Notes under the pieces: model-generated | Database searches by the model: none | The model's input: only the letters and a program-made list of their open reading frames with translations | What the model was told of the DNA's origin: nothing | Shown here: positions 1 to 64,000 of the stretch, one piece after another | How positions within the stretch are numbered: position 1 is the first letter of the stretch | Layout: each line of letters opens with the position of its first letter | Assembly: GCA_027214385.1 (NCBI GenBank) | Contig: JAPVXR010000010.1 | Coordinates: 62,001 to 126,000, forward strand | Origin: Cryomorphaceae bacterium 1068 | GTDB taxonomy: Bacteria > Bacteroidota > Bacteroidia > Flavobacteriales_D > Cryomorphaceae | Direction: 5' to 3' | Length of the DNA: 64,000 nt | Translations under genes and position numbers: made by a program

Positions 1-347
1 ACATCACCTATTTTGAGGAAGGACGATCTCGTTGGTTTCAAGATCAAATCGGGAAAAATTGGGATTGGGCAACAAGCGGTTACCTTCTAGCAACCAATGA
101 AGTGGAATACAAGCTACCGCTTCTTTTCACTGATGAGGCGTTTATCGAATTATGGATTTCACAGATCGGAACGAAGAGCTTTGAAGTGTCTTACCGCATT
201 TACAAGAAAGTAAAGGACGAAAATATACTTTGTACCACAGGAAAGTCCAAGGGTGTCTGTTTCAACAATCGGACGCAAAAATCCATCGAGATCCCCGAAG
301 AGTGGAGAAGAGTATTTGAAGCAGATTTAGACAAGGCTACGGCCTAA
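1..347 (+). CDS. Acyl-CoA thioesterase, hotdog fold (5'-truncated by window edge)
   Basis: The reading frame is open from the first base to the stop at 345-347, so the gene begins upstream of the window; the GTG at 102 is internal, not a start. The visible 114 residues show the C-terminal half of a hotdog-fold 4HBT/YbgC-type thioesterase: a Y-x-x-P-L pattern near GTG 102 (YKLPLLFTDE), the central strand FEVSYRIYK and the final TGKSKGVCFN strand, ending in IEIPEEWR, which is typical of this family. Such enzymes hydrolyse acyl-CoA thioesters in the cytoplasm. It converges with miaE and the two coding ends overlap by 4 bases. The catalytic Asp region lies outside the window. Family is well supported; substrate is unknown. 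Confidence 0.8.
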   Translation, partial: ITYFEEGRSRWFQDQIGKNWDWATSGYLLATNEVEYKLPLLFTDEAFIELWISQIGTKSFEVSYRIYKKVKDENILCTTGKSKGVCFNNRTQKSIEIPEEWRRVFEADLDKATA

Positions 348-925
348 CCATGAATCGTTTCCTTCTTCCCGTACTTTTCCATTAAGGTACTTTCGAATTC
401 CAAGTACTCATTCCAACGTGCATCCACGTCAATGCCTTCGCCATATTTGCGTGCGAAGCGAAGGAAAAGGGTGTAGTGGCGGGCTTCACTGGCCATTAAG
501 CCTCGGTAGAATTTGCGCAGGTCTTCATCGTTGATTTGCTCGGAAAGCAATCGAAATCGCTCACAGCTGCGGGCCTCGATCATAGCAGATACCAAGAGTG
601 CTTCTACCAACTGATTCTGACGGCTACCTCCTTTTTTACTATAGGCTCGCAGATCATTCACATAAGCATCCTTTTTTTCAAATTCCAATTTGAATCCTCT
701 CTCCGTCAGCTTTTCATGTACCATGGCAAAATGCTCCATCTCCTCCTTTGCCAACGCCGTAAATTCCTTGACCATATCAGGGTATTCAGGAAATCGAGTA
801 ATCAGCGTGATGGCCATCGTTGCAGCCTTCTGCTCGCACCATGCATGATCTATAAGGATTTGGTCGATGTTCTTCTCCACGATATTCACCCACCTTGGAT
901 CAGTGGGAAGTTTTAAGCCTAGCAT
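344..925 (-). CDS. miaE: tRNA-(ms2io6A)-hydroxylase MiaE
   Basis: This diiron monooxygenase hydroxylates the isopentenyl group of 2-methylthio-N6-isopentenyl-adenosine at tRNA position 37. The 193-residue protein starting at MLGLKLPTDPRW matches the usual family length; a longer frame to 967 adds 14 residues with no family resemblance, so 925 is preferred. Ferritin-like helices carry the expected metal ligands: E31 (CEQKA), E62 and H65 (EEMEH), E117 (IEARS), and E147 and H150 (SEARH). Gene ends overlap the thioesterase by 4 bases in convergent orientation. No other tRNA-modification gene is visible nearby. The identification is firm from the ligand pattern and N-terminus. Confidence 0.9.
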   Translation of the reverse strand: MLGLKLPTDPRWVNIVEKNIDQILIDHAWCEQKAATMAITLITRFPEYPDMVKEFTALAKEEMEHFAMVHEKLTERGFKLEFEKKDAYVNDLRAYSKKGGSRQNQLVEALLVSAMIEARSCERFRLLSEQINDEDLRKFYRGLMASEARHYTLFLRFARKYGEGIDVDARWNEYLEFESTLMEKYGKKETIHG

Positions 926-1074
926 TCCTTGAGTTTTGTGGGTACAAAAATCTCCATTTCGCATCAATCGACCAAGCGGTGTTCATTCTTTGATTGCCAA
1001 ATGGTGGGGAAACGACTTGCAAATCTGTATTTTGGTCAAGTGCAGTTCGACTGCAACGCTCAAATCCACCACCT

Positions 1075-1458
1075 ATGAAAACGACCCTCGGAGGCATTTT
1101 TCTCTATTCTGAAAACCCGAAGTACCTGGCAGACTGGTATAACAAGAACTTTGAAATAGAGTACGAGTACGCCGAAGATTACAAAGCCTATTACGTTTCG
1201 TTTCCCTACACGACGAAAGACGGAAAAGAGGAAAGCTACACCGTGTTTTCGATCCTCTACAACAAACACCGCCCTTTCGTAGATGGAAAATTCTTCACGA
1301 TAAACCTAAGGGTGCAAAACCTGGATGAGACCCTAGAAAAGCTGAAGGGAAACAAAGTCGAGGTCCGCGGCCCTGAAACCCACGACGAAGGAAAATTTGC
1401 CTGGACGAATGATCCTGAAGGGAACTTTATTGAGATTTGGGAAGACGCGAAAAGTTAG
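1075..1458 (+). CDS. VOC/glyoxalase-family protein
   Basis: A 127-residue protein of the vicinal oxygen chelate superfamily. It begins GGIFLYSENPKYLADWYN, the usual first beta-alpha unit, and ends NDPEGNFIEIWE, the typical last strand with its metal-ligand Glu. The ATG at 1075 was chosen because the upstream extension (from 994) does not resemble the family and the domain starts right at this Met. Members include glyoxalases, dioxygenases and antibiotic-binding proteins; nothing in the neighbourhood fixes the substrate. It lies divergent to miaE with about 150 bases between, which should hold both promoters. Confidence 0.8.
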   Translation: MKTTLGGIFLYSENPKYLADWYNKNFEIEYEYAEDYKAYYVSFPYTTKDGKEESYTVFSILYNKHRPFVDGKFFTINLRVQNLDETLEKLKGNKVEVRGPETHDEGKFAWTNDPEGNFIEIWEDAKS

Positions 1459-1488
1459 TGAGCAGTTAAGAAGTGTTCAGTGAAAAGC

Positions 1489-1600
1489 GCTGTCATTTCG
1501 AGTGTCACGCGGAGGAACGGAGCGGGATGTATCGAGAAAGCAGGGCTGTCATTTAGAGCAACCATTGTCAATACCCAATACTCCATACCCTATACCACTT
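1489..1600. repeat. Degenerate intergenic repeats (TGTCATTTCGAG type and ATACCCAATAC type)
   Basis: The spacer after the VOC gene contains GCTGTCATTTCGAG at 1489 and a second, shorter copy, GCTGTCATTTAGAG, at 1545. Between them lies a GGAACGGAGCGGGATGTATCGAG stretch in two adjoining blocks. A run of near-identical heptamers (ATACCCAATACTCCATACCC) follows at 1571. Sequences of this look are familiar as dispersed intergenic elements in Bacteroidota genomes (recollection, not searched). They explain why the reading frame upstream of the methyltransferase start is open but not protein-like. Confidence 0.5.
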
Positions 1601-1635
1601 CAAAAACCGATTGCCTTTTCGCGTGTTTCAATATC

Positions 1636-2349
1636 ATGAAAAACACATTCCTTTTTTTCATCCTCTTTTTCGTCATTGGCTGTAGCCCGAGCTCGGGGCA
1701 AAATGAAACGGATACGGTTTACACCCTCAAATCAGGCGACCAATTCGGAACGGGGAAATGGTACATGGGTCGCGAGATCGCTTATGTGATGGGCTTTCAC
1801 GGCATGGATTGGCTCGAAAGACCCGAGCGCGAGGAGGAAGAAAACGTCTCTAAACTTCTCAAAAACCTCGACCTCCAACCCACTGATGTGGTAGCCGATA
1901 TCGGCGCGGGATCGGGATACCACGTTTTTAGAATTGCTCCCAAACTCACGGAGGGAAAAGTCTATGCGGTAGACATTCAGAAGGAAATGCTCGATGTGAT
2001 GCAATCGAAAATCGAAGAAGATGGAGTCGAAAATGTGGAACTCATAAAAGGCGAAGAAAAAACCACCAACCTCCTTCCCAACTCAGTCGACAAAATTCTG
2101 ATGGTCGACGTGTACCACGAGTTCTCCTTTCCACGGGAAATGATCGAGTCGATGAAGCGAGCATTGAAACCCGATGGAGCCATCTACCTCATCGAATACC
2201 GAAGAGAAGACGACTGGGTACCGATCAAAACGGTGCACAAGATGACGGAAGAACAAGCGGTCAAGGAGTTTGAGGCTTCGGGATTTTATCTCGACAAAAA
2301 CATCGGAAATCTGCCTTGGCAGCATTGCATGATTTTTCGAATCGAGTAG
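1636..2349 (+). CDS. Lipoprotein-anchored class I SAM-dependent methyltransferase
   Basis: The protein is 237 residues from ATG 1636. The N-terminus is a lipoprotein signal (hydrophobic FLFFILFFVIG followed by C16), so the enzyme is predicted to be exported and lipid-anchored. This is odd for a SAM-dependent enzyme, because SAM is cytoplasmic. The Rossmann methyltransferase core is clear: motif I VVADIGAGSGYH at about 85-96, an acidic residue after strand 2 (YAVDIQ), motif IV KILMVDVYHEF, and a post-core LIEYRRE strand. Upstream Met residues (from 1480) lie in an intergenic repeat and are rejected. Related secreted methyltransferases are annotated in many Bacteroidota. Substrate is unknown. 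Confidence 0.82.
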   Translation: MKNTFLFFILFFVIGCSPSSGQNETDTVYTLKSGDQFGTGKWYMGREIAYVMGFHGMDWLERPEREEEENVSKLLKNLDLQPTDVVADIGAGSGYHVFRIAPKLTEGKVYAVDIQKEMLDVMQSKIEEDGVENVELIKGEEKTTNLLPNSVDKILMVDVYHEFSFPREMIESMKRALKPDGAIYLIEYRREDDWVPIKTVHKMTEEQAVKEFEASGFYLDKNIGNLPWQHCMIFRIE

Positions 2350-2359
2350 CTTTGAGGTC

Positions 2360-2650
2360 ATGGAATGGATCTCAATCAGCGAGCAGCTCCCCGAAGACAA
2401 CCAACGCGTGTTGGCCTTTCTACCGAAGAATATAGTCTACCTGCCGGGAAAAACGGGTCAATCAAAACTGCTACCCGTTATCTTCTTGCGATTCGCTAAA
2501 GACTTTTTCGGACCAAAGAACCCGAAGCGAGAAAAATTTGGCCCTCACTTTTGGCTTGGCGAAGGCCAAAGCAATCAATACTTTGATGCAGTTTCTCATT
2601 GGATGCCCGCACCTGAAGGGCCTGGCGGAGAGGTAGAAAAAATGATTTAG
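2360..2650 (+). CDS. DUF551-like small protein
   Basis: A 96-residue protein that starts 10 bases after the methyltransferase stop and probably shares its mRNA. It begins WISISEQLPEDNQRVLAF and ends with HWMPAPEGPGGE. The paired W-I-S-x-x-x-x-L-P-E-D and W-x-P-x-P signatures are those of DUF551, a short domain best known from phage and bacterial proteins of unknown function. Between the two ends is a basic segment (FGPKNPKREKFGPHF). No signal peptide or membrane segment is seen. Function unknown. Confidence 0.65.
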   Translation: MEWISISEQLPEDNQRVLAFLPKNIVYLPGKTGQSKLLPVIFLRFAKDFFGPKNPKREKFGPHFWLGEGQSNQYFDAVSHWMPAPEGPGGEVEKMI

Positions 2651-2745
2651 CTGACCTTTTAGTAGCCGATTTTTATAAATGAAAAGGCCCTTTTCTGCCG
2701 AGAGAATTGCCCCCGACAGAAAAAGAAACACTTTTCAAACAACCA

Positions 2746-4176
2746 TTACTTCCAACCTCCTCCGAGAGATCGATACATATTTATTCGAGCATTCAATTGA
2801 CGCTTCTTGGTTTCGATCAAATCGAATGTAGACTCGAGTGCATCTCTTTGGGTCAGCAATACTTCCATGTAATCAGCCCTTGCCGACTTGAAGAGCGTAT
2901 TCGAAATATCGATGGACTCATTCAGCGCATCCACTTGATCTGAAAGCAAAGCATACGATTGATCCAAATTTTCCAAATTGGAAAGCTGATTGACTACTTC
3001 GATGTAGGCTTTCAAAAGCGTTTGCTCGTAGTCGTATATGGACTGAACTTGACGGGCATTGGCACTTTGGAATGCCGCCTGTATGGCTTTTCGATTGATC
3101 AGCGGCGCGGCCAAATCTCCCGCCAGCGAAAACAGCATAGATTCGGGCGTCTTCAATAATAGATCAGGCTGATAGGCATTCAATCCAATCGCGGCAGTAA
3201 TGTCCAACGTGGGATAAAACTGTGCTTTGGCCGACTTCACATCCAAATTTGCCGCCGTCATTCGCATTTCAGCTCCTCGGACGTCGGGACGATTTTCTAG
3301 CAATTGCACGGGAATACCCGCTTGAACATCGAAGAGATCTAAATCCAGAAATGGAGAGGAATTTCGTTCCACTCTCTGCGGAAATCTTCCAACGAGAAAG
3401 TTGATTTGATTCTCGGCTTCCACGATCTGCTGATTGAGTTCAAATTCAATGCTCTTGGTCTTGAGCAACTGAGCTTCAAACCTTTTTACGGCCAACTCTG
3501 TAGCTCGGGCAGAGGCTTTCTGAAGGCGCGCTGTGTTCAAAGCATTGGTTTGGATTTCAATGTTTCGTCGGACGAGTTCCAATTGGCTATCCAATGCCAG
3601 CAGCTCGTAGTAGGTATTGGCGATTTCTGAAACCAGATTGGTAACCATGAAATTCTGTCCTTCCACACTCGACAAGTAGCGACTGAATGCAGCCTTCTTT
3701 GCGTTGCGTAGTTTATTCCAAATATCCACCTCCCAAGAGGCAAAAGCTCCAACAAAGAGATCCGGAACCGGATCGGGCATTTCCGTTCCGGGTCTGATAT
3801 CCGTGGTCGCTTCATTGGCACCTAGTGGCGTGTAGCGGGCGGTTTTATCCAAGCCCGCTCCTGCTCCGAGTCCAACCGACGGAAGAACCTCTCCCTGTCT
3901 TGCACCGACTTCGAAATTGGCAATCTGGATTTCCATCAGAGTGATTTGAAGTTCCTGATTGTTTTCGAGAGCCGTGTCTATCAGTGCCTGCAAGTATGGG
4001 TCGGCAAAGAAATCTGCTCGTAAAACATCCGCAGTATTGATAGTATCTCCGCTAGCTTGATAAACGTCGGGGACAGTTCTGTCCACCGTTTTCTGTAGCG
4101 ATTCGGGTGTTTGGCAAGACGAAAAAATCAAAGCCAATACACCGAGTCTTATCAAATATTTGATCATCTTTTTCAT
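2746..4176 (-). CDS. RND efflux outer-membrane factor lipoprotein (TolC/NodT/OprM family)
   Basis: This 476-residue protein is the exit channel of the tripartite efflux system. The N-terminus is a lipoprotein signal with the acylated Cys at C21 (LALIFSSCQTP). Two outer-membrane efflux repeats follow, each with long alpha-helical coiled stretches; LLENRPDVRGAEMRMTAAN is the second-repeat signature of NodT-type proteins. Its ATG shares one base with the stop of the pump gene (TGATG at 4174-4178), so the two are translationally coupled. The order adaptor-pump-channel matches multidrug export operons. A drug or bile-type substrate cannot be told from sequence. Confidence 0.92.
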   Translation of the reverse strand: MKKMIKYLIRLGVLALIFSSCQTPESLQKTVDRTVPDVYQASGDTINTADVLRADFFADPYLQALIDTALENNQELQITLMEIQIANFEVGARQGEVLPSVGLGAGAGLDKTARYTPLGANEATTDIRPGTEMPDPVPDLFVGAFASWEVDIWNKLRNAKKAAFSRYLSSVEGQNFMVTNLVSEIANTYYELLALDSQLELVRRNIEIQTNALNTARLQKASARATELAVKRFEAQLLKTKSIEFELNQQIVEAENQINFLVGRFPQRVERNSSPFLDLDLFDVQAGIPVQLLENRPDVRGAEMRMTAANLDVKSAKAQFYPTLDITAAIGLNAYQPDLLLKTPESMLFSLAGDLAAPLINRKAIQAAFQSANARQVQSIYDYEQTLLKAYIEVVNQLSNLENLDQSYALLSDQVDALNESIDISNTLFKSARADYMEVLLTQRDALESTFDLIETKKRQLNARINMYRSLGGGWK

Positions 4177-7100
4177 CAGTTCTCTGTTTGTTTTTCTTCG
4201 CTCAAAGGCGATTCGTCTTCATCTTTTATCAAGTGCCTTCCATCCGCCAAAGAGGCAAAAATGAAGTAGAGCCCGGGGACAATGACCACCCCGAAAATGG
4301 TTCCGAAAAGCATTCCACCGAGAGCCGATGCTCCGATGGTTCGGTTTCCAATGGCTCCTGCACCTGTGGCAATGATAAGCGGAATCAAACCGGCGATAAA
4401 AGCGAATGAAGTCATTAAAATTGGTCGGAATCTAACCCTCGCTCCCTCAATGGCAGCCTCGAGAATCGACAAACCTTGCTGCCTTTTCTGAACGGCAAAC
4501 TCGACAATCAACACGGCATTTTTACCCAAGAGTCCCACCAGCATGATGAGTCCGATCTGCGCGTAGATATCGTTATCAAGTCCCATCATTTTCAATAAGA
4601 AGAAGGAACCGAATACCCCAACCGGGAGAGAGAACACAACCGAAAGCGGAATGATAAAGCTCTCGTATTGTGCAGACAGAACGAAGTAGACGAAAATCAA
4701 TACAATCGCAAAAACATACAGCGCTTCGTTTCCTCTGTTTGCTTCATCGTATGAGAGTCCCTCCCATGCGATGTCGTAGCCTTTCGGCAAAGTAGTTTCA
4801 GCTACTTCGGTGATGGCCGCAATGGCATCAGCCGTTGTGTAGTCCTTTGCCGGCAGTCCGCGAATCGCCGCTGAATTGTACATATTGAAACGAGTGATCT
4901 CGTTAGGGCCTTGCTTCTTCACCATTTTCATAAAGGCGGAATAAGGAACCATTTCTCCGTGGTCGTTTTTCACAAAGAGCTTCAACACGTCCGAGGGTAG
5001 CCTTCTGAATTGGGGATCGGACTGAACGTAAACTTTAAAGAAGCGCCCGAATCGGATAAACCCTTGTTCGTAGGTACTTCCGATCAAAATGTTCAGGTTT
5101 TCCATGGCTTTGCCAATGGATACCCCCTTCTGCATGGCAAGTTCATTGTCGATCTCCAACTCGTACTGCGGATAATTGGCAGCGAAGAAAGTGAACAGAC
5201 CAGTGAGTTCGGGTCGCTCGCTGAGATCGGCCAAAAACTGTTGATTGATCTTGTCAAACTCTTCGTAGTCGGTGGTGGTTCCCTTGTCGAGGAGCCGCAG
5301 CGAGAAACCACCCGACGAACCAAATCCGGGTATGGCCGGTGGTTCGAAGAACTCGACGATGGCGCCGAGATCTTTTGACTCTTCCTCGAGTTCTTCCATG
5401 ATCTCCTTTACGCCGTGCTTGCGTTCAGACCAAGGTTTGAGGTTGATGAGGCAAGTCCCGGCATTGGAACCACGACCTTCCGTCATGATTTCGTAACCCG
5501 CCAATGATGAGACAGACTCGACGTCTTCAAACTCTTCGCAGATCTCGAGGAGTTCCTGAGCTACCTGATTGGTTCTCTCCAGCGTGGCACCCGGAGGAGT
5601 TTGGATGATCGCGTAGATGGTTCCCTGATCCTCATTGGGAATAAACCCTGATGGCAGGATGCTGTTTTCGAAAACTATTCCTAACCCGAAAACGATGAGC
5701 ACGGTAAACGTAACCCACCTTCTGCTGACGATGGAACGCAAGAGCCAAACATAGCGCCCGGTGAGTTTATCAAATCCGCTGTTGAAGGAATCCAGTCCTC
5801 TGCTGAGCAAGTTGGTTTTCTTCGGTTTTCCGTGGTTGTTCTTGAGTAACATGGCGCAGAGAACGGGCGTAAGTGTGAGGGCAATAATTGCCGAAATCAC
5901 AATGGCACTGGCCATGGTAATGGAAAACTGACGGTAAAATGTACCGACAGGCCCACTCATAAAAGCAATCGGGATAAACACCGAAACCATTACCATGGTA
6001 ATGGCAATGATGGCACCGGTAATTTCCCTGAGTACCTTTTGCACGGCTTTATAAGGTGTCAGGTTTTCTTCCTCCATCTTGGCGTGGACGGCCTCGACGA
6101 CAACAATGGCATCATCGACCACAATACCAATGGCCAACACCAAAGCGAACAAGGTGACCAAGTTGATGGAAAGGCCAAAAAACTGAATGACGAAAAAGGC
6201 TCCGATGAGTGAAACGGGAACGGCCAGAATCGGGATCAGGGTCGAACGCCAGTCTCCCAAAAAGAGGAAAACTACCAAAGCCACCAGGAGAAAGGCATCG
6301 CGCAACGTGTGCAAGACCTGCTCCATCGAGGCATCCAAAAACTTTGAGACATCATAGCTGATTTTGTAGTCCACTCCGGGAGGAAAGATTTCTTTCATCT
6401 CTTCGAGCTTGGCTTTCACTTCTTCAATTACCTCACTGGCGTTACTTCCGTAGTTCTGCTTAAGCACTATTGCCGCAGAAGGATTTCCATCGAGATTCGA
6501 GTAGATATCAAAGAATTCGCTACCCAGTTCAACCGTCGCTATATCAGCCAAATGAATACTTTCTCCCTCGGCATTGGCTCGAATGATGATCCTTTCGTAT
6601 TCTTCGGGTTTGTTGAACCTCCCTTTGTAAGTCAGAACGTATTCCAAAGATTGAGCTTCAATTCCCGAACTTTGACCGATTCTACCCGGACGTCCGATGA
6701 TGCTCTGCTCTTGCAGGGCCTCCATGACCTCCTCTACGGAAATGTCGTAGGCTCGCATCCGATCAGGATTGAGCCAAACGCGCATAGCGTAGGTTCGACT
6801 TCCCAGGATATTGGCCCTTGCGACTCCTTTTATCCGATTGATTTCGGGAATCATGTGGACATTGGCATAGTTGTAAAGGAACTTCTCGTCGATGCTTTCA
6901 TCCTCCGAATAGAGGTTGACGTACATCAACATACTCGGCTGAATGGGAGTAATGATTACCCCTTCTCGCTGCACCAGTTCAGGAAGTAAGGGCATTACTT
7001 GATCGACCCTCGTTTTGACTCGAATTACCGCCTGGTTTGGATCGGTGCCCGGTTCGAAAATGATGTTTAATGTGGCCTCTCCTGCACTCGTGGCATCGGT

Positions 7101-7337
7101 AGCCATGTACCGCATTCCTTGTACCCCATTGATGGAGTTTTCGAGGGTGATCAGTGTGGATTTCACCAATACATCAGCGCTCGAACCAGGATAGGCAATG
7201 AATATACTTACCGTGGTAGGTGCAATCTGAGGGAATTGTGAAATCGGCAATTGGCGGATAGCCAATGATCCGGCAAATACGATAATCACCGAAATGATGA
7301 TGGCCAAAACAGGCCTGTGTATGAATCGCTGAAACAT
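4176..7337 (-). CDS. RND multidrug efflux pump, HAE1 family (AcrB/MexB-like)
   Basis: An inner-membrane proton-driven exporter of 1053 residues, the normal length. It starts MFQRFIHRPVLAIIISVIIV, the usual first membrane helix. The TM4 proton-relay pair is present in IGIVVDDAIVVVEAVHA, and the partner Lys in TM10 appears in GLLGKNAVLIVEFA. The segment PITQFP-like PISQFPQIAPTTV after TM1 is typical of AcrB relatives rather than heavy-metal (CzcA) pumps, which carry a different TM4 motif. It lies 22 bases after the adaptor gene and is coupled to the channel gene by a one-base overlap. Expected substrates are hydrophobic compounds. Confidence 0.95.
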   Translation of the reverse strand: MFQRFIHRPVLAIIISVIIVFAGSLAIRQLPISQFPQIAPTTVSIFIAYPGSSADVLVKSTLITLENSINGVQGMRYMATDATSAGEATLNIIFEPGTDPNQAVIRVKTRVDQVMPLLPELVQREGVIITPIQPSMLMYVNLYSEDESIDEKFLYNYANVHMIPEINRIKGVARANILGSRTYAMRVWLNPDRMRAYDISVEEVMEALQEQSIIGRPGRIGQSSGIEAQSLEYVLTYKGRFNKPEEYERIIIRANAEGESIHLADIATVELGSEFFDIYSNLDGNPSAAIVLKQNYGSNASEVIEEVKAKLEEMKEIFPPGVDYKISYDVSKFLDASMEQVLHTLRDAFLLVALVVFLFLGDWRSTLIPILAVPVSLIGAFFVIQFFGLSINLVTLFALVLAIGIVVDDAIVVVEAVHAKMEEENLTPYKAVQKVLREITGAIIAITMVMVSVFIPIAFMSGPVGTFYRQFSITMASAIVISAIIALTLTPVLCAMLLKNNHGKPKKTNLLSRGLDSFNSGFDKLTGRYVWLLRSIVSRRWVTFTVLIVFGLGIVFENSILPSGFIPNEDQGTIYAIIQTPPGATLERTNQVAQELLEICEEFEDVESVSSLAGYEIMTEGRGSNAGTCLINLKPWSERKHGVKEIMEELEEESKDLGAIVEFFEPPAIPGFGSSGGFSLRLLDKGTTTDYEEFDKINQQFLADLSERPELTGLFTFFAANYPQYELEIDNELAMQKGVSIGKAMENLNILIGSTYEQGFIRFGRFFKVYVQSDPQFRRLPSDVLKLFVKNDHGEMVPYSAFMKMVKKQGPNEITRFNMYNSAAIRGLPAKDYTTADAIAAITEVAETTLPKGYDIAWEGLSYDEANRGNEALYVFAIVLIFVYFVLSAQYESFIIPLSVVFSLPVGVFGSFFLLKMMGLDNDIYAQIGLIMLVGLLGKNAVLIVEFAVQKRQQGLSILEAAIEGARVRFRPILMTSFAFIAGLIPLIIATGAGAIGNRTIGASALGGMLFGTIFGVVIVPGLYFIFASLADGRHLIKDEDESPLSEEKQTEN

Positions 7338-7359
7338 ATCTTTTCTTTTTAGAACTGAA

Positions 7360-8445
7360 TTACTCAGCGTATAGATTGAGATGATTGATCACCGAATCGG
7401 GGCTGGCAAAATGATAGGAGATTTCGTCATTCGCCTTGACGCGACGCAGTCCTTCAAGGAGAATTCGATCGTTTTCATCCAAGCCCTCCTGAACAATGAA
7501 GAGATGCTGCAGCTCAGCGGCAACGACTATTTCAGTCGGAACGACCACTCCCTCATCCGTAATGGTGTATACGAATTTCTTGTCGAGAACCTCGAAAGTT
7601 GCTTTCTGAGGTATGAGCAAGGCATTCTCGAATGGCACGTGCATCTGAACACTACCCGTTTCACCGTGGCGAAGCAATCGCTCGGGATTTGGGAAAGTGG
7701 CGCGGAAAGGAATGTTCCCCGTTTCGTTATTGAAGTCGGCTTCAATGGTTTCAACTCTTCCTTCGTGTGGAAACATTTTGTTGTTGGCGAGCTTCAGGCT
7801 TACTCGAATAAGACTATCACTCTTCACTTGCGCTTGATAGTCGAGGTATTCGGCTTCGGGCACATTGTAGTACACCCACATTTTGCTGTTGTCAGAAAGA
7901 TTGGTGAGCAAGTCACCCTCTTCCAACAAGCTACCTTCTCTGACGTGAAAGCGATCGATAATTCCATCAAACGGCGCTCGTATTTTGGTAAAGTCCAAGT
8001 GAACTTGGGCTAAAGCCAATTCAGCCTTGGCATGGTCGAGCTTTGCTTGAGCCATAGCCAATTCATTTGGTGCTACCACGTTGCTGTCGGCGAGCTTTTT
8101 GGTGTTTTTGAATTCTATCTCGGCAAAGCTGACTTCTGCTTGAGCCTTTTGCTTTTCGGCCTCATAAAGGTTGGGCATGATTTGAAAAAGAAGTTGTCCC
8201 TTTTGGACGGTTTGCCCTTCGTCGACAAATATTTCAGTGAGGTAACCGCGTTCTTGAGCCATCAATTCTATGTGACGAATGGACTTGATTTGGCAGACAT
8301 AGTCTACCACAAGAGAAGTGTCTTTTCGCAAGGGCGAGGACACCAAGAATTCACTTTTTCTTTCTTCGTGGTGTTCTTCGTGATCGCAACTTACTTGAAA
8401 TAACACGGCGCAGAGGCCAATAAGCATGAGAATTTTATTCTTCAT
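7360..8445 (-). CDS. RND efflux periplasmic adaptor (membrane fusion protein), lipoprotein
   Basis: The 361-residue adaptor links pump and outer-membrane channel. It carries a lipoprotein signal with C20 (LFQVSCDHEEHHEE) followed by a short His/Glu-rich stretch. A split biotinyl-lipoyl domain flanks a helical hairpin: GYLTEIFVDEGQTVQKGQLL before and IRAPFDGIIDRFHVREGSLL after. A beta-barrel and membrane-proximal domain end the protein. It is the first gene of the three-gene export set; the spacing to the pump gene is 22 bases. The His-rich tail after the acyl Cys could bind metal, but the pump itself is of the drug-efflux type. Confidence 0.93.
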   Translation of the reverse strand: MKNKILMLIGLCAVLFQVSCDHEEHHEERKSEFLVSSPLRKDTSLVVDYVCQIKSIRHIELMAQERGYLTEIFVDEGQTVQKGQLLFQIMPNLYEAEKQKAQAEVSFAEIEFKNTKKLADSNVVAPNELAMAQAKLDHAKAELALAQVHLDFTKIRAPFDGIIDRFHVREGSLLEEGDLLTNLSDNSKMWVYYNVPEAEYLDYQAQVKSDSLIRVSLKLANNKMFPHEGRVETIEADFNNETGNIPFRATFPNPERLLRHGETGSVQMHVPFENALLIPQKATFEVLDKKFVYTITDEGVVVPTEIVVAAELQHLFIVQEGLDENDRILLEGLRRVKANDEISYHFASPDSVINHLNLYAE

Positions 8446-8601
8446 AACCAGTACTTGTAAAAGCAGTCTGAGCTGCTTGAGTTAATGAAATATGTATGTG
8501 TTTGGAAATGCTCTTTTAGCGAGAAATCGCCAAATAGCCGAATAGGATTCTTCTCTTCAACAGGGAGTTGAGAGGAACAGAATCACTAAATCAAAAAAGG
8601 A

Positions 8602-9021
8602 TCAAATTCTAAATACCTCGAAGAGGATGCACTTGCTCGTAGTGACGGCAGAAGATGCATCGGTGAGGTGCAAAAGCGTAATGTAAGTAGCGTGTGAAGA
8701 GGCAATAAGGTAGCTACAAGCCTTAAAGAAGACGCTTATGTTCGTCAGAAAAAGAGGGCTCCGCTTTTCGTCTTCGGTCTCCTCTTCTTCGACATCAGCA
8801 ACGTCTGCGTGATGAAAGTGAACTCCATTGCTTTTTGATGGATGGAGGTAAGCAGATGTAAGATTGGTCGAATGACTCGCGGAAACATCACCTAAAACTT
8901 CTTGAGCAGATGCCAAGTCTCTTCCTCCATTCTCATTGCTCTGAAATTGAGCAAAAGAAATAAAGCTGCTTATGAAAGCAACGCATAAAACGAAAAGAGG
9001 CCTGAGGCAAATTTTGGTCAT
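8602..9021 (-). CDS. Small secreted His/acidic protein upstream of efflux operon, unknown
   Basis: I do not recognise this 139-residue protein. It has a signal peptide (LFVLCVAFISSFISFAQ), then a central cluster HFHHADVADVEEEETEDE that pairs histidines with a run of acids. A hydrophobic C-terminal part holds two Cys about 40 residues apart. It lies 156 bases upstream of the adaptor gene in the same orientation and is separated from the next gene upstream by a terminator hairpin, so it may lead the efflux transcript. The His/acid patch suggests metal or cation binding (inference only). A real gene is likely because of the signal peptide and operon position. Confidence 0.55.
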   Translation of the reverse strand: MTKICLRPLFVLCVAFISSFISFAQFQSNENGGRDLASAQEVLGDVSASHSTNLTSAYLHPSKSNGVHFHHADVADVEEEETEDEKRSPLFLTNISVFFKACSYLIASSHATYITLLHLTDASSAVTTSKCILFEVFRI

Positions 9022-9150
9022 TCTGAGTGCGAAATTAGAGCAAGTTTAGATGACGTCCAAGCTATTTCTTTGAATTACGCCAAGGAATATTTAAAGTTTC
9101 TTAAAATGATTTTAGATCATACTAAAGTGCTCCTTAGATTTACTCAAATG

Positions 9151-9186
9151 AAAAACGGAGCTTGTGGCTCCGTTTCAATTCTTTTT
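9151..9186. terminator. Bidirectional intrinsic terminator
   Basis: A perfect 9-bp stem, AAACGGAGC (9153-9161) with GCTCCGTTT (9167-9175), has a 5-base loop. On the minus strand the stem runs into TTTTT, which ends the 38-codon mini-gene transcript; on the plus strand it is followed by a broken T tract. It separates the mini-gene from the efflux leader gene. Confidence 0.8.
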
Positions 9187-9211
9187 TCAGTAAGTAGGAT
9201 AAAGTGACTAA

Positions 9212-9328
9212 CTAGTCGTACTTCCCTTTTGCGTTTTTCTTGGCCTTTTTTTCAGCGCGTTTTTCCATCATAGACTTAACGGGGGCTTTCTTGGCGCTAT
9301 TCTTTTGGATGTTTTTTTCTTTTGCCAT
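9212..9328 (-). CDS. 38-residue lysine-rich mini-protein
   Basis: Translated by hand, this frame encodes 38 residues: MAKEKNIQKNSAKKAPVKS followed by MMEKRAEKKAKKNAKGKYD, then TAG. About 40% of the residues are Lys or Arg. It has its own candidate promoter at 9380-9405 and its own terminator at 9151-9175, so it looks like a self-contained transcription unit. Such a short basic protein would be expected to bind nucleic acid or ribosomes (inference). It is below the size limit of most gene callers. I do not know a named family. Confidence 0.6.
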   Translation of the reverse strand: MAKEKNIQKNSAKKAPVKSMMEKRAEKKAKKNAKGKYD

Positions 9329-9370
9329 CTCAGTAATCGTTAGAGATATTAAGGCATTCAATAGTTTGAA

Positions 9371-9405
9371 ATACCTATATAAAGGTATGTAAAAGACCGG
9401 TTCAA
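9371..9405 (-). promoter_or_regulatory. Promoter of the mini-gene overlapped by an 18-bp near-palindrome
   Basis: On the minus strand TACCTTTA (9380-9387) matches the Bacteroidota -7 element except for the last base, and a TTG (9403-9405) lies 15 bases upstream as a -33 element. The -7 box sits inside ATACCTATATAAAGGTAT (9371-9388), a palindrome with only one unpaired position pair, so it could be an operator. Confidence 0.45.
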
Positions 9406-9473
9406 TAATCTATCTATCGAAAAATATTTAAGCGAAAAAAATCAGCCAAAAAAAAGGATGACCACCACTAATT

Positions 9474-9887
9474 TTAGTGTGGCAGTCGCTTTAAGAGAGC
9501 TCCGTAAGCGTATGTACCCAGAGCAGCGGCAGTAATAACTACGATGAAGACCATATATCCGTAACCAAAGTTGACAAACATGGGACCGGGACAAGCTCCT
9601 GTGAGGGCCCAGCCCATTCCGAAAATGGTTCCACCGATGATGTAACGTCTCCACGTTTTTGCCTTATCGTTGAATACAATGGGCCTTCCGGCAATGTCTT
9701 TCAGGCTCATCTTTTTGATTATCATATGGGCGATTACCCCTATGATGACAGCCGTACCGATAATGCCGTACATGTGGAATGCTTGAAATCGGAACATCTC
9801 CTGAATTCTGTACCACGATATGGCTTCAGATTTCGTCATAACGATTCCAAAAAGGATTCCTGCCAGTACGTATTTGATTGCTTTCAT
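9474..9887 (-). CDS. YeeE/YedE-family sulfur transporter, C-terminal half (DUF6691)
   Basis: This 137-residue integral membrane protein has four hydrophobic segments and the conserved core GGTIFGMGWALTGACPGP with C99. It corresponds to the second half of YeeE/YedE (TsuA-type) thiosulfate transporters, in which conserved cysteines line the conduction path. It begins 2 bases after the stop of the porin-like gene, so the two are cotranscribed; the partner half is the 186-residue protein at 11293-11853. The split into two small proteins is common in this family. Likely role: uptake or passage of thiosulfate or another sulfane-sulfur compound across the inner membrane. Confidence 0.83.
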   Translation of the reverse strand: MKAIKYVLAGILFGIVMTKSEAISWYRIQEMFRFQAFHMYGIIGTAVIIGVIAHMIIKKMSLKDIAGRPIVFNDKAKTWRRYIIGGTIFGMGWALTGACPGPMFVNFGYGYMVFIVVITAAALGTYAYGALLKRLPH

Positions 9888-9889
9888 AT

Positions 9890-11293
9890 TTAAAATGTAA
9901 AGTTCGTAATGATGTTAAAGTGATTGTAATTAGATTGATAGTAAACAATCTCAGATGGCACGTCTTCTTGAGCTTGCTTATGGACGTAAAGAAGACGAAT
10001 ATCCAAGCCTTCAAACCAGTTGTGAAAATGGTAGCACAGCTCCAAGTTCAGCTGATCGTAGTCGGCTATGCCGTATTTATTGTACTCGTAATTATCCCAA
10101 CCGGGGCCATCATAGTGGACGTAATCTACTTTAGCCGAAAGGCGATCGCTAAAGTCTTTTTTCAAACGAATATCATAGAGCTGACCATTGCCCGTACCTT
10201 CTATCCTACCGCGAGATACGGTAGCAAAAAAGTTCTCTCTACCCCACTCCCTTGGAAAGAGAAAACGACCTTGATCATTTAAGGTTAAGGCATTAAAACT
10301 TAGATCAAAACCTTTGTACTTAATTCCTGCTTGCCCCCCAATTCCTTTGGAACGATCTCCTGAACTCACATAGGAATGATCCTCATCCTCATTCCCACCT
10401 TCGCCAATTTTATCTTGCAGCATTGCTTCAATACCTCCGTAAATGGAGACATTTTCACTCAAGGGAGTCTCGCCTTCAATCTTACCGTAAAAAGTACTTA
10501 CAAGGTTGTGAGCGTGATAGTACCAACCTGAGGCTTTCAAATGTGAGTTAAACTTATGCTCGAATCCCAAGATGGCCAAGCCACTGCTGGAAATGTGCTC
10601 GTGATAGTGAGCAGTGTCTCCTTCAGGTGTAAATCCTTCAGCACTGATACCTACGGATTCTTCTAAAGAATACCATTCAACAGTGCTTCTCGGAGAGACA
10701 TGGGTGATCCACATAGCGTTGATCCGAGTATTTTTAATCTCATTGAATTCCATCGTTAAGCCTTGAAAAGCGTACGGTTTCATTCTACCATCCGTTAGGT
10801 TAACAAAAGGTGTTTCAATTACTTGCCGCCCATAAGAAACAACCGATTTGCCAAAGTGATAGGCCAGGAAAAGCTCTTCCAATCGATCCAAGTCGTGCTT
10901 ATTGGAAGGATTTTGCACATCAAAGAGTTGAAGCTCAAAAGCAGGGTATCTCCCTGCTATGGGGTCTTTCACGTCTAAATCACTGCTGAACAAGTCGAAT
11001 GAAAAAATCCCACCGATTCCCAACTCAAAGCCTTTGAATCTGGCTGTTCGAAAATCGATTCGCATACCGATTGCATTGGCATATTGCGTATCAAAAGGCC
11101 CGGTATGGTCAGTCAGCATGAAATAATTGCGAACATGACCTCCCCAATGTCCATGGGTAAAGAATTCCCTCAAGCTATGGATCTGCTCGCGTACTCGAGA
11201 GCTATCCACTCTGGAGGGATGATCCTGATGGTGTTGAGCCATCATAGGAACCGCAGAGATGAGGATCAATATGGACAAAATGAGCCGCTTCAT
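9890..11293 (-). CDS. Outer-membrane porin-like beta-barrel (OprD-like), His-rich N-terminus
   Basis: A 467-residue protein with a signal peptide (ILILISAVPMMAQ) followed by a His-rich mature start (HHQDHPSR) and FFTHGHWGGHVRNYFM. The remainder alternates short amphipathic strands (ELGIGGIFSF, KGFDLSFNALTLND, LNLELCYHFHNW) and ends in an aromatic residue (ITNFTF), as outer-membrane barrels do. The R-N-Y-F pattern near the N-terminus recalls OprD-type porins. Its ATG overlaps the stop of the YeeE half by one base (TAATG at 11291-11295), and the other YeeE half follows after 2 bases. It is probably the outer-membrane port for the sulfur substrate (inference from operon position). Confidence 0.72.
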   Translation of the reverse strand: MKRLILSILILISAVPMMAQHHQDHPSRVDSSRVREQIHSLREFFTHGHWGGHVRNYFMLTDHTGPFDTQYANAIGMRIDFRTARFKGFELGIGGIFSFDLFSSDLDVKDPIAGRYPAFELQLFDVQNPSNKHDLDRLEELFLAYHFGKSVVSYGRQVIETPFVNLTDGRMKPYAFQGLTMEFNEIKNTRINAMWITHVSPRSTVEWYSLEESVGISAEGFTPEGDTAHYHEHISSSGLAILGFEHKFNSHLKASGWYYHAHNLVSTFYGKIEGETPLSENVSIYGGIEAMLQDKIGEGGNEDEDHSYVSSGDRSKGIGGQAGIKYKGFDLSFNALTLNDQGRFLFPREWGRENFFATVSRGRIEGTGNGQLYDIRLKKDFSDRLSAKVDYVHYDGPGWDNYEYNKYGIADYDQLNLELCYHFHNWFEGLDIRLLYVHKQAQEDVPSEIVYYQSNYNHFNIITNFTF

Positions 11294-11853
11294 TATCCTA
11301 AGATCAATGGCAATAAAACAAAAGTTGAAAACAAGCCTCCGATGAAGAAACCGATCACGGCGACTAAAGACGGTAGCTGGAGATTGGAAAGTCCGCTAAT
11401 TGCGTGCCCCGAAGTACAACCCCCGGCGTAGCGAGAACCAAAACCAACAAGAAATCCACCCAGCACCAATAGTATCCAGCCGGATGGATCAGCCAAGGAA
11501 CTCCAAGAGAAAATCTCAGTTGGCTGCATTCCTTCAGGAGCACTCAATCCCAATTCTGCCAAATCGGCTTTTGTGGCCTCAGAGATCTTTACCCCTTCGC
11601 CGTTATTCATCCAAGTCGAAGCGATGAATCCACCGATAATCGAACCGACCAAAAAGAGGAGATTCCAACGCTGCGAGCGCCAATCAAATTTGAAGAACTC
11701 GCATTGTTTTCCTCCTCCTGTAAGGGCACAAATCGTTCTAAAATTGGAACTAAAACCAAATGATTTCCCGAAGTAAATCAGTATCAGCATTACCAAAGCA
11801 ATCACAGCACCCGAAGTGTACCACGGCCAAGGATCTTTCAACATTTCCAGCAT
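11293..11853 (-). CDS. YeeE/YedE-family sulfur transporter, N-terminal half
   Basis: This 186-residue membrane protein contains the family signature RYAGGCTSGHAISG with C146 and H150, plus C42 and C51 in ICALTGGGKQCEFF. At least four membrane helices are visible. It is the first half of a two-gene YeeE/YedE transporter whose other half lies at 9474-9887, with a porin gene inserted between. Gene ends are fused to the porin by a TAATG overlap. Expected function is inner-membrane passage of thiosulfate or related sulfur species, feeding or relieving the rhodanese and dioxygenase enzymes encoded upstream. Confidence 0.87.
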   Translation of the reverse strand: MLEMLKDPWPWYTSGAVIALVMLILIYFGKSFGFSSNFRTICALTGGGKQCEFFKFDWRSQRWNLLFLVGSIIGGFIASTWMNNGEGVKISEATKADLAELGLSAPEGMQPTEIFSWSSLADPSGWILLVLGGFLVGFGSRYAGGCTSGHAISGLSNLQLPSLVAVIGFFIGGLFSTFVLLPLILG

Positions 11854-11879
11854 AAATCTTTGTGTTTGTTAGTTTAGTT

Positions 11880-11917
11880 CAAAGACCCAAGTACGAAAAG
11901 TTGTACTTGGGTCTTTG
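11880..11917. promoter_or_regulatory. Perfect 15-bp inverted repeat between rhodanese and YeeE genes
   Basis: CAAAGACCCAAGTAC (11880-11894) and GTACTTGGGTCTTTG (11903-11917) form a perfect stem around an 8-base loop. Neither side is followed by a T tract, so it is not a standard terminator. On the minus-strand mRNA it sits between the rhodanese stop and the YeeE start, where it could be a processing or stability element, an attenuator or a protein site. Confidence 0.6.
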
Positions 11918-11944
11918 ACGAATAAATAAATTCAAAAATGGGCT

Positions 11945-12268
11945 CTAATAAGGCCATGACATTACACCGCCTTTTAGATTGAAGGCTGTAAATCCCTCAC
12001 CTTCCATAAAACGAACGGCCTGTCCGCTGCGATTTCCACTTCGGCAGTAAACATAGTAGTTCTTGTCTTTGGAAAGCTTCTTCACCTCATCACGAAAGTT
12101 GGGCGAGAAGAAGTCGATGTTTTTTGCATCGCCGATTTTTCCTTCGGCAACTTCTCCTGACGTTCTTACATCGAGAAGTTGAGCTTTAGGATCTTTATCC
12201 ATATTGGACTTAAAATCCTCCGCACTCAAATCAGTGAGTGACTTTTTAGTAAATGAGAAAATAGACAT
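11945..12268 (-). CDS. Single-domain rhodanese-like sulfurtransferase
   Basis: A 107-residue protein with one rhodanese domain. It starts with the usual LSAEDFKSNM helix and LLDVRTSGEV strand, and the active-site loop is intact as YCRSGNRSG with C75. It lacks a signal peptide and so acts in the cytoplasm, transferring sulfane sulfur between persulfide carriers and acceptors such as glutathione or cyanide. It lies between the persulfide-dioxygenase fusion and the YeeE transporter, all on the minus strand. The 53-base gap upstream holds a short hairpin and a TTAAA-rich leader also found ahead of the fusion gene. Confidence 0.92.
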   Translation of the reverse strand: MSIFSFTKKSLTDLSAEDFKSNMDKDPKAQLLDVRTSGEVAEGKIGDAKNIDFFSPNFRDEVKKLSKDKNYYVYCRSGNRSGQAVRFMEGEGFTAFNLKGGVMSWPY

Positions 12269-12283
12269 CGTTGCTTATTTTAA

Positions 12284-12316
12284 GTTTAACTAAACGGGAG
12301 TCATTTTCTGACTCCC
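12284..12316. promoter_or_regulatory. Hairpin plus GTTTA/TAAAC inverted repeat ahead of the rhodanese gene
   Basis: GGGAGTCA (12296-12303) pairs with TGACTCCC (12309-12316) around TTTTC. A T-rich tract follows only on the plus strand, the wrong side for the minus-strand genes. Next to it, GTTTAACTAAAC (12284-12295) is a near-palindrome. Together they make a structured leader between the fusion gene stop and the rhodanese start. Confidence 0.45.
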
Positions 12317-12321
12317 TCTTT

Positions 12322-13731
12322 TTATTTCAATGTAGAAGGGCAGACATATTCCGTCTTTGGAACGTCTGTTTCTGAAATTCCTTTAAAACCTTCTTGAACA
12401 TTGATAACGTTTTCGAAACCTCTGGCTTTCAATATCGATGATGCAATCATAGACCGATATCCACCTGCGCAGTGAATGTACTGCGGCTCATCTTGTGTAA
12501 AGGATTGCATGTTATCATTTATGAAATCAAGCGGCAAGTTCTTGGCATCTTTAACATGTTCAGCTTCAAATTCGCTTGGCTTCCTTACATCAATAACCAA
12601 CGGGTTCTTTGACTTGTATATCTCTTCGAATTTCTTCGGTGAAATGCTCTCGATCGAATCGACCGTTCTGCCGTCATTTTTCCATGCTTCAATACCCCCT
12701 TTCAAGTATCCAATCGCGTGATCGTATCCGACACGGGCCAGTCGCGTTACAGTTTCTTCCTCTCTCCCATTTTCGGTAATGAGTAAAATGGGTTGCTTGA
12801 TATCGGGAATCAGGGCTCCTACCCACGGGGCGAAATTTCCGTCAATTCCGATGTTGATCGAATTGGGTATAAAAGCTTTGGCGAAAGTCTCAGGATCTCT
12901 TGTGTCAAGCATCAAAGCCGTTGTTTCATTGGCTGCTGCTTCAAAACCTCCAGGGCTGAGCGCCTGCAGTCCACGATCGAGAACTTCATTAATACTCTCG
13001 TATCCTTCCTTATTCATCAAGGCGTTTTTCGGGAAGTACGAAGGCGGTGGTGCTAATCCTTCCGTCACCTCTTTTATAAATTCCTCTTTGCCCATATCCT
13101 CGCGGAGAGCGTAATTCGTCTCCTTCTCTTCTCCGATCGATCCAACGGTTTCCTTACGCATATTCTTTCCACATGCTGAACCTGCTCCATGGCCAGGATA
13201 AACAATCACATCGTCGGGCAGCGTCATAATCTTATTGCGGAGAGAGTCGTAAAGCATTGCCGCAAGTTCGGCCTGCGTCAAGTCCGATTTTACAGCAAGG
13301 TCAGGACGACCAACATCCCCTAAAAAGAGGGTGTCTCCCGAAAAGATAGCAGACTCTTTTCCTTGCTCATCCAAGAGCAAATAAGTCGTGCTCTCTAATG
13401 TATGACCAGGTGTGTGTAATACTTTGATTCGAGCCTTTCCGATCGTAAATTCCTCACCGTCTTTGGCGACGTGCGTGTCGAATTTAGTAACAGCGTTCGG
13501 ACCATATACTATAGTTGCCCCCGTTGCTTTAGCCAAGTCGACATGACCTGACACAAAGTCTGCATGAAAATGGGTTTCAAAAATGTATTTGATTTTTGCA
13601 TCCTCTTTCTCAACCTTATCGATGTATTGCTGCACCTCTCGGAGCGGATCGATGATTGCTACTTCTCCTTCACTTTCAATATAGTAGGCTCCTTGTGCAA
13701 GGCAGCCTGTATAGATTTGTTCGACTTTCAT
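12322..13731 (-). CDS. Persulfide dioxygenase-like MBL hydrolase fused to two rhodanese domains
   Basis: This 469-residue enzyme has an N-terminal metallo-beta-lactamase domain (about 1-245) of the ETHE1/persulfide dioxygenase type. Metal ligands are H54, H56, D58 (THFHADFVSGH), H110 (TPGH), D133 (SGDTLF) and H181 (YPGHGAGS). The first rhodanese domain (about 255-355) has LLITENGREEE where the catalytic Cys should be, so it is predicted inactive. The second (about 362-465) keeps C421 in HCAGGYRS. S. aureus CstB is a comparable dioxygenase-rhodanese fusion that oxidises persulfides and yields thiosulfate. Here it heads a sulfide-detoxification island with a rhodanese, sulfur transporters and a sulfite-type exporter. 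Confidence 0.88.
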   Translation of the reverse strand: MKVEQIYTGCLAQGAYYIESEGEVAIIDPLREVQQYIDKVEKEDAKIKYIFETHFHADFVSGHVDLAKATGATIVYGPNAVTKFDTHVAKDGEEFTIGKARIKVLHTPGHTLESTTYLLLDEQGKESAIFSGDTLFLGDVGRPDLAVKSDLTQAELAAMLYDSLRNKIMTLPDDVIVYPGHGAGSACGKNMRKETVGSIGEEKETNYALREDMGKEEFIKEVTEGLAPPPSYFPKNALMNKEGYESINEVLDRGLQALSPGGFEAAANETTALMLDTRDPETFAKAFIPNSINIGIDGNFAPWVGALIPDIKQPILLITENGREEETVTRLARVGYDHAIGYLKGGIEAWKNDGRTVDSIESISPKKFEEIYKSKNPLVIDVRKPSEFEAEHVKDAKNLPLDFINDNMQSFTQDEPQYIHCAGGYRSMIASSILKARGFENVINVQEGFKGISETDVPKTEYVCPSTLK

Positions 13732-13804
13732 TCTACAATTCTTAATTTTAATTTAACTACAAAGTTCGCTTTTCCACTCTCATAAAAACGTTGTCTACTT
13801 TACA

Positions 13805-14611
13805 TTAGAAGAACAACTCCTTCACCATGATGTAGACCCCCATGACTAAAACAAAATATCCAAAACCTTTTTTCAATTTATCCCCATCAATTTTCTTAGA
13901 TAAAGTGCTGCCGATAAATATGCCCACAACTGAAATACCCGTGAATATGAGGAGAAAGCTCCATTCGATATCGTAGTTTGAAATATCACCTAAAAATCCA
14001 AATAGGCTCTTGGCAGCAATGATGAGCAGCGATGTTCCGACTGCCATTTTCATATCTAACTTGGAGAAAATAACCAGTGCGGGGATGATGAGAAAACCAC
14101 CTCCTGCGCCTACCAACCCCGTAAGAAAACCGACTACAACACCTTCGAGAATTATACCGGGATAATTGAACTTCTGTTTTACCGGCTCAGCTGTTTCATC
14201 AGTAGCAGGTGTTTTCCTTCCTCGGATCATACTAAATGAAGCAAAAACCATCAAGGCAGCAAAAAGTACCATAATAAGAATGCCTTTGGTCACTTCAAAA
14301 TCACCAATTGTGATGAGCGAATCGGGAATAGCAGGAACGATAAACGCTCTGGTAGCGTAAACCATTGCCATGGAAGGAATTCCAAAAACGATTGCGGTTT
14401 TGAGACTAACCAAACCACGTCTGTAAAAAGAATAACTTCCCGCTAAAGAAGTGGTACCTACAACAAAAAGTGAGTAGGCCGTAGCCATCACAGGGCTAAA
14501 ACCAAACAGATAAGCCAAAACGGGAACAGTAAGTATAGAACCTCCACCACCAATAAGACCAAGCGAAAGTCCAATGAATAATGCCCCGATGTATCCGAAT
14601 ATTTCTAACAT
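13805..14611 (-). CDS. TauE/SafE-family sulfite/anion exporter
   Basis: A membrane protein of 268 residues from the start at 14611 (MLEIFGYIGALFIGLSLGLI). The two halves each carry the family signature: GLIGGGGSILTVPVLAYLFG in the first repeat and GLVGAGGGFLIIPALVIF in the second. About eight membrane helices are evident. TauE/SafE proteins are thought to export sulfite, sulfoacetate or related anions. A longer frame to 14638 is rejected because a -7 promoter box lies at 14636-14644. In this island it probably removes sulfite or thiosulfate made by the persulfide dioxygenase fusion. Confidence 0.9.
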   Translation of the reverse strand: MLEIFGYIGALFIGLSLGLIGGGGSILTVPVLAYLFGFSPVMATAYSLFVVGTTSLAGSYSFYRRGLVSLKTAIVFGIPSMAMVYATRAFIVPAIPDSLITIGDFEVTKGILIMVLFAALMVFASFSMIRGRKTPATDETAEPVKQKFNYPGIILEGVVVGFLTGLVGAGGGFLIIPALVIFSKLDMKMAVGTSLLIIAAKSLFGFLGDISNYDIEWSFLLIFTGISVVGIFIGSTLSKKIDGDKLKKGFGYFVLVMGVYIMVKELFF

Positions 14612-14635
14612 ACCTTTTTGTGCTCGTTGAAGGTG

Positions 14636-14644
14636 CAAAGGTCA
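14636..14644 (-). promoter_or_regulatory. Putative -7 element of the TauE/SafE gene
   Basis: The minus strand reads TGACCTTTG followed by C, a near match to the Bacteroidota -7 consensus TAnnTTTG. Transcription would begin about 20 bases ahead of the ATG at 14611, which excludes the longer frame starting at 14638. Confidence 0.45.
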
Positions 14645-14675
14645 GCAGAAAGAAAAGCTTCGGACGTGATTCGCG

Positions 14676-15329
14676 TCACACTGCAGAAACAAAGTCCAAA
14701 TTGATCACTCGAATCTCGTTTCTGTGAAGTTCTACAACTCCTCTCTGCTCTAGCTTTTTGAGCAAACGGGAAATCACTTCTCGAGCTGAATTAAGATCTC
14801 GCGCTACCTCTTGATGAGAGATACGCAATACATTGGAACGTCCCTCAGTCATTCGTTTAAGATAAAACACGAGCCGTTCATCCATACTTCTGAAAGCGAT
14901 ATTATCCAATACCTGAAGCAACTCATCCATTTTAGAGCGATAGGTCCTCAAAATAAATTCATCCCAGGATGGGTAGCCATTGAGCCACTTACGGGTAGAA
15001 TCAAATGGAATTGAAAGCAAAGTGACATCGGTTTCTGCGACAACAGTTATTTGACTTTTCTCATCCATTGCCGCACACATGATTGACATGGCACACGCGC
15101 TACCAGATTCTAGAAAATAGATGAGAAATTCATGCCCTTCGCTATCCTCCCGATAAACTTTCAACCTTCCATCAAGCACCAACATAGTGCTGTTTATGGT
15201 GCTACCGGCTTTAAGCAGAGTTGTTCCGGCTTCCACTTCTTTTTCAGTAGCGGTTGCAAGAATTTCCTCTTTCAGAGCAGGTTCTAATTGATCGAAACGA
15301 GCTGCGAATAAATTTTCTGTAGTGATCAT
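14676..15329 (-). CDS. Crp/Fnr-family transcriptional regulator
   Basis: A 217-residue regulator with an N-terminal cyclic-nucleotide-like sensor fold (FAARFDQLEPALKEEIL through FLESGSACAMSIMCAA) and a C-terminal winged helix (ISHQEVARDLNSAREVISRL). The sensor holds two Cys close together in SACAMSIMCAAM, which could react with persulfides or bind a cofactor. The ATG at 15329 was chosen over 15419 because a good promoter box lies at 15351-15358. It sits at the head of the sulfur island in the same orientation, so it is likely its regulator. Fnr-type N-terminal Fe-S cysteines are absent. Confidence 0.9.
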   Translation of the reverse strand: MITTENLFAARFDQLEPALKEEILATATEKEVEAGTTLLKAGSTINSTMLVLDGRLKVYREDSEGHEFLIYFLESGSACAMSIMCAAMDEKSQITVVAETDVTLLSIPFDSTRKWLNGYPSWDEFILRTYRSKMDELLQVLDNIAFRSMDERLVFYLKRMTEGRSNVLRISHQEVARDLNSAREVISRLLKKLEQRGVVELHRNEIRVINLDFVSAV

Positions 15330-15350
15330 ATTTCTATAAGTGGTAAAGTG

Positions 15351-15358
15351 CAAATATA
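15351..15358 (-). promoter_or_regulatory. Putative -7 element of the Crp/Fnr gene
   Basis: The minus strand reads TATATTTG followed by CAC, an exact match to TAnnTTTG. Transcription would start near 15345, giving a leader of about 15 bases before the ATG at 15329. Confidence 0.55.
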
Positions 15359-15446
15359 AAGGTTTGAATGAGGGTTTTCGAGTATGACAATGACACTGAA
15401 AAAAAACTAAATTTGTCATTAGAAATAACTACGACGATCCTCCCTT

Positions 15447-15830
15447 ATGCTGAACAGCGTTATCATTATAGATGATGATTCCATCTCAATTTTGGTTACT
15501 GAAACTATGATGAGAAAGAACGACTTCGCGAAGCAAATAATCACCTTCGAGCAACCTCAAAAAGCCTTGGACTTCTTCAAAACAGAGTATTCGTGGGATC
15601 AAGGCGCCCCTGAATACATCTTTTTGGATGTGGAAATGCCTGAAATCGACGCTTGGGAGTTTATGGATAGCTACAAGCAGATCGATCCTAGTATTCAGAA
15701 AAGAAAACATATCATCCTGCTGTCAGCAACGTTTAACCCCGATGACGAGACCAAAGCGCGCACCCACCCAATGGTGATGGAGCTCATTACAAAACCTGTA
15801 AATGGTCACATCCTGGAACGATTGAAGTAA
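15447..15830 (+). CDS. Stand-alone CheY-like response regulator receiver
   Basis: A 127-residue receiver domain with no output domain. The acidic pocket (IIIDDDS, D9-D11), phospho-acceptor D61 (YIFLDVEMPEID), the switch Ser in LLSAT and K116 (ELITKPVNG) are all present, so it should be phosphorylated. No kinase lies nearby. The stop is only 3 bases ahead of xseA, so the two are probably cotranscribed, which is an unusual partner for a DNA-repair nuclease. A close architectural relative with a lost Asp lies at 51163-51582. Confidence 0.88.
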   Translation: MLNSVIIIDDDSISILVTETMMRKNDFAKQIITFEQPQKALDFFKTEYSWDQGAPEYIFLDVEMPEIDAWEFMDSYKQIDPSIQKRKHIILLSATFNPDDETKARTHPMVMELITKPVNGHILERLK

Positions 15831-15833
15831 GGA

Positions 15834-17243
15834 ATGTCGCAAACTCAAAGAAGAAGAAGAGAAGTCAAGAAAGCGCACAACTTATTAGAGTTGACTCAGA
15901 ACATTAAGCTTCAAATCGAAAAAACTTACCAAACCGCTTATTGGATTAAGGCAGAAATCAATAAACTCAATTACTACCCTCAAAGCGGACATTGCTATCC
16001 GGAATTAGTCGAAAAGAAAAATGGAAGAATCGTCGCCGAAATTCGAGGGTTCTTGTTCCGAAATGCCTACGAAGAAATTGACCAAAATTTCCGCAATCAA
16101 ACGGGCAAGCCTTTGTCGGATGGCATGGAAGTATTGTTGTTATGCCGAGTGAGTTATGACCCGAAATACGGTCTCTCGCTTTACATTTCAGATATCGACG
16201 CTTCCTTCACTTTAGGGGAAATGGCCAGATTGCGATCAGAAGCGATAAAACGTCTAAAAGCGGAAAGCATCTTCAGCCTCAACAAGGAAAAACCGCTATC
16301 AAAGTTGATCGGAAGATTGGCCGTTATATCTGTTGAGACGAGTAAGGGATGGAGAGATTTTTCACAAACCATCGAAGAAAGCAAGTACGCCTCTCAGATT
16401 GAGCGAAAGCTATTCCCCGCTAAATTACAAGGTGATGCTGCTGTACTTAGTATCTCAAAAGCACTACATAAAATTGCATTGCACCATGAACGGTTTGACG
16501 CTGTGGCGATAATACGAGGAGGTGGCGGAGATACGGGTATGGATTGCTATGACAGTTTTGAGCTTTCAAAACTGGTGGCAACTTTTCCCATCCCGGCTTT
16601 AACCGGTATTGGTCACAGCACCAATTTGACAGTCGTGGAAATGTGTGGTCACCAAAACTTGATCACCCCCACAGCATTGGCGCAGTTCATTATAGATGGA
16701 TATACTGACTTCGAGCAGCGCCTTAATCGTGCTGTAAGTCAACTTAAGCGTGTCAACAAACAAGTTGTACCCCTTCTAAGTAGTCGACTAGATGGTATGA
16801 CCGAAGAATTAGACAGAAAATCTAAGGGGCGCCTAAATGATGCCTATACCAATCTGAGACAAACGGGGAGAAAACTCGAGCAATCCGTCAAATCGGGGTT
16901 GACCGAGGAGAATAAAAAATTAGCATTTCGTCTTCCATTGAAACTCAATCAATCAGCAGAAAGCCTTCTCCGCATTGAAAAGGACAGAATTCAATCTGCC
17001 TCAAAACAGCTAAAAAACAATACTCCCACATATTGCGATAACCAGACCAATACATTGATTCATTTGGAAGATAAGCTGAGACTTCTCGATCCTCAAAACG
17101 TTTTGAAAAGAGGATACAGCATTACACTGAAGAATGGAAAAGCAGTAAATTCGAGTACTGATTTAGTCGAGGGAGATGAAGTGACCACCCGACTGGAAAA
17201 AGGTGAGTTCACGTCAACGGTAAAAAAGAAATCAAATGGCTAA
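15834..17243 (+). CDS. xseA: Exodeoxyribonuclease VII large subunit
   Basis: XseA is the catalytic subunit of the single-strand-specific exonuclease VII, which acts in DNA repair and recombination. The 469-residue protein has an N-terminal OB-fold (YWIKAEINKLNYYPQSGHCY) and the catalytic core with AIIRGGGGDTGMDCYDSFEL and PALTGIGHSTNLTVVE. A long coiled-coil region (about 290-400) binds the small subunit, and a C-terminal segment (LKRGYSITLKNGKAV) closes the family pattern. It follows a receiver gene by 3 bases and overlaps xseB by 8 bases. Identification is firm. Confidence 0.96.
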   Translation: MSQTQRRRREVKKAHNLLELTQNIKLQIEKTYQTAYWIKAEINKLNYYPQSGHCYPELVEKKNGRIVAEIRGFLFRNAYEEIDQNFRNQTGKPLSDGMEVLLLCRVSYDPKYGLSLYISDIDASFTLGEMARLRSEAIKRLKAESIFSLNKEKPLSKLIGRLAVISVETSKGWRDFSQTIEESKYASQIERKLFPAKLQGDAAVLSISKALHKIALHHERFDAVAIIRGGGGDTGMDCYDSFELSKLVATFPIPALTGIGHSTNLTVVEMCGHQNLITPTALAQFIIDGYTDFEQRLNRAVSQLKRVNKQVVPLLSSRLDGMTEELDRKSKGRLNDAYTNLRQTGRKLEQSVKSGLTEENKKLAFRLPLKLNQSAESLLRIEKDRIQSASKQLKNNTPTYCDNQTNTLIHLEDKLRLLDPQNVLKRGYSITLKNGKAVNSSTDLVEGDEVTTRLEKGEFTSTVKKKSNG

Positions 17244-17433
17244 AAAAGACTCTTACGAAGACCAATTATTGGAATTGGAAGAGATTATCAAGGATATAGA
17301 AGATGAAAGCATCTCTGTAGACGAACTGAGCACAAAGGTGAAAAGAGCGGCAGTTTTGATCAAGAGCTGTCGAGCAGTACTCAGCAGCACGGAAAAAGAT
17401 GTCGAGAATATTCTGAAAGATTTGGAAAACTAG
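17236..17433 (+). CDS. xseB: Exodeoxyribonuclease VII small subunit
   Basis: XseB is a short helical subunit that coats the coiled coil of XseA. The 65-residue protein begins with the usual YEDQLLELEEIIKDIEDESI helix, followed by the expected S-V-D-E-L turn and second helix. Its start lies 8 bases inside the end of xseA, so the two are coupled. The length is typical (60-80 residues). Confidence 0.92.
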   Translation: MAKKDSYEDQLLELEEIIKDIEDESISVDELSTKVKRAAVLIKSCRAVLSSTEKDVENILKDLEN

Positions 17434-17527
17434 TAGCCAACTTTCCTAATCCCTAGAAAAGTCTGAAGACCATATCTGATTGATTGGCCGAAAGACTAGG
17501 CTATTCTGTTTTTTTATAAAGACTGAT

Positions 17528-17875
17528 CTAGTCAAGTTTATCTCGAAGTTCATTTTCCATTCTTCGGAAGAGCATCAAAACTCCGATAATGAGAAGCCCT
17601 AAAGAAATGGCCGTGACTGCCCCAGGCGAAATCCCATCTATAACGAAATTGGTGAACGAGGTGCAAAAATATGCCATACCGAGGTAAACCAATTGCCTAC
17701 CTGCCTTTGGTTGCGCATAGTCCCAACTCTCTTGATTTCTCATTGATCGCTTTGTCCGGTAACCGTAGAAATAGATGGCCTTCCTTGGTGGAGGAAAAAC
17801 CAAAAAAAGTCCGGCTATTACAAAAATAGGAGAAACCACAATTGGGATAAGCGCTATCGGATTTAGAGTCTCCAT
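17528..17875 (-). CDS. SdpI/YhfL-family membrane protein
   Basis: A 115-residue protein with three to four membrane segments. The signature YGYRTKRSMRNQESWDYAQ, with conserved G-Y-R-T, M-x-N and W, is that of the SdpI/YhfL family; SdpI of Bacillus gives immunity to the SdpC toxin. The start at 17875 (METLNPIALIP) is preferred over 17917 because it begins right at the first hydrophobic segment. It converges with xseB and has no obvious operon partner. Function outside Bacillus is unknown. Confidence 0.82.
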   Translation of the reverse strand: METLNPIALIPIVVSPIFVIAGLFLVFPPPRKAIYFYGYRTKRSMRNQESWDYAQPKAGRQLVYLGMAYFCTSFTNFVIDGISPGAVTAISLGLLIIGVLMLFRRMENELRDKLD

Positions 17876-18093
17876 GTGCCGAATGTAAATGATCCAATCC
17901 GAATAAAATTGAAGCAAGATGAATGGATCAACACCTTAACGGACTAGTTCATCTTTATGCGCCCCAAAACAATACAACTGATCGTATTCATTGATCATAC
18001 AATTGATTTTAAAAATTTTATGCTGTATCTTGAGTTACACAAAACAAAAGACCTAACTTGTCGTTTGATTTAGTGAAGAAGTAACAATTCAAT

Positions 18094-18252
18094 ATGTTGA
18101 AAAACGCGATCAACCAATTAATGATTCCTTCTATTGAGAAAGCAATCCTGAATGGCAAGCACAAACTGCTCGTTAGCATAGCATTATCAATTTCTCCTTC
18201 ACTGAAAAAGGAAATAATGGATCGACTTTCTAAAGATCGCGTAAGGCGATAA
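18094..18252 (+). CDS. 52-residue hypothetical mini-protein
   Basis: This hand-translated frame gives 52 residues: MLKNAINQLMIPSIEKAILN, then GKHKLLVSIALSISPSLKK, then EIMDRLSKDRVRR. It has two amphipathic or hydrophobic stretches and a basic C-terminus. A strong terminator begins 24 bases after the stop, which indicates a short transcription unit here. A weak AGAAG lies about 13 bases upstream of the ATG. I do not recognise a family; a peptide or a noncoding RNA would both fit. Confidence 0.4.
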   Translation: MLKNAINQLMIPSIEKAILNGKHKLLVSIALSISPSLKKEIMDRLSKDRVRR

Positions 18253-18275
18253 TAACCCCTTTAAAGATATTTTTG

Positions 18276-18302
18276 AGCACATCAGTTGATGTGCTTTTTT
18301 TG
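18276..18302 (+). terminator. Intrinsic terminator after the 52-codon mini-gene
   Basis: AGCACATC (18276-18283) pairs with GATGTGCT (18288-18295) around AGTT and is followed by seven T. It lies inside the longer open frame of the next gene, so that gene must start downstream of it. Confidence 0.8.
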
Positions 18303-18335
18303 TTTGATAAGGCTGCCTATTTTGCGAAAAAAAAG

Positions 18336-18617
18336 ATGGAACTCAAAATAGAACAAGGAGTAACGAAAGGCTCAGCCTTTTTGGAAGACGATGGAAAAAG
18401 AGCAGCCGAAATGACTTTTTCGATAGCATCACCCCAGCTCATTATAATCGATCATACTGACGTTAACGAGCACTATCGAGGGCAGCAACTCGGGCGACAA
18501 TTGCTAGATGCGATGGTACAAAAAGCAAGGGATGAAAACTTTAAAATTTTACCGCTCTGCCCCTACGCTCGAAGTGAATTTCAAAAAGATACTTCGATCC
18601 AAGATGTAATGAGATAA
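18336..18617 (+). CDS. Small GNAT-like N-acetyltransferase (YidJ/COG2388 type)
   Basis: A 93-residue protein with the compact GNAT fold of the COG2388 group: a strand pair KGSAFLEDDGKRAAEMTF, then IIIDHTDVNEHYRGQQLG with the R-G-Q-Q-L-G-R acetyl-CoA loop, then KILPLCPYARSEF, the usual C-terminal signature. The ATG at 18336 was chosen because an intrinsic terminator lies at 18276-18302, within the longer frame starting at 18273. The substrate is unknown. Confidence 0.85.
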   Translation: MELKIEQGVTKGSAFLEDDGKRAAEMTFSIASPQLIIIDHTDVNEHYRGQQLGRQLLDAMVQKARDENFKILPLCPYARSEFQKDTSIQDVMR

Positions 18618-18755
18618 ACTCGTTTACTTCATGTTCACATTCTTAAGATCGGTCAATCACGGTCGAATCATATAATTGATCTAGGATGATGAGCACCACG
18701 CATTGATTCGCGATTTCTCTATCTTAGCTGCGCCTCTTCGATTGTAGACATTCAG

Positions 18756-20252
18756 ATGATTAAGCAACTTTATTCACAGAAAAACTTAGTAGGTTTCATT
18801 TTGATTCTTGCTCTGATTCCTTTGTTTGGCATCAATCTAGACGCCTACCACGACTGGGGTGGAGACTTTGCCCAGTATATTCAGCAAGCGATCAATCTGG
18901 TAAAAGGAATACCTCAAGGCGATACCCTCTACATTTTCAATCCCTATCACCTCTATCTATCTCCGCCTTCATATGGCGTCGGGTTTCCAATGCTTCTCGC
19001 ACCTGTTTATATTTTCTTCGGAAATAACATTCTCGCCTTTTTATACCTCATCACAGCAGTCTTTGCGCTCTACCTGATCTCATCTTATTATTTCCTTTCA
19101 TCTCGCTTCGGAGTCGTCGAGTCTCTGATCGCGGTGCTGATCTTTGCCTATACGCCGCAGATGCTGCGGTTCAAAGGCGAGGTTCTATCCGACCTACCTT
19201 TTGCCTTGATCATCTGTATCTGCCTGGTTCTGTATTCCAAACATGCCAAACTAAAAAGCTTCCTTCCTTATGGAATCATTGGCCTTCTCATAGGGTTTTC
19301 GATGCTCATGCGGCCCATCGGCATCCTACTTTTAGCGTCCATAATTTTGGATCAGGCTGTCGGCATTATGAGATCAGGCGATTTTACTAAAAAGCACATA
19401 ATCCGTCATGGATTATTAATAGGTGTCACGATTTTAGGATGCATGGGTGTCTACTTTATTTTTGGCGTACTTCTTTATCCCGCCAAGCAAGAATCCATTT
19501 CGTTCTTTTCAGATCTGTTTGTAACTAATGAAATCGGTGATCAAATTCGGGAAGGACTGGAGTATTACTTTTTGGAGCTAGAAAAAGTGTTCAACCCCGA
19601 TGCCGATAAATGGCAGTTCCTGAGCATTCTTCTTGAGGCCTTTGTAGTGGTAATGATGGTTATAGGGCTGATCAAGAGCTTACTGAATAAAGCCGACTTC
19701 ACTGATTATTTCTTCATGATGTACATGGGAGTCGTTGTTGTATTTCCCGTTTACACCCAAGGGTTTAGGTATGTACTTCCTGTATTTCCCATCGCGATGA
19801 AATACATCTTGATGGGTTTCCAATCCATCAAGCTGGACATTCGAGTCAGAAAGCCCATTGTGTACCTAGTGGTGTGCTACTGCGTTTATCTCACCTACGA
19901 ACGCGAAGTTGAAATTGTCATAGACCATTACCCCAATCAAACCTACGGACCACAGACAACCCAAGCTAAAGAGCTATTCCAATACATCAATCAGTCGACT
20001 GGTCCTGATGAAGTTGTGGTGTTCAATAAGCCTCGGGTTTTGGGACTTTACTCCCAAAGAGGGAGTTTTGCGTTGTATACTTTCGGAGAATTGGAAACAA
20101 CGGAAAACCAGCTCCGAGACTTAAAATGGAATTACCTCCTTCAATGCACCGAGCTATCCGATCAACCGATGGAGGAGTTTTTAGCAGCACATCCCAGCGA
20201 TGTCGTCAGTGTCTTTTCCAACGATAAGTTCCGACTGTACAAGAAAAAGTGA
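18756..20252 (+). CDS. GT39/ArnT-like polytopic membrane protein
   Basis: This 498-residue protein has about ten membrane helices and a C-terminal soluble part. The first extracytoplasmic loop has DWGGDFAQYIQQAINLVKG, the D-x-x-x-Y-x-x-x-A pattern of dolichyl-phosphate-mannose-type glycosyltransferases (GT39/GT83), followed by YGVGFPMLLAPVY. Such enzymes move sugars from lipid carriers to proteins or lipids on the periplasmic face. No polysaccharide genes flank it. Another member of the same superfamily lies at 34031-36097. Specificity cannot be deduced. Confidence 0.72.
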   Translation: MIKQLYSQKNLVGFILILALIPLFGINLDAYHDWGGDFAQYIQQAINLVKGIPQGDTLYIFNPYHLYLSPPSYGVGFPMLLAPVYIFFGNNILAFLYLITAVFALYLISSYYFLSSRFGVVESLIAVLIFAYTPQMLRFKGEVLSDLPFALIICICLVLYSKHAKLKSFLPYGIIGLLIGFSMLMRPIGILLLASIILDQAVGIMRSGDFTKKHIIRHGLLIGVTILGCMGVYFIFGVLLYPAKQESISFFSDLFVTNEIGDQIREGLEYYFLELEKVFNPDADKWQFLSILLEAFVVVMMVIGLIKSLLNKADFTDYFFMMYMGVVVVFPVYTQGFRYVLPVFPIAMKYILMGFQSIKLDIRVRKPIVYLVVCYCVYLTYEREVEIVIDHYPNQTYGPQTTQAKELFQYINQSTGPDEVVVFNKPRVLGLYSQRGSFALYTFGELETTENQLRDLKWNYLLQCTELSDQPMEEFLAAHPSDVVSVFSNDKFRLYKKK

Positions 20253-20321
20253 AGCCGATGCATTGCTGCGGTTTCGTGGATGACTTGAACAGCAGGGCTT
20301 ACATAAACCGCTACAAATTGC

Positions 20322-20329
20322 TACCTTTG
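20322..20329 (+). promoter_or_regulatory. Putative -7 element of the ABC-F gene
   Basis: TACCTTTG followed by CGG is an exact TAnnTTTG match 24 bases ahead of the ATG at 20354. No convincing TTG was seen at -33. Confidence 0.5.
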
Positions 20330-20341
20330 CGGCCCTTTTAA

Positions 20342-21877
<1,536 letters not shown>

Positions 21878-21951
21878 TCAGTTTTTCTTTTCGATCTCAA
21901 ATCCGAGCTTCTGCTGAGACAGATGCGTATCTTTCACGAAAATTTCTTTCG

Positions 21952-22902
21952 ATGAAAATATTCGTATTTGCTATTGCTCTTGTTGTTTCAGCTTTTGGCT
22001 ACAGCCAAACTACCCAGCTGGGTTTGGCGTACGACGTTTGGCCTCCTTTTACTAACATTCCTGATGAAACTGCCGTAGCAACGGAAATTGTCAAGACGGC
22101 ATTGAATAGAAATTCGATCGCAGTAAAAGAGCGCGTGCTGGATTTCAATATGGTGATCAAAGGACTTGAAGCAGGAAGTTTCCAAGCGAGTCCGGCACTT
22201 TGGAAAACTGAAGAAAGAGAAACCTTCCTCCTATATTCAGAACCTATCTTACACAACCAACTCGTTCTGGTAGGCCTAAAGGGTGCTGACGTGAGCGCCA
22301 CAAGTATGAGTGACTTGGACGGAAAAAGAGTGGCCCTAGTAGAAGGATATGCCTATGGTGAAGAAGTAGAAAACGCTGATGGAGTGATTCTCACCAAAGG
22401 AAAAAATGATCAAGCCAATCTTCTTCTTTTACTCGAAAAGAAAGTAGACTACATTCTAGTCGATGGACTACTGGTGGCCTATCTCAGGTCATATCAAGCC
22501 GCAGATGCCGAGAAACATTTAGAGCTGGGAGCTACTCCACTCGTCACAAAGGCGCTCCACTTTGCCATTCAGAAAAACATTGAGGATGCAGAAGGGTTGA
22601 TGAAAAAATTCAACGAATCCATTTCAGAAATGCAAGTTGATGGCACCTATCACCGAATCCTTAAGCTCAACTGGATTCAAGCAGATGTAGATGGCGACGG
22701 AGTACTTGAAATGATTCCGGGAGCCAATGCAGGAAGAGTGATGAAAAACGCTTATTCACTGAACGGTGGCTCAAGTGATTCGTCCAATATTTACTACAAC
22801 GGAAAGCTCCTTAATTGGGAAGATCTTCCCGACGATGTGAAGCGAACGGGAATCAATAGCCAAGATGTTCAGGATGTCACATTTTTGAGTTTCGGACTCT
22901 AA
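21952..22902 (+). CDS. Orphan solute-binding protein (SBP_bac_3-like) with Asp-rich C-terminal extension
   Basis: The 316-residue protein has a signal peptide (FVFAIALVVSAFGYSQ) and a bilobed amino-acid-binding-protein fold: LGLAYDVWPPFTN at the start, LEAGSFQASPALWKTEERE, LDGKRVALVEGYAYGEEV and the hinge return LHFAIQK. After about residue 240 comes an extension with DVDGDGVLEMIP (245-256), a calcium-loop-like motif, and a stretch ending YYNGKLLNWEDLP. No permease or ATPase is near, so a role as a periplasmic sensor or scavenger is possible. It converges with the next gene with a 4-base overlap. Confidence 0.78.
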   Translation: MKIFVFAIALVVSAFGYSQTTQLGLAYDVWPPFTNIPDETAVATEIVKTALNRNSIAVKERVLDFNMVIKGLEAGSFQASPALWKTEERETFLLYSEPILHNQLVLVGLKGADVSATSMSDLDGKRVALVEGYAYGEEVENADGVILTKGKNDQANLLLLLEKKVDYILVDGLLVAYLRSYQAADAEKHLELGATPLVTKALHFAIQKNIEDAEGLMKKFNESISEMQVDGTYHRILKLNWIQADVDGDGVLEMIPGANAGRVMKNAYSLNGGSSDSSNIYYNGKLLNWEDLPDDVKRTGINSQDVQDVTFLSFGL

Positions 22903-23336
22903 ACTTCGGCTACGAAGTACGTATCGAAACGAGCAAGATGCTTCTTGATTTCTTCGAGGGTATCTTCTTTTTCTTCCAGTGTGAGCTTTCCGAATAGCTC
23001 CATCAGTGGAAGAAGATAATTGTGAAGCTGCTCATGTGCTTCGCCCTTCATCGTACAATTCTTAAAAATCAGTCCAAATTCATCTCGAAGGTTCGATTGC
23101 AAAGTGTCGTAGCTTTGGACAGACGGATCGAACTGACTCACCATCACGCTCAGGTTTTTGATTCCATCAACCGTAGCTTGATTGGCCACCCATCGTTCGC
23201 CATTGTTGAGTTGTACTTCAGGAGCTGCAGGCTTTTCGACTTCGGTTACTTCAATTTCTTGTTCTACCTCTTTTGAGGGCTCGGTGCACGAAGCGAGCAG
23301 TAGCAGCGCTGCGGAGATAAGTAGTATTCTTTTCAT
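22899..23336 (-). CDS. Small lipoprotein of unknown function
   Basis: A 145-residue protein with a clear lipoprotein signal (ALLLLASC, C17), an acidic/Pro-rich linker (EVEQEIEVTEVEKPAAPEV) and a helical domain with one further Cys (KNCTMKGEAHEQLHNYLL). The pattern of paired Met/His/Cys residues (CTMKGEAHEQLH) could bind a metal (inference). It is the last gene of a three-gene operon; its ATG overlaps the stop of the 58-codon gene upstream (ATGA). I do not recognise the family. Confidence 0.72.
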   Translation of the reverse strand: MKRILLISAALLLLASCTEPSKEVEQEIEVTEVEKPAAPEVQLNNGERWVANQATVDGIKNLSVMVSQFDPSVQSYDTLQSNLRDEFGLIFKNCTMKGEAHEQLHNYLLPLMELFGKLTLEEKEDTLEEIKKHLARFDTYFVAEV

Positions 23337-23509
23337 TTCTCTTTCTTTTTTTCAAAATCAGCATAGTAGAAATATCCGTAGATCAAACTAGCGGAAGTTA
23401 CCAACCCCAATAGTACATCGAAGAAAGTATCACCTTGAATATAGTTATAAATAGAAGCTGTAATCCCTAAAAGTCCTATTATCAATAAAGTGTATTTCGT
23501 TGTTTTCAT
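23333..23509 (-). CDS. 58-residue two-helix membrane mini-protein
   Basis: Hand translation gives 58 residues: MKTTKYTLLIIGLLGITASI, then YNYIQGDTFFDVLLGLVTSA, then SLIYGYFYYADFEKKKEK. Two hydrophobic helices flank a short loop, with a Lys-rich tail. Both ends use ATGA overlaps: its ATG overlaps the stop of the DUF3667 gene (23506-23509), and its stop overlaps the ATG of the lipoprotein gene (23333-23336). That double coupling strongly supports a real gene although it is under 60 codons. Function unknown. Confidence 0.75.
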   Translation of the reverse strand: MKTTKYTLLIIGLLGITASIYNYIQGDTFFDVLLGLVTSASLIYGYFYYADFEKKKEK

Positions 23510-24264
23510 TGAAAAGCGTTTGTATTAATCGCGATATAAAGTCCAAGTGAAAGTCCAAGCAGGGCAGACCAGATGACTGAACTAACAATTAAAACGAAAG
23601 ACATCTCAAAGAATGAACGCAACCAAGACTTCTTAAGGAATTCTTTGTAGCCATAGATATACAAGAAAAACATCAAAATGTAAATCACCAGAACTACCAC
23701 CCACCCGGGTAAAATATGGTCGAGCGGAAAAAGAAAACTCAACATATTACTGAGACAAAACATGTAAGTCTGAAAGACGATATGTTCGGCATAGTTGAAT
23801 TTCCGCTTTAGGTTCATCAGCCATGTAAATAGTGCCGTAAAGGGAATGAATGTCCAAAGAATGAGGTTAAAATAACCTTGAACTTCACCAAGCAACCGCA
23901 AGACTGAAACTTTAGCTTCTTCCGGATTGCCACCCTTATCAGCTACCGATTCCGAATACCCCTGTGTGAAGTCGGTGCTTGCCTGTTGTGTAAACTCTGC
24001 TAAACCGATAAGAAACAGAGCTAAAGCCGTGGTAACAATCAATATTCGAAACGGTGGAACGTAGTGATAACGATTGGCACCTAAGTAGTCAAGAACGGTA
24101 GCACCCGGATTTGTAAACAGCTGCTTAATCGTATAAATCCCACCACGCTCGATATTGAAGGCCTCAACTGCCGAGTGCAGTATTTGCTTCATGGTGATAC
24201 GTTTTACCGTTCTTACTTCTGTAATATCTAGTGGTTCTTCTTCCGTAGGAAACTCGTTCATCAC
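23506..24264 (-). CDS. DUF3667-like membrane protein
   Basis: A 252-residue protein whose first part (VKRITMKQILHSAVEAFNIE) and GIYTIKQLFTNPG match the DUF3667 pattern, in which a short cytoplasmic lead precedes R-Y-x-x-P-x-x-x-L at the first membrane helix (NRYHYVPPFRILI). Four to five helices follow. The usual N-terminal Zn-ribbon of DUF3667 is not seen. It is the first gene of a coupled three-gene set with a 58-residue membrane peptide and a lipoprotein, so they may form one envelope complex (inference). Confidence 0.72.
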   Translation of the reverse strand: MMNEFPTEEEPLDITEVRTVKRITMKQILHSAVEAFNIERGGIYTIKQLFTNPGATVLDYLGANRYHYVPPFRILIVTTALALFLIGLAEFTQQASTDFTQGYSESVADKGGNPEEAKVSVLRLLGEVQGYFNLILWTFIPFTALFTWLMNLKRKFNYAEHIVFQTYMFCLSNMLSFLFPLDHILPGWVVVLVIYILMFFLYIYGYKEFLKKSWLRSFFEMSFVLIVSSVIWSALLGLSLGLYIAINTNAFQ

Positions 24265-24320
24265 ATTGGCTTTAAGCGCCTAAACTAAAAAATAAAATTC
24301 CAGAGACATCCATTTTGAAA

Positions 24321-24350
24321 ACAAAAAACCCTCGAATAATTTCGAGGGTT
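24321..24350 (-). terminator. Intrinsic terminator of the DEAD-box helicase gene
   Basis: AACCCTCGAA (24327-24336) pairs perfectly with TTCGAGGGTT (24341-24350) around a 4-base loop; on the minus strand it runs into TTTTTTG. It ends the helicase transcript 28 bases after the stop codon. Confidence 0.85.
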
Positions 24351-24377
24351 CCTTTGATGTCTTATGATATAGGAATA

Positions 24378-26294
24378 CTAGCTTCTACCTCTCTTTGGGT
24401 AGCCACTGCCCTTTTTAGGATAACCCCCACCCTTCTTCGGATAGCCGCTTCCTTTCTTTTTTCCTTTGAACTTTCCTCCACCTTTGGAACCAAAACTCTT
24501 CTTCTCTTTAAATGGTTTATCTTCATAGGATGATTGAACGTGTTGGTCAGTAACAATCACATCTACCTGTCGTCCGCTAAAGTTCATGCCGCTGAGAGAC
24601 ATAGCCACCTCAGTGGCATACTTCTGCTCGACATCCACTGTGCTGCGCTCAGCATCAATCGAAATTCGACCAAAATTCACTTTGTCATTACCCATCACCT
24701 CATTGATGACTCCCATCAATCGATTGGGCTTTAATTCTTGACTAGAACCAACATTAATTTCCAAGGTGGTAAATCCCGATTCGGTCTTTCCGCCACTATC
24801 TCTGCGCGAACTGCGTTCAGGACGGTCACGGTAGCTATCGCGACTGCCGCGATCACTCCTCTCGTAGCGATCACCTCGGTCTCTGCGGTCATCTCTATCT
24901 CTATCTCTGCGGCCACTGCGTTCTCTTCTTCCTCCACGGTCGTCTCTGTCATTTCCTCTTGAAGAAGGAGAGGCATTTATATCTCCACCTTTCTCCGTTT
25001 CCACTTCGATAGATTTCAATGCATAACGCGTAAGCTGAGAAATGAGCTGATCTCGGTCCATCTCTGCTAGCAATACATTCATTTCAGCAACGAGATTGTC
25101 AAAATCCTTGTGCTCCGTGTTGGCATAGTGAATATCTTCTCCCACTCCCAAAACTCTTCCTCTGACGATTTCGTCCATGGTTGGAACTTTCTTGAGCTCG
25201 AACTTCTTGCCCACCATTTTCTCAATCTCTCTCAGCCTGCGGTTCTCGCGACTGTGAAGGATAGAAAGACAAATACCGCTTTTTCCTGCTCGTCCCGTTC
25301 TACCACTTCGGTGAACGTACACTTCAGGATCATCCGGCAGTGTGTAGTTGATTACGTGAGTAAGGTCATCTACATCGATACCACGTGCAGCCACATCAGT
25401 AGCTACTAACATACGCAGACTCTTTGAGCGAAAGTTGCGCATCACAGAGTCCCGTTGAGCTTGAGAAAGGTCACCGTTTAGTGCTTGTGCCGGATATCCA
25501 TGTCGGCTGAGCTTGCTAGCCAATTCGTTGGTCTCGCGTCGTGTTCGACAGAATACCACTCCGTAAAATTCGGGATGTGCATCGGCTAGTCGCTTCAAGG
25601 CCTCGTATCGATCCGAAGCTTTCACCATATAATACTCGTGAGTAACGTTCTTGGCGCCTTCATTTCGTTTTCCAATACTGATGCGCTTGGCTACACCCAT
25701 GTATTTTCTGGCGATGCTTTCTACTTTCGGAGGCATTGTAGCCGAAAACAACCACGTTGATTTTTCTTTCGGCATTTCTTTGAAGATGCTCTCCAAGTCG
25801 TCCTTGAATCCCATGTTCAACATTTCATCCGCCTCATCGAGAACGAACCATTCGATATTTTCCAACTTGAGAATACCTCTCTTGATCATATCCACTACTC
25901 GACCCGGAGTTCCAACCACGACTTGCGACCCCTTGTTCAGAAATCTAGCTTGAGTGCTTATAGGTGCTCCGCCGTAGACAGGAGTGATAAACAGATTGTC
26001 AATGTACTTGGCGTAATCTTGTATGTCTTTAGTGATCTGCAAGCAGAGTTCTCGCGTAGGACAGAGAATTAATGCTTGAGTAAATTTCGAAGATGTATCA
26101 ACGTGATGTACCAACGGCAACCCAAAACCAGCCGTTTTACCCGTTCCCGTTTGTGCGAGTGCCACCAAGTCGCTTGCATCTTCCTCTAGTAAAGCCAATG
26201 TTTCTACCTGAACGGGCGTAGGCTTAGTAAAGCCCATATCGTCAATAGCCCGCAATATTTCAGGCTTTAAGCCCGATTCCAAAAAATTTTCCAT
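24378..26294 (-). CDS. DEAD-box ATP-dependent RNA helicase (DeaD/CsdA-like)
   Basis: This 638-residue helicase remodels RNA, usually in ribosome assembly or cold growth. The Q motif (FTKPTPVQ), Walker A (AQTGTGKT, 47-54), DEAD box (VLDEADEML), SAT motif (FSATMPP) and motif VI (HRSGRTGRAG) are intact. After the core come an Arg/Asp/Gly-rich linker, a DbpA-type RNA-binding domain (FTTLEINVGSSQELKPNRLM to RQVDVIV) and a basic tail of GYPKKG repeats. A -7 box lies about 85 bases ahead of the ATG, giving the long leader common for cold-shock mRNAs. A strong terminator follows. Confidence 0.94.
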   Translation of the reverse strand: MENFLESGLKPEILRAIDDMGFTKPTPVQVETLALLEEDASDLVALAQTGTGKTAGFGLPLVHHVDTSSKFTQALILCPTRELCLQITKDIQDYAKYIDNLFITPVYGGAPISTQARFLNKGSQVVVGTPGRVVDMIKRGILKLENIEWFVLDEADEMLNMGFKDDLESIFKEMPKEKSTWLFSATMPPKVESIARKYMGVAKRISIGKRNEGAKNVTHEYYMVKASDRYEALKRLADAHPEFYGVVFCRTRRETNELASKLSRHGYPAQALNGDLSQAQRDSVMRNFRSKSLRMLVATDVAARGIDVDDLTHVINYTLPDDPEVYVHRSGRTGRAGKSGICLSILHSRENRRLREIEKMVGKKFELKKVPTMDEIVRGRVLGVGEDIHYANTEHKDFDNLVAEMNVLLAEMDRDQLISQLTRYALKSIEVETEKGGDINASPSSRGNDRDDRGGRRERSGRRDRDRDDRRDRGDRYERSDRGSRDSYRDRPERSSRRDSGGKTESGFTTLEINVGSSQELKPNRLMGVINEVMGNDKVNFGRISIDAERSTVDVEQKYATEVAMSLSGMNFSGRQVDVIVTDQHVQSSYEDKPFKEKKSFGSKGGGKFKGKKKGSGYPKKGGGYPKKGSGYPKRGRS

Positions 26295-26377
26295 GAAATT
26301 GTTGTGATGTGTTCCTGCGGGACTGGCTGAGGAAAGATGAAGTAATTAAGTATGTATGCCCGCTATTAATCAGGCCG

Positions 26378-26385
26378 CAAAGATA
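26378..26385 (-). promoter_or_regulatory. Putative -7 element of the DEAD-box helicase gene
   Basis: The minus strand reads TATCTTTG followed by CGG, an exact TAnnTTTG match. It predicts an untranslated leader of roughly 80 bases before the ATG at 26294. Confidence 0.55.
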
Positions 26386-26670
26386 ACTCAATTTTTCGAG
26401 CCTTTGATTTTTAAGAGCGACTCTATTTTCGCCTTTGATTCAGCCAGTTTGTCGTCTGCTCATTCATGAACGCTTTGAAGAATATTATGAACTATATACA
26501 TGAAGGTCAGCCAATCTGGAAATTCATCATTACTTTACAAAAGTATCCAATCCATAGATTCACGCTTTTCAAAGTTTTTGAAATCAAGTAATGGTATCAA
26601 ACTATGAGAAGCAACGTCTGCATAATCCGCCTTATTCGGCATAGACAAATTCATAAAACGAAAAACCTTA
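26386..26670. other. Intergenic spacer of about 285 bases
   Basis: Between the helicase promoter and the terminator of the giant protein gene nothing convincing is coded. One 41-codon frame on the plus strand (26466-26591, beginning MNALKNIMNYIHEG) has no ribosome site or terminator and is not called. The spacer is AT-rich without repeats that I can see. Confidence 0.4.
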
Positions 26671-26704
26671 AACAAAAAAACCCCGCTCGAAAACGAGCGG
26701 GGTT
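26671..26704 (-). terminator. Intrinsic terminator of the giant T9SS protein gene
   Basis: AACCCCGCTCG (26679-26689) pairs perfectly with CGAGCGGGGTT (26694-26704) around AAAA; on the minus strand it is followed by seven T. It lies about 27 bases after the stop codon. Confidence 0.88.
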
Positions 26705-26730
26705 CTATAGTTTAATGGTTGCTATTTAAC

Positions 26731-29700
26731 TCATCTGGCTATGATCAACTTCTTGACTTCCACCTGTGCTCCGCTGGTATAGCGATAGAGGTAGACCCCA
26801 TTGGGTAATCCACTTCCATCAAACTCAGTGCGGTATTCTGCATCAGCATCCATCATTCCGTTGAAAAGCATAGCTACTCTCCTTCCGGTCATATCATATA
26901 CTTCCAGCGTTGCAGCAGCTTCTTTCGAAGAACTGAACACTGCGTATGATGTTCCCTCGGTTGGATTGGGTGCAATTTCAAGATTCAAATGAGATTGCAT
27001 CTCTGTGCTTGTGCCTGTCCAAATACCGGCTACATTAATCGGCATACAGCCCGAAGCCATATCGCCTTGATTCACAAAGAATGACTCTCCATCCAGTAAG
27101 AGCTGAACTCTCTGACCGGTGTCATTGGCATCAGCATCACCTACGATTAGCCTCTGACGACCATCAACCGATAGGAAGAAGTCTCCGTCGCTGCGTAGCG
27201 CTAGTCCTGAAGATCCCTCAGGCACAAAGCCCAAGTTGACATTCTGACCATCGATGATCACTTCGAAAGCTCGATTGGGCCCCGAAGAAACCAAGTAGAG
27301 CATGCCATTCTCACCGAAGGCTATGTCACCATCGCCGATATTGGCACCCGAAACCGCTACCCCTACTCCATCTTGTGGGTGGTACGTGTACACTCGATTC
27401 ATCAATTCGCTTGAAGCGAAAAGTGAGCCATCGTTGAAACCAGCGCCCGTAAATCCTGAAACGGAATACTGCGTTTCAATAACTTCGCTTGGCACGACTT
27501 CAGTGGCATTCATGTCTAGCGTTTGGTAGGCTGCATCATTTCTGTGCACCATATAGAGCAATCCGCTTACCTCATCGTAAGCCAAGCTCACTTCCACTTC
27601 GAGAGAAGCAATGAGACTCAAGCTGGCTTCATCAGCATCGTCAGCAACCATAAAGCTGTAGATGTCCGATCCACCGCCTTCATTGGCAGAAGCCAAGAAG
27701 TACACATAGTCGCAGCTCACCACATCGGGTACGCAGTTGCAATTCTCGTCATACGTTCCCGCTTGTCCGTCTGCATCGCAGGAAGTTCCCGGCTCAGCAG
27801 GTCCATTCGGCACGCCTTCGCAGTCCGCACAAGTCTCATTGTCGTTATCGGGATTGTCGTCGCAGACTCCGCATTCATCCTCGGTTGAATTTCCGTTTGG
27901 AACTCCGGCACAATCCGCGCAAGTGCTATTGAAGTCAGGATCGTTGGGAAGACGGCAAACACCGCATTCGTCGAGAATGGATTCTCCATTCGGAACACCG
28001 GCACAATCGGTACAGGTGCTATTGAAATCGGGGTCATCCGCCTCACGGCAAACACCGCATTCATCAACTATACCTGTTCCACCCGGAACACCAAAACAAT
28101 CCTCCGTACAAGCTTCTTCGCCCGTAGTACCACCAACACATTCGCCGCAATTGTCGAGGAATGCCTCTCCGTTAATCACACCCGCACAGTCGGTACACGT
28201 CTCGTTGTCGTTCGTTGGGTCATCATCACAAACGCCGCATTCATCCGTAGTAGCTGAACCACCGGGAACACCTGCGCAGTCAAGCACACATGGGCCTTCA
28301 TCATCGAATACAGTCACGAAAATTGAGTTGGAAATGGCCTCGCATCCGTCTACGGTCGTTCCGGTTACGAAATAAGTTCCCGTTCCTTCTACTATCAGAG
28401 AAGGTCCCGTATCCCCCGTATTCCAGAGGTATGATTCGAATGCGTCATTCGCACTAAGCGTAACGGAGCTGCCCGCGCAGATTTCGGTTTCACCATCAGC
28501 CACAATCATCAAAGTTGGGACATCTTTCACATCTATGACCACTTCATTTGATTCTGCCGAGCATCCGTCCGCAGTGAGGGCGGTAACGAAAAAAGTCCCG
28601 TCTACTGTTACTTCAATCGATTGACCGATTTGTCCATTGGACCATAGGTAATTGGCAAAACCGGGACTTGCCTCAATGATGAGGGACTCACCTTCGCAAA
28701 TCGTTGCATCACCGTTGGCAGAAGCAGTTAATTGAGGTACAATAAAATTGGAGAGATTTACACTTTCTGACACACCAATACAACCGTTGGCATCAAAGCC
28801 AAGAACGAAATAGTTGCCTGTTTCGGCAGTAGTAATCGTTGATTCAGTGCCAACCACAGCTCCATTCAAAATCCATTGATATTCGGCTAGTCCTGCGGTA
28901 GCTGAGAAAGTAACTTCCTCTCCGGGACAAACGGTTTGGTCTGCTTCGCTAATCTCAACAGTAGGTTCACTTCCGCAAAAATCACCAAGAGTGTATTGAG
29001 CGCAACCCGTCGAACGACTGAGCCTGACGTAGTAAGTTCCTGCTTCGGTAATCTCAAAATTCAATGTATTTTCTCCTTCGCCATATGCGGAATTTGTTAA
29101 CTGAGATCCGCCGCCATTGTAGAGGTAGATAAAACCTGACATGGTTCCGACGACATTAAACTCAGCTTGAAAATCAAAAGGAACTTCAGCTACTTCCAGC
29201 TGATACCAGTCTTCAGTATCAACACCCGTATCTGCATCGATGTATCCTAAGTGGCCTTCATTAACAGTTCCGTTTGCCGATGGTATTGCAGAAGCGAGAG
29301 CTCCATTCGGTTCATCATCGTTGGCGTATATATTTGGTGCCACCGACACATTGCCCGTATACGAACCACATGAAGTAGACCTGAAGATGCGAGCAAAAAT
29401 AGTGTCTGCCGCAAAACAAGTGGCTGAGATGGATTGACTTCCCTCGGCAAAACTGGAGTTAACCAATTGGGATCCATCCTTTTCGTATAAATAGAAAAAG
29501 CCCGTTCCTGTTCCGACGAAGTCCAGACTGAAAGTAACCGTTCCATCGTTGGGCAAGGCTATTGCAAACCAGTCTTCAGGATCTGTTCCGCTGGCAACGT
29601 TGATGTACCCGATTCGACCGGTAAAATCATCTCCATTGTTGTAGATCTCACCTTCGGGAACAGTCAGTTGCGTATTGTTAGGCTCCAGATCACCTGCGTA

Positions 29701-31218
29701 AACAGTCGTTTGATAACTTACCGAACCAATGTAAGAACCACATCCTGTTGATCGGAAGACGCGGACTGATACCGTGTCAGCCGCCCTACAATCGACGGTG
29801 AATTCGTGGATACCTTCACTCACCGAAACATTAGTTATTTGCGATCCATCAGACTCATACAGGTACATAAATCCGGTGAATGATCCTTCAAATTCCATGG
29901 TAAGCGTAAATGATCCGTCTTCGGGCATTACTACGTCGAACCAATCTTCGGGGTCGGTACCACTTGTAACATTGATGTATCCGATACGGCCGGTGAATTC
30001 TTCGTCGGCATTGAAGGTTTCCTGAACGTCTACCTGCACATTATTGGGCTCCAAATCACCATCATATACCGTAGTTTCGAAACTCATAGACCCGATATAC
30101 GATCCACAACCCGTGGATCTGAAAATACGCACGCCATAGGTATCGGCAGCACGACAATCAACTGTGAACTCATTGACACCTTCGCTTACTGCAATATTTG
30201 TTATTAGCGATCCATCCGACTCGTAGAGGTACATGAAGCCAGTGAAGGAGCCATCAAAAGTCATGGTAAGTGTATATGATCCGTCTTCGGGCATTACCAC
30301 GTTGAACCAATCTTCTCCATCGGTTCCATTTGTGGCATTAATGTAACCGATCCGACCGGTGAATTCTTCGTCAGTATCAAATGTTTCCTGAACGGTGACT
30401 TGTGTATTGTTTGGCTCTGCATCACCCGGATAAAACGTTGTTTCAAAACTCATCGATCCCGTATAGGATCCACATCCTGTGGACCGAAAAAGTCGGACGC
30501 TAAAGGTGTCCGCAGCTCTACAATCAATCGTGAGAACCTCGGTACCTTCACTTACACTGGTATTAGTAACCAATGATCCATCGGATTCATAGATGTACAT
30601 AAAGCCGGTGAACGACCCTTCAAAATCCATGGTGAGTGTATACGAACCATCTTCAGGCATCACCACGTCGAACCAATCTTCTGAATCAGTCACCGGATTG
30701 GTATAGCCGATATGCCCTGTAAACTCTTCGTTAGCCGCAAAAGTCTCCAAGACAGTGGCCTGCGTATTATTTGGCTCCATATCACCGATCTGTAGGGGCG
30801 GTGTGAATTCTACCGAGAGGGTATAATCCCCTGTATTGGACGAACTCACGCGAACGTAAATTAGCCCTGACCCGACGCAATCTGCGTTTAGGACTGCAGT
30901 TCCATTGACGGATACATTTGTAATCTGAGACCCATTAGATCGGTAGAAATAAAGAAATCCCGTCATGCCTTCACTATAAGTTACATTGGCTTCGAGAGAT
31001 CCGTTGTCAGGCAGATCAATTGCATAATAATCATCTGCGTCGACAGCCGGTTCCGTATTCAGGGTTCCCGTTACTTCTGTCGCCAAATCCAGAGGAGTGG
31101 CGGTGGCAGTTGAGTTGTTTGGTTCTACATCGGCAAATGCTGCCGTAGCTGTAAAGCACAGGAAAAGGAGGCCGATGAGCCTCAGTCCCTCTTTGGTTTT
31201 AAGTAAGCAATACTTCAT
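26731..31218 (-). CDS. Giant secreted repeat protein with T9SS sorting tail (PPC, Ig-like, Cys-rich, propeller-like)
   Basis: A 1495-residue protein from ATG 31218, chosen because MKYCLLKTKEGLRLIGLLFL begins the signal peptide; the 40 residues upstream are not protein-like. Six PPC-type repeats of about 120 residues (starts E-P-N-N/G, ends RSTGCGSY) fill about 30-750. Three Ig/PKD-like domains follow to about 975 (VCPGEEVTFSA, ICEGESLIIEA, ICAGSSVTLSA). Then comes a Cys-rich region of repeated D-C-A-G-V-P-N-G and D-E-C-G-V-C units to about 1165, and a propeller-like region. It ends in a T9SS type A tail (IAPNPTEG ... YDMTGRRV ... LPNGVYLYRY). Cell-surface or released, probably adhesive (inference). 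Confidence 0.88.
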   Translation of the reverse strand: MKYCLLKTKEGLRLIGLLFLCFTATAAFADVEPNNSTATATPLDLATEVTGTLNTEPAVDADDYYAIDLPDNGSLEANVTYSEGMTGFLYFYRSNGSQITNVSVNGTAVLNADCVGSGLIYVRVSSSNTGDYTLSVEFTPPLQIGDMEPNNTQATVLETFAANEEFTGHIGYTNPVTDSEDWFDVVMPEDGSYTLTMDFEGSFTGFMYIYESDGSLVTNTSVSEGTEVLTIDCRAADTFSVRLFRSTGCGSYTGSMSFETTFYPGDAEPNNTQVTVQETFDTDEEFTGRIGYINATNGTDGEDWFNVVMPEDGSYTLTMTFDGSFTGFMYLYESDGSLITNIAVSEGVNEFTVDCRAADTYGVRIFRSTGCGSYIGSMSFETTVYDGDLEPNNVQVDVQETFNADEEFTGRIGYINVTSGTDPEDWFDVVMPEDGSFTLTMEFEGSFTGFMYLYESDGSQITNVSVSEGIHEFTVDCRAADTVSVRVFRSTGCGSYIGSVSYQTTVYAGDLEPNNTQLTVPEGEIYNNGDDFTGRIGYINVASGTDPEDWFAIALPNDGTVTFSLDFVGTGTGFFYLYEKDGSQLVNSSFAEGSQSISATCFAADTIFARIFRSTSCGSYTGNVSVAPNIYANDDEPNGALASAIPSANGTVNEGHLGYIDADTGVDTEDWYQLEVAEVPFDFQAEFNVVGTMSGFIYLYNGGGSQLTNSAYGEGENTLNFEITEAGTYYVRLSRSTGCAQYTLGDFCGSEPTVEISEADQTVCPGEEVTFSATAGLAEYQWILNGAVVGTESTITTAETGNYFVLGFDANGCIGVSESVNLSNFIVPQLTASANGDATICEGESLIIEASPGFANYLWSNGQIGQSIEVTVDGTFFVTALTADGCSAESNEVVIDVKDVPTLMIVADGETEICAGSSVTLSANDAFESYLWNTGDTGPSLIVEGTGTYFVTGTTVDGCEAISNSIFVTVFDDEGPCVLDCAGVPGGSATTDECGVCDDDPTNDNETCTDCAGVINGEAFLDNCGECVGGTTGEEACTEDCFGVPGGTGIVDECGVCREADDPDFNSTCTDCAGVPNGESILDECGVCRLPNDPDFNSTCADCAGVPNGNSTEDECGVCDDNPDNDNETCADCEGVPNGPAEPGTSCDADGQAGTYDENCNCVPDVVSCDYVYFLASANEGGGSDIYSFMVADDADEASLSLIASLEVEVSLAYDEVSGLLYMVHRNDAAYQTLDMNATEVVPSEVIETQYSVSGFTGAGFNDGSLFASSELMNRVYTYHPQDGVGVAVSGANIGDGDIAFGENGMLYLVSSGPNRAFEVIIDGQNVNLGFVPEGSSGLALRSDGDFFLSVDGRQRLIVGDADANDTGQRVQLLLDGESFFVNQGDMASGCMPINVAGIWTGTSTEMQSHLNLEIAPNPTEGTSYAVFSSSKEAAATLEVYDMTGRRVAMLFNGMMDADAEYRTEFDGSGLPNGVYLYRYTSGAQVEVKKLIIAR
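27740..28290 (-). repeat. Cys-rich tandem coding repeats in the giant T9SS protein
   Basis: Within the giant gene, five to six copies of a unit coding D-C-A-G-V-P-N-G-x-x-x-x-D-E-C-G-V-C, then a short Asp/Asn-rich spacer, follow one another. The DNA is well conserved between copies, which also leaves a long open but noncoding frame on the opposite strand. The repeat is prone to recombination. Confidence 0.75.
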
Positions 31219-31706
31219 TGAATTTTGGTTTAGTGCCCTCGGAGCTAAAGAGTTTAAGGTAGGTTTAGATTGATTATTTATACAACTCGTCGAGCGGGTT
31301 TGCATGTTCATCGATCTAAATTGAAAAGGTGAACACAATTTCAGAGATCAAATATTTAGAGGTCAGATATCAGAGAAAAATTGGGAAATAGACATGGTCG
31401 ATTGGGAGTGACCAGTGGGCAGCTTTTCAGTGGGTAGTGATCAATTAGGAATGATCAATTAAAAATGGTCAGGCCTGAGTTGTCTTGATACTTGGTACTT
31501 AATACTTCGTACGAAATTAGCTGATTTAAACGCTGAGCCGCGGAGGTTGCAGAGAGAGTTTGATCGATCACCGTTAACTTAGGAATGATCAATCAAGAAT
31601 GGTTGGGCCTATGGTATCAGGTCTTTTCTTGATACTTCGTACTTAATACTTTGACCAACTTTTATCATACTCATCGGTATTTTTCGATCTTCGTTGACTC
31701 GTTAGA
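31219..31706. other. Intergenic region of 488 bases with an imperfect direct repeat
   Basis: No gene is supported here. A unit beginning GGAATGATCAAT and ending CTTGATACTTCGTACTTAATAC occurs twice, at about 31448-31510 and 31582-31653, with diverged sequence between. A GCTGAGCCGCGGAGGTTGCAG phrase (split here by degeneracy) lies between the copies. Such degenerate phrases resemble dispersed intergenic relics rather than regulatory sites. Both flanking promoters (for the giant gene and the PagL-like gene) should lie at its ends. Confidence 0.5.
31448..31653. repeat. Imperfect direct repeat, two copies
   Basis: Copy A (31448-31510) and copy B (31582-31653) share GGAATGATCAAT, AATGGT, GGCCT and CTTGATACTT plus GTACTTAATACTT in the same order. 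Their spacing and decay suggest an old duplication or two insertions of one dispersed element. Confidence 0.55.
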
Positions 31707-32822
31707 ATGAAAAGTCAATTCAATTTTTTTATAGCGTTCTTTTTGGTCGCCATTGCCCATCAAATTACTTTTGGTCAAGCCAGTGTTGACTCGCTTGATG
31801 GTGGCCTCAGCTTGAGTGTCAATGGACATTATGGATTTGTGATTCCCGAGTATTCGAGCTTCATTCTCCTCACGGATGAGCCCGTTAGAAGCGGTGAAAT
31901 ATCTCTTGAAAAAAGGCTTGGCGCCAAAAATTCTTGGAACGCGATATACAACTATCCTACGGTAGGGCTTACATTGTTTTACACAACACTCGGAAGCAGT
32001 GAGGTTCACGGTAGTGAAATTGCCCTCTTTCCATTCATTCGGCTGCCCGTTTTTCAATCACCCAAGTTCAATGCAGGAATTTCTTTGGGTTTAGGTTTGG
32101 GGTATGTCACCAAAACCTACGACGAAGAGACCAACCCTTACAACGTGGTGGTCGGTTCAAATCTGAACGCTCATTTTCAAACGAAAGTCGATCTGCGTTA
32201 TCAGCTCTCTGATGCGCTGGGAATCCAAACGGGATTGGCTTTCGGCCACTTATCCAATGCCAATACGGCCGAGCCGAATATCGGGATCAACAATGGAACA
32301 ATTTACTTGGGATTGAACTACGTGCTTAAAAGAGAAAGATTAGCCGGAAATACAGAAGAATTCTCGCCGTCTAAAAAGGTCTTTTACGAAGTAGCCCTTG
32401 CTCCGGGGTTCAAATCGACCAGAGCCCTGAAAGACTCTCGGCATTTCACCCTATCAGCCACGGGAGATCTATGGAAGCCCCTTTCAAGAATCATATCAGT
32501 CGGAATCGGGCCCGATATTTTTTACGACGGATCAGCAGAAACGGAGCTCACCATCGACGATAGTAAAACGTATGAACCCATCATGCAATGGAGCACGGGA
32601 ATCCACGGTTCATTCTCTTTGCGTTACGATCGACTGCGCCTTATTCTTCAAGCCGGTGTCTACGTCGGCCTTGCCAATGAGGTAGAAGACGAGCCAATTT
32701 ACAATCGAGCTATGGTACGTTACGATGTCTCGGAAAAATTCATTGCCTACTTTGCCATGAAGTCGCACTTGCACATTTTAGATCACCCCGAATTTGGATT
32801 CGGCTATCGCTGGGGAAAATGA
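31707..32822 (+). CDS. Acyloxyacyl hydrolase / PagL-like lipid A deacylase
   Basis: A 371-residue outer-membrane protein with a signal peptide (FFIAFFLVAIAHQITFGQ). The first domain, about 30-210, is PagL-like: it carries the active-site stretch FGHLSNANTAEPNIGIN with H181 and S183 as the expected catalytic His and Ser, followed by TIYLGLNYVLKR as a final strand. PagL removes a 3-O-linked acyl chain from lipid A. The remaining 160 residues (about 211-371) look like a second barrel (FTLSATGDLWKPLSR, SFSLRYDRLRLILQAGVYVG), so the protein is about twice the size of PagL. It overlaps the DUF2807 lipoprotein gene by ATGA. Confidence 0.78.
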   Translation: MKSQFNFFIAFFLVAIAHQITFGQASVDSLDGGLSLSVNGHYGFVIPEYSSFILLTDEPVRSGEISLEKRLGAKNSWNAIYNYPTVGLTLFYTTLGSSEVHGSEIALFPFIRLPVFQSPKFNAGISLGLGLGYVTKTYDEETNPYNVVVGSNLNAHFQTKVDLRYQLSDALGIQTGLAFGHLSNANTAEPNIGINNGTIYLGLNYVLKRERLAGNTEEFSPSKKVFYEVALAPGFKSTRALKDSRHFTLSATGDLWKPLSRIISVGIGPDIFYDGSAETELTIDDSKTYEPIMQWSTGIHGSFSLRYDRLRLILQAGVYVGLANEVEDEPIYNRAMVRYDVSEKFIAYFAMKSHLHILDHPEFGFGYRWGK

Positions 32823-33526
32823 GAAGACTCTACTATATCTTGCTATTGATTGTCTTTTGGGGTTGCTCAAAAGACGAGGAACTAATCAGGACATTCGATT
32901 TAGACGCATTCAATAAAATTGAGTTCAATGATAGTTTTAAGGTTCGTTTTCACACCTCTGATGAATTCAAAATTGTAGCCAATGGATCAGAGCGTTTTAT
33001 AGAAGATCTTGAAGTAATCTCCACGGGAGACTCAGTAGTGATTGAAAACAAAGTAAAGGCGGCTTGGCTATGGCCTGAATCCAATAAAGTGATATTGGAC
33101 GTTTATTGCGATTCTCTAGCACAAATCAAAGCGAGTGAGAGTTGTACGATTTCTTCGATCGACACCCTCCGCTCAGATAACCTTCTTCTCATAGTCAGTA
33201 GCAAACTAAATATAGCAGATCTTAAATTGAACTGTCGTGAGTTTTCATATTATAACAACTTCCCTTGCGGAGGAGTGATGACCTTTTCGGGAAAGGCGGA
33301 TAAATTGGATATCTTTAATTACGCATTGATGCAAGTCGAGGCCTCAGATCTCAGCGCAACCAGAGTCTTTGTTGAAAATCATTCAGGAGCGTCTTGTGCG
33401 GTGAAAGCCTTGGATGAATTCTCCTACTCCATCTACAATCGAGGTGACATCTTTCTTTCCGGAGCTCCGGAGGTTATTACTCTTATCGAAAACTCAGGCG
33501 AAGGCGAGTTGATCGTTGTGCCATAG
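32819..33526 (+). CDS. DUF2807 (GIN-domain) lipoprotein
   Basis: A 235-residue protein with a lipoprotein signal (ILLLIVFWGC, C16) and a right-handed beta-helix-like head GIN domain. Typical signs are AFNKIEFNDSFKVRFHTSDEF and the ladder of short strands (VVIENKVK, VILDVYCDSLAQIKASES, LLLIVSSKLNIADLKL). Its start overlaps the PagL-like gene by 4 bases, so the two are cotranslated. Family function is unknown; an adhesin or envelope role is often assumed. Confidence 0.84.
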   Translation: MRRLYYILLLIVFWGCSKDEELIRTFDLDAFNKIEFNDSFKVRFHTSDEFKIVANGSERFIEDLEVISTGDSVVIENKVKAAWLWPESNKVILDVYCDSLAQIKASESCTISSIDTLRSDNLLLIVSSKLNIADLKLNCREFSYYNNFPCGGVMTFSGKADKLDIFNYALMQVEASDLSATRVFVENHSGASCAVKALDEFSYSIYNRGDIFLSGAPEVITLIENSGEGELIVVP

Positions 33527-33574
33527 ACACTTAAAAATTTCTTTTACTTTTAGTCCAAACCAAACTTATCAAGT

Positions 33575-33976
33575 ATGAATCCTATTTTGCGGAATATTCT
33601 CGCCTTTGTACTCGGAGCAATAATCGGAGGAATTGTCAATATGGCTATAGTCACCATTTCACCATCCGTTTTTCCACTTCCCGAAGGATTCGACCCAAAT
33701 GACGTAAACACCTATGCAGAGCATATAGATGATTTCAGTTATGGAAATTTCTTTATGACATTTTTGGCTCATGCACTAGGTACTTTGGTAGGAGCATTAA
33801 TAGCGGTGAAAGTAGCAGCTACGCACAAAGTCAAACTCGCATATGCCATTGGTGTATTTACCATGTTGGGCGGAATAGCGGCGGTATTTATGATTCCTGC
33901 ACCTACCTGGTTTATTGCTGTGGACTTACTTTTGGCATATATACCAATGGCATGGCTAGCTTCAAAAACCGCTTGA
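33575..33976 (+). CDS. Conserved small membrane protein, unknown
   Basis: A 133-residue protein with four hydrophobic segments: ILAFVLGAIIGGIVNMAIV, FFMTFLAHALGTLVGALIAV, LAYAIGVFTMLGGIAAVFMI and WFIAVDLLLAYIPMAWLA. The first segment, R-N-x-L-A-F-x-x-G-x-x-x-G-x-x-x-N, and the P-L-P-E-G loop are seen in small Bacteroidota membrane proteins of unknown function. It follows the DUF2807 gene by 48 bases in the same orientation. Confidence 0.72.
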   Translation: MNPILRNILAFVLGAIIGGIVNMAIVTISPSVFPLPEGFDPNDVNTYAEHIDDFSYGNFFMTFLAHALGTLVGALIAVKVAATHKVKLAYAIGVFTMLGGIAAVFMIPAPTWFIAVDLLLAYIPMAWLASKTA

Positions 33977-34030
33977 TTCTTGATTGCAAGTAATTTCTTT
34001 CAAGACAGGCTGAATTCATAATTTCGAGCC

Positions 34031-36097
34031 ATGAACGGAAAAAAACCCGTCAATTGGGTCGTACTCCTCGTGCACCTTCTGGTGATCGTGCTTTATCATA
34101 ACTTGGTGTACATTGGTCACTACGGTTACGACGATATGGAATATGCCAGAGCTGCCGTAAATCTATTGAACGGCGAACCTGATTTTTCCAATCACTTCTC
34201 TCATCGTGTTTCCGTTACCGGCCCCACTGCTGTTGCTTTTGCAATATTTGGAGTAACCGATACTGGCGCTACTCTCCCCGCTTTAGTTTTCAGCTTTCTG
34301 CTTGCCTTTTTGGTCACTTCATTGCTTTGGAAAAAGGGACCCATCGCTTTGTCCATCGGTTTGTCGTTGGCACTGTTACCTCAGTGGTTTCTGTTTTATA
34401 CCGATAAGCTCATGCCCGATATGACGGTGGCATTTTTTGTTTTCGCCACCGTTGTTTTCTACTGGCGCGGCATCAATAGTTTCGGCAGGCGAAAAGCAGC
34501 TTACGGAGCGGTCTTTTCACTCTCCCTACTTTTGGGTTTTTTAGCCAAAGGAACGATTGTACTAGCGCTTCCATGGGCGCTGTTCATTTTCGCCATAGAT
34601 CTTTTTCGAAGAAGAGAAAAGTCTTTTTGGCTGGCTGCCGTTGGGTCAGGAGCCCTTTTCCTTGGAGTATATTTTCTTGCCACTTGGTGGCTCACCGGAT
34701 CATTTTTCAGCCGATTTACAGCAATTGCCGGAAACGCTTATATGAACGCTTGCAGCTATGCGGAACTGCCAAGCAGCTTTCTTCTCGAAAGGGTCACCAA
34801 AGGATTTTGGGAGATGGGAATTCAATATGGGCTATTGCCCGGAATGATTTTTCTAATTGCCGGTTTGATTGGCAAAAAGTTCAGACTGATCGGCGAAAAC
34901 TACTCCCTTTTGCGGTATTCATTATTGACCGGGATAGTCTTTTTGCTCTCAGCAAACTTCATGACCATATCTCCCACTGCCTACAACCCGATGTGCTTGG
35001 ACGTGCGACATTATCTTTTTCTCACACCGATACTCGCTCTTGTGGCTGCTCTTGTTTTCTCCAAATACATCTCTGCAGGTCGGTACAATATTGTGCTTCC
35101 CATGTTGGCAATAGCTTTCGCACTCTTAGCTTACCAAATTGATAATAAAGAATTTGAAAAGCTTTGGCTTCCGATTGCAGGCGTTATTCTTCTTGGGTTC
35201 GTTCCAATCATTCGCCGAAAAGCAGGATTTCTATTTCCTATTTTGACTTTTGGCGTTATGCTCATTCTGCCGTGGGAAATGTTTTCTTTCTCTGATCAAG
35301 TGAAGTATCGCGAACAAAGAGAGTGGATAGTGGAACAATTGGAGAAGCTTGAAAACGGATCAACCATTTATACCAGCCCCGTTCAAGAGCGCCTCACGCG
35401 GTTTTACCTGCGATTTGATTCATCCGAAATTAAAGTTCGACGCTACTCAGATTTGGAAAAAGCCTATGAAGCCACCAATCAGAATTATCTTCTTTTCAAT
35501 CCATATACCTTACAGCTTTCGGGAATGAACAATGACCAATTGCCCTACACTGCTCTATACCCTACCGAAACAAGTCGACTCCTGGAACGTGACGAAAAGA
35601 CAGGGATGGAACTCTACCAAATAGAAGAGGTGATCTCCCCGAGAAGTCAAGGAACAGCTATCGTATCTATCCTTGAAGTTTTTGATAGCGCCTCACCGTC
35701 AGAATTGGAGTTCAAGACAGAAAATTTCGTAGAAAAAACAGGTAGGTCAGCTTACAAACTCGAAGAATATTCAGGCACTTTTCGGGTGCCCTTTGACTCC
35801 ATTTCTGCTCTGGCCGAAAAGTACACCTTCGCATTGATTGATCTCGATGCTTATGCTGAAGCCAATTCCAATCTGCGTATTGTCATTTCCATTGAAAAAA
35901 ACGGTATAGAATTATTCCGAGACGATGTATATCTGTTGAAACAAGGATTCATTTTCGGAACATGGAATACGGTGAATGCGGAAGTGAGACTACCTCTGAT
36001 AGAAGAGAAGGGCTGCGAACTACTTACCTACATCTGGAATCCGGAAGGTGATACGATGTATATCGACAACCTACACCTTTCGATAATCTCCATGTAG
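34031..36097 (+). CDS. GT39/PMT-like polytopic membrane protein with C-terminal soluble domain
   Basis: A 688-residue protein with about twelve membrane helices to residue 430, then about 250 soluble residues. The first loop holds YGYDDMEYARAAVNLLNGEP, the D-D/D-x-E motif of lipid-linked sugar transferases of the GT39/GT83 clan, followed by FSHRVSVTGPTAVAFAIFG. The soluble tail has beta-rich segments (YKLEEYSGTFRVPFDS, TYIWNPEGDTMYIDNLHLS) that look like a carbohydrate-binding fold. It sits 54 bases after the small membrane gene. The substrate is unknown. Confidence 0.72.
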   Translation: MNGKKPVNWVVLLVHLLVIVLYHNLVYIGHYGYDDMEYARAAVNLLNGEPDFSNHFSHRVSVTGPTAVAFAIFGVTDTGATLPALVFSFLLAFLVTSLLWKKGPIALSIGLSLALLPQWFLFYTDKLMPDMTVAFFVFATVVFYWRGINSFGRRKAAYGAVFSLSLLLGFLAKGTIVLALPWALFIFAIDLFRRREKSFWLAAVGSGALFLGVYFLATWWLTGSFFSRFTAIAGNAYMNACSYAELPSSFLLERVTKGFWEMGIQYGLLPGMIFLIAGLIGKKFRLIGENYSLLRYSLLTGIVFLLSANFMTISPTAYNPMCLDVRHYLFLTPILALVAALVFSKYISAGRYNIVLPMLAIAFALLAYQIDNKEFEKLWLPIAGVILLGFVPIIRRKAGFLFPILTFGVMLILPWEMFSFSDQVKYREQREWIVEQLEKLENGSTIYTSPVQERLTRFYLRFDSSEIKVRRYSDLEKAYEATNQNYLLFNPYTLQLSGMNNDQLPYTALYPTETSRLLERDEKTGMELYQIEEVISPRSQGTAIVSILEVFDSASPSELEFKTENFVEKTGRSAYKLEEYSGTFRVPFDSISALAEKYTFALIDLDAYAEANSNLRIVISIEKNGIELFRDDVYLLKQGFIFGTWNTVNAEVRLPLIEEKGCELLTYIWNPEGDTMYIDNLHLSIISM

Positions 36098-36103
36098 GAA
36101 AGT

Positions 36104-36140
36104 ATAAAAAAAGCCACCCTTGGAGAGAGGTGGCTTTAAA
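36104..36140. terminator. Bidirectional intrinsic terminator
   Basis: AAAGCCACC (36110-36118) pairs with GGTGGCTTT (36129-36137) around a 10-base loop. On the minus strand it runs into a T tract and so ends the beta-barrel gene; on the plus strand TTTAAAG follows the GT39-like gene. The two genes are convergent. Confidence 0.78.
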
Positions 36141-36156
36141 GTTGTATGTTAAACTT

Positions 36157-36759
36157 TTACAGTCTTATTTTGATTCCAGCATTGATAACGAAGGAATTGT
36201 GTTTGGTGTCACTAAATGAGTCCAGCGCTTCATCCACGTCATGGACATCAGTAAGACCTATTTCATATCCTAAGTCGACGAACAAGAAGGCAATATCAAT
36301 ACCCGCACCCACACGAGCTGCCCAAGCCATACTTTTCCAGTCTACCGCGTCATCAACGAAGCTTTCTGAATACTCGGTTTTTGTGTGAAAGGTCATAGAA
36401 GGACCCGCAAAAACTCGAAAATTTAAGAGATTCTCTGTCTCTGGATCGATAAATCTATATCCCACAAAAAGCGGAATCTCCACGCCTGCAATAGTTTGAT
36501 CGATCGACACATCTCCTGCGTCGTCCACGTATTCAACCACTTGCTGTCCGTAGGTAATACCAGGATAGAAATGGAATTTCTCACCGATCAAAATGTGACC
36601 ACCGAACTGATAACCTGCCTTAGCGGAAGTCGTCACTCCATCGGGCTCTTCTTGCACATTCCCAAAATTCAATCCAACCATTGGACGAATTTCGAATTGA
36701 GCGAACGCATCGGCTCCAATTAACAGCACCGCAAACGCCGCAAAAATTAACTTTTTCAT
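36157..36759 (-). CDS. Outer-membrane beta-barrel protein (PorT/OMP_b-brl family)
   Basis: A 200-residue protein with a signal peptide (FAAFAVLLIGADAFAQ) and eight to ten short amphipathic strands (FEIRPMVGLNFGNV, YQFGGHILIGEKFHFYPGITYGQ, IPLFVGYRF, NLLNFRVFAGPSM). It ends in HNSFVINAGIKIRL, the usual C-terminal strand. This is a small barrel of the PorT/outer membrane beta-barrel class common in Bacteroidota. It follows the dehydrogenase gene by 43 bases that include a run of T. Confidence 0.82.
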   Translation of the reverse strand: MKKLIFAAFAVLLIGADAFAQFEIRPMVGLNFGNVQEEPDGVTTSAKAGYQFGGHILIGEKFHFYPGITYGQQVVEYVDDAGDVSIDQTIAGVEIPLFVGYRFIDPETENLLNFRVFAGPSMTFHTKTEYSESFVDDAVDWKSMAWAARVGAGIDIAFLFVDLGYEIGLTDVHDVDEALDSFSDTKHNSFVINAGIKIRL

Positions 36760-36802
36760 AGGGATATTTATTGGTTTATGCAGAGCAATGTACTTTTTTT
36801 TT

Positions 36803-37729
36803 TTAAAAAGTCTCTCGTTCGCCTTCTTTAATGGCTTGACGCAATATATGAGCTGATTCCAACAAAAGCTCTTCTTCTTTTTGATCAGTATTCATTGTCA
36901 ACACCTTATCAATTCCAGCGTCCGATATGACTACCGGTAACGAAAGCGCAATGAGTCCAAACGGACTTTCCATCTCTTGCACCATGCTCAACGTAACGAC
37001 CCTTCTTTCTCCTCTCAAAATCCACTTGAGCAAGGTGGCCGTAACCAATCCGATGGCATGATTCGTGGCTCCTTTTCGCTGAATGATTTCTTGTGCGGCA
37101 GATCTTACCTCATCTTCAATTTCTTTTTCGTATTCCGTTTTCCAACCGTCCCATTCGCGAATAGCAATGCCGCCAATGGTGGCTCGGGACCAAAGCACAA
37201 CTGAAGAATCTCCGTGTTCACCCACGACTTGGGCATGAATGGTTTTTGGTTCAAGGTTCAACTTATTCCCGATGATCTCTCGTAAGCGAGCCGAATCGAG
37301 AAATGTACCCGTTCCAATCACCCTTTGTTTTGGCAGGCCCGTATACTTCTGGTAGAAATAGGTCAATACATCTACCGGATTAGCCACGATAATCAAGATT
37401 CCATTGAATCCTTTTAGCTCATGAGAGATAGACCTGGCAATTTTCAGGTTGTCCTGAAGCAGCTCCAACCTTGATTGGCCTTCACTGCCACCTTTTCCAG
37501 CTGTAACAACAATCGCATCGCAGTCCTTCATTTCAGCAATGCTCGCCGCGTGAATATCAGCCGACGGAAAGAATGAAGTACCGTGGTTTAAGTCCATGGC
37601 TTCGCCCTCAGCGATGTCTTGATTTATGTCATTGAGCAAAAGCTCTCGACAAACTCCTTTTTGCAAAATGGAGATGGCCACACTGGCTCCTACCCAGCCC
37701 ATGCCTATAATTCCAACGGAGTTCTTCAT
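36803..37729 (-). CDS. L-lactate/malate dehydrogenase family protein
   Basis: A 308-residue NAD-dependent 2-hydroxyacid dehydrogenase. The Rossmann loop VGIIGMGWVGAS, the NAD-binding D34 (LLNDIN), N117 (VANPVDVLTYF), D145/R148 (LDSARLR) and catalytic H172 (GEHGDSS) are all present. The mobile specificity loop reads AGKGGSEGQSRLELL, about two residues longer than the usual A-x-x-x-P-G-x-x-R, with R87 as the catalytic Arg. This makes lactate versus malate preference uncertain; KGATNHAIG near the C-terminus is more LDH-like. It is monocistronic or paired with the barrel gene downstream. Confidence 0.85.
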   Translation of the reverse strand: MKNSVGIIGMGWVGASVAISILQKGVCRELLLNDINQDIAEGEAMDLNHGTSFFPSADIHAASIAEMKDCDAIVVTAGKGGSEGQSRLELLQDNLKIARSISHELKGFNGILIIVANPVDVLTYFYQKYTGLPKQRVIGTGTFLDSARLREIIGNKLNLEPKTIHAQVVGEHGDSSVVLWSRATIGGIAIREWDGWKTEYEKEIEDEVRSAAQEIIQRKGATNHAIGLVTATLLKWILRGERRVVTLSMVQEMESPFGLIALSLPVVISDAGIDKVLTMNTDQKEEELLLESAHILRQAIKEGERETF

Positions 37730-37787
37730 GATATACCAAAATAGGTCTGATCAAAGTTCGGAAAGAACATTGTCAAATCGGAGTGAT

Positions 37788-38381
37788 CTACTTCTTTTTC
37801 TTCGGTGGAACACAAGTCTTGCAGAAATCAGCAAGTGCATCTATTTCTTCCTTGACCAATTGATGCTTATCAAGAAGCACATCAGCCTTGCGACCCATGT
37901 CGGATTGCTTCATAACTGAGGCATAAACATCGCTCATCTCTCTTTGTAAATCTTGCCAAATCACTTGAAAAAAATCACCACTTGAACCAAACTTTTTTCG
38001 GTCAAAAAGCTCTTTCCTGAATTTACGGGCATAGAGTTCATTCAAGTCAAAATTGAATTGAGCAACTCGTATAAGCTGATTAACCAAATCATCATTTGGA
38101 GCAATTATCGCAGCTGCCTTTCTATCAAATACACAAGTCGCGTATTGATTGAAGTTTTTCTTGAAGGCGAACTCAGCATTACTCATTTGGTAACTGAATT
38201 GGATACTCGCTCCCGGATAGACTGAGTATGATGTCAATTCAGGATTCACTTCTGATTCGGGAGAAAGAAAGTCTGCCAAGGTGAGTTCATAATCCTCAGA
38301 CCATTCAAAAGTATCTTGCGCTGAAAGTGGAACTTTCAAAGCCAAAATCAGCAACATTAGTAGAAATTGTTTTTTCATCAC
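37788..38381 (-). CDS. Secreted protein of unknown function (197 aa)
   Basis: I do not recognise this protein. It has a signal peptide (FLLMLLILALKVPLSAQ), then TFEWSEDYELTLADFL at the mature start, a region around YPGASIQFSYQMSNAEFAFK, and a helical C-terminal half that ends in the basic PPKKKK. The short W-S-x-x-x-L-x-x-x-D-F motif near the mature N-terminus resembles the opening of some secreted metalloprotease-like (DUF922) proteins, but the HExxH motif is absent. It is separated from the dehydrogenase start by 58 bases. Confidence 0.6.
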   Translation of the reverse strand: MMKKQFLLMLLILALKVPLSAQDTFEWSEDYELTLADFLSPESEVNPELTSYSVYPGASIQFSYQMSNAEFAFKKNFNQYATCVFDRKAAAIIAPNDDLVNQLIRVAQFNFDLNELYARKFRKELFDRKKFGSSGDFFQVIWQDLQREMSDVYASVMKQSDMGRKADVLLDKHQLVKEEIDALADFCKTCVPPKKKK

Positions 38382-38582
38382 TCAAGCTATTAATACAGCG
38401 CGAAAACAACCCGAAAGACAAGAGCCACAAAAAGTAAAAACAAAGTTCCTCCGAGTGTCTTTATTCACGCTGTTACTATTGACAATTGAAAGCCAATTCT
38501 GAAGCTTTGGATATAGGCAAAACAAAGATGGTTCCCTCTCAAATTAGTGACCGAAAGCTTAGAATTCTTAAAGTAGGAACCC

Positions 38583-38590
38583 TACCTTTA
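38583..38590 (+). promoter_or_regulatory. Putative -7 element of the HlyD-permease-ATPase operon
   Basis: TACCTTTA differs from TAnnTTTG at the last base only and lies 15 bases ahead of the ATG at 38606. No clear -33 box. Confidence 0.35.
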
Positions 38591-38605
38591 TATCTACTCT
38601 AAGCC

Positions 38606-39679
38606 ATGAAATACCTTGCTCTTGCATTGATTCCATTTTTGATTTCCTGCTCGGAAAAAAAGGAAGGGATGCATCCTGAATATGTTGTTTTAACTCAATC
38701 CGTTTACGCGTCGGTCATCGTTGAACCTGAAGATTTGTACAACGTCTACCCTACGGTAGCGGGCATCCTCGATTCTCTTTTGGTGGATGAAGGTAGTATT
38801 GTGAATGAAGGACAAGTTATCGCACATATCGTTTCTCAAAGTCCTGAAATAGCCAGCGAAAATGCTCGATTAAGTATGGAGCTGGCCGAATCAAAATACC
38901 AAGGCAGCGCCACATTGCTTGGTAACATTGAGCAAGAAATCTCACTGGCCAAAGCGCAATTGAGCTTGGACTCGGTGAATTTCATCCGTCAACAAAATCT
39001 TTGGAATCAGAATATTGGATCGCAGTCTGAATTCGAAAACAGAAAGCTCAAATACGAACAGAGTCGAAACAACCTTGACTTATTAAACCAGCGATACGAA
39101 CAAACGCAAGTAGAATTGCGCAATGCTTATCGCAGGTCTAAAAACGCATTGGAGCAAGCCAATACCAATCTCCAAGACTACACCATCCGTTCGCGAATGG
39201 ACGGAATGGTTTATGAAATCTTGAAAGAGGAAGGCGAATTTATCAGTTCGCAATCTGTCCTTGCCAAGCTCGGAAGAGCCGAAAGTTTCGTTCTAAAAAT
39301 GCAGGTAGACGAAGTTGACATCGCTCAGGTGTCAATGGGCCAAGCTTGTATCATTTCTTTGGATGCTTATCCTGAGCAAACCTTCGATGCCCGCATCACG
39401 AAAATATTTCCCTTTAAAAATGAGCGCACCCAGACATTTGAAGTGGAAGCCAAGATGGATAACCCCCCGAAGGTGCTCTATGCAGGTTTGGCAGGTGAGG
39501 CAAACATCGTACTCGAAATCAGAGAAAATGTCTTGAGCATTCCCATCGAATACCTTTTGGAAAATGACAGAGTAAAAACCTCGGACGGCGAAATCGAAGT
39601 GAAAACGGGAATCCGCAATATGGAGCGTATCGAAATCATTTCGGGCATTGATACGACCACCACTCTTTACAAACCATAA
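38606..39679 (+). CDS. HlyD/MacA-type periplasmic adaptor lipoprotein
   Basis: A 357-residue membrane fusion protein with a lipoprotein signal (LIPFLISCSEKKEG). It has the split lipoyl halves VAGILDSLLVDEGSIVNEGQ and YTIRSRMDGMVYEILKEEGE around a long coiled-coil hairpin (about 85-190), then a beta-barrel with VDIAQVSMGQ. It is the first of three genes making a MacAB-like export system; the permease starts with GTG two bases after its stop. Unlike MacB, permease and ATPase are separate proteins here. Confidence 0.9.
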   Translation: MKYLALALIPFLISCSEKKEGMHPEYVVLTQSVYASVIVEPEDLYNVYPTVAGILDSLLVDEGSIVNEGQVIAHIVSQSPEIASENARLSMELAESKYQGSATLLGNIEQEISLAKAQLSLDSVNFIRQQNLWNQNIGSQSEFENRKLKYEQSRNNLDLLNQRYEQTQVELRNAYRRSKNALEQANTNLQDYTIRSRMDGMVYEILKEEGEFISSQSVLAKLGRAESFVLKMQVDEVDIAQVSMGQACIISLDAYPEQTFDARITKIFPFKNERTQTFEVEAKMDNPPKVLYAGLAGEANIVLEIRENVLSIPIEYLLENDRVKTSDGEIEVKTGIRNMERIEIISGIDTTTTLYKP

Positions 39680-39681
39680 CT

Positions 39682-40941
39682 GTGAAGGTCAACGTCATTT
39701 TCGACATAACGCGAACGCACCTTCTATCTCGGTTAAAGCAGAGCAGCATCGCGGCACTCGGCGTTACTTTTGGAATCGGGACTTTCATCGTGCTGATGAG
39801 CTTTATGACGGGACTTAACGGATTGCTGGACGGGCTCATTCTCAACCGCACTCCACACGTGAGAATTTACAATGAAATTGAACCTTCGGAAGTGCAGCCC
39901 ATCGAAGCTGACGAAGCTTTCTCCAGCGCCTGGAATATCATCAAATCGGTAAAACCGAAGGGTAGCGAAGAGCGGATTCACAATGCCTTACCGATCATCT
40001 CCACGCTTGAAAAGGATTCGAGGGTTCGCGGCATTTCGCCCCAAGTGAATGCTTCGGTATTTTACCTCGCGGGCTCCATTGAGTTAAACGGAGTGGTGAC
40101 GGGAATTTTACCCCTCGAAGAAACAAGGCTTTTCAATTTCGATGAGTACATCGTGTCGGGAAGCCCGGAAGCATTGGCAAAAAACAGAAACGGAATACTA
40201 CTCGGCGCGGGTGTTGCCAAAAAAATGTCGCTTTCCATCGGAGATAAAATTCAGGTATCAACGGCCAGAGGGGTTTTGGTGCCACTGAAAATCGTCGGAA
40301 TATTTCAAAGCGGCCTGGCAGACGTGGACAACATTCAAAGCTACGTCAACCTCAGCATGGGTCAACAACTTTTGGGCGAAGGCAAAACTTACATTACCGA
40401 CATCAATCTGAAGCTCCACAACATCGAAGATGCCGTGCCGATGACCAATGAAGTACGGCGTTCATTTGACGTTTCGGCGATTGACATCAAAACCGCCAAC
40501 GCCCAATTTGAAACGGGTACATCCATTCGAAACCTCATTACCTATGCGGTTTCCATCACTCTTTTGATCGTAGCAGGATTCGGGATTTACAATATTCTAA
40601 ACATGATGATCTACGAGAAGATGAATGATATCGCCATCCTTAAAGCCACTGGATTTTCGGGTGATGATGTTAAAAACATCTTCATCTCTCAAGCTATGTT
40701 GATTGGTTTAGTTGGTGGCTCATTGGGCCTACTCCTAGGGTACAGTTTATCCGTTGTCATCGATCATACTCCATTCGAAACGGAGGCACTTCCGACCATC
40801 GATACTTTCCCCGTGAATTTCGATCCAATGTTCTATTTGGGTGGAATAATCTTTGCTATGGTAAGCACATTTTTGGCGGGTTATCTACCTGCTAGAAAAG
40901 CGCGACGAATCGATCCGGTAGAAATAATCAGAGGACAATGA
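39682..40941 (+). CDS. ABC transporter permease (MacB/FtsX family)
   Basis: A 419-residue protein with one N-terminal and three C-terminal membrane helices and a large periplasmic domain, as in FtsX/MacB/LolC. Signs are HLLSRLKQSSIAALGVTFGI at the start, MNDIAILKATGFSGDDVKNI after TM2 and the end [18 protein letters not shown]. The start is GTG at 39682, immediately after the adaptor stop. It overlaps the ATPase gene by ATGA. This class couples ATP hydrolysis to movement of substrate from periplasm through the adaptor. Confidence 0.93.
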   Translation: MKVNVIFDITRTHLLSRLKQSSIAALGVTFGIGTFIVLMSFMTGLNGLLDGLILNRTPHVRIYNEIEPSEVQPIEADEAFSSAWNIIKSVKPKGSEERIHNALPIISTLEKDSRVRGISPQVNASVFYLAGSIELNGVVTGILPLEETRLFNFDEYIVSGSPEALAKNRNGILLGAGVAKKMSLSIGDKIQVSTARGVLVPLKIVGIFQSGLADVDNIQSYVNLSMGQQLLGEGKTYITDINLKLHNIEDAVPMTNEVRRSFDVSAIDIKTANAQFETGTSIRNLITYAVSITLLIVAGFGIYNILNMMIYEKMNDIAILKATGFSGDDVKNIFISQAMLIGLVGGSLGLLLGYSLSVVIDHTPFETEALPTIDTFPVNFDPMFYLGGIIFAMVSTFLAGYLPARKARRIDPVEIIRGQ

Positions 40942-41621
40942 GTTTGGTTCTGGAAGCAAAATCGATCAATAAGCACTTCTACAATCCGGTAGATTTTCAC
41001 GTATTGAAAGACGTTTCTTTCGGTATCGACAAAGGTGAATTTGTATCCATCATGGGCAAGTCGGGCTGTGGAAAGAGCACCTTGCTTTACATTCTTTCTA
41101 CCATGGATACCGACTACTCAGGAGAGCTTTTTTTGGGTGGAGATAAAGTGACGGATCGCGACCACGACGAGCTGGCACGCATTCGAAATGCGGAAATTGG
41201 CTTTGTCTTTCAATTTCATTACCTACTGCCCGAATTCAGCGTGTTGGACAACGTAATGCTCCCCGCCAGAAAACTTGGGAAGAAATCTACTTCGGCAATT
41301 AGAGAAGCGGCCATGGCAAAGTTGGACTTACTAGGCATCGCATCCGAAGCATACAAAAAAGCCTCAATGATTTCGGGAGGACAAAAGCAGCGTGTGGCCA
41401 TCGCTCGAGCTTTGATCAATGACCCCATTATAATCATGGGCGATGAACCAACGGGAAATCTGGACAGCAAGAATTCCGAAAACGTCTTTGACATTTTCAA
41501 GGACCTCAGTCACTCGCAAAACCTTTCACTCCTGGTAGTAACCCACGACCATGATTTTGCCGCCAAGACCGATCGAATCATCACGATGGAAGATGGCAGA
41601 ATCATTTCTCACGGAAAATAA
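40938..41621 (+). CDS. ABC transporter ATPase (LolD/MacB-type)
   Basis: A 227-residue ATPase with Walker A (GKSGCGKST), Q-loop ([14 protein letters not shown]), signature ([10 protein letters not shown]), Walker B ([10 protein letters not shown]) and H-switch (VVTHDHDF), all canonical. The [12 protein letters not shown] segment is typical of LolD/MacB-class proteins. Its start overlaps the permease stop by 4 bases. It converges with the LytTR regulator gene with only one base between the stops, and that pair may control the export operon. Confidence 0.94.
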
Positions 41622-41622
41622 G

Positions 41623-42318
41623 CTATACACCCAATCGCCTCAAAACCTCCTCACGATAAGTCTTCCCGATAGGAATCAGCTTTTCGCCAATAAAAACCGA
41701 ATGCCCTTCGAGGCGCTCGACCTTGTTTAAATTGACAATGAAAGAACGATGTATACGCAAGAAGTTGGAAGGCAGAACGGCTTCAGCTTCGGTGAGTGTG
41801 AGAAGCGAGACGATCCGATCAGACTGAAAATGAAATGAGGCGTAGTTTCTCATTCCTTCCACAAAGAGAATTCCAGCGGGATCGATGCGGTGAAAACTCC
41901 CTTTGCCGTCGCCCTTCAGCGTGATGAACGAAGCCTCCTCCGAGCTTTGACTCGACTTGCCTTTTTTTGAAGCTACCCGCTCTACCGCTTCTTCAAATCG
42001 CTCAAACGAAAAGGGCTTGAGCAAGTAGTCGCAGACGTTGTATTTGTATCCGTCGAGGGCGTATTTTGGATAGGCACTGGTGATGACCACATCGAGTGGC
42101 TTTGATGCCAAATCGAGCAATTGCAAACCCGTAAGCTCGGGCATCTGAATATCCAGAAAAACGATATCGTAAGATTCTGACTCCAGTAGTTTACGCGCAT
42201 CGTGTGGATTATCAGCTTTCGCCGAAAGGTCGACCAACGCGGACTTTTCCGCGTAAAGCGAAATCAAATCCAAGGCATGGGCCTCATCATCTATCGCGAT
42301 GGCTTTGAGCGTTTTCAT
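41623..42318 (-). CDS. LytTR-family response regulator
   Basis: A 231-residue regulator with an N-terminal receiver (acidic pocket IDDEAH, D56 in FLDIQMPELTG, K in LLKPFSFERF) and a C-terminal LytTR DNA-binding domain (GILFVEGMRNYASFHF, FLRIHRSFIVNLNKV). A Ser-rich linker joins the two. It overlaps the sensor kinase gene by 4 bases (42315-42318), the usual arrangement for LytS/LytTR pairs. The convergent ABC export operon is a likely target. Confidence 0.94.
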   Translation of the reverse strand: MKTLKAIAIDDEAHALDLISLYAEKSALVDLSAKADNPHDARKLLESESYDIVFLDIQMPELTGLQLLDLASKPLDVVITSAYPKYALDGYKYNVCDYLLKPFSFERFEEAVERVASKKGKSSQSSEEASFITLKGDGKGSFHRIDPAGILFVEGMRNYASFHFQSDRIVSLLTLTEAEAVLPSNFLRIHRSFIVNLNKVERLEGHSVFIGEKLIPIGKTYREEVLRRLGV

Positions 42319-43316
42319 GAAATGGGAATCTTTAGTTCCACCACGAATCTATTCGATTCATTTTGGATTTCCATCAAATGGCGACTCGGATAAACCAATT
42401 CCAATCTCTTTCGGGTATTTCCGAGACCAATACCTGACCCGTCGTGCGCATCACCCGGCATAATCTTGTTCTCAAATTTGATCAGTAATTGATCGTTCTG
42501 CGATCCGATAAAGATTTTGCCAGGGTTATCGGGCGATCGCAAGTCGCCATGTTTGAACATATTCTCAGCCAGCGGCATCAAGAGCAATGGTTCGATCCGT
42601 TTTTCGAGAATGGTTTCATCCACCTCAAAGTCCACATAGCACTTTCCGCTAAAACGCTTTTTCATGATTCCGTAGATATTCTCTACCATTTCCATCTCTT
42701 CGTGCACGGTCGTTTCATCCTCTTCGGAAGCTGAAAAGGCCTTGCGCAAAACGTTAGATAGTTCGGTAGTAATCTCGGCTGCTTCGGGATCGGCACTATA
42801 CACGCGGCTGTGAATGAAGCCAAGCGTATTGAATAAAAAGTGTGGATTGATTTGTGACCGCAAAAAGGCCAATTCGGCAGTGATCTTTTCTTGTTCCAAT
42901 ACTGCCCGATTGGCTTTGAATTCACTTTGGCGCTTCAGAAGCCAAGCCACCAGACTGAGAAGAATGATAGAAATGGGCCTAAACGTGTTGTCAAGAATGT
43001 AATTGACCGTGTAGGGATCTCGGTAATTTCCAGTTCCTGTCAGCCACTTCAAGATTACTTCTTCCAGAAAAAAGCGAGAAAGAATGAATACGGTGACTCC
43101 CGCAGGCACCCAGAAAATCAATGACCATGGATTTTTGTCTTGAATCGCCTCCTTCCAAACCTTCGGATAGAAGAAGTAGAAGCAAGCTGCCATAGACAGC
43201 ACATACGTGACTGAAAGATAGAAGCCGTGCGAATCGAGGGTGTCACTCACCACATCTTCCGAGACGTAGTAGAGTAAAAAGGCCAGCCAAGCGAGTGGAT
43301 GTAAATAGCGATTCAT
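42315..43316 (-). CDS. LytS/YehU-type sensor histidine kinase
   Basis: A 333-residue kinase with four membrane helices (about 5-130) and a cytoplasmic His_kinase domain. The phospho-acceptor box is FLRSQINPHFLFNTLGFIHS, and the ATP-binding part keeps PLLLMPLAENMFKHG (N box; the usual LVENAIKHG is varied) and GSGIGLGNTRKRL (G box). There is no extracellular sensor domain, so the membrane helices probably sense the signal. It is the upstream gene of the LytTR pair. Confidence 0.93.
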   Translation of the reverse strand: MNRYLHPLAWLAFLLYYVSEDVVSDTLDSHGFYLSVTYVLSMAACFYFFYPKVWKEAIQDKNPWSLIFWVPAGVTVFILSRFFLEEVILKWLTGTGNYRDPYTVNYILDNTFRPISIILLSLVAWLLKRQSEFKANRAVLEQEKITAELAFLRSQINPHFLFNTLGFIHSRVYSADPEAAEITTELSNVLRKAFSASEEDETTVHEEMEMVENIYGIMKKRFSGKCYVDFEVDETILEKRIEPLLLMPLAENMFKHGDLRSPDNPGKIFIGSQNDQLLIKFENKIMPGDAHDGSGIGLGNTRKRLELVYPSRHLMEIQNESNRFVVELKIPIS

Positions 43317-43496
43317 AAGGTCAAATGTAAACCATCAGAATAGCTGAATACAGAATATGGGACGAAGTTGCTTTTTGAAAGGACGAATGGATCCACGAAT
43401 CGCGTTCATTCCGTTGATCCCTTAATTCTGTAGTCTCATCCCAAAAAATGGATAAGCAGAAAAGGAACCCTGAGTTTTGGAAGAAATTCTACTCTC

Positions 43497-44753
43497 ATGA
43501 AAAACTTCAAAACAATCATTTTCGCAGGGCTTGCTCCCCTTCTTATTCATCAAGCTGTTGCTCAAGACACTTTCACTTCCGAGCATTTCGCTAAGAACAC
43601 TTACAGTTTTACCATTGAAAAGGGAAAGATGTCCGGCCAAGGCGCCGACCTCTTGAACGAAGCGATAGACGGAAGTCAGTTCTTCCTGCTGGGCGAGTAT
43701 CATAACGATGCGGGCATCTCTGAAATCACCGCCGCTCTCCTACCCTTGCTGGCAAAAGAAGGCTACAAACACTTCGCGGTAGAAACGGGACCACTTGCCG
43801 CCAATAAAATAGAAGAACTCGGGAAATCCAAAGACGTAAAAACTACCCTCAATCAATTTTACACGAGTCATGTTCAGCTCACGGGGGATATTCCCGTTCC
43901 ATTCTTTCAAGGCATTGAGGATGCTGAATTTCTCGAAATCGCGATGAAAAATGGATACGACCTCTGGGGATTGGATCAAGAGTATTTGGGCGGCTACCTC
44001 TTTTTGCTGGAAGAGGCTTGGAAAAATGCTGGCATGCCCGAAAACTTGAGAACCGAATACGAAGCGGGTAGAAAGAAATTGATGGAAGCCTACGCCGAAG
44101 TAGGTGATAAAGAAACGAGTGAGGTCTACAATGTCATACTAGCAGATGAACTCATCCAAGACTTGCTCGAAAAACTCAACAAAACAGCTTGCCGTTCTTG
44201 CTTCAGCGCCGCCGACGAGATGATTGCCAGCTGCGAGATTTACCGCGACTGGAAAGCTGATCTTCTGGAAAATCTGGAAGGACGCACCGACTTGATGAAA
44301 GATCATTTTCGCACCTACTACCAAAATTCGGCTGAGCAGATGCCAAAAGTATTTGTCAAAATGGGCGGTATGCACACCGCCAGAGGACTCACGGGAAATG
44401 CCGACTACGAAGTGGGAAATATGCTCTATGAATTGGCAGCTTTCAACGGAAGTCACGACGTAAACGTTGCTTTCGCTACCCGCTACTACCTCGATGAGGA
44501 AACGGGAGAGATAGGCGACAATCTAGACTTCGAAAGCACCTGGACGGAGAACATGACACCACTGCTCTCGGTTGGAGATAAAGAAGTCTGGAAGATCATC
44601 GACTTGAGACCACTCAAGAAGATGTGGATCAACGAACGGATAAAACCAAACAGACAAATCAGGCAGTACCTCGCTCAAAACGACTTTGTGATCATTATGC
44701 CGGCAAAGGGTGAGAATACGCCGAATTACGATGTGTCATTGGCAATAGAGTAA
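43497..44753 (+). CDS. Secreted erythromycin-esterase/ChaN-superfamily protein
   Basis: A 418-residue protein with a signal peptide (IIFAGLAPLLIHQAVAQ). The core opens FFLLGEYHNDAGISEITAAL, the G-E-x-H-x motif of the EreA/ChaN (TIKI-like) superfamily, followed by KHFAVETGPLAANKI and GLDQEYLGG, which supply the second Glu and the D-x-E of the fold. KMGGMHTARGL provides the later His. Members are esterases or haem-binding proteins; export argues against a cytoplasmic macrolide esterase. A terminator follows, so it is probably monocistronic. Confidence 0.75.
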   Translation: MKNFKTIIFAGLAPLLIHQAVAQDTFTSEHFAKNTYSFTIEKGKMSGQGADLLNEAIDGSQFFLLGEYHNDAGISEITAALLPLLAKEGYKHFAVETGPLAANKIEELGKSKDVKTTLNQFYTSHVQLTGDIPVPFFQGIEDAEFLEIAMKNGYDLWGLDQEYLGGYLFLLEEAWKNAGMPENLRTEYEAGRKKLMEAYAEVGDKETSEVYNVILADELIQDLLEKLNKTACRSCFSAADEMIASCEIYRDWKADLLENLEGRTDLMKDHFRTYYQNSAEQMPKVFVKMGGMHTARGLTGNADYEVGNMLYELAAFNGSHDVNVAFATRYYLDEETGEIGDNLDFESTWTENMTPLLSVGDKEVWKIIDLRPLKKMWINERIKPNRQIRQYLAQNDFVIIMPAKGENTPNYDVSLAIE

Positions 44754-44797
44754 CCCGATGAATAAGCAATCAAGGGTTTCCAAGAATATCGACTTTA

Positions 44798-44825
44798 ACC
44801 AATTGCATTGTGCAATTGGTTTTTT
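44798..44825 (+). terminator. Intrinsic terminator after the Ere/ChaN-like gene
   Basis: ACCAATTGCA (44798-44807) pairs perfectly with TGCAATTGGT (44811-44820) around TTG, then TTTTT. It separates this gene from the T9SS protein starting at 44856. Confidence 0.85.
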
Positions 44826-44855
44826 ACATTTAATGCTTAACCAAACTAAAACACG

Positions 44856-45680
44856 ATGAAAAGCCTCATCTTAATTGCCCTAACCTTTTGTTTTGCCATT
44901 CAAGGAAAAGGACAGAATGATCCAGAGCTAGTCGGAACTTTTGAATCATCCACTAACCAGTATAGATTAATCTACATTGATCATGGCCTACCAAAATTGG
45001 CGGTTGAAACAACTTCTGCAATTGAACTATACAACACCGATTTGTCATTATTTGCAACATTGCCAATTTCAGTAGCAGACACAAATTCATACAATAGAAC
45101 CCTGATCACAAGAGCTCTATTCGATTGTGACACAACCACCATTGAATACCTATCTGCGGGCCAATCCACTGACGGCGTGTATTCTCGTATCTACCGCGAT
45201 GATGGTAGTATCTTCTGGGATTTTAATGACCTGGCACCTATATTAAACATATCGTTAGGGGAAAACGAATCATGGGTGGTATCCGACGAAAACGGTAGTT
45301 ACATGCTGTTTGCAGAGAGTATTTTTTCATCTGAATACTCACTCTTCCATTTATGTGGTCAGCTCCCCCGTCCGCTTGCCCGTGAAAGCGACGGCACCAT
45401 CCTCTCGGGAATAGTTCAACAAGGAAACAACAATGGCTTTGACGCCTACCCAAACCCGGCGCGAGAAACTATCATATTGGAATACGACCTCCAAGGCCAC
45501 AAGAAGGCCAACCTGCAACTCTTCAATACTTCGGGGCAGCTGATGAAGGAGATGATGCTCGGACAAGCATTCGATTTTATTCGACTCAATATTTCCGATC
45601 TTGAGCAAGGCACTTACATCGCCAGAATCACCACCGACGATGGTTTTGAGCTTTCTGAGAAGTTTGTCAAGGTAGATTAA
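44856..45680 (+). CDS. T9SS-exported protein of unknown function
   Basis: A 274-residue protein with a signal peptide (LILIALTFCFAIQGKGQ) and a T9SS type A sorting tail over the last 75 residues (YPNPARETIILEY, LFNTSGQLMKE, LEQGTYIARI). The central 170 residues (for example LVGTFESSTNQYRLIYIDHG and SAIELYNTDLSLF) have no family I recognise; the tokens suggest a small beta-rich domain. It converges with the ammonium channel gene with a 4-base overlap. Confidence 0.8.
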   Translation: MKSLILIALTFCFAIQGKGQNDPELVGTFESSTNQYRLIYIDHGLPKLAVETTSAIELYNTDLSLFATLPISVADTNSYNRTLITRALFDCDTTTIEYLSAGQSTDGVYSRIYRDDGSIFWDFNDLAPILNISLGENESWVVSDENGSYMLFAESIFSSEYSLFHLCGQLPRPLARESDGTILSGIVQQGNNNGFDAYPNPARETIILEYDLQGHKKANLQLFNTSGQLMKEMMLGQAFDFIRLNISDLEQGTYIARITTDDGFELSEKFVKVD

Positions 45681-46954
45681 TCCAATCGTTCTCCGTGCTG
45701 ACTCAAGTCGAGTCCACGATCTTCTTGATCCTCACGAACGCGCATAGAGAGAAGTGAATCGACCAGCTTGAAAAGAAGGTAACTTCCGCCAAAAGCGAAT
45801 ACCGAGGTCATAACCAATGCCAGAAGATGGTAGAGAAAAGTCGTGGTTTCCCCATAGACCAAGCCAACGTCCTTGGCAAAAACGGCAGTGAGAATCATCC
45901 CAACTATTCCTCCTACCCCATGGCTCGGGAAAACGTCAAGCGTATCGTCGATGGACGATCGGTTCTTCCACTGGATGGCCCAATTAGAAATCAGAGCTGC
46001 TATAAAACCGATGAACATCGACTGACCGATATTGACAAAGCCTGCTGCGGGTGTGATAGCCACGAGCCCGACGACGGCACCGACACAGGCTCCGATTGCA
46101 GACATCTTGCGGCCTAGCATCCGCTCGTAAAACATCCAAGTGATCATGGCGGTGGCAGAGGCAATATTGGTATTGGCGAAAGCGATAACGGCATCGGCAT
46201 TGGCCCCGAGAGCCGAACCAGCGTTGAACCCAAACCAACCGAACCATAGCAGCCCTGTACCCAGAATGACGAATGGTACATTGCCTGGCTCATGGGTTTG
46301 TTCTTTTCTCTTTCCGAGAATAACCGCACCCGCCAGGGCTGCCAATCCCGCCGACATGTGAACTACCGTTCCTCCGGCAAAGTCCAAGACTCCCCAATTG
46401 CGCAGCAATCCATCGGGATGCCATGTCATGTGCGCCAGCGGACTGTATATGAGTAAAGAGAAAAGCACCATAAAGAGGATGTAACTGCGAAAGCGAATTC
46501 GTCCCGCCATGCTCCCCGTAATCAAAGCGGGGGTAATGATGGCAAACTTGAGCTGAAATAGTGCAAAGAGCAGAAACGGAATGCTTCCGGCAAAGTCAGG
46601 GTTGGGCTCTGAGCCTACTCCTTGAAAGTTGAAGTAAGTCAGAGGGTTTCCGATTATTCCTCCGATACTTTCTCCAAAACAGAGGCTGAATCCCACGATT
46701 ACCCACAAAACACTAATAACACCCAAAGCAACAAAGCTTTGCAACATAGTTGAGATAATGTGCTTTTTGCTAATCATCCCACCGTAGAAAAAAGAAAGTC
46801 CGGGAGTCATGAGCAGCACGAAGGCACTCGCCACAATCATCCAAGCTGTATCGCCCGAATCGATGGATGAGCTTAACTCTTCATAGTGACTAGCAGTAAC
46901 TACACTGATCAAAACGATCAGCGACAATGCCAAAAAGTTGATTTTCTTTCCCAT
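45677..46954 (-). CDS. amt: Ammonium transporter (Amt family)
   Basis: A 425-residue channel for ammonium with a cleavable-type N-terminal hydrophobic segment and eleven helices. The family signature DFAGGTVVHMSAGLAAL is intact, as are the Phe-gate region (FALFQLKFAIITPALITGS) and the twin pore histidines, in SPLAHMTWHPDG and FPSHGVGGIVG. No glnK/P-II gene lies next to it, unlike in many bacteria, so it may be regulated elsewhere. A -7 box and a near-palindrome lie upstream. Confidence 0.94.
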   Translation of the reverse strand: MGKKINFLALSLIVLISVVTASHYEELSSSIDSGDTAWMIVASAFVLLMTPGLSFFYGGMISKKHIISTMLQSFVALGVISVLWVIVGFSLCFGESIGGIIGNPLTYFNFQGVGSEPNPDFAGSIPFLLFALFQLKFAIITPALITGSMAGRIRFRSYILFMVLFSLLIYSPLAHMTWHPDGLLRNWGVLDFAGGTVVHMSAGLAALAGAVILGKRKEQTHEPGNVPFVILGTGLLWFGWFGFNAGSALGANADAVIAFANTNIASATAMITWMFYERMLGRKMSAIGACVGAVVGLVAITPAAGFVNIGQSMFIGFIAALISNWAIQWKNRSSIDDTLDVFPSHGVGGIVGMILTAVFAKDVGLVYGETTTFLYHLLALVMTSVFAFGGSYLLFKLVDSLLSMRVREDQEDRGLDLSQHGERLD

Positions 46955-46972
46955 AATTCATTGGAAGTAGCG

Positions 46973-47030
46973 GCTCATTTGAACGAGCTAAATTATGGGG
47001 GCGAAACTTAGCTATGTGTCATTGAAACAC
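46973..47030 (-). promoter_or_regulatory. Promoter region of amt with two inverted repeats
   Basis: On the minus strand TAAGTTTC (47003-47010) resembles TAnnTTTG. GTGTCATTGAAACAC (47016-47030), with GTGT/ACAC arms, lies just upstream, near -33. GCTCATTTGAACGAGC (46973-46988), a near-palindrome with one mismatched pair and an unpaired central T-G, lies between the promoter and the ATG at 46954. Either could bind a nitrogen regulator. Confidence 0.4.
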
Positions 47031-47146
47031 TTACAAGATCCGTGAAATTGAATTGCCTTTTTAGCAATATTCCATTATTCTGACAATAAGGATGAAAGAT
47101 TTCCAATTCAGCAGAAAGAAAATTGTTGGTTCCTCATCTCCTATTC

Positions 47147-47602
47147 TCATTTTCCAAAAAGTGAGTATCTCATCCGGTACAAATCAAATCCTTTGGCCCA
47201 ATAATCTTTTTCTACGCTACCAAGACTAAAACCCATCTTGTAGTAAAATCCATGAGCAATTTGAGATGTCCGAACTTCCACGGTGTTTATATCGGCTCTC
47301 CTTTGAATGACGGCCAAGCGATGTTCCACCAGCAGACGACCTATTCCCTTGCCTTGAAAATCAGTATCAATTATATCCCATGAAATTCTGGCCTTAATCT
47401 CAGCAGGGAAATAGTTGACTCCACCTGAACCAATGATTTGTTCGCCACTCAACGCGACAAAATAGTCTTCTACCTCCTCGTTTAGGTACTGCACCAAGTC
47501 AGATTCTTCGGCTGGATGAAAATACATTGGAGTGCTTTTTCTCAATAAATCGAGCACCGCTGATTTATCTTTTTCTTGATACGGTCGTATGCGAATATTC
47601 AT
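47147..47602 (-). CDS. GNAT-family N-acetyltransferase
   Basis: A 151-residue acetyltransferase. It opens IRIRPYQEKDKSAVLDLLRK, typical of GNAT strand 1 and helix 1, and has the acetyl-CoA loop DFQGKGIGRLLVEHRLA (Q-x-x-G-x-G/A) and the closing strand GFYYKMGFSLGS. The substrate is unknown. It is 31 bases downstream of the NTF2-like gene on the same strand. Confidence 0.9.
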   Translation of the reverse strand: MNIRIRPYQEKDKSAVLDLLRKSTPMYFHPAEESDLVQYLNEEVEDYFVALSGEQIIGSGGVNYFPAEIKARISWDIIDTDFQGKGIGRLLVEHRLAVIQRRADINTVEVRTSQIAHGFYYKMGFSLGSVEKDYWAKGFDLYRMRYSLFGK

Positions 47603-47633
47603 CTTCTCGAATAGGAGTGACTACAATAGCGAA

Positions 47634-48113
47634 CTACAGCTTGCTTTCAAATTTGGCCAACATACCGTTCGTTTGTTGCTGTAGCTTATTTTTAAAAAAG
47701 GAGGTTCCACCGAGCAGTGCACCTTTGAGTCCCATAGCTTGACGAGCCCATTTCTTTAAATCAAAATCGTCAGTATGCTTTATGATCATACCGTCGGCAA
47801 ACTCAAATCGAGCGTCTATCTTATTGTGGACTTTCCTACCTGTTTTTGAAAAAGTATACTTGGCTTCCCACTGCGCTGAACCGGTTTGATCGTTCGCCTT
47901 CACATTCGAAAATTCTACGATGAAGCCTTTTCCCTTTTGGCTTTTACAAAGCATACGCCACATATTTCCGGCCTTTTTTCCTTTGAGAATTCCAAAGGCA
48001 GGGTCTTCAAAAACCACTTCTTCATGGTAACAAGAAGCCATGGCTTCTGCATCTAAACGTGAAAAGGCCTCGTAGAACTTGGTGATTAAATCTTGATTTG
48101 AAGAAGACGTCAT
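47634..48113 (-). CDS. NTF2-like/SnoaL-type protein
   Basis: A 159-residue protein from MTSSSNQDLI at 48113; the longer frame to 48152 lacks family resemblance at its start. The cone-shaped NTF2-like fold shows in LITKFYEAFSRLDAEAMASC, YHEEVVFEDPAFGILKG and KIDARFEFADGMIIKHTDDF, the final strands. Members are isomerases, dehydratases or ligand-binding proteins. A C-terminal extension (ALLGGTSFFKNKLQQQTNGM) is helical and not part of the core. Confidence 0.85.
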   Translation of the reverse strand: MTSSSNQDLITKFYEAFSRLDAEAMASCYHEEVVFEDPAFGILKGKKAGNMWRMLCKSQKGKGFIVEFSNVKANDQTGSAQWEAKYTFSKTGRKVHNKIDARFEFADGMIIKHTDDFDLKKWARQAMGLKGALLGGTSFFKNKLQQQTNGMLAKFESKL

Positions 48114-48175
48114 AAGTATATTTTTAAAGATCGACACTTCTAATTTATCCATTTCATTGATAGAGAAATCAAGCG

Positions 48176-50851
48176 CTAATTCTTGAAGAAGCGAGAAACT
48201 TTCCCATCCATATTGAGAAGGTAGTAACCCATTTCGATTTCATTCAAAGAAATTTGATTCGCATAAATTCCCTGCTTGATTGTGCGGCCCTGCAGATCGG
48301 TTATTCTGTAATTCATCCCCAAAGGATTAGCTCCCGAATCAAACTGGACTTGAAGATTTTCTTGTGCAGGATTTGGAAAAATTGTCAATCCCACAGGGAC
48401 TACAAAGAAACTCACTTGAGAAGGCGCGGTAGGTTCAATAGGATTCAGCGAGCAAGCACATTGGACACGCCAGTTGTATCCGAGACCAGTTGTCAAGGCA
48501 CTCACTGGAGCGCTGAAGCTTGAGGGCTCAACACCAAAAATGTTTTGTTGGATAATTTGAGCGTTTTGACTCTGCAAAGTAATTCTACAAGCCTCCGTTC
48601 CGGGAACGGGATCCCAAGAGAAATCTGCGGTAGCCGCAGTAAAGCTCACTTGCAAATTCTCGGGTCTTCGTGAAGCACATGATGTGGCCTCATTTGTATA
48701 CAGGGCTAGGTAGTTTCTAAAGGCTGAGGTAAGGTCTGCGGCGCCATCTCCATTGAAGTCTTCTGCCAAAAGCGTTAAAGGGTTTTCGAATACATTGTCT
48801 ACGGTTCTTCGCTCGGTGAACTCACCATCTTCAAGAAGTATCAGTCGAATTTGATTAGAAAAGAAGTCAGCATAGGCCAAATCATCATCGCCATCGAGAT
48901 CCGCGTCAAGAACGGCAAAACTATAAACACCTACTACATTGAAAGGAACTTCCACGTCTGTGGCAAAATTTAAGTTGCCAAGATTCTCAGCATAGCGAAT
49001 TCTATTGGTAAAGATTCCCGAAGAGAAAACGTCTAGATCTCCATCATGGTCATAATCCAGGAAAGCAATATCTCGGCAACCGTTTACAAGATCTACGATC
49101 AATTCTGCCGGACCAAAAGTCAAACCACCCAAGTTCTCGTAGATTTCCAAGTCTTGATTTTGACCTTTATAAACCAATACTTCAGGTAAACCGTCTTCGT
49201 TCAAATCTTCTGCGGCAATTGCAGTGGAAAAAAGACAGTCATCGCAAAGGACGATTCTCGATCCAAAAATACCACCTCCGAGATTGGGATAGATATACAC
49301 TTCTTGATCCCAACCCGATGCCTGTAAAACATCCAAGTCACCGTCATTATCAAGGTCGGATAGATAAGGTGAATAAGGACCGTCCAGACCTTGGTCGAGG
49401 ATGATTTCTGTAAAAGCTGATCCGGCACCTTGATTGAGGTAAATTGCTACTGTACTATCGGGAATATTGGATACTATCACATCCGTAGAGCCATCACCAT
49501 CTATATCGCCCACATCGAGTCCTGCTAAACCTTCGTTGAGATCGAGTAAAACTTGTCGTCGACTCAAAGTACCTACTGCATCATTCTGATACCAAGTCAC
49601 CTGACCTGTTGTGCGTTCGGTCGTAATTAAATCGTTAAGCCCATCACCATCTATATCACCCGATGCTTGATCATTTACCCGAGAGGCGGGTTGGTTAATC
49701 AATTGCTGCTCGAGGAATGGGTTTGTTCCAGGGGTAATAACTCCCGGGTCTTGCTTAAACCAAACCAATTTATTGTCATCTTGAGAGGCTGTTACCAAAT
49801 CAATTCTTCCATCTCCATCTACATCGCCCGCAAGAAACTGTTCGGGATTATCAACGCTACCGGTATCATCAATAATCAACTCAGTGAATCCTCCTGATCC
49901 ATTTCCGAAGAAAAGAATTGGGAAATTTCCGTTCTCAATACCTACACATAAGTCTACATCGCCGTCGTTGTTGAAATCACCAACGGCCAAATTTGTTGCT
50001 CCGTCTACGTCATCGGAAATAAGAGTTTGAGGGGCAAAAACTCCTGCACCCGAATTGAAGAATACCGAAAGATCATCAGAACCGAAGGCAACCACGGCGA
50101 TATCGAGGTGTCCGTTTTCGTCGAAATCTTCCAATGCCAATTTGTACGATCCATTAAGAGCCGTCGTCAAAATTGTTTGAGGACCAAAAGTAAGCGAACC
50201 AAGGTTTTCGTGCCACGTCACATCACATCCGTTCAGGCAAGCTACGGCGATATCGTTCAACCCATCTCCCGAAAAATCGCCGATTACAGCATCGATGGCA
50301 TCTTGAGAATTAGAGGAAACCGTAATGGCAGAGCCAAAATTTCCGTTACCGTCATTGGCATAAGCTAAGACGTCTTCAGCGTCAATTCGAGCGACCACCA
50401 TTTCAGGACCTGCAACGAGGTCGAGCTGTCCGAAAGCAATGCTCCTGACATCGCCCATATCATTGTCAACAATGGTAGGATTTCCAAACTGACCGGATCC
50501 ATCGTTGGCATACCATATTAAAGTTTCTTCAATCACTGCGGCGAAATCCTCATCACCATCCATGTCTATATCGGCGGCAGCTAAGATTCCAGATCCAAAA
50601 TTTCCAAAGGGAATATTTCCGGTTACCAAGGTAAACTGGCCATTATTGTTCTCCCAAGTTTCAATACCCGATGCATTAAAGCCGACTCCGCCTGCAAGCG
50701 CGTCGAGATCACCATCACCCTCGAGGTCAATAAGCAAGGCACCTCTCAATTCGAAGGGAGTTGAACTTAAAAATTCAGGTGGAGAAAAAGATTGAGAAAA
50801 GAGGTTTGAAACGAAAAGAAATAATGCGAATAAAGATAAAGTGCTTTTCAT
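48176..50851 (-). CDS. FG-GAP/VCBS repeat protein with T9SS sorting tail
   Basis: An 891-residue surface or secreted protein with a signal peptide (LFALFLFVSNLFSQ). From about 30 to 730 it carries a series of integrin-like FG-GAP/VCBS blades with Ca-binding loops of the type D-x-D-G-D-x-D (DLEGDGDLDALAGG, DIDGDGLNDLITT). A fibronectin-III-like domain follows (VSFTAATADFSWDPVPGTE), then a type A tail (IFPNPAQENLQVQF ... MGYYLLNMDGKVSRFF). Such propellers act in adhesion or polymer binding. It may share its transcript with the NTF2-like gene downstream (62 bases). Confidence 0.9.
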   Translation of the reverse strand: MKSTLSLFALFLFVSNLFSQSFSPPEFLSSTPFELRGALLIDLEGDGDLDALAGGVGFNASGIETWENNNGQFTLVTGNIPFGNFGSGILAAADIDMDGDEDFAAVIEETLIWYANDGSGQFGNPTIVDNDMGDVRSIAFGQLDLVAGPEMVVARIDAEDVLAYANDGNGNFGSAITVSSNSQDAIDAVIGDFSGDGLNDIAVACLNGCDVTWHENLGSLTFGPQTILTTALNGSYKLALEDFDENGHLDIAVVAFGSDDLSVFFNSGAGVFAPQTLISDDVDGATNLAVGDFNNDGDVDLCVGIENGNFPILFFGNGSGGFTELIIDDTGSVDNPEQFLAGDVDGDGRIDLVTASQDDNKLVWFKQDPGVITPGTNPFLEQQLINQPASRVNDQASGDIDGDGLNDLITTERTTGQVTWYQNDAVGTLSRRQVLLDLNEGLAGLDVGDIDGDGSTDVIVSNIPDSTVAIYLNQGAGSAFTEIILDQGLDGPYSPYLSDLDNDGDLDVLQASGWDQEVYIYPNLGGGIFGSRIVLCDDCLFSTAIAAEDLNEDGLPEVLVYKGQNQDLEIYENLGGLTFGPAELIVDLVNGCRDIAFLDYDHDGDLDVFSSGIFTNRIRYAENLGNLNFATDVEVPFNVVGVYSFAVLDADLDGDDDLAYADFFSNQIRLILLEDGEFTERRTVDNVFENPLTLLAEDFNGDGAADLTSAFRNYLALYTNEATSCASRRPENLQVSFTAATADFSWDPVPGTEACRITLQSQNAQIIQQNIFGVEPSSFSAPVSALTTGLGYNWRVQCACSLNPIEPTAPSQVSFFVVPVGLTIFPNPAQENLQVQFDSGANPLGMNYRITDLQGRTIKQGIYANQISLNEIEMGYYLLNMDGKVSRFFKN

Positions 50852-51162
50852 TGTGGTTAGATTCGATTGGTAATGGTTTGAAAGTTACATCTTTTTCAAC
50901 TTTTATTCACGTTTCGTCATTGCGTGGATGTATCCCAAAAATCCAGTTCATGCTTTTAGTTCAACACTTTTCTGCAAAATGTACCACGCTGGAATACTAA
51001 AAGTACCCTCCGTTTAAATCCTGAATCTCATTGGATTAGTAGATATTATTCTTAACTTTATTTTGGAATTAGAATTAGTGAAGTTGGACAGTTGAACCTA
51101 CTGGTCAGACACGCTACCTGGCTTTAGCCGCGCATACTACTCATCACTCAACCTACTAAACT
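50852..51162. other. Divergent intergenic region of 311 bases
   Basis: It lies between the FG-GAP gene (minus) and the pseudo-receiver gene (plus) and should hold both promoters. On the minus strand TAACTTTC (about 50882-50889) is a partial -7 match. No repeats or genes are seen. Confidence 0.4.
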
Positions 51163-51582
51163 ATGTTCAATTCAGCGTCCATTGTCCTTATAATAGACCG
51201 AGATAAGTTCTCAAGTGCCAATATTTCTAATGATATTCGAAAGTTAGGATTGGCGAAAACTACTGTATGCCTGAAATCCGCTTCAGACGCTTTGGCTTAT
51301 TTGGAAAAGCAGCAAAATTGCGGTTATCCGTTTCCTGAGATCATTTTTTACAACCCGCATAAATCGGATTTGAATCAAGGGGAGTTTATGGATACTTATC
51401 GCGTAAAATTCTCAAAGCATTGCGACTCTAAAATCATTCTTCTGGAAGAAAAAAATGACGACAGCTATGGCCATCAATTACTTGAAGATTCATTGATTGA
51501 AGGCGAGTTGCGAAAACCGATATCAGCGGGTCAACTCTTGCGTATTTTCCAAAAAGAAATGAAAGAACACGTGCCTCGATAA
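51163..51582 (+). CDS. Receiver-like protein lacking the phospho-acceptor Asp
   Basis: A 139-residue CheY-like protein. Strand 1 keeps VLIIDRDKFS (D12, D14) and the C-terminal K118 is kept (ELRKPISAGQ), but strand 3 reads IIFYNPHKSD, with N64 where the phospho-acceptor Asp should be. It is therefore a pseudo-receiver, likely controlled by protein contact rather than phosphorylation. The organisation matches the intact receiver at 15447-15830, including F-M-D-x-Y after strand 3, so they may be paralogues. It lies just upstream of tRNA-Pro with no other partner. Confidence 0.82.
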   Translation: MFNSASIVLIIDRDKFSSANISNDIRKLGLAKTTVCLKSASDALAYLEKQQNCGYPFPEIIFYNPHKSDLNQGEFMDTYRVKFSKHCDSKIILLEEKNDDSYGHQLLEDSLIEGELRKPISAGQLLRIFQKEMKEHVPR

Positions 51583-51618
51583 AAAACACCTGACATTCGC
51601 TAATTAAATGCAAAAGTG

Positions 51619-51626
51619 TATTTTCG
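51619..51626 (+). promoter_or_regulatory. Putative -7 element of tRNA-Pro
   Basis: TATTTTCG followed by CAC is one base off TAnnTTTG and lies about 26 bases ahead of the tRNA 5' end. Stable RNA genes in this phylum often have this spacing. Confidence 0.4.
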
Positions 51627-51651
51627 CACCCCCGAAAGGGAAACGATTTTA

Positions 51652-51726
51652 CGGGGTGTAGCTTAGTCCGGTTAAAGTGCTGGTCTGGGGGACCAGAGAT
51701 CGGAGGTTCGAATCCTCTCACCCCGA
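51652..51726 (+). tRNA. tRNA-Pro (anticodon GGG)
   Basis: The acceptor stem CGGGGTG (51652-51658) pairs with CACCCCG (51719-51725), and the discriminator is A. The anticodon stem CTGGT/ACCAG encloses the loop CTGGGGG with anticodon GGG. The T arm GGAGG-TTCGAAT-CCTCT is canonical. The 3' CCA is not encoded (CA only follows). A terminator lies 11 bases downstream. Confidence 0.95.
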
Positions 51727-51736
51727 CAAGCTTTTG

Positions 51737-51765
51737 AAATCCCCGCTCAAAGAGCGGGGATTTTT
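51737..51765 (+). terminator. Intrinsic terminator after tRNA-Pro
   Basis: A perfect 12-bp stem, AAATCCCCGCTC (51737-51748) with GAGCGGGGATTT (51752-51763), has a 3-base loop and is followed by TT. It directly follows the tRNA. Confidence 0.88.
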
Positions 51766-52114
51766 GATTTCAGGACTGATCCAAGCTTGTTTGAGATCAG
51801 GCACTGGAATCAAAAATCAGCTCGTCGAAGGAGGAGGCGAGCAGGATTTCAAAAAATTGTAGTTCCACACGGAAGTATCACCGAGACGACGAATGAGGCT
51901 AAGGTGCATCCTTATCAAGTAAATTTAGATGGAAAAGGCCACTGGCAAAGCTTGCTTGAAGATGTTTGAAAAAATGCAAAAATCAGCTCAGATCAGAAAA
52001 TTGATAATTTCAATCAATGATTTTGTGTATGACTTCCAATAAATTTAGTTATCGGTTCTATCAATGTTCCCTCCATCGTGCAACTTTTCCCGACCTTAGT
52101 AGTTATTTGCCTAG
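51766..52114. other. Intergenic region of about 350 bases after tRNA-Pro
   Basis: Two overlapping short frames reach 51862 and 51969, but neither resembles a gene; the end of the second (VHPYQVNLDGKGHWQSLLED) looks protein-like and could be a relic. There is no att-type direct repeat of the tRNA 3' end within the window. The promoter of the TonB receptor must lie near 52090-52110, where TTATTTGC is a partial -7 match. Confidence 0.35.
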
Positions 52115-54511
52115 GTGAAAACGACAGCACTTTTCTGTATCTTTTTCTTAGCATTCCTGATCGTTCAGGCTCAGAATACTGCCACTCTTTTCGGTACAGT
52201 CCGTGATAGTATCTCAGGCGAAACACTTCCGGGAGCGACAGTGTATATCCCCGCTGCAAGTCGTGGAATGTCGACCGATTTGGATGGGAAATTCGAAATG
52301 GAACTCAAACCGGGTAGCTACGAAGTTCGCTTCTCATATGCCGGATACACTCCTTCAGTAAAAAAGATCTCACTCGAATCGGGAGAACGAAAGAATTTCG
52401 ACATAGAATTGGGCAACATCACCTTAAAACAGGTTGAAATCAAAGCTTATATTTCTGATTACACATCAGGAACTGCAATGAGTCGCACTAAGCTCGATAT
52501 GGAAACCATCAAGCTCTTACCCGCATTTCTGGGAGAAGTCGATTTATTGAAAACCATACAGCTATTACCTGGTGTTCAGGCCGCGGGCGAAGGCAATGCC
52601 GGATTCTACGTGAGAGGCGGAGGTCCTGACCAAAATTTGATTCTTTTTGACGATGCCGTTGTCTACAATGCGTCCCATTTGCTTGGTTTCTTTTCGGTAT
52701 TTAACTCCGATGCCATTGAAGGTGTTGAGCTCTACAAGGGTGGAATGCCAGCGGAATATGGTGAACGTTTGGCCTCAGTAATCGATGTTTCTCAGAGGAA
52801 AGGAAGCACTGAAAAATTTCAAGGCAGAGGTGGACTAGGAGTAATCTCAAGCCGTCTTACTCTTGAAGGACCATTGGTAAAAGATAAGGCTTCGTTCATA
52901 GTGTCGGGGCGCAGAACTTACGTAGATGCTCTAATAACTCCATTCATTAATGAAGAATCAGATTTCGGCGGAAGCCGCTATTTCTTTTATGATCTTAATG
53001 GAAGACTGGACTGGGATTTGGGCGATGGAAGTTCTGTATTTTTAAGCGGCTACTTCGGCGATGACGCTTTCGACTTTAACAGTCCTCAAACTGAATTTAA
53101 AACAAATGTCACTTGGGGAAACCGGATAGTCTCGGGTGGGTATCAAAAGATCTTTAACGATGATATCTTGTTTAAGGTAAATGGATCATTCACTAAATAC
53201 AATTTCGGCTTTAAGGGTAGTCAAGACGAATTTCAGCTAGAAGTAAATAGCCAGATAACGGACTATCGGTTTAAGCCTGAACTCTCTTTCAAACTGGGAA
53301 ATCACAATGTTAAAACGGGGTTTTCATATGTGTTCCACGACATCAGCCCAAACAATTCTTCTGCAGAACAGGGTGAGACCATTTTTGACTTGGGTGAGCA
53401 ACAGCAGTTTTACAGTCACGAAGGAGCTTTTTATATCTCTGATGAATTTGATCTAACGGACGTTTGGAAAATTGAAGCTGGTCTTCGCGTTTCAGCATTT
53501 GCACATACAGGGCCATTCACACGATATGTCGTTGACGCGAATGGCTCAACGCAAGACACCGTTCGTTATGGATCAGGAGAAACTATCGCAGATTATTTTG
53601 GCTGGGAGCCAAGATTAAGCACTAGCTATCGACTGTCTGAGCGATCATCCGTAAAAGCCTCTTTCACTCAAAACTACCAGTACATCCATTTAGCAAACCT
53701 ATCACCGCTAGCCCTTCCTACCGATGTATGGCTACCAAGCACAGAGCTCGTCCAACCTCAGCTGGGAAGACAATATGCAGTGGGCTACTTCCGACTCTTT
53801 GAAGGTGGCAGCATAGAGGCTTCTGTTGAGGCGTACTACAAGGAGATGGAAAATTTAATTGAGTACAAGGAAAATACTCAACCAAGTGACGGGGTGGGGA
53901 ATAATGAAGATAACTTGTTGACTTTTGGGCGTGGTGAATCGTATGGCATTGAGTTTTTCGTCAAAAAAAACGTGGGAAAAACGACTGGCTGGATTGGATA
54001 CACTCTGTCCCGAACGGATCGTCAATTTGATGCTATTAACGGAGGAAGATGGTATCCGGCTACCTTTGACCGTAGGCATGATATAGCCATTGTGGTAGCT
54101 CATAGACTGACCGATAAATGGACCCTCTCCGGGAATTTCGTTTACGGTACGGGTCGTGCTATCACACTGCCCGTTACCGGATACTTTATCGAAAACACCC
54201 TCGTTTATAATTACTCGGAACGCAACAGTTTTAGAATGAGAGACTATCACCGAATGGATCTTTCCGCAACTTACTCAACAAGCGAAACCAAGAAGATTAC
54301 AGACAAGGTGACAGGCGAAATAATTGAGAAGCGAAAGAGGATTCAATCGCAGTGGGTATTTTCCATCTACAATGTTTACAACCGCTTAAATCCGTATTTC
54401 TACTATTTCGATAATCAAGGAGAAGCGGCAAATGGTACTTTTCAAATTCAGGCCAAACAAGTTTCCCTATTCCCCATCTTACCTGCCGTCACATGGAATT
54501 TTCAGTTTTGA
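52115..54511 (+). CDS. TonB-dependent receptor with carboxypeptidase-like N-terminal domain
   Basis: A 798-residue outer-membrane receptor. The signal peptide (LFCIFFLAFLIVQAQ) is followed by a CarboxypepD_reg-like domain (ATLFGTVRDSISGETLPGAT to about 105). The plug domain has LLPGVQAAGEGNAGFYVRGGG and NAIEGVELYKGG-like motifs, and a barrel ends in PAVTWNFQF. The start is GTG at 52115. It is followed, with a 19-base overlap, by a DUF4249 lipoprotein, as is usual for this receptor group. Unlike SusC it is short and has no SusD partner. The ligand is unknown. Confidence 0.93.
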   Translation: MKTTALFCIFFLAFLIVQAQNTATLFGTVRDSISGETLPGATVYIPAASRGMSTDLDGKFEMELKPGSYEVRFSYAGYTPSVKKISLESGERKNFDIELGNITLKQVEIKAYISDYTSGTAMSRTKLDMETIKLLPAFLGEVDLLKTIQLLPGVQAAGEGNAGFYVRGGGPDQNLILFDDAVVYNASHLLGFFSVFNSDAIEGVELYKGGMPAEYGERLASVIDVSQRKGSTEKFQGRGGLGVISSRLTLEGPLVKDKASFIVSGRRTYVDALITPFINEESDFGGSRYFFYDLNGRLDWDLGDGSSVFLSGYFGDDAFDFNSPQTEFKTNVTWGNRIVSGGYQKIFNDDILFKVNGSFTKYNFGFKGSQDEFQLEVNSQITDYRFKPELSFKLGNHNVKTGFSYVFHDISPNNSSAEQGETIFDLGEQQQFYSHEGAFYISDEFDLTDVWKIEAGLRVSAFAHTGPFTRYVVDANGSTQDTVRYGSGETIADYFGWEPRLSTSYRLSERSSVKASFTQNYQYIHLANLSPLALPTDVWLPSTELVQPQLGRQYAVGYFRLFEGGSIEASVEAYYKEMENLIEYKENTQPSDGVGNNEDNLLTFGRGESYGIEFFVKKNVGKTTGWIGYTLSRTDRQFDAINGGRWYPATFDRRHDIAIVVAHRLTDKWTLSGNFVYGTGRAITLPVTGYFIENTLVYNYSERNSFRMRDYHRMDLSATYSTSETKKITDKVTGEIIEKRKRIQSQWVFSIYNVYNRLNPYFYYFDNQGEAANGTFQIQAKQVSLFPILPAVTWNFQF

Positions 54512-55443
54512 GAAGATTTTGGCACATAGCGATTTTGGTGACTCTTTTCTCTTCTTGCGAAAAGGATATCGAAATAGATATCCCCCCTTCGGAACCGCAA
54601 ATCGTGGTTGAAGGAACCATTGAAAACGGTGGCCCTCCTATTGTGTTGGTCTCAAGAACAAGAGGTTTCTTTGAACCGACAAGTCCTGCAGATATTGCTA
54701 ACTCATATATATCGGATGCTACCGTATTTGTAAACGATCAGGAGCTTACTGCCGTCTGTGCAGAAGATGTTCCCCCGGAACTGTTGTCCGCATTTGCTGA
54801 ATTAATCGGAGTCTCTCCCGACGATTTGGATGACCTTCCGCTTTGCGGCTATATTGGTCTGGATATAGTTGGAGAGTTCGAAACCTCCTATGATTTGAGA
54901 GTAGAATTGGATGATCAAGTGCTGAGGGCCACCACACATATTCCAAATCCCGTTGTGCCTGACTCATCCTATTTCAGGCTTTGGGCCAATAGCCCTCAAT
55001 ACGGTTATGTCTTCAGTAGGTTCACAGATCCCGACACACTCAATAATGCGTATCGCGTATTCACGAGAAGGATTGGGCCAAATAACAACGACAACCCAGT
55101 GGACGAAGTTTACTATGCACCTCTCGGATCTACATTTCTCGATGAGTTTTTCAATGGTACTTCGCTGGAGGTTGGATTCCAGAGAGGCCAGCCTTTCAAT
55201 TCCTCTCGTCCCACAGACACCGAAGAGGAAGACGGGTTTTTCGAGTTGGGTGATCGGTTCGTTTTTAAATTTTGTTCAATCTCAGAGCCCAGCTATCAAT
55301 TCTACCGAACTTTTGAACAGCAGCTAGGAACTAACGGAAGTCCTTTTGCCGCCCCAAACAATGTGATCACAAACATAGAAGGAGGGCTTGGAATATGGGC
55401 GGGCTATGCTTGCTCGTATGATACTATTTTTGCTACTCCATAA
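54493..55443 (+). CDS. DUF4249 lipoprotein, partner of the TonB receptor
   Basis: A 316-residue lipoprotein (signal ILVTLFSSC, C22) of the DUF4249 family. The family start EKDIEIDIPPSEPQIVVEG and NSYISDATVFVNDQEL are clear, as is the end EGGLGIWAGYACSYD. These proteins occur next to TonB receptors of the upstream type and probably sit on the receptor as a ligand-binding or lid subunit (inference). The start overlaps the receptor gene by 19 bases. Confidence 0.88.
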   Translation: MEFSVLRRFWHIAILVTLFSSCEKDIEIDIPPSEPQIVVEGTIENGGPPIVLVSRTRGFFEPTSPADIANSYISDATVFVNDQELTAVCAEDVPPELLSAFAELIGVSPDDLDDLPLCGYIGLDIVGEFETSYDLRVELDDQVLRATTHIPNPVVPDSSYFRLWANSPQYGYVFSRFTDPDTLNNAYRVFTRRIGPNNNDNPVDEVYYAPLGSTFLDEFFNGTSLEVGFQRGQPFNSSRPTDTEEEDGFFELGDRFVFKFCSISEPSYQFYRTFEQQLGTNGSPFAAPNNVITNIEGGLGIWAGYACSYDTIFATP

Positions 55444-55507
55444 GGTTTTCCATATCCGATATAAACATTGGTGATATTTATTTTCGTCATGAAGGAAGGA
55501 TAGTTCG

Positions 55508-55515
55508 TAAATTTG
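55508..55515 (+). promoter_or_regulatory. Putative -7 element of trxB
   Basis: TAAATTTG followed by CAG is an exact TAnnTTTG match, 23 bases ahead of the ATG at 55539. It implies a short leader and independent transcription from the upstream lipoprotein gene. Confidence 0.55.
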
Positions 55516-55538
55516 CAGCCTGAAAAAAACACTCGACA

Positions 55539-56483
55539 ATGAGTCAAGATACTGAACATGTAAAATGCCTGATCATCGGTTCAGGCCCTGCGGGCTATAC
55601 CGCAGCAATCTATGCAGCGCGAGCTGACATGAGTCCCGTAATGTACCAAGGGCTGCAACCCGGAGGTCAATTAACCATCACCACTGAGGTGGAGAACTAT
55701 CCCGGATACCCTGATGGAACGCAAGGTCCCGAAATGATGGAAGACTTTAAGAAACAAGCTGAAAGATTCGGTACGGATGTGCGTTTCGGAATGGCTACTG
55801 CCGTAGATTTCAGCGGAGGTAAGCATGTAGTAACGATTGATGGCAACAAAGAAATCACAGCTGATTCGGTGATCATTTCGACAGGAGCTTCTGCTAAGTG
55901 GTTGGGAATAGAAAGTGAGAAACGCCTCAATGGTTTTGGTGTAAGTGCCTGTGCCGTTTGTGATGGATTCTTTTACAAAGGCCAAGAAGTAGCCATTGTT
56001 GGAGGTGGAGATACCGCTTGTGAAGAAGCGAGTTATTTGGCTAAGCTCTGCAAGAAAGTAACTATGCTGGTAAGAAGAGATGAGCTGCGCGCATCTAAAG
56101 CCATGCAGCACAGAGTCATGAACACAGAGAATATTGAAATTCTTTGGAACACTGAAACCGATGAAATTCTAGGAGAATCAGGTGTTGAAGGAGTTAGAGT
56201 AAAGAATAGAGTTACGAATGAAACTTCGGAAATCAAAATCACGGGATTCTTCGTAGCCATTGGCCACAAGCCAAATACGGATATCTTCAAAGGTCAATTG
56301 GATATGGATGACACGGGATACCTTAAAGTGACTCCGGGATCTACCAAGACGAACGTTGCAGGAGTATTTGCTTGCGGTGATGCTGCCGACAAAATATACC
56401 GACAGGCCGTTACTGCAGCCGGAACGGGATGCATGGGTGCTCTTGATGCCGAAAGGTATTTGGCGGAAGCAGGGCTGCACTAG
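55539..56483 (+). CDS. trxB: Thioredoxin reductase
   Basis: A 314-residue NADPH-dependent flavoenzyme that reduces thioredoxin. The FAD loop IIGSGPAGYTAAIYAARA, the redox pair C138-A-V-C141 in SACAVCDGFF, the NADPH loop VAIVGGGDTACEEASYL, and the second FAD motif GVFACGDAADKIYRQ are all present. Length is typical. It is probably a single-gene unit with its own promoter and a terminator downstream. Confidence 0.97.
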   Translation: MSQDTEHVKCLIIGSGPAGYTAAIYAARADMSPVMYQGLQPGGQLTITTEVENYPGYPDGTQGPEMMEDFKKQAERFGTDVRFGMATAVDFSGGKHVVTIDGNKEITADSVIISTGASAKWLGIESEKRLNGFGVSACAVCDGFFYKGQEVAIVGGGDTACEEASYLAKLCKKVTMLVRRDELRASKAMQHRVMNTENIEILWNTETDEILGESGVEGVRVKNRVTNETSEIKITGFFVAIGHKPNTDIFKGQLDMDDTGYLKVTPGSTKTNVAGVFACGDAADKIYRQAVTAAGTGCMGALDAERYLAEAGLH

Positions 56484-56507
56484 ACAACTAACAGGACAAT
56501 AAAAAGA

Positions 56508-56535
56508 AAAGCCTCCCCATAGCAAGGGAGGCTTT
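56508..56535 (+). terminator. Intrinsic terminator of trxB
   Basis: AAAGCCTCCC (56508-56517) pairs perfectly with GGGAGGCTTT (56526-56535) around an 8-base loop. The T tract after it is weak on the plus strand; on the minus strand the stem is followed by TCTTTTT, so it may also end the convergent sigma-like gene. Confidence 0.78.
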
Positions 56536-56607
56536 CTCATTCATAGCCCTAAAAAAACTTTAGGATTAGCTATAAACAATACGATTCAAAAGGTAAATAG
56601 TTGCCAA

Positions 56608-58116
56608 TTAGCCTTGGTATTTTATTCTTAAAATACAAGGCTTCAAACTTTCCACCCTTTGGGCTGTACTGCTGTAATAAAGTCTGTTTCTAGTTGGTAA
56701 TTTGATGTCGTAAGTCGTACCAAACTCAATAAATTCTTTGACTTTAACGACTCCCTGAGAAAGCTTTCCTTCATCTGACTCAATCATGATGCCCTTCAAC
56801 TCTCCATACTCCGAAAATAAAGGGGCGCCAGGGAACAATGCATCTCCACCTACCCACATAGTCTCCAATTCAGAAAATTGTGTTGTGGCCTCTCCAAATA
56901 GAAGTTTCCCATCGGAATATCCCAAAGAAATCAGTTCATCTCCCACTTCTGCAGCTTTTGGAGAAAAACGAAAAGGGACTGAAGTGCGCAAAACCGAATC
57001 GACCAATAGTAGCGCTAGTCCTGTTTTTTTGTCAATTGACACTACCTCTGCAGAACCATTATGAGAGAGCTCATTACTTACACTGATCATATCACCCTTA
57101 CTTAAATCCTCAGCAGTGGTGAGAGCAAATCCATCTTCGTTTATGATGAATGCACTTTTCTCTTTCCATTCAAGAACAGGAACTTGCACCGTATCTACTT
57201 TCATAGTATCCACGACTATTTCGGGCTTTGCTACCTCTTTGTTACTTGCGTAATTGTAAAGTCCGAAAGAGGTAAGTACGGAGACTACAACAGCAACCAG
57301 CGCTGTAAAAGAAATGAGTTGTAATGGTTTCATTTTGATCTTTTTTGGATTGTCCTCCATCTTCTTCAAGTTACTCGCATCATCAGGCAGCAAGCGATCC
57401 CTGAATTCTCTTAAGATGGTCGTTCGCTCTTTGGAACTGACATGGTTCTTTACCGTCGCCACTACTCTGGAGGTCATAGCCAGACAAACATCCATTTCAG
57501 GTCCTTTAGGCTTCTCCGTACTTTCAGGAGCTATCACGTAATTTAAGCACTTTGCAAAATCTTCACTTTTGATATCAAAAGCTTTATTCTCAGTAAGCTC
57601 TACCAACTTCCTCAAGCATCCCGATAGGCGATTGATGGCTCTTTCTTCGACACTAAAACCCAATCGCGGACCAACTTCTTCGAAGGGCCTTCCCTCTCCG
57701 ATCAATTCGAGCATCATGGTTCTACAAGGCTCACCAATTAATGCCAACTTCGAAGCAGCTTTTTCACTTCTTTCGTTCATTAAATCAATCTCGTGAAAAG
57801 CATGATCGAGGTCGTAATACTCTCGGCGATGCTGTACGAAATTCAAGTCCACATTACGTTTTTCGAGTTTTTTAAGCCAAATGATTCTGGAAAAAGAATA
57901 AATCAATCCGGAGGCCTTCTCAAGATATGTCTTTCCCTTGAGTTCGACAGAGCGAGTGTAGTAATAGAATGCTTCGATGTATACATCCCGAGCTTCCGAA
58001 AAGGAACCTTTATTTTCGGTAATGAAACGAAGAACAGGAAAATAGGAAGACTTAAACTGATCCTCTAGTGTTTTCCAATCTTCATCTGTGAAAGTGTACC
58101 ATTTCTCTACGTTCAT
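56608..58116 (-). CDS. Sigma-factor-like/TM/pseudo-HtrA fusion protein
   Basis: A 502-residue protein of unusual architecture. Residues about 20-90 resemble ECF sigma region 2 (FITENKGSFSEARDVYIEAF). Residues about 120-175 resemble region 4 (GEPCRTMMLELIGEGRPFEE then RLGFSVEERAINRLSGCLRK). A linker (176-260) leads to one membrane helix (LQLISFTALVAVVVSVLTSF, 265-284). The outer domain (318-465) follows the trypsin-like HtrA strand order: SAFIINEDGFALTT, IDKKTGLALLLVD, VGDELISLGYSDG, GDALFPGAPLFSEYGELKGI. The positions of catalytic His, Asp and Ser read A-E, G and A, so it is predicted catalytically dead. It is convergent with trxB and divergent from an S41 protease gene. Confidence 0.75.
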   Translation of the reverse strand: MNVEKWYTFTDEDWKTLEDQFKSSYFPVLRFITENKGSFSEARDVYIEAFYYYTRSVELKGKTYLEKASGLIYSFSRIIWLKKLEKRNVDLNFVQHRREYYDLDHAFHEIDLMNERSEKAASKLALIGEPCRTMMLELIGEGRPFEEVGPRLGFSVEERAINRLSGCLRKLVELTENKAFDIKSEDFAKCLNYVIAPESTEKPKGPEMDVCLAMTSRVVATVKNHVSSKERTTILREFRDRLLPDDASNLKKMEDNPKKIKMKPLQLISFTALVAVVVSVLTSFGLYNYASNKEVAKPEIVVDTMKVDTVQVPVLEWKEKSAFIINEDGFALTTAEDLSKGDMISVSNELSHNGSAEVVSIDKKTGLALLLVDSVLRTSVPFRFSPKAAEVGDELISLGYSDGKLLFGEATTQFSELETMWVGGDALFPGAPLFSEYGELKGIMIESDEGKLSQGVVKVKEFIEFGTTYDIKLPTRNRLYYSSTAQRVESLKPCILRIKYQG

Positions 58117-58159
58117 AGGGAGAAGTCAAATTTTCTCTAATTCTGAAACTAATGCACAC

Positions 58160-58169
58160 GCGTATACGC
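58160..58169. promoter_or_regulatory. 10-bp palindrome upstream of the sigma-like fusion gene
   Basis: GCGTATACGC is a perfect palindrome 44 bases ahead of the ATG at 58116, in the divergent spacer shared with the S41 protease gene. It could be an operator for either gene. TTAGTTTC, a weak -7-like stretch on the minus strand, lies between it and the start. Confidence 0.3.
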
Positions 58170-58339
58170 CTGAATTGCAGATATGTTTCAAGAGCATATT
58201 TCAACAGAAGTTTGAAGGAACTTTTGGTGGAGAAAGACGTTAGAGATGCTTGTCGTAAGACTTTAACTGGAATTAACACTGCCATACCAACCCTAGAGGG
58301 CCTTTAAAGCGTTATCTTTAGGATTCGAAAGTATTTAAT

Positions 58340-59950
58340 ATGAAAAGACTCATCTTAGTCACCATTGCCGTTCTGGCTTTTACGGTATCAAAAGGCCAAT
58401 CAGAAGAAAATCAACCCGAATTCAGAAAAGCTGCAGAGAAAATCACTGCGCTTCTTTTTCATTTGGAAAATAGCTACGTAGATAGTGTAGATCTTGATGA
58501 TCTCGTGGATGACGCGATAAGGGAGGTTCTTGGAGAACTGGACCCACATAGCGTTTATATTCCTGCTGAAGATGTAGCTCGAGCGAATGAAGGGCTAGAA
58601 GGCAATTTTGAAGGAATCGGTATTCAATTCAATATTTTAAGAGATACAATTACGGTTGTTTCCCCTATTGCGGGAGGACCAAGTGAATCCCTAGGGATTA
58701 TGGCCGGTGATAAAATCGTGAGTATTGATGGCGAAAACGTAGCGGGTATTGGCGTCACCAATAGCGATGTTACATCAAGCCTTCGCGGAACCAAAGGAAC
58801 GGAAGTAACCGTCGGTATACGAAGAAGAGAAACAAATAAAGTGCTCATTTTTGACATAGTGCGGGACGAAATACCACTATACAGTCTCGATGCCTCATAC
58901 ATGGCTACGGATAAAATCGGCTACATCAAGATCAACCGTTTTTCGAAAACGACTATGGATGAGTTCCATGTAGCTCTCAAATCCTTAAAAGAACAAGGCA
59001 TGAAAGACTTGGTGCTAGACTTACAAGGAAATGGTGGAGGTCTTTTGGAAACGAGTCGTCAATTGGCAGATGAGTTTATCAGCTCAAGTAAAATGATCGT
59101 CTACACAGAGGGAAGAAGTTATCCGAAAAGAGAAATGGTTGCTACTTCCAAAGGTGAATTTGAAGAAGGCAGACTCATAGTACTAACCAATGAAGGTTCA
59201 GCAAGTGCGTCTGAAATCGTTTCAGGAGCTGTCCAAGACTGGGACCGAGGCTTGATAGTTGGGCGAAGAACATTTGGTAAAGGATTGGTTCAACGACCTA
59301 TTCCTCTTCCGGATGGCAGTTATATCAGGTTAACCACACAGAAATATTTTACTCCAAGCGGGCGCTGTATCCAAAAGCCTTATGATGATGGAATGGAAGC
59401 ATATTACCGAGAAAAATTTGATCGCTATGAGAATGGTGAACTTTGGTCGCTGGATAGCTTGGATTTTCCGGACTCCTTGAAGTATTCTACCGAGAATGGC
59501 CGAGTGGTTTATGGCGGAGGTGGAATTGTTCCTGATGTTTTTGTTCCCTTGGATACAATGGCATCTTCGGATCTGAACAATGACCTGATCCGAAAAGGGA
59601 TAATGAATTCATTTGCGATTACCTACACCAATAAGCAGAGAAAAAAACTACTGAAAGAGTTCGCGAATGTCGAAGCCTACATAAAAGGATTCGACATCGA
59701 CTCAGCCATTTCGGATCTTAAAGACTACGCAGCCAAAGAGGATGAAGAAATAGATTGGAACGAAGAAGACTTCGCAAGATCGAAGGAGATGATTGCGGGG
59801 AGATTAAAGGCTCTCATCGCGCGAAACTTATGGGATTTTAGCGCGTACTACCAAGTATTCAATCCTTATTGGAACACTTACAATAAGGCCATTGAAATAC
59901 TCAAGGAGAACGACTACGACGAATTTAAACTCGCCGATACGCGGTTTTAA
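58340..59950 (+). CDS. C-terminal processing peptidase, S41 family
   Basis: A 536-residue periplasmic serine protease with a signal peptide (LILVTIAVLAFTVSKGQ). A PDZ domain (about 85-175; NFEGIGIQFNI, MAGDKIVSIDGENV) precedes the catalytic domain, where NEGSASASEIVSGAVQD supplies the nucleophile (S289 by comparison with E. coli Tsp) and TFGKGLVQ the base K314. It cleaves proteins at their C-termini. A C-terminal helical region follows (about 410-536). It is divergent from the sigma-like fusion gene, which carries a dead protease fold; the two might be functionally linked (inference). Confidence 0.95.
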   Translation: MKRLILVTIAVLAFTVSKGQSEENQPEFRKAAEKITALLFHLENSYVDSVDLDDLVDDAIREVLGELDPHSVYIPAEDVARANEGLEGNFEGIGIQFNILRDTITVVSPIAGGPSESLGIMAGDKIVSIDGENVAGIGVTNSDVTSSLRGTKGTEVTVGIRRRETNKVLIFDIVRDEIPLYSLDASYMATDKIGYIKINRFSKTTMDEFHVALKSLKEQGMKDLVLDLQGNGGGLLETSRQLADEFISSSKMIVYTEGRSYPKREMVATSKGEFEEGRLIVLTNEGSASASEIVSGAVQDWDRGLIVGRRTFGKGLVQRPIPLPDGSYIRLTTQKYFTPSGRCIQKPYDDGMEAYYREKFDRYENGELWSLDSLDFPDSLKYSTENGRVVYGGGGIVPDVFVPLDTMASSDLNNDLIRKGIMNSFAITYTNKQRKKLLKEFANVEAYIKGFDIDSAISDLKDYAAKEDEEIDWNEEDFARSKEMIAGRLKALIARNLWDFSAYYQVFNPYWNTYNKAIEILKENDYDEFKLADTRF

Positions 59951-59984
59951 AAACAGAGAGTTCGAATTCTGATATTCAATTTTA

Positions 59985-59992
59985 TACCTTTG
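59985..59992 (+). promoter_or_regulatory. Putative -7 element of the DUF1573 gene
   Basis: TACCTTTG followed by TAA is an exact TAnnTTTG match 26 bases ahead of the ATG at 60019. A TTCG near 59961 is a possible -33. Confidence 0.6.
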
Positions 59993-60018
59993 TAAACTTA
60001 ACTTAGAAAACAATTGTC

Positions 60019-60582
60019 ATGAGTGAAAACTTAAAAACAGGATTGCTGGTTTTTATAGCAGCACTATTAGTTGTAAATACAGTCATATTAGTAACAGATG
60101 ATGGTCCATCATACGTTGATCCTAGTGCTGACAGAGCCTCTTTTGAAAGAACAGCAGCTGTTTCTGCAAACAATGCCAAAGAAAAGAAAGTAGCTTTAGA
60201 TAAAGCCAAGGCGGTAGATCCTTTAAAGACTACAGCTTCTAAAACTGCACCTGCAGGTCCGGTGACTACGATGGAGTTTACTGAGACTGCACATGATTTT
60301 GGAACAATTCTTCAAGATTCAGAAAACACCAAAGTTTTTGCGTTTACCAATACGGGTACAGAGCCCTTGATAATTGAAAATGCCAAAGGATCTTGTGGAT
60401 GTACGGTACCTGAATATCCGAAAGAGCCGATTCCTCCGGGAGAGACTGGTGAGATCAAGGTCGTTTATAAGCCTGGTAAACAAAAGAATGCTCAAAGCAA
60501 AAACGTTACCATCACTGCCAATACATTGCCTGAGAAGTCAGTATTGACTATTTCAGCGAATGTAAAGGAGGGTGGAATCTAA
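60019..60582 (+). CDS. DUF1573 protein, membrane-anchored
   Basis: A 187-residue protein with an N-terminal membrane helix (GLLVFIAALLVVNTVILV) and no lipobox Cys. After a low-complexity Ala/Lys linker (about 40-85) comes a DUF1573 immunoglobulin-like domain: TAHDFGTILQDSENTKVFAF, NAKGSCGCTVPEYPKEPIPP with the C-G-C motif, and GEIKVVYKPGKQKN. The domain is expected on the periplasmic side. Function is unknown; the family is abundant in Bacteroidota envelopes. A strong terminator follows at 60603. Confidence 0.92.
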   Translation: MSENLKTGLLVFIAALLVVNTVILVTDDGPSYVDPSADRASFERTAAVSANNAKEKKVALDKAKAVDPLKTTASKTAPAGPVTTMEFTETAHDFGTILQDSENTKVFAFTNTGTEPLIIENAKGSCGCTVPEYPKEPIPPGETGEIKVVYKPGKQKNAQSKNVTITANTLPEKSVLTISANVKEGGI

Positions 60583-60600
60583 TACCTCAACTATTGAACA

Positions 60601-60636
60601 AAAAAAGCGCCGACTGTTGTCGGCGCTTTTTTTTTT
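60601..60636. terminator. Bidirectional intrinsic terminator
   Basis: AAAAGCGCCGAC (60603-60614) pairs perfectly with GTCGGCGCTTTT (60619-60630) around TGTT, with a further T run on the plus strand and A on the other side. It ends both the DUF1573 gene and the leucine operon (leuB stop at 60652). Confidence 0.92.
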
Positions 60637-60651
60637 GTCATTTTTCAATAC

Positions 60652-61710
60652 TTAAACGTGAGCCGCAAGCCAATCTCCTACTTCACTTGTCTTATAGGCT
60701 TTTCCGTTTTCCGCGAGATCTTCCGTCACTATGCCTTCAGTCATTGATTTATTGACTACCGCTCTGATGGCCTCAGCTTCGTCTTTGAGCCCGAAAGCCA
60801 TTTCAAACATCATTGCAGCTGAAAGAATCGTAGCCAAAGGGTTAGCAATGTCTTTTCCGGCAGCTTGAGGGTATGATCCATGGATAGGCTCAAAAAGAGA
60901 TGTCTTTTCACCTAAAGATGCTGAAGGCATCAATCCCATAGAACCTGAGATCACGGAAGCTTCATCGGTTAGAATATCACCAAACAGATTTTCGGTAATC
61001 AATACATCATAAGAATTGGGCCACTGCACCAAACGCATGGCTACGGCATCTACAAATTCATAAGATACTTCTACTTCAGGATACTCCTTTTCCATTGCCT
61101 GAACAGTCTCCCGCCACAATCGTGAGGATTCTAAAACATTAGCCTTGTCAACACAGCAAAGCTTCTTTGACCTCATCATGGCTGATTCAAATCCCTTTTT
61201 GGCCAATCTTCTGATTTCGACACGCGTGTAAGTGCAAGTATCAAATGCCGTATTACCATTGTCTTCTCTACCGCTTTTACCAAAATAGATACCACTTGTC
61301 AATTCCCGAAAAAAGATCAAATCCGTGCCTTCAATTCGCTCGCGCTTCAAGGGAGATTTGTCTATTAAGGATGGAAAGGTAAAAGTTGGGCGAACGTTGG
61401 CATATAAGCCGAGCTTTTTACGCATTTTCAGCAATCCTTGTTCAGGGCGAACTTTTGCGGTTGGATCATTATCGAATCTTGGATGACCTATAGCGCCAAA
61501 AAGAACAGCATCTGCAGATGCGCAAATTTCGTGGGTATCATCAGGATATGGATCGCCAACAGCATCAATTGCTGCAGCTCCTGTCAAAGCAGATTTCCAA
61601 TTGATTTCATGATCGAACTTCTTTGCGATGGTGTCTACCACTTTTACAGCTTGTTCAATAACTTCAGGACCTATTCCGTCTCCTGCCAATAAGGCGATAT
61701 TCATTTTCAT
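60652..61710 (-). CDS. leuB: 3-isopropylmalate dehydrogenase
   Basis: LeuB oxidises and decarboxylates 3-isopropylmalate in leucine synthesis. The 352-residue protein starts MKMNIALLAGDGIGPEVIEQ and keeps the loop FGAIGHPRFDND, the R-rich active-site part (GLLKMRKKLGLYANVRPT), the Lys of CCVDKANVLESS, and the metal Asp pair in LFGDILTDEASVISGSMGLM. It is the last gene of the minus-strand leucine cluster, 12 bases after the synthase-like gene, and ends at a strong terminator. Confidence 0.95.
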   Translation of the reverse strand: MKMNIALLAGDGIGPEVIEQAVKVVDTIAKKFDHEINWKSALTGAAAIDAVGDPYPDDTHEICASADAVLFGAIGHPRFDNDPTAKVRPEQGLLKMRKKLGLYANVRPTFTFPSLIDKSPLKRERIEGTDLIFFRELTSGIYFGKSGREDNGNTAFDTCTYTRVEIRRLAKKGFESAMMRSKKLCCVDKANVLESSRLWRETVQAMEKEYPEVEVSYEFVDAVAMRLVQWPNSYDVLITENLFGDILTDEASVISGSMGLMPSASLGEKTSLFEPIHGSYPQAAGKDIANPLATILSAAMMFEMAFGLKDEAEAIRAVVNKSMTEGIVTEDLAENGKAYKTSEVGDWLAAHV

Positions 61711-61722
61711 CGTTGCAATTGT

Positions 61723-63255
61723 CTATTCTTGTTCTTTTGGAAAAATAATATTGAGCATTTTCTCTGCAGCTACTATGGCAGATACCGTTTCGTCAGTATC
61801 CAGACCCGTAGTCATGAACTCTTCCTCGCCGTCTTTCCATGTTATTTGTGTTTCGGCCACAGGATGACTTCGAGTTCCGGGAGCAATACGAGCTGCGTAG
61901 TTAATCAGCTTGGGTAACCGAACATTTCTACCCTTATAAATCTTGTGTAGCGCATTCATAAACGCATCGAACTTCCCGATACCTTGTGAACTTTCTTCAA
62001 AAAGTTCTCCGTCGATTTCTACACTCATTGTCGATGAAGGCTTAAGTCCCATGGCTTGCATCAGCACATACGACTTCACAAAAACCTTTTTCTCATATGT
62101 ATGAGATTGCAAGACATCTGAAATAATGTAGGGTAGATCTTGGGTCGTAACGACCTTCTTTTGATCACCTAACTCCACGATTCTCGTCGTTACTTTCTTG
62201 ACTTCTTCATCGCTCAAGGTCAGCCCGAGCTCTTCGAGATTCTTGGTGATGTTAGACTTACCCGATGTTTTACCGAGGGCGTACTTTCGCTTTCGGTCAA
62301 ATCTTTCAGGCATCAGATCGTTGAAATAAAGATTGTGCTTACTATCCCCGTCCGCATGTATACCCGCAGTTTGAGTAAATACATTGGCGCCCACAACAGG
62401 CTTGTTTACAGGAATGGTAAATCCTGAAAAGGAGGAAACCGTTTTACTGGATTCATACAAATGTTTCTCTTCTACATTGGTATGGATTTCGGGCATAAAA
62501 TCCTTTATCGCGGCAATACAACTTGCCAACGGAGCATTACCTGCACGTTCTCCCATACCGTTTATCGTAAGGTGAATTCCATGACATCCGGCCCGAAGAG
62601 CCTCCATAACGTTGGCTACACTCAAACCGTAATCGTTATGGCCATGAAAATCAAAATGAGTATCAGGATACCTTTCTACAATCTCCCGGAGATAACTTAA
62701 AGTCTCTTCAGGAGATAGAATTCCCAATGTATCCGGCAGAAGTATTCTCTTTATCGGCTGAGTAACCAGAAAATCAAGATCCTTAAAAACATACTCTCGA
62801 GAGTTTCGCATCCCGTTGCTCCAATCTTCCAAGTACACATTCGTTTCAATCCCTTTTCCTTCTGCCAAAGCAACAATCTCTGCGACATCGGCAAAATGCT
62901 GCTCAGGAGTTTTCCTCAGTTGATGTGTCAGGTGGTTCAAAGAGCCCTTTGTGAGCAAATTCTGGACACGAGTCCCTGCTTCTACCATCCAATTGAGAGA
63001 CGCTCCTTTATCCAAAAAGGTCAGCACCTCAATTCTCTCAAGACAATCATTCGCTAAAGCCCACTCAGATATGCTCTTCACTGCATTAAACTCTCCTGCA
63101 GACACTCGAGCTGAAGCTATTTCAATACGATCCACCTTCAAATCTGTCAAAAGCAATTTGGCCAAGGTCAATTTCTCAAGGGCTGTGAAGGATACTCCGG
63201 GTGTTTGCTCACCATCCCGCAACGTGGTATCCATTATTTCGATGGTTCGTGCCAT
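61723..63255 (-). CDS. Alpha-isopropylmalate synthase family protein (LeuA- or citramalate-synthase-like)
   Basis: A 510-residue DRE-TIM metallolyase with a C-terminal allosteric (LeuA dimer) domain. Catalytic signs are MDTTLRDGEQTPGVSF, FDFHGHNDYGLSVANV (metal His pair) and TINGMGERAGNAPL. It sits between leuD and leuB, so it acts in leucine or a related branched-chain pathway. The opening VDRIEIASARVSAGEF differs from E. coli LeuA (G-F-P-x-S-S-P-G), and Bacteroidota often encode a separate, shorter LeuA elsewhere; an (R)-citramalate synthase role is therefore possible. No symbol is given for that reason. Gap to leuD is 20 bases. Confidence 0.85.
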   Translation of the reverse strand: MARTIEIMDTTLRDGEQTPGVSFTALEKLTLAKLLLTDLKVDRIEIASARVSAGEFNAVKSISEWALANDCLERIEVLTFLDKGASLNWMVEAGTRVQNLLTKGSLNHLTHQLRKTPEQHFADVAEIVALAEGKGIETNVYLEDWSNGMRNSREYVFKDLDFLVTQPIKRILLPDTLGILSPEETLSYLREIVERYPDTHFDFHGHNDYGLSVANVMEALRAGCHGIHLTINGMGERAGNAPLASCIAAIKDFMPEIHTNVEEKHLYESSKTVSSFSGFTIPVNKPVVGANVFTQTAGIHADGDSKHNLYFNDLMPERFDRKRKYALGKTSGKSNITKNLEELGLTLSDEEVKKVTTRIVELGDQKKVVTTQDLPYIISDVLQSHTYEKKVFVKSYVLMQAMGLKPSSTMSVEIDGELFEESSQGIGKFDAFMNALHKIYKGRNVRLPKLINYAARIAPGTRSHPVAETQITWKDGEEEFMTTGLDTDETVSAIVAAEKMLNIIFPKEQE

Positions 63256-63275
63256 GATTATCTACACTAGTTCGG

Positions 63276-63872
63276 TTAGAAGGGAGTGCTTGAAGCAAAA
63301 TCTTTGATCTCACCTTCGAGATTCAGCAGATAGTCGATGTCGTCAAAACCGTTCAGGAGATTCTCTTTTTTGTATTCGGTGATTTCGAACCCTTCTGAAA
63401 TGCCGCTGCTGACAATGGTAATTCTTTGATTTGGAAGACTCACCTCAAATATTGAATCAGGATTTGCCTCTATATCGGTAAATATCTTTTCAAGAAACTC
63501 GGGGCTTACCTGAACGGGCAGAACACCGATGTTCAAGCAGTTGTTTCTGAAAATATCAGCAAAAAAGCTGGAAACAACGCATCTGAATCCATAATCGTAA
63601 ATAGCCCAAGCGGCATGTTCTCGCGAGGAACCTGAACCAAAGTTTTTGCCTCCTACTAAAATCTTCCCGCTGTATTTGGGATTGTTGAGTACAAAATCAG
63701 CTTTTGGTGAGCCGTCTGAATTATATCGCCAGTCTCTGAAAAGATTTTTGTCAAAATCCTTCCGTTCAGTAGCCTTTAAAAAACGTGCAGGAATAATTTG
63801 ATCTGTATCTACATTCTCAATAGGTAGAGGAACTGCAGTACTTTCTAATAAATTGAATTTATCGTATGCCAT
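63276..63872 (-). CDS. leuD: 3-isopropylmalate dehydratase small subunit
   Basis: LeuD is the swivelling small subunit that, with LeuC, isomerises 2- to 3-isopropylmalate. The 198-residue protein has VPLPIENVDTDQIIPARFLK at the start and the active-site loop GGKNFGSGSSREHAAWAIYD; both are diagnostic. The length is usual for bacterial LeuD. It lies 35 bases downstream of leuC on the minus strand and 20 bases ahead of the synthase-like gene. Confidence 0.96.
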   Translation of the reverse strand: MAYDKFNLLESTAVPLPIENVDTDQIIPARFLKATERKDFDKNLFRDWRYNSDGSPKADFVLNNPKYSGKILVGGKNFGSGSSREHAAWAIYDYGFRCVVSSFFADIFRNNCLNIGVLPVQVSPEFLEKIFTDIEANPDSIFEVSLPNQRITIVSSGISEGFEITEYKKENLLNGFDDIDYLLNLEGEIKDFASSTPF

Positions 63873-63907
63873 GATAGTAGCTTAAATTTTTGAGAATAGA
63901 GAGTTTG

Positions 63908-64000
63908 CTAAGCAATCTCGGCTTGCATTAACTCTCTCGGATCGGTTACTTTACCAGTCACAGCAGCTGCTGCTGCAACCAATGGACTAGCGAGTAGGGT
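63908..64000 (-). CDS. leuC: 3-isopropylmalate dehydratase large subunit (C-terminal end only)
   Basis: Only the last 30 codons are in the window; the gene runs off the right edge. The minus strand reads TLLASPLVAAAAAVTGKVTD then PRELMQAEIA and TAG. The S-P-x-x-A-A-A-A-A-V-T-G-K pattern is the usual LeuC C-terminus, and leuD follows directly. LeuC carries the 4Fe-4S cluster of the isomerase (outside the window). Confidence 0.9.
   Translation of the reverse strand, partial: TLLASPLVAAAAAVTGKVTDPRELMQAEIA

Follow-up and report, generated by a model that had tools for sequence, protein, structure and literature searches.

A sigma-like module fused to a membrane-anchored, triad-less HtrA-type domain in the Cryomorpha family

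Sigma factors in one chain with membrane and outer domains

The DegS/RseA/RseP/sigma-E pathway is built from four separate proteins, among them an active DegS. The protein described here shares the logic of that pathway, which joins an HtrA-type sensor to an anti-sigma factor, a sigma factor and a site-2 protease, but the putative sensor, anti-sigma and sigma parts lie in one chain here, and the HtrA fold has no catalytic triad. Sigma and anti-sigma parts in a single polypeptide are known from IutY of Pseudomonas putida (ECF243), a hybrid whose processing by the S41 protease Prc and by RseP is described in the available part of PMC5411451. Like the present protein, IutY combines a cytosolic ECF sigma, a membrane helix and a periplasmic domain; its outer part, however, is a cell-surface-signalling anti-sigma domain, whereas in ours it is an HtrA fold lacking the triad, and features kept by the relatives are missing from the sigma part.

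The available portion of a review (PMC8999054) names IutY as the only proteolysis-activated fused sigma characterised experimentally, and lists ECF48, ECF52 (SCO4117), ECF53 and part of ECF36 as carrying, or being expected to carry, anti-sigma parts in the same chain. All of these resemble our protein in uniting an ECF sigma, an anti-sigma-type part and membrane helices, but have other outer domains; ECF48, ECF52 and ECF53 are reported there for Actinobacteria, with zinc-finger domains. Within that portion of the review, neither "trypsin" nor "Bacteroidetes" appears and an HtrA domain goes unmentioned. For Bacteroidetes, the accessible text of PMC7406223 reports a recognised class I anti-sigma nearby for only 6% of ECF sigmas. 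Titles and abstract openings, which cover the literature in part, described no such sigma/HtrA layout among the matches listed. The initial annotation of this DNA had called the layout undescribed; this stands as far as the HtrA-type domain is concerned, which the accessible text on the known fusions does not mention, but sigma/anti-sigma fusions as such are known, as IutY illustrates. The protein is probably a new kind of signalling protein on a known theme.

Anatomy and origin of the fused protein

The fused gene occupies positions 56,608..58,116 on the minus strand of the window, by which we mean the whole stretch of 64,000 nucleotides analysed, and its translation runs from 58,116 down to 56,608 as an open frame of 502 amino acids plus stop. 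Full-length homologues of the protein in other genera exclude a chance frame. The ORF is real, and its layout agrees broadly with the first reading. The N-terminal part had been assigned to an ECF sigma factor over residues 20-175. Indeed, residues 10-176 are homologous to ECF sigmas: in a profile-profile comparison with hhalign they matched a profile of 15 unfused ECF sigmas at 99.7% over 165 columns, and all 15 of those sigmas match Pfam Sigma70_r2. What the assignment overlooked is the loss of features that unfused relatives keep, so that the suggested one-component envelope-stress factor is a possible reading and no more. In the proposed check against the Pfam region 2 and region 4 models (Sigma70_r2 and r4), the window protein matched neither. 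No sigma model matched in Pfam and NCBIfam scans of the whole fused protein, and the Sigma70_r2 matches in ten fusion-carrying genomes (E up to 0.001) included no fused copy. In a profile search of the PDB, the fused sigma region found chance matches alone; the unfused sigma profile found SigW, AlgU-type and RpoE chains.

Structure prediction gave moderate support for the sigma part. The AlphaFold2 model of residues 1-255 had a mean pLDDT of 87 and a pTM of 0.79 (0.44 for the whole protein). Foldseek returned nothing significant for the N-terminal model (best E 0.66). VIA-align, which re-aligns Foldseek candidates alone and could therefore miss a fold absent from that list, filled places 1-15 with sigma factors or transcription complex chains, the best of them (Z 7.7, rmsd 16.5, 143 residues) lying under the tool's safe level.

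The sigma part has changed in particular places. The region 2-like domain (residues 10-89; 57,850..58,089, minus strand) keeps SFSR..W..KL.KR, and much of regions 2.3/2.4 is conserved in the fused copies. The region 2.2 Gln, which we take to be a core-contact residue of sigma, is replaced by Ile47 in the window protein; it is present in 13/13 unfused rows and 0/10 fused rows, a degenerate pair from genome G021 being left out. The sigma2-sigma4 linker (residues 90-121; 57,754..57,849, minus strand) is unusually conserved within the Cryomorpha family, with an identity of 0.62 vs 0.29 in 8 unfused relatives. In the region 4-like domain (residues 122-176; 57,589..57,753, minus strand), the recognition helix at 157-176 has neither the AKNQKYKC.RLKK consensus nor the positive charge. 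Residues 161-167 are invariant in the 13 unfused rows and unconserved in the fused ones, and the net charge of the helix, +5 to +7 in the 13 unfused sigmas, ranges from -1 to +3 in the fused copies and is 0 in the window protein. These helix figures rest on 13 unfused pairs, with the degenerate G021 pair and a paralogue from the window's own genome set aside. Helix identity is 0.49 among 8 fused copies vs 0.86 among 8 unfused ones of one family, while over the whole sigma part the two sets are similar (0.55 and 0.59). The shift in conservation was supported by column permutation (p 0.0001 for the linker, 0.004 for the helix) and weakly by a circular shift test (0.067 and 0.19). The sigma part is the best conserved stretch of the fused protein (0.55, vs 0.12-0.39 elsewhere), which indicates that it is under selection.

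Behind the sigma-like part, the single membrane helix at residues 265-284 (57,265..57,324, minus strand) was borne out. Six Lys or Arg residues lie within the 15 residues before it and two after it, which by the positive-inside rule suggests an N-in/C-out topology. Between the sigma-like part and this helix, residues 183-245 (57,382..57,570, minus strand) occupy the place of an anti-sigma domain, an identity that shows only in the second fused family: in its two members (G008 and G019), the segment after the sigma was recognised by hhalign as the N-terminal domain of the unfused partner described below, at 93.8%. In the Cryomorpha family, that domain was unrecognisable in residues 176-261 (hhalign 0.2%), and the segment holds the same place before the single membrane helix.

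The outer domain (residues 316-470; 56,707..57,171, minus strand), predicted to be periplasmic, adopts an HtrA/trypsin fold in the predicted model, as the initial reading held; the model superposes on HtrA1 (Z 11.3, rmsd 3.6, 128 aligned) and on DegS (Z 11.1, rmsd 3.1, 133 aligned). Pfam yielded a sub-threshold Trypsin_2 match at 321-443 (E 0.00017) plus one chance-level match and nothing else, and NCBIfam gave weak DegS/DegP matches. No PDZ domain was among the Pfam matches for the C-terminus, and the chain ends 32 residues past the HtrA domain in a tail (residues 474-502; 56,611..56,697, minus strand) that can be aligned with the tail of the unfused partners. The claim that the catalytic triad is lost stands, since no readable fused copy has a complete one, although the assigned Ser-to-Ala replacement was wrong: the triad positions of the window protein are Glu, Gly and Pro, and it is Pro429 that aligns with the Ser. 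In the fused rows, from which a separate C-terminal piece of the G006 copy was left out, His is kept in 0/9, Asp in 4/9 and Ser in 2/8 readable ones, and all three in none.

Searches with the fused protein matched 24/60 related genomes, and the fused gene is present in all eight genomes of the Cryomorpha family, split by contig ends in G006 and broken near its end in G007. Wider searches were made in samples of the order (299 genomes) and of the class (396 genomes), with the best matches listed. Among the matches listed for the order, fusions occur in 10 genomes, namely the eight of the Cryomorpha family and the two of one other family. Among those listed for the class (E up to 1e-20), the fusion was found in the window's own genome only, and 13 matches extend across both genes, which are separated by one or two stops. 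The homologue survey that had been proposed at the outset thus found the same fusion in 10 genomes, but elsewhere the parts are two adjacent genes.

In these other Bacteroidia, an ECF sigma gene lies next to a gene for a membrane protein with an HtrA/trypsin domain. The partner opens with a small helical domain (IERYLEGEMS type), which is followed by a membrane helix and a Trypsin_2 domain (E 3.5e-22 and 1.1e-22 at loci L009 and L010). Fourteen such pairs were read in the order, the degenerate one included; His and Asp of the triad are present in 13/14 rows and Ser in 12/13 readable rows. The unfused pair is homologous to both halves of the fused protein and differs from it in being two genes, in its triad, intact in 12/13 fully readable copies, in the AKNQKYKC motif, invariant in 13 rows, and in its own promoter, GGGTKACC..GGATATA. 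Retention of the triad in relatives had been named as evidence against the first reading; it is seen in the unfused relatives, while the fused ones lack it. No paper describing the unfused pair was found among the matches listed. By gene order and position, the partner would be an anti-sigma factor; none of the five partner proteins scanned matches a Pfam anti-sigma model.

The degenerate pair (L084, 1671-3255, minus strand) consists of a sigma without a sigma Pfam match and a protease domain without a triad; it is unfused yet degenerate in both parts, so that the loss of both also occurs without fusion. A related unfused pair in the window's own genome (L028) has a TPR outer domain by Pfam. 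Other related Bacteroidota sigma genes (L016, L017, L018 and L021) are likewise followed by a gene for a membrane protein of similar N-terminal type, with outer domains that by eye are TonB-like, TPR-like or unassigned. With that of L028, these membrane proteins may form a modular anti-sigma-like family.

Comparison of the genes shows that the window protein arose by fusion: one polypeptide holds homologues of two genes that adjoin elsewhere. We consider it nearly certain that these were an ECF sigma gene and its adjacent membrane partner gene, and regard the anatomy and the fusion origin as firm. The suggestion that such a protein would need no anti-sigma factor does not survive this comparison: the chain resembles a sigma joined to an anti-sigma factor of its own, the two being adjacent genes in unfused relatives. 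In a tree of joined pairs and fusions (22 rows, not including G016 and G006), the two fused families group at 90/97, on long branches that may attract each other; the branch of the degenerate pair has a length of 4.6. An S41 protease gene also lies near the fused gene in both families, and a single origin of the two is likely.

Promoters and neighbours of the fused gene

An ECF-type promoter-like dyad, GAAACA-N15-CGTATA, lies at 58,163..58,189 on the minus strand, spanning 47-73 bases upstream of the fused gene's start codon. In its general form, GWAACM-N14..16-CGTA, the dyad precedes the fused gene in 8/8 family members, scored 67-114 bases upstream (73 in the window), and 2000 Markov sets never had it in more than 2/8; the dyad was counted in the same sequences in which it was found. 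The best dyad from an unbiased search occurred in 5/8 sequences over 150 bases, where Markov sets reached at most 4, in 1/100, and over the last 100 bases upstream there was no signal. No dyad was found near the fused gene in the second fused family. The shape of the dyad recalls the Bacillus sigma-W promoter.

The ancestral promoter is gone. GGGTKACCTT within two mismatches on the gene's strand was found upstream of 20/20 unfused genes (12 exact, 7 with one mismatch and 1 with two) and 0/10 fused ones, a criterion that shuffled sequences reach in about 12%. The 20 loci are a separate set, picked by the motif [AP]KNQ[KR]YKC in a short ORF with four duplicates dropped; since they were chosen by the helix motif, they tell nothing about helix conservation. 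By eye, GGATATA or GTATAAA mostly follows GGGTKACC at the unfused pairs, and a second copy often faces the divergent side. The resulting bidirectional code, GGGTKACC..GGATATA, is highly conserved at 20 loci among L070-L083 and L092-L104; at L078, the sole one whose divergent neighbour was scanned, that neighbour is a YfbK-type von Willebrand protein. A likeness to the ancestral promoter with two mismatches, on the S41-facing strand of 4/10 fused regions, was dropped as more likely a TAnnTTTG-type box, which we take to be the usual promoter box; moreover, the TTAAC repeat next to it (described below) is also seen ahead of S41 genes in genomes without a fusion among the matches. The same box is found in the available text of PMC9723704. 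That text also describes how T9SS genes, a TPR protein and an ECF/anti-sigma pair of Flavobacterium psychrophilum are driven by the SM6 motif, with its CGT -10 box; the SM6 promoters are like the dyad here in the CGT -10 box and the TPR target, a likeness drawn from these two traits and not from the full SM6 motif.

A related site, G[AC]AACA-N15/16-CGTA, stands 49-55 bases before the gene of a very long TPR protein in 7/8 family members, with scores of 12.9-18.6 where 99% of controls lie below 9.5. The TPR gene itself (L243-L250) has an open frame of 2309-2449 residues in 7/8 family genomes, with the site at a near-fixed distance. Upstream of the TPR gene, weaker sites were also scored in one species from the second fused family (11.9) and in one that has the unfused pair (11.6), and another ECF sigma may therefore read this promoter. 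The strict pattern TGAAAC-N15..17-CGTAT gave 7 matches vs 4 in the reversed control in the window's own genome, and 38 vs 48 in the eight family genomes, and is thus not enriched in number. Four of the six other strict matches in the own genome lie 24-42 bases before start codons, those of a lipoprotein (presumably MltF-like), a secreted protein, a TPR protein and a short HNH-like ORF, and two of the four sites are found again upstream of the corresponding gene in the sister species. The dyad also lies upstream of one of the 33 other sigma genes in G000 and G005, which we read as SigP-like; the 33 do not include the two sigmas of some 300 residues in G000 and in G005. That this own-genome sigma shares the dyad was rejected as a lead, as 0/6 assessable family orthologues and 0/4 genomes outside the family have it, the family locus L234 being left out for too little upstream DNA.

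Divergent from the fused gene, as the initial reading had it, lies a gene for an S41 C-terminal processing protease with a PDZ domain (58,340..59,950, plus strand), a candidate site-1 or trimming protease. It adjoins the fused gene in the loci of seven relatives (in two pieces in L035), is some 4.8 kb distant in the second fused family, and in the unfused genomes G038, G011, G032, G157, G175 and G099 the best S41 match is on another contig or far off. On the other side, trxB lies downstream of the fused gene, as read by eye, and is likewise kept beside it in all six family loci long enough to include that region; gene order there appears simply to be stable, making the S41 adjacency weak evidence. 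Beyond the S41 gene, on the upstream side of the fused gene, lies a gene for a DUF1573 protein, and further neighbours are presumably leucine synthesis genes, again by eye; the neighbourhood is unremarkable. One M50 match was found in the window's own genome.

Before the S41 gene there is a TTAAC-N5-TTAAC direct repeat (58,263..58,277; TTAACTGGAATTAAC), the sole one with a spacing of N5-7 within the window. By eye, the repeat recurs in intergenic regions of the Cryomorpha family, and it lies at -68 to -86 of the S41 gene in 4/8 other loci read, three more loci having no readable ORF. Two of those four loci come from genomes in which no fusion was found. The repeat is possibly a regulatory site of the S41 protease gene.

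A proposed mode of action and its rivals

We tentatively propose, at somewhat less than even chance, that the fused protein is a membrane-tethered regulator derived from a sigma factor and released by proteolysis, and that it has ceased to be an ordinary sigma. In a shared ancestor of the Cryomorpha family and the second fused family, the gene of an ECF sigma would have merged into one frame with that of a membrane anti-sigma factor whose outer part was of HtrA type. The product would sit in the inner membrane, its sigma-derived module facing the cytoplasm and its HtrA fold on the outer side. Having no serine triad to cleave with, the outer domain most likely serves to bind a peptide, a misfolded protein or a partner. 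By analogy with IutY, sensing would expose the chain to regulated proteolysis by a site-1 protease, perhaps the divergent S41 enzyme, and then by the M50 site-2 protease, and cleavage would free the sigma-like module. The replaced region 2.2 Gln, the altered -35 helix that unfused relatives conserve and the missing ancestral promoter suggest that the freed module is probably no ordinary promoter-reading sigma. Kept by selection, it may act by contacting other proteins, either RNA polymerase or a different ECF sigma, one whose GAAAC/CGTA promoter would drive the fused gene. A more specific version, which we regard as possible though rather doubtful, is that of a doubly degenerate protein, a pseudo-sigma linked across the membrane to a pseudo-protease: a sigma mimic that retains the sigma fold under selection but does not read promoters, has gained a new conserved surface in its linker, is released by proteolysis and modulates RNA polymerase or the ECF sigma whose promoter drives the gene.

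Several observations weigh against the proposal of a released, non-ordinary sigma. The conserved ECF-type site before the fused gene in all eight family members also fits an autoregulated working sigma, and the loss of the helix consensus could equally mean a changed specificity. Much of regions 2.3/2.4 is retained, the swap in conservation is weak by circular shift, and a single one of the 33 other sigma genes has the dyad, which its 6 assessable family orthologues lack. The second fused family has its S41 gene some 4.8 kb from the fused gene, near which no dyad was found, and in the Cryomorpha family the anti-sigma domain is unrecognisable. Loss of the ancestral promoter and of the helix at first seemed to prove that the sigma is dead, a view given up when the dyad came to light; with the dyad before the fused gene, an active sigma stays a strong rival. 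On that account, the protein would be a fully working one-component sigma like IutY, with a new specificity, autoregulated through GWAACM-N14..16-CGTA and controlling a small envelope regulon after release by an S41 protease and RseP. The dyad in 8/8 members against at most 2/8 in Markov sets, the related site before the TPR gene in 7/8, the strict matches near start codons with two recurring in the sister species, and the IutY precedent all favour it. It has to accommodate the absence of the Gln from all 10 fused rows, a recognition helix that is hardly charged and variable though the -35 box is conserved, the lack of a Sigma70_r2 match, strict matches no commoner than in the reversed control, and the weaker TPR sites in a species of the second fused family and in one with the unfused pair, in view of which another sigma may read the promoter. 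We judge a working sigma to be on the improbable side. Our slight lean toward a module that is no ordinary sigma comes from the changes themselves, which hit residues that 13 unfused relatives never alter while the rest is conserved.

The sigma-like part may instead have left transcription altogether, with the protein serving as an adaptor at the membrane, its helical module and its dead HtrA domain both acting as binding scaffolds, for example for the S41 protease. The loss of sigma-specific features with the gain of linker conservation would suit such a role, as would the divergent S41 gene in the seven relatives and its position some 4.8 kb off in the second fused family; but the equal retention of trxB points to stable gene order, and an ECF-type promoter site precedes the gene; we consider this reading unlikely. 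Most improbable of all would be a decaying relic of a sigma/anti-sigma pair without function. Loss of the triad, of the helix consensus and of the ancestral promoter, and the long branches in the tree, are what decay would leave, yet the gene is present in every genome of the family, its sigma part is 55% identical on average and its promoter dyad is conserved.

For the Bacteroidia, the unfused pairs suggest a family of anti-sigma-type proteins that carry an HtrA outer domain and are served by a clear promoter code. The fused branch shows the outcome of merging such a pair: a protease without its triad, a changed promoter code and constraint on a new surface. How one-component sigma signalling or sigma mimics may originate thereby becomes testable in a named relative, Cryomorpha ignava.
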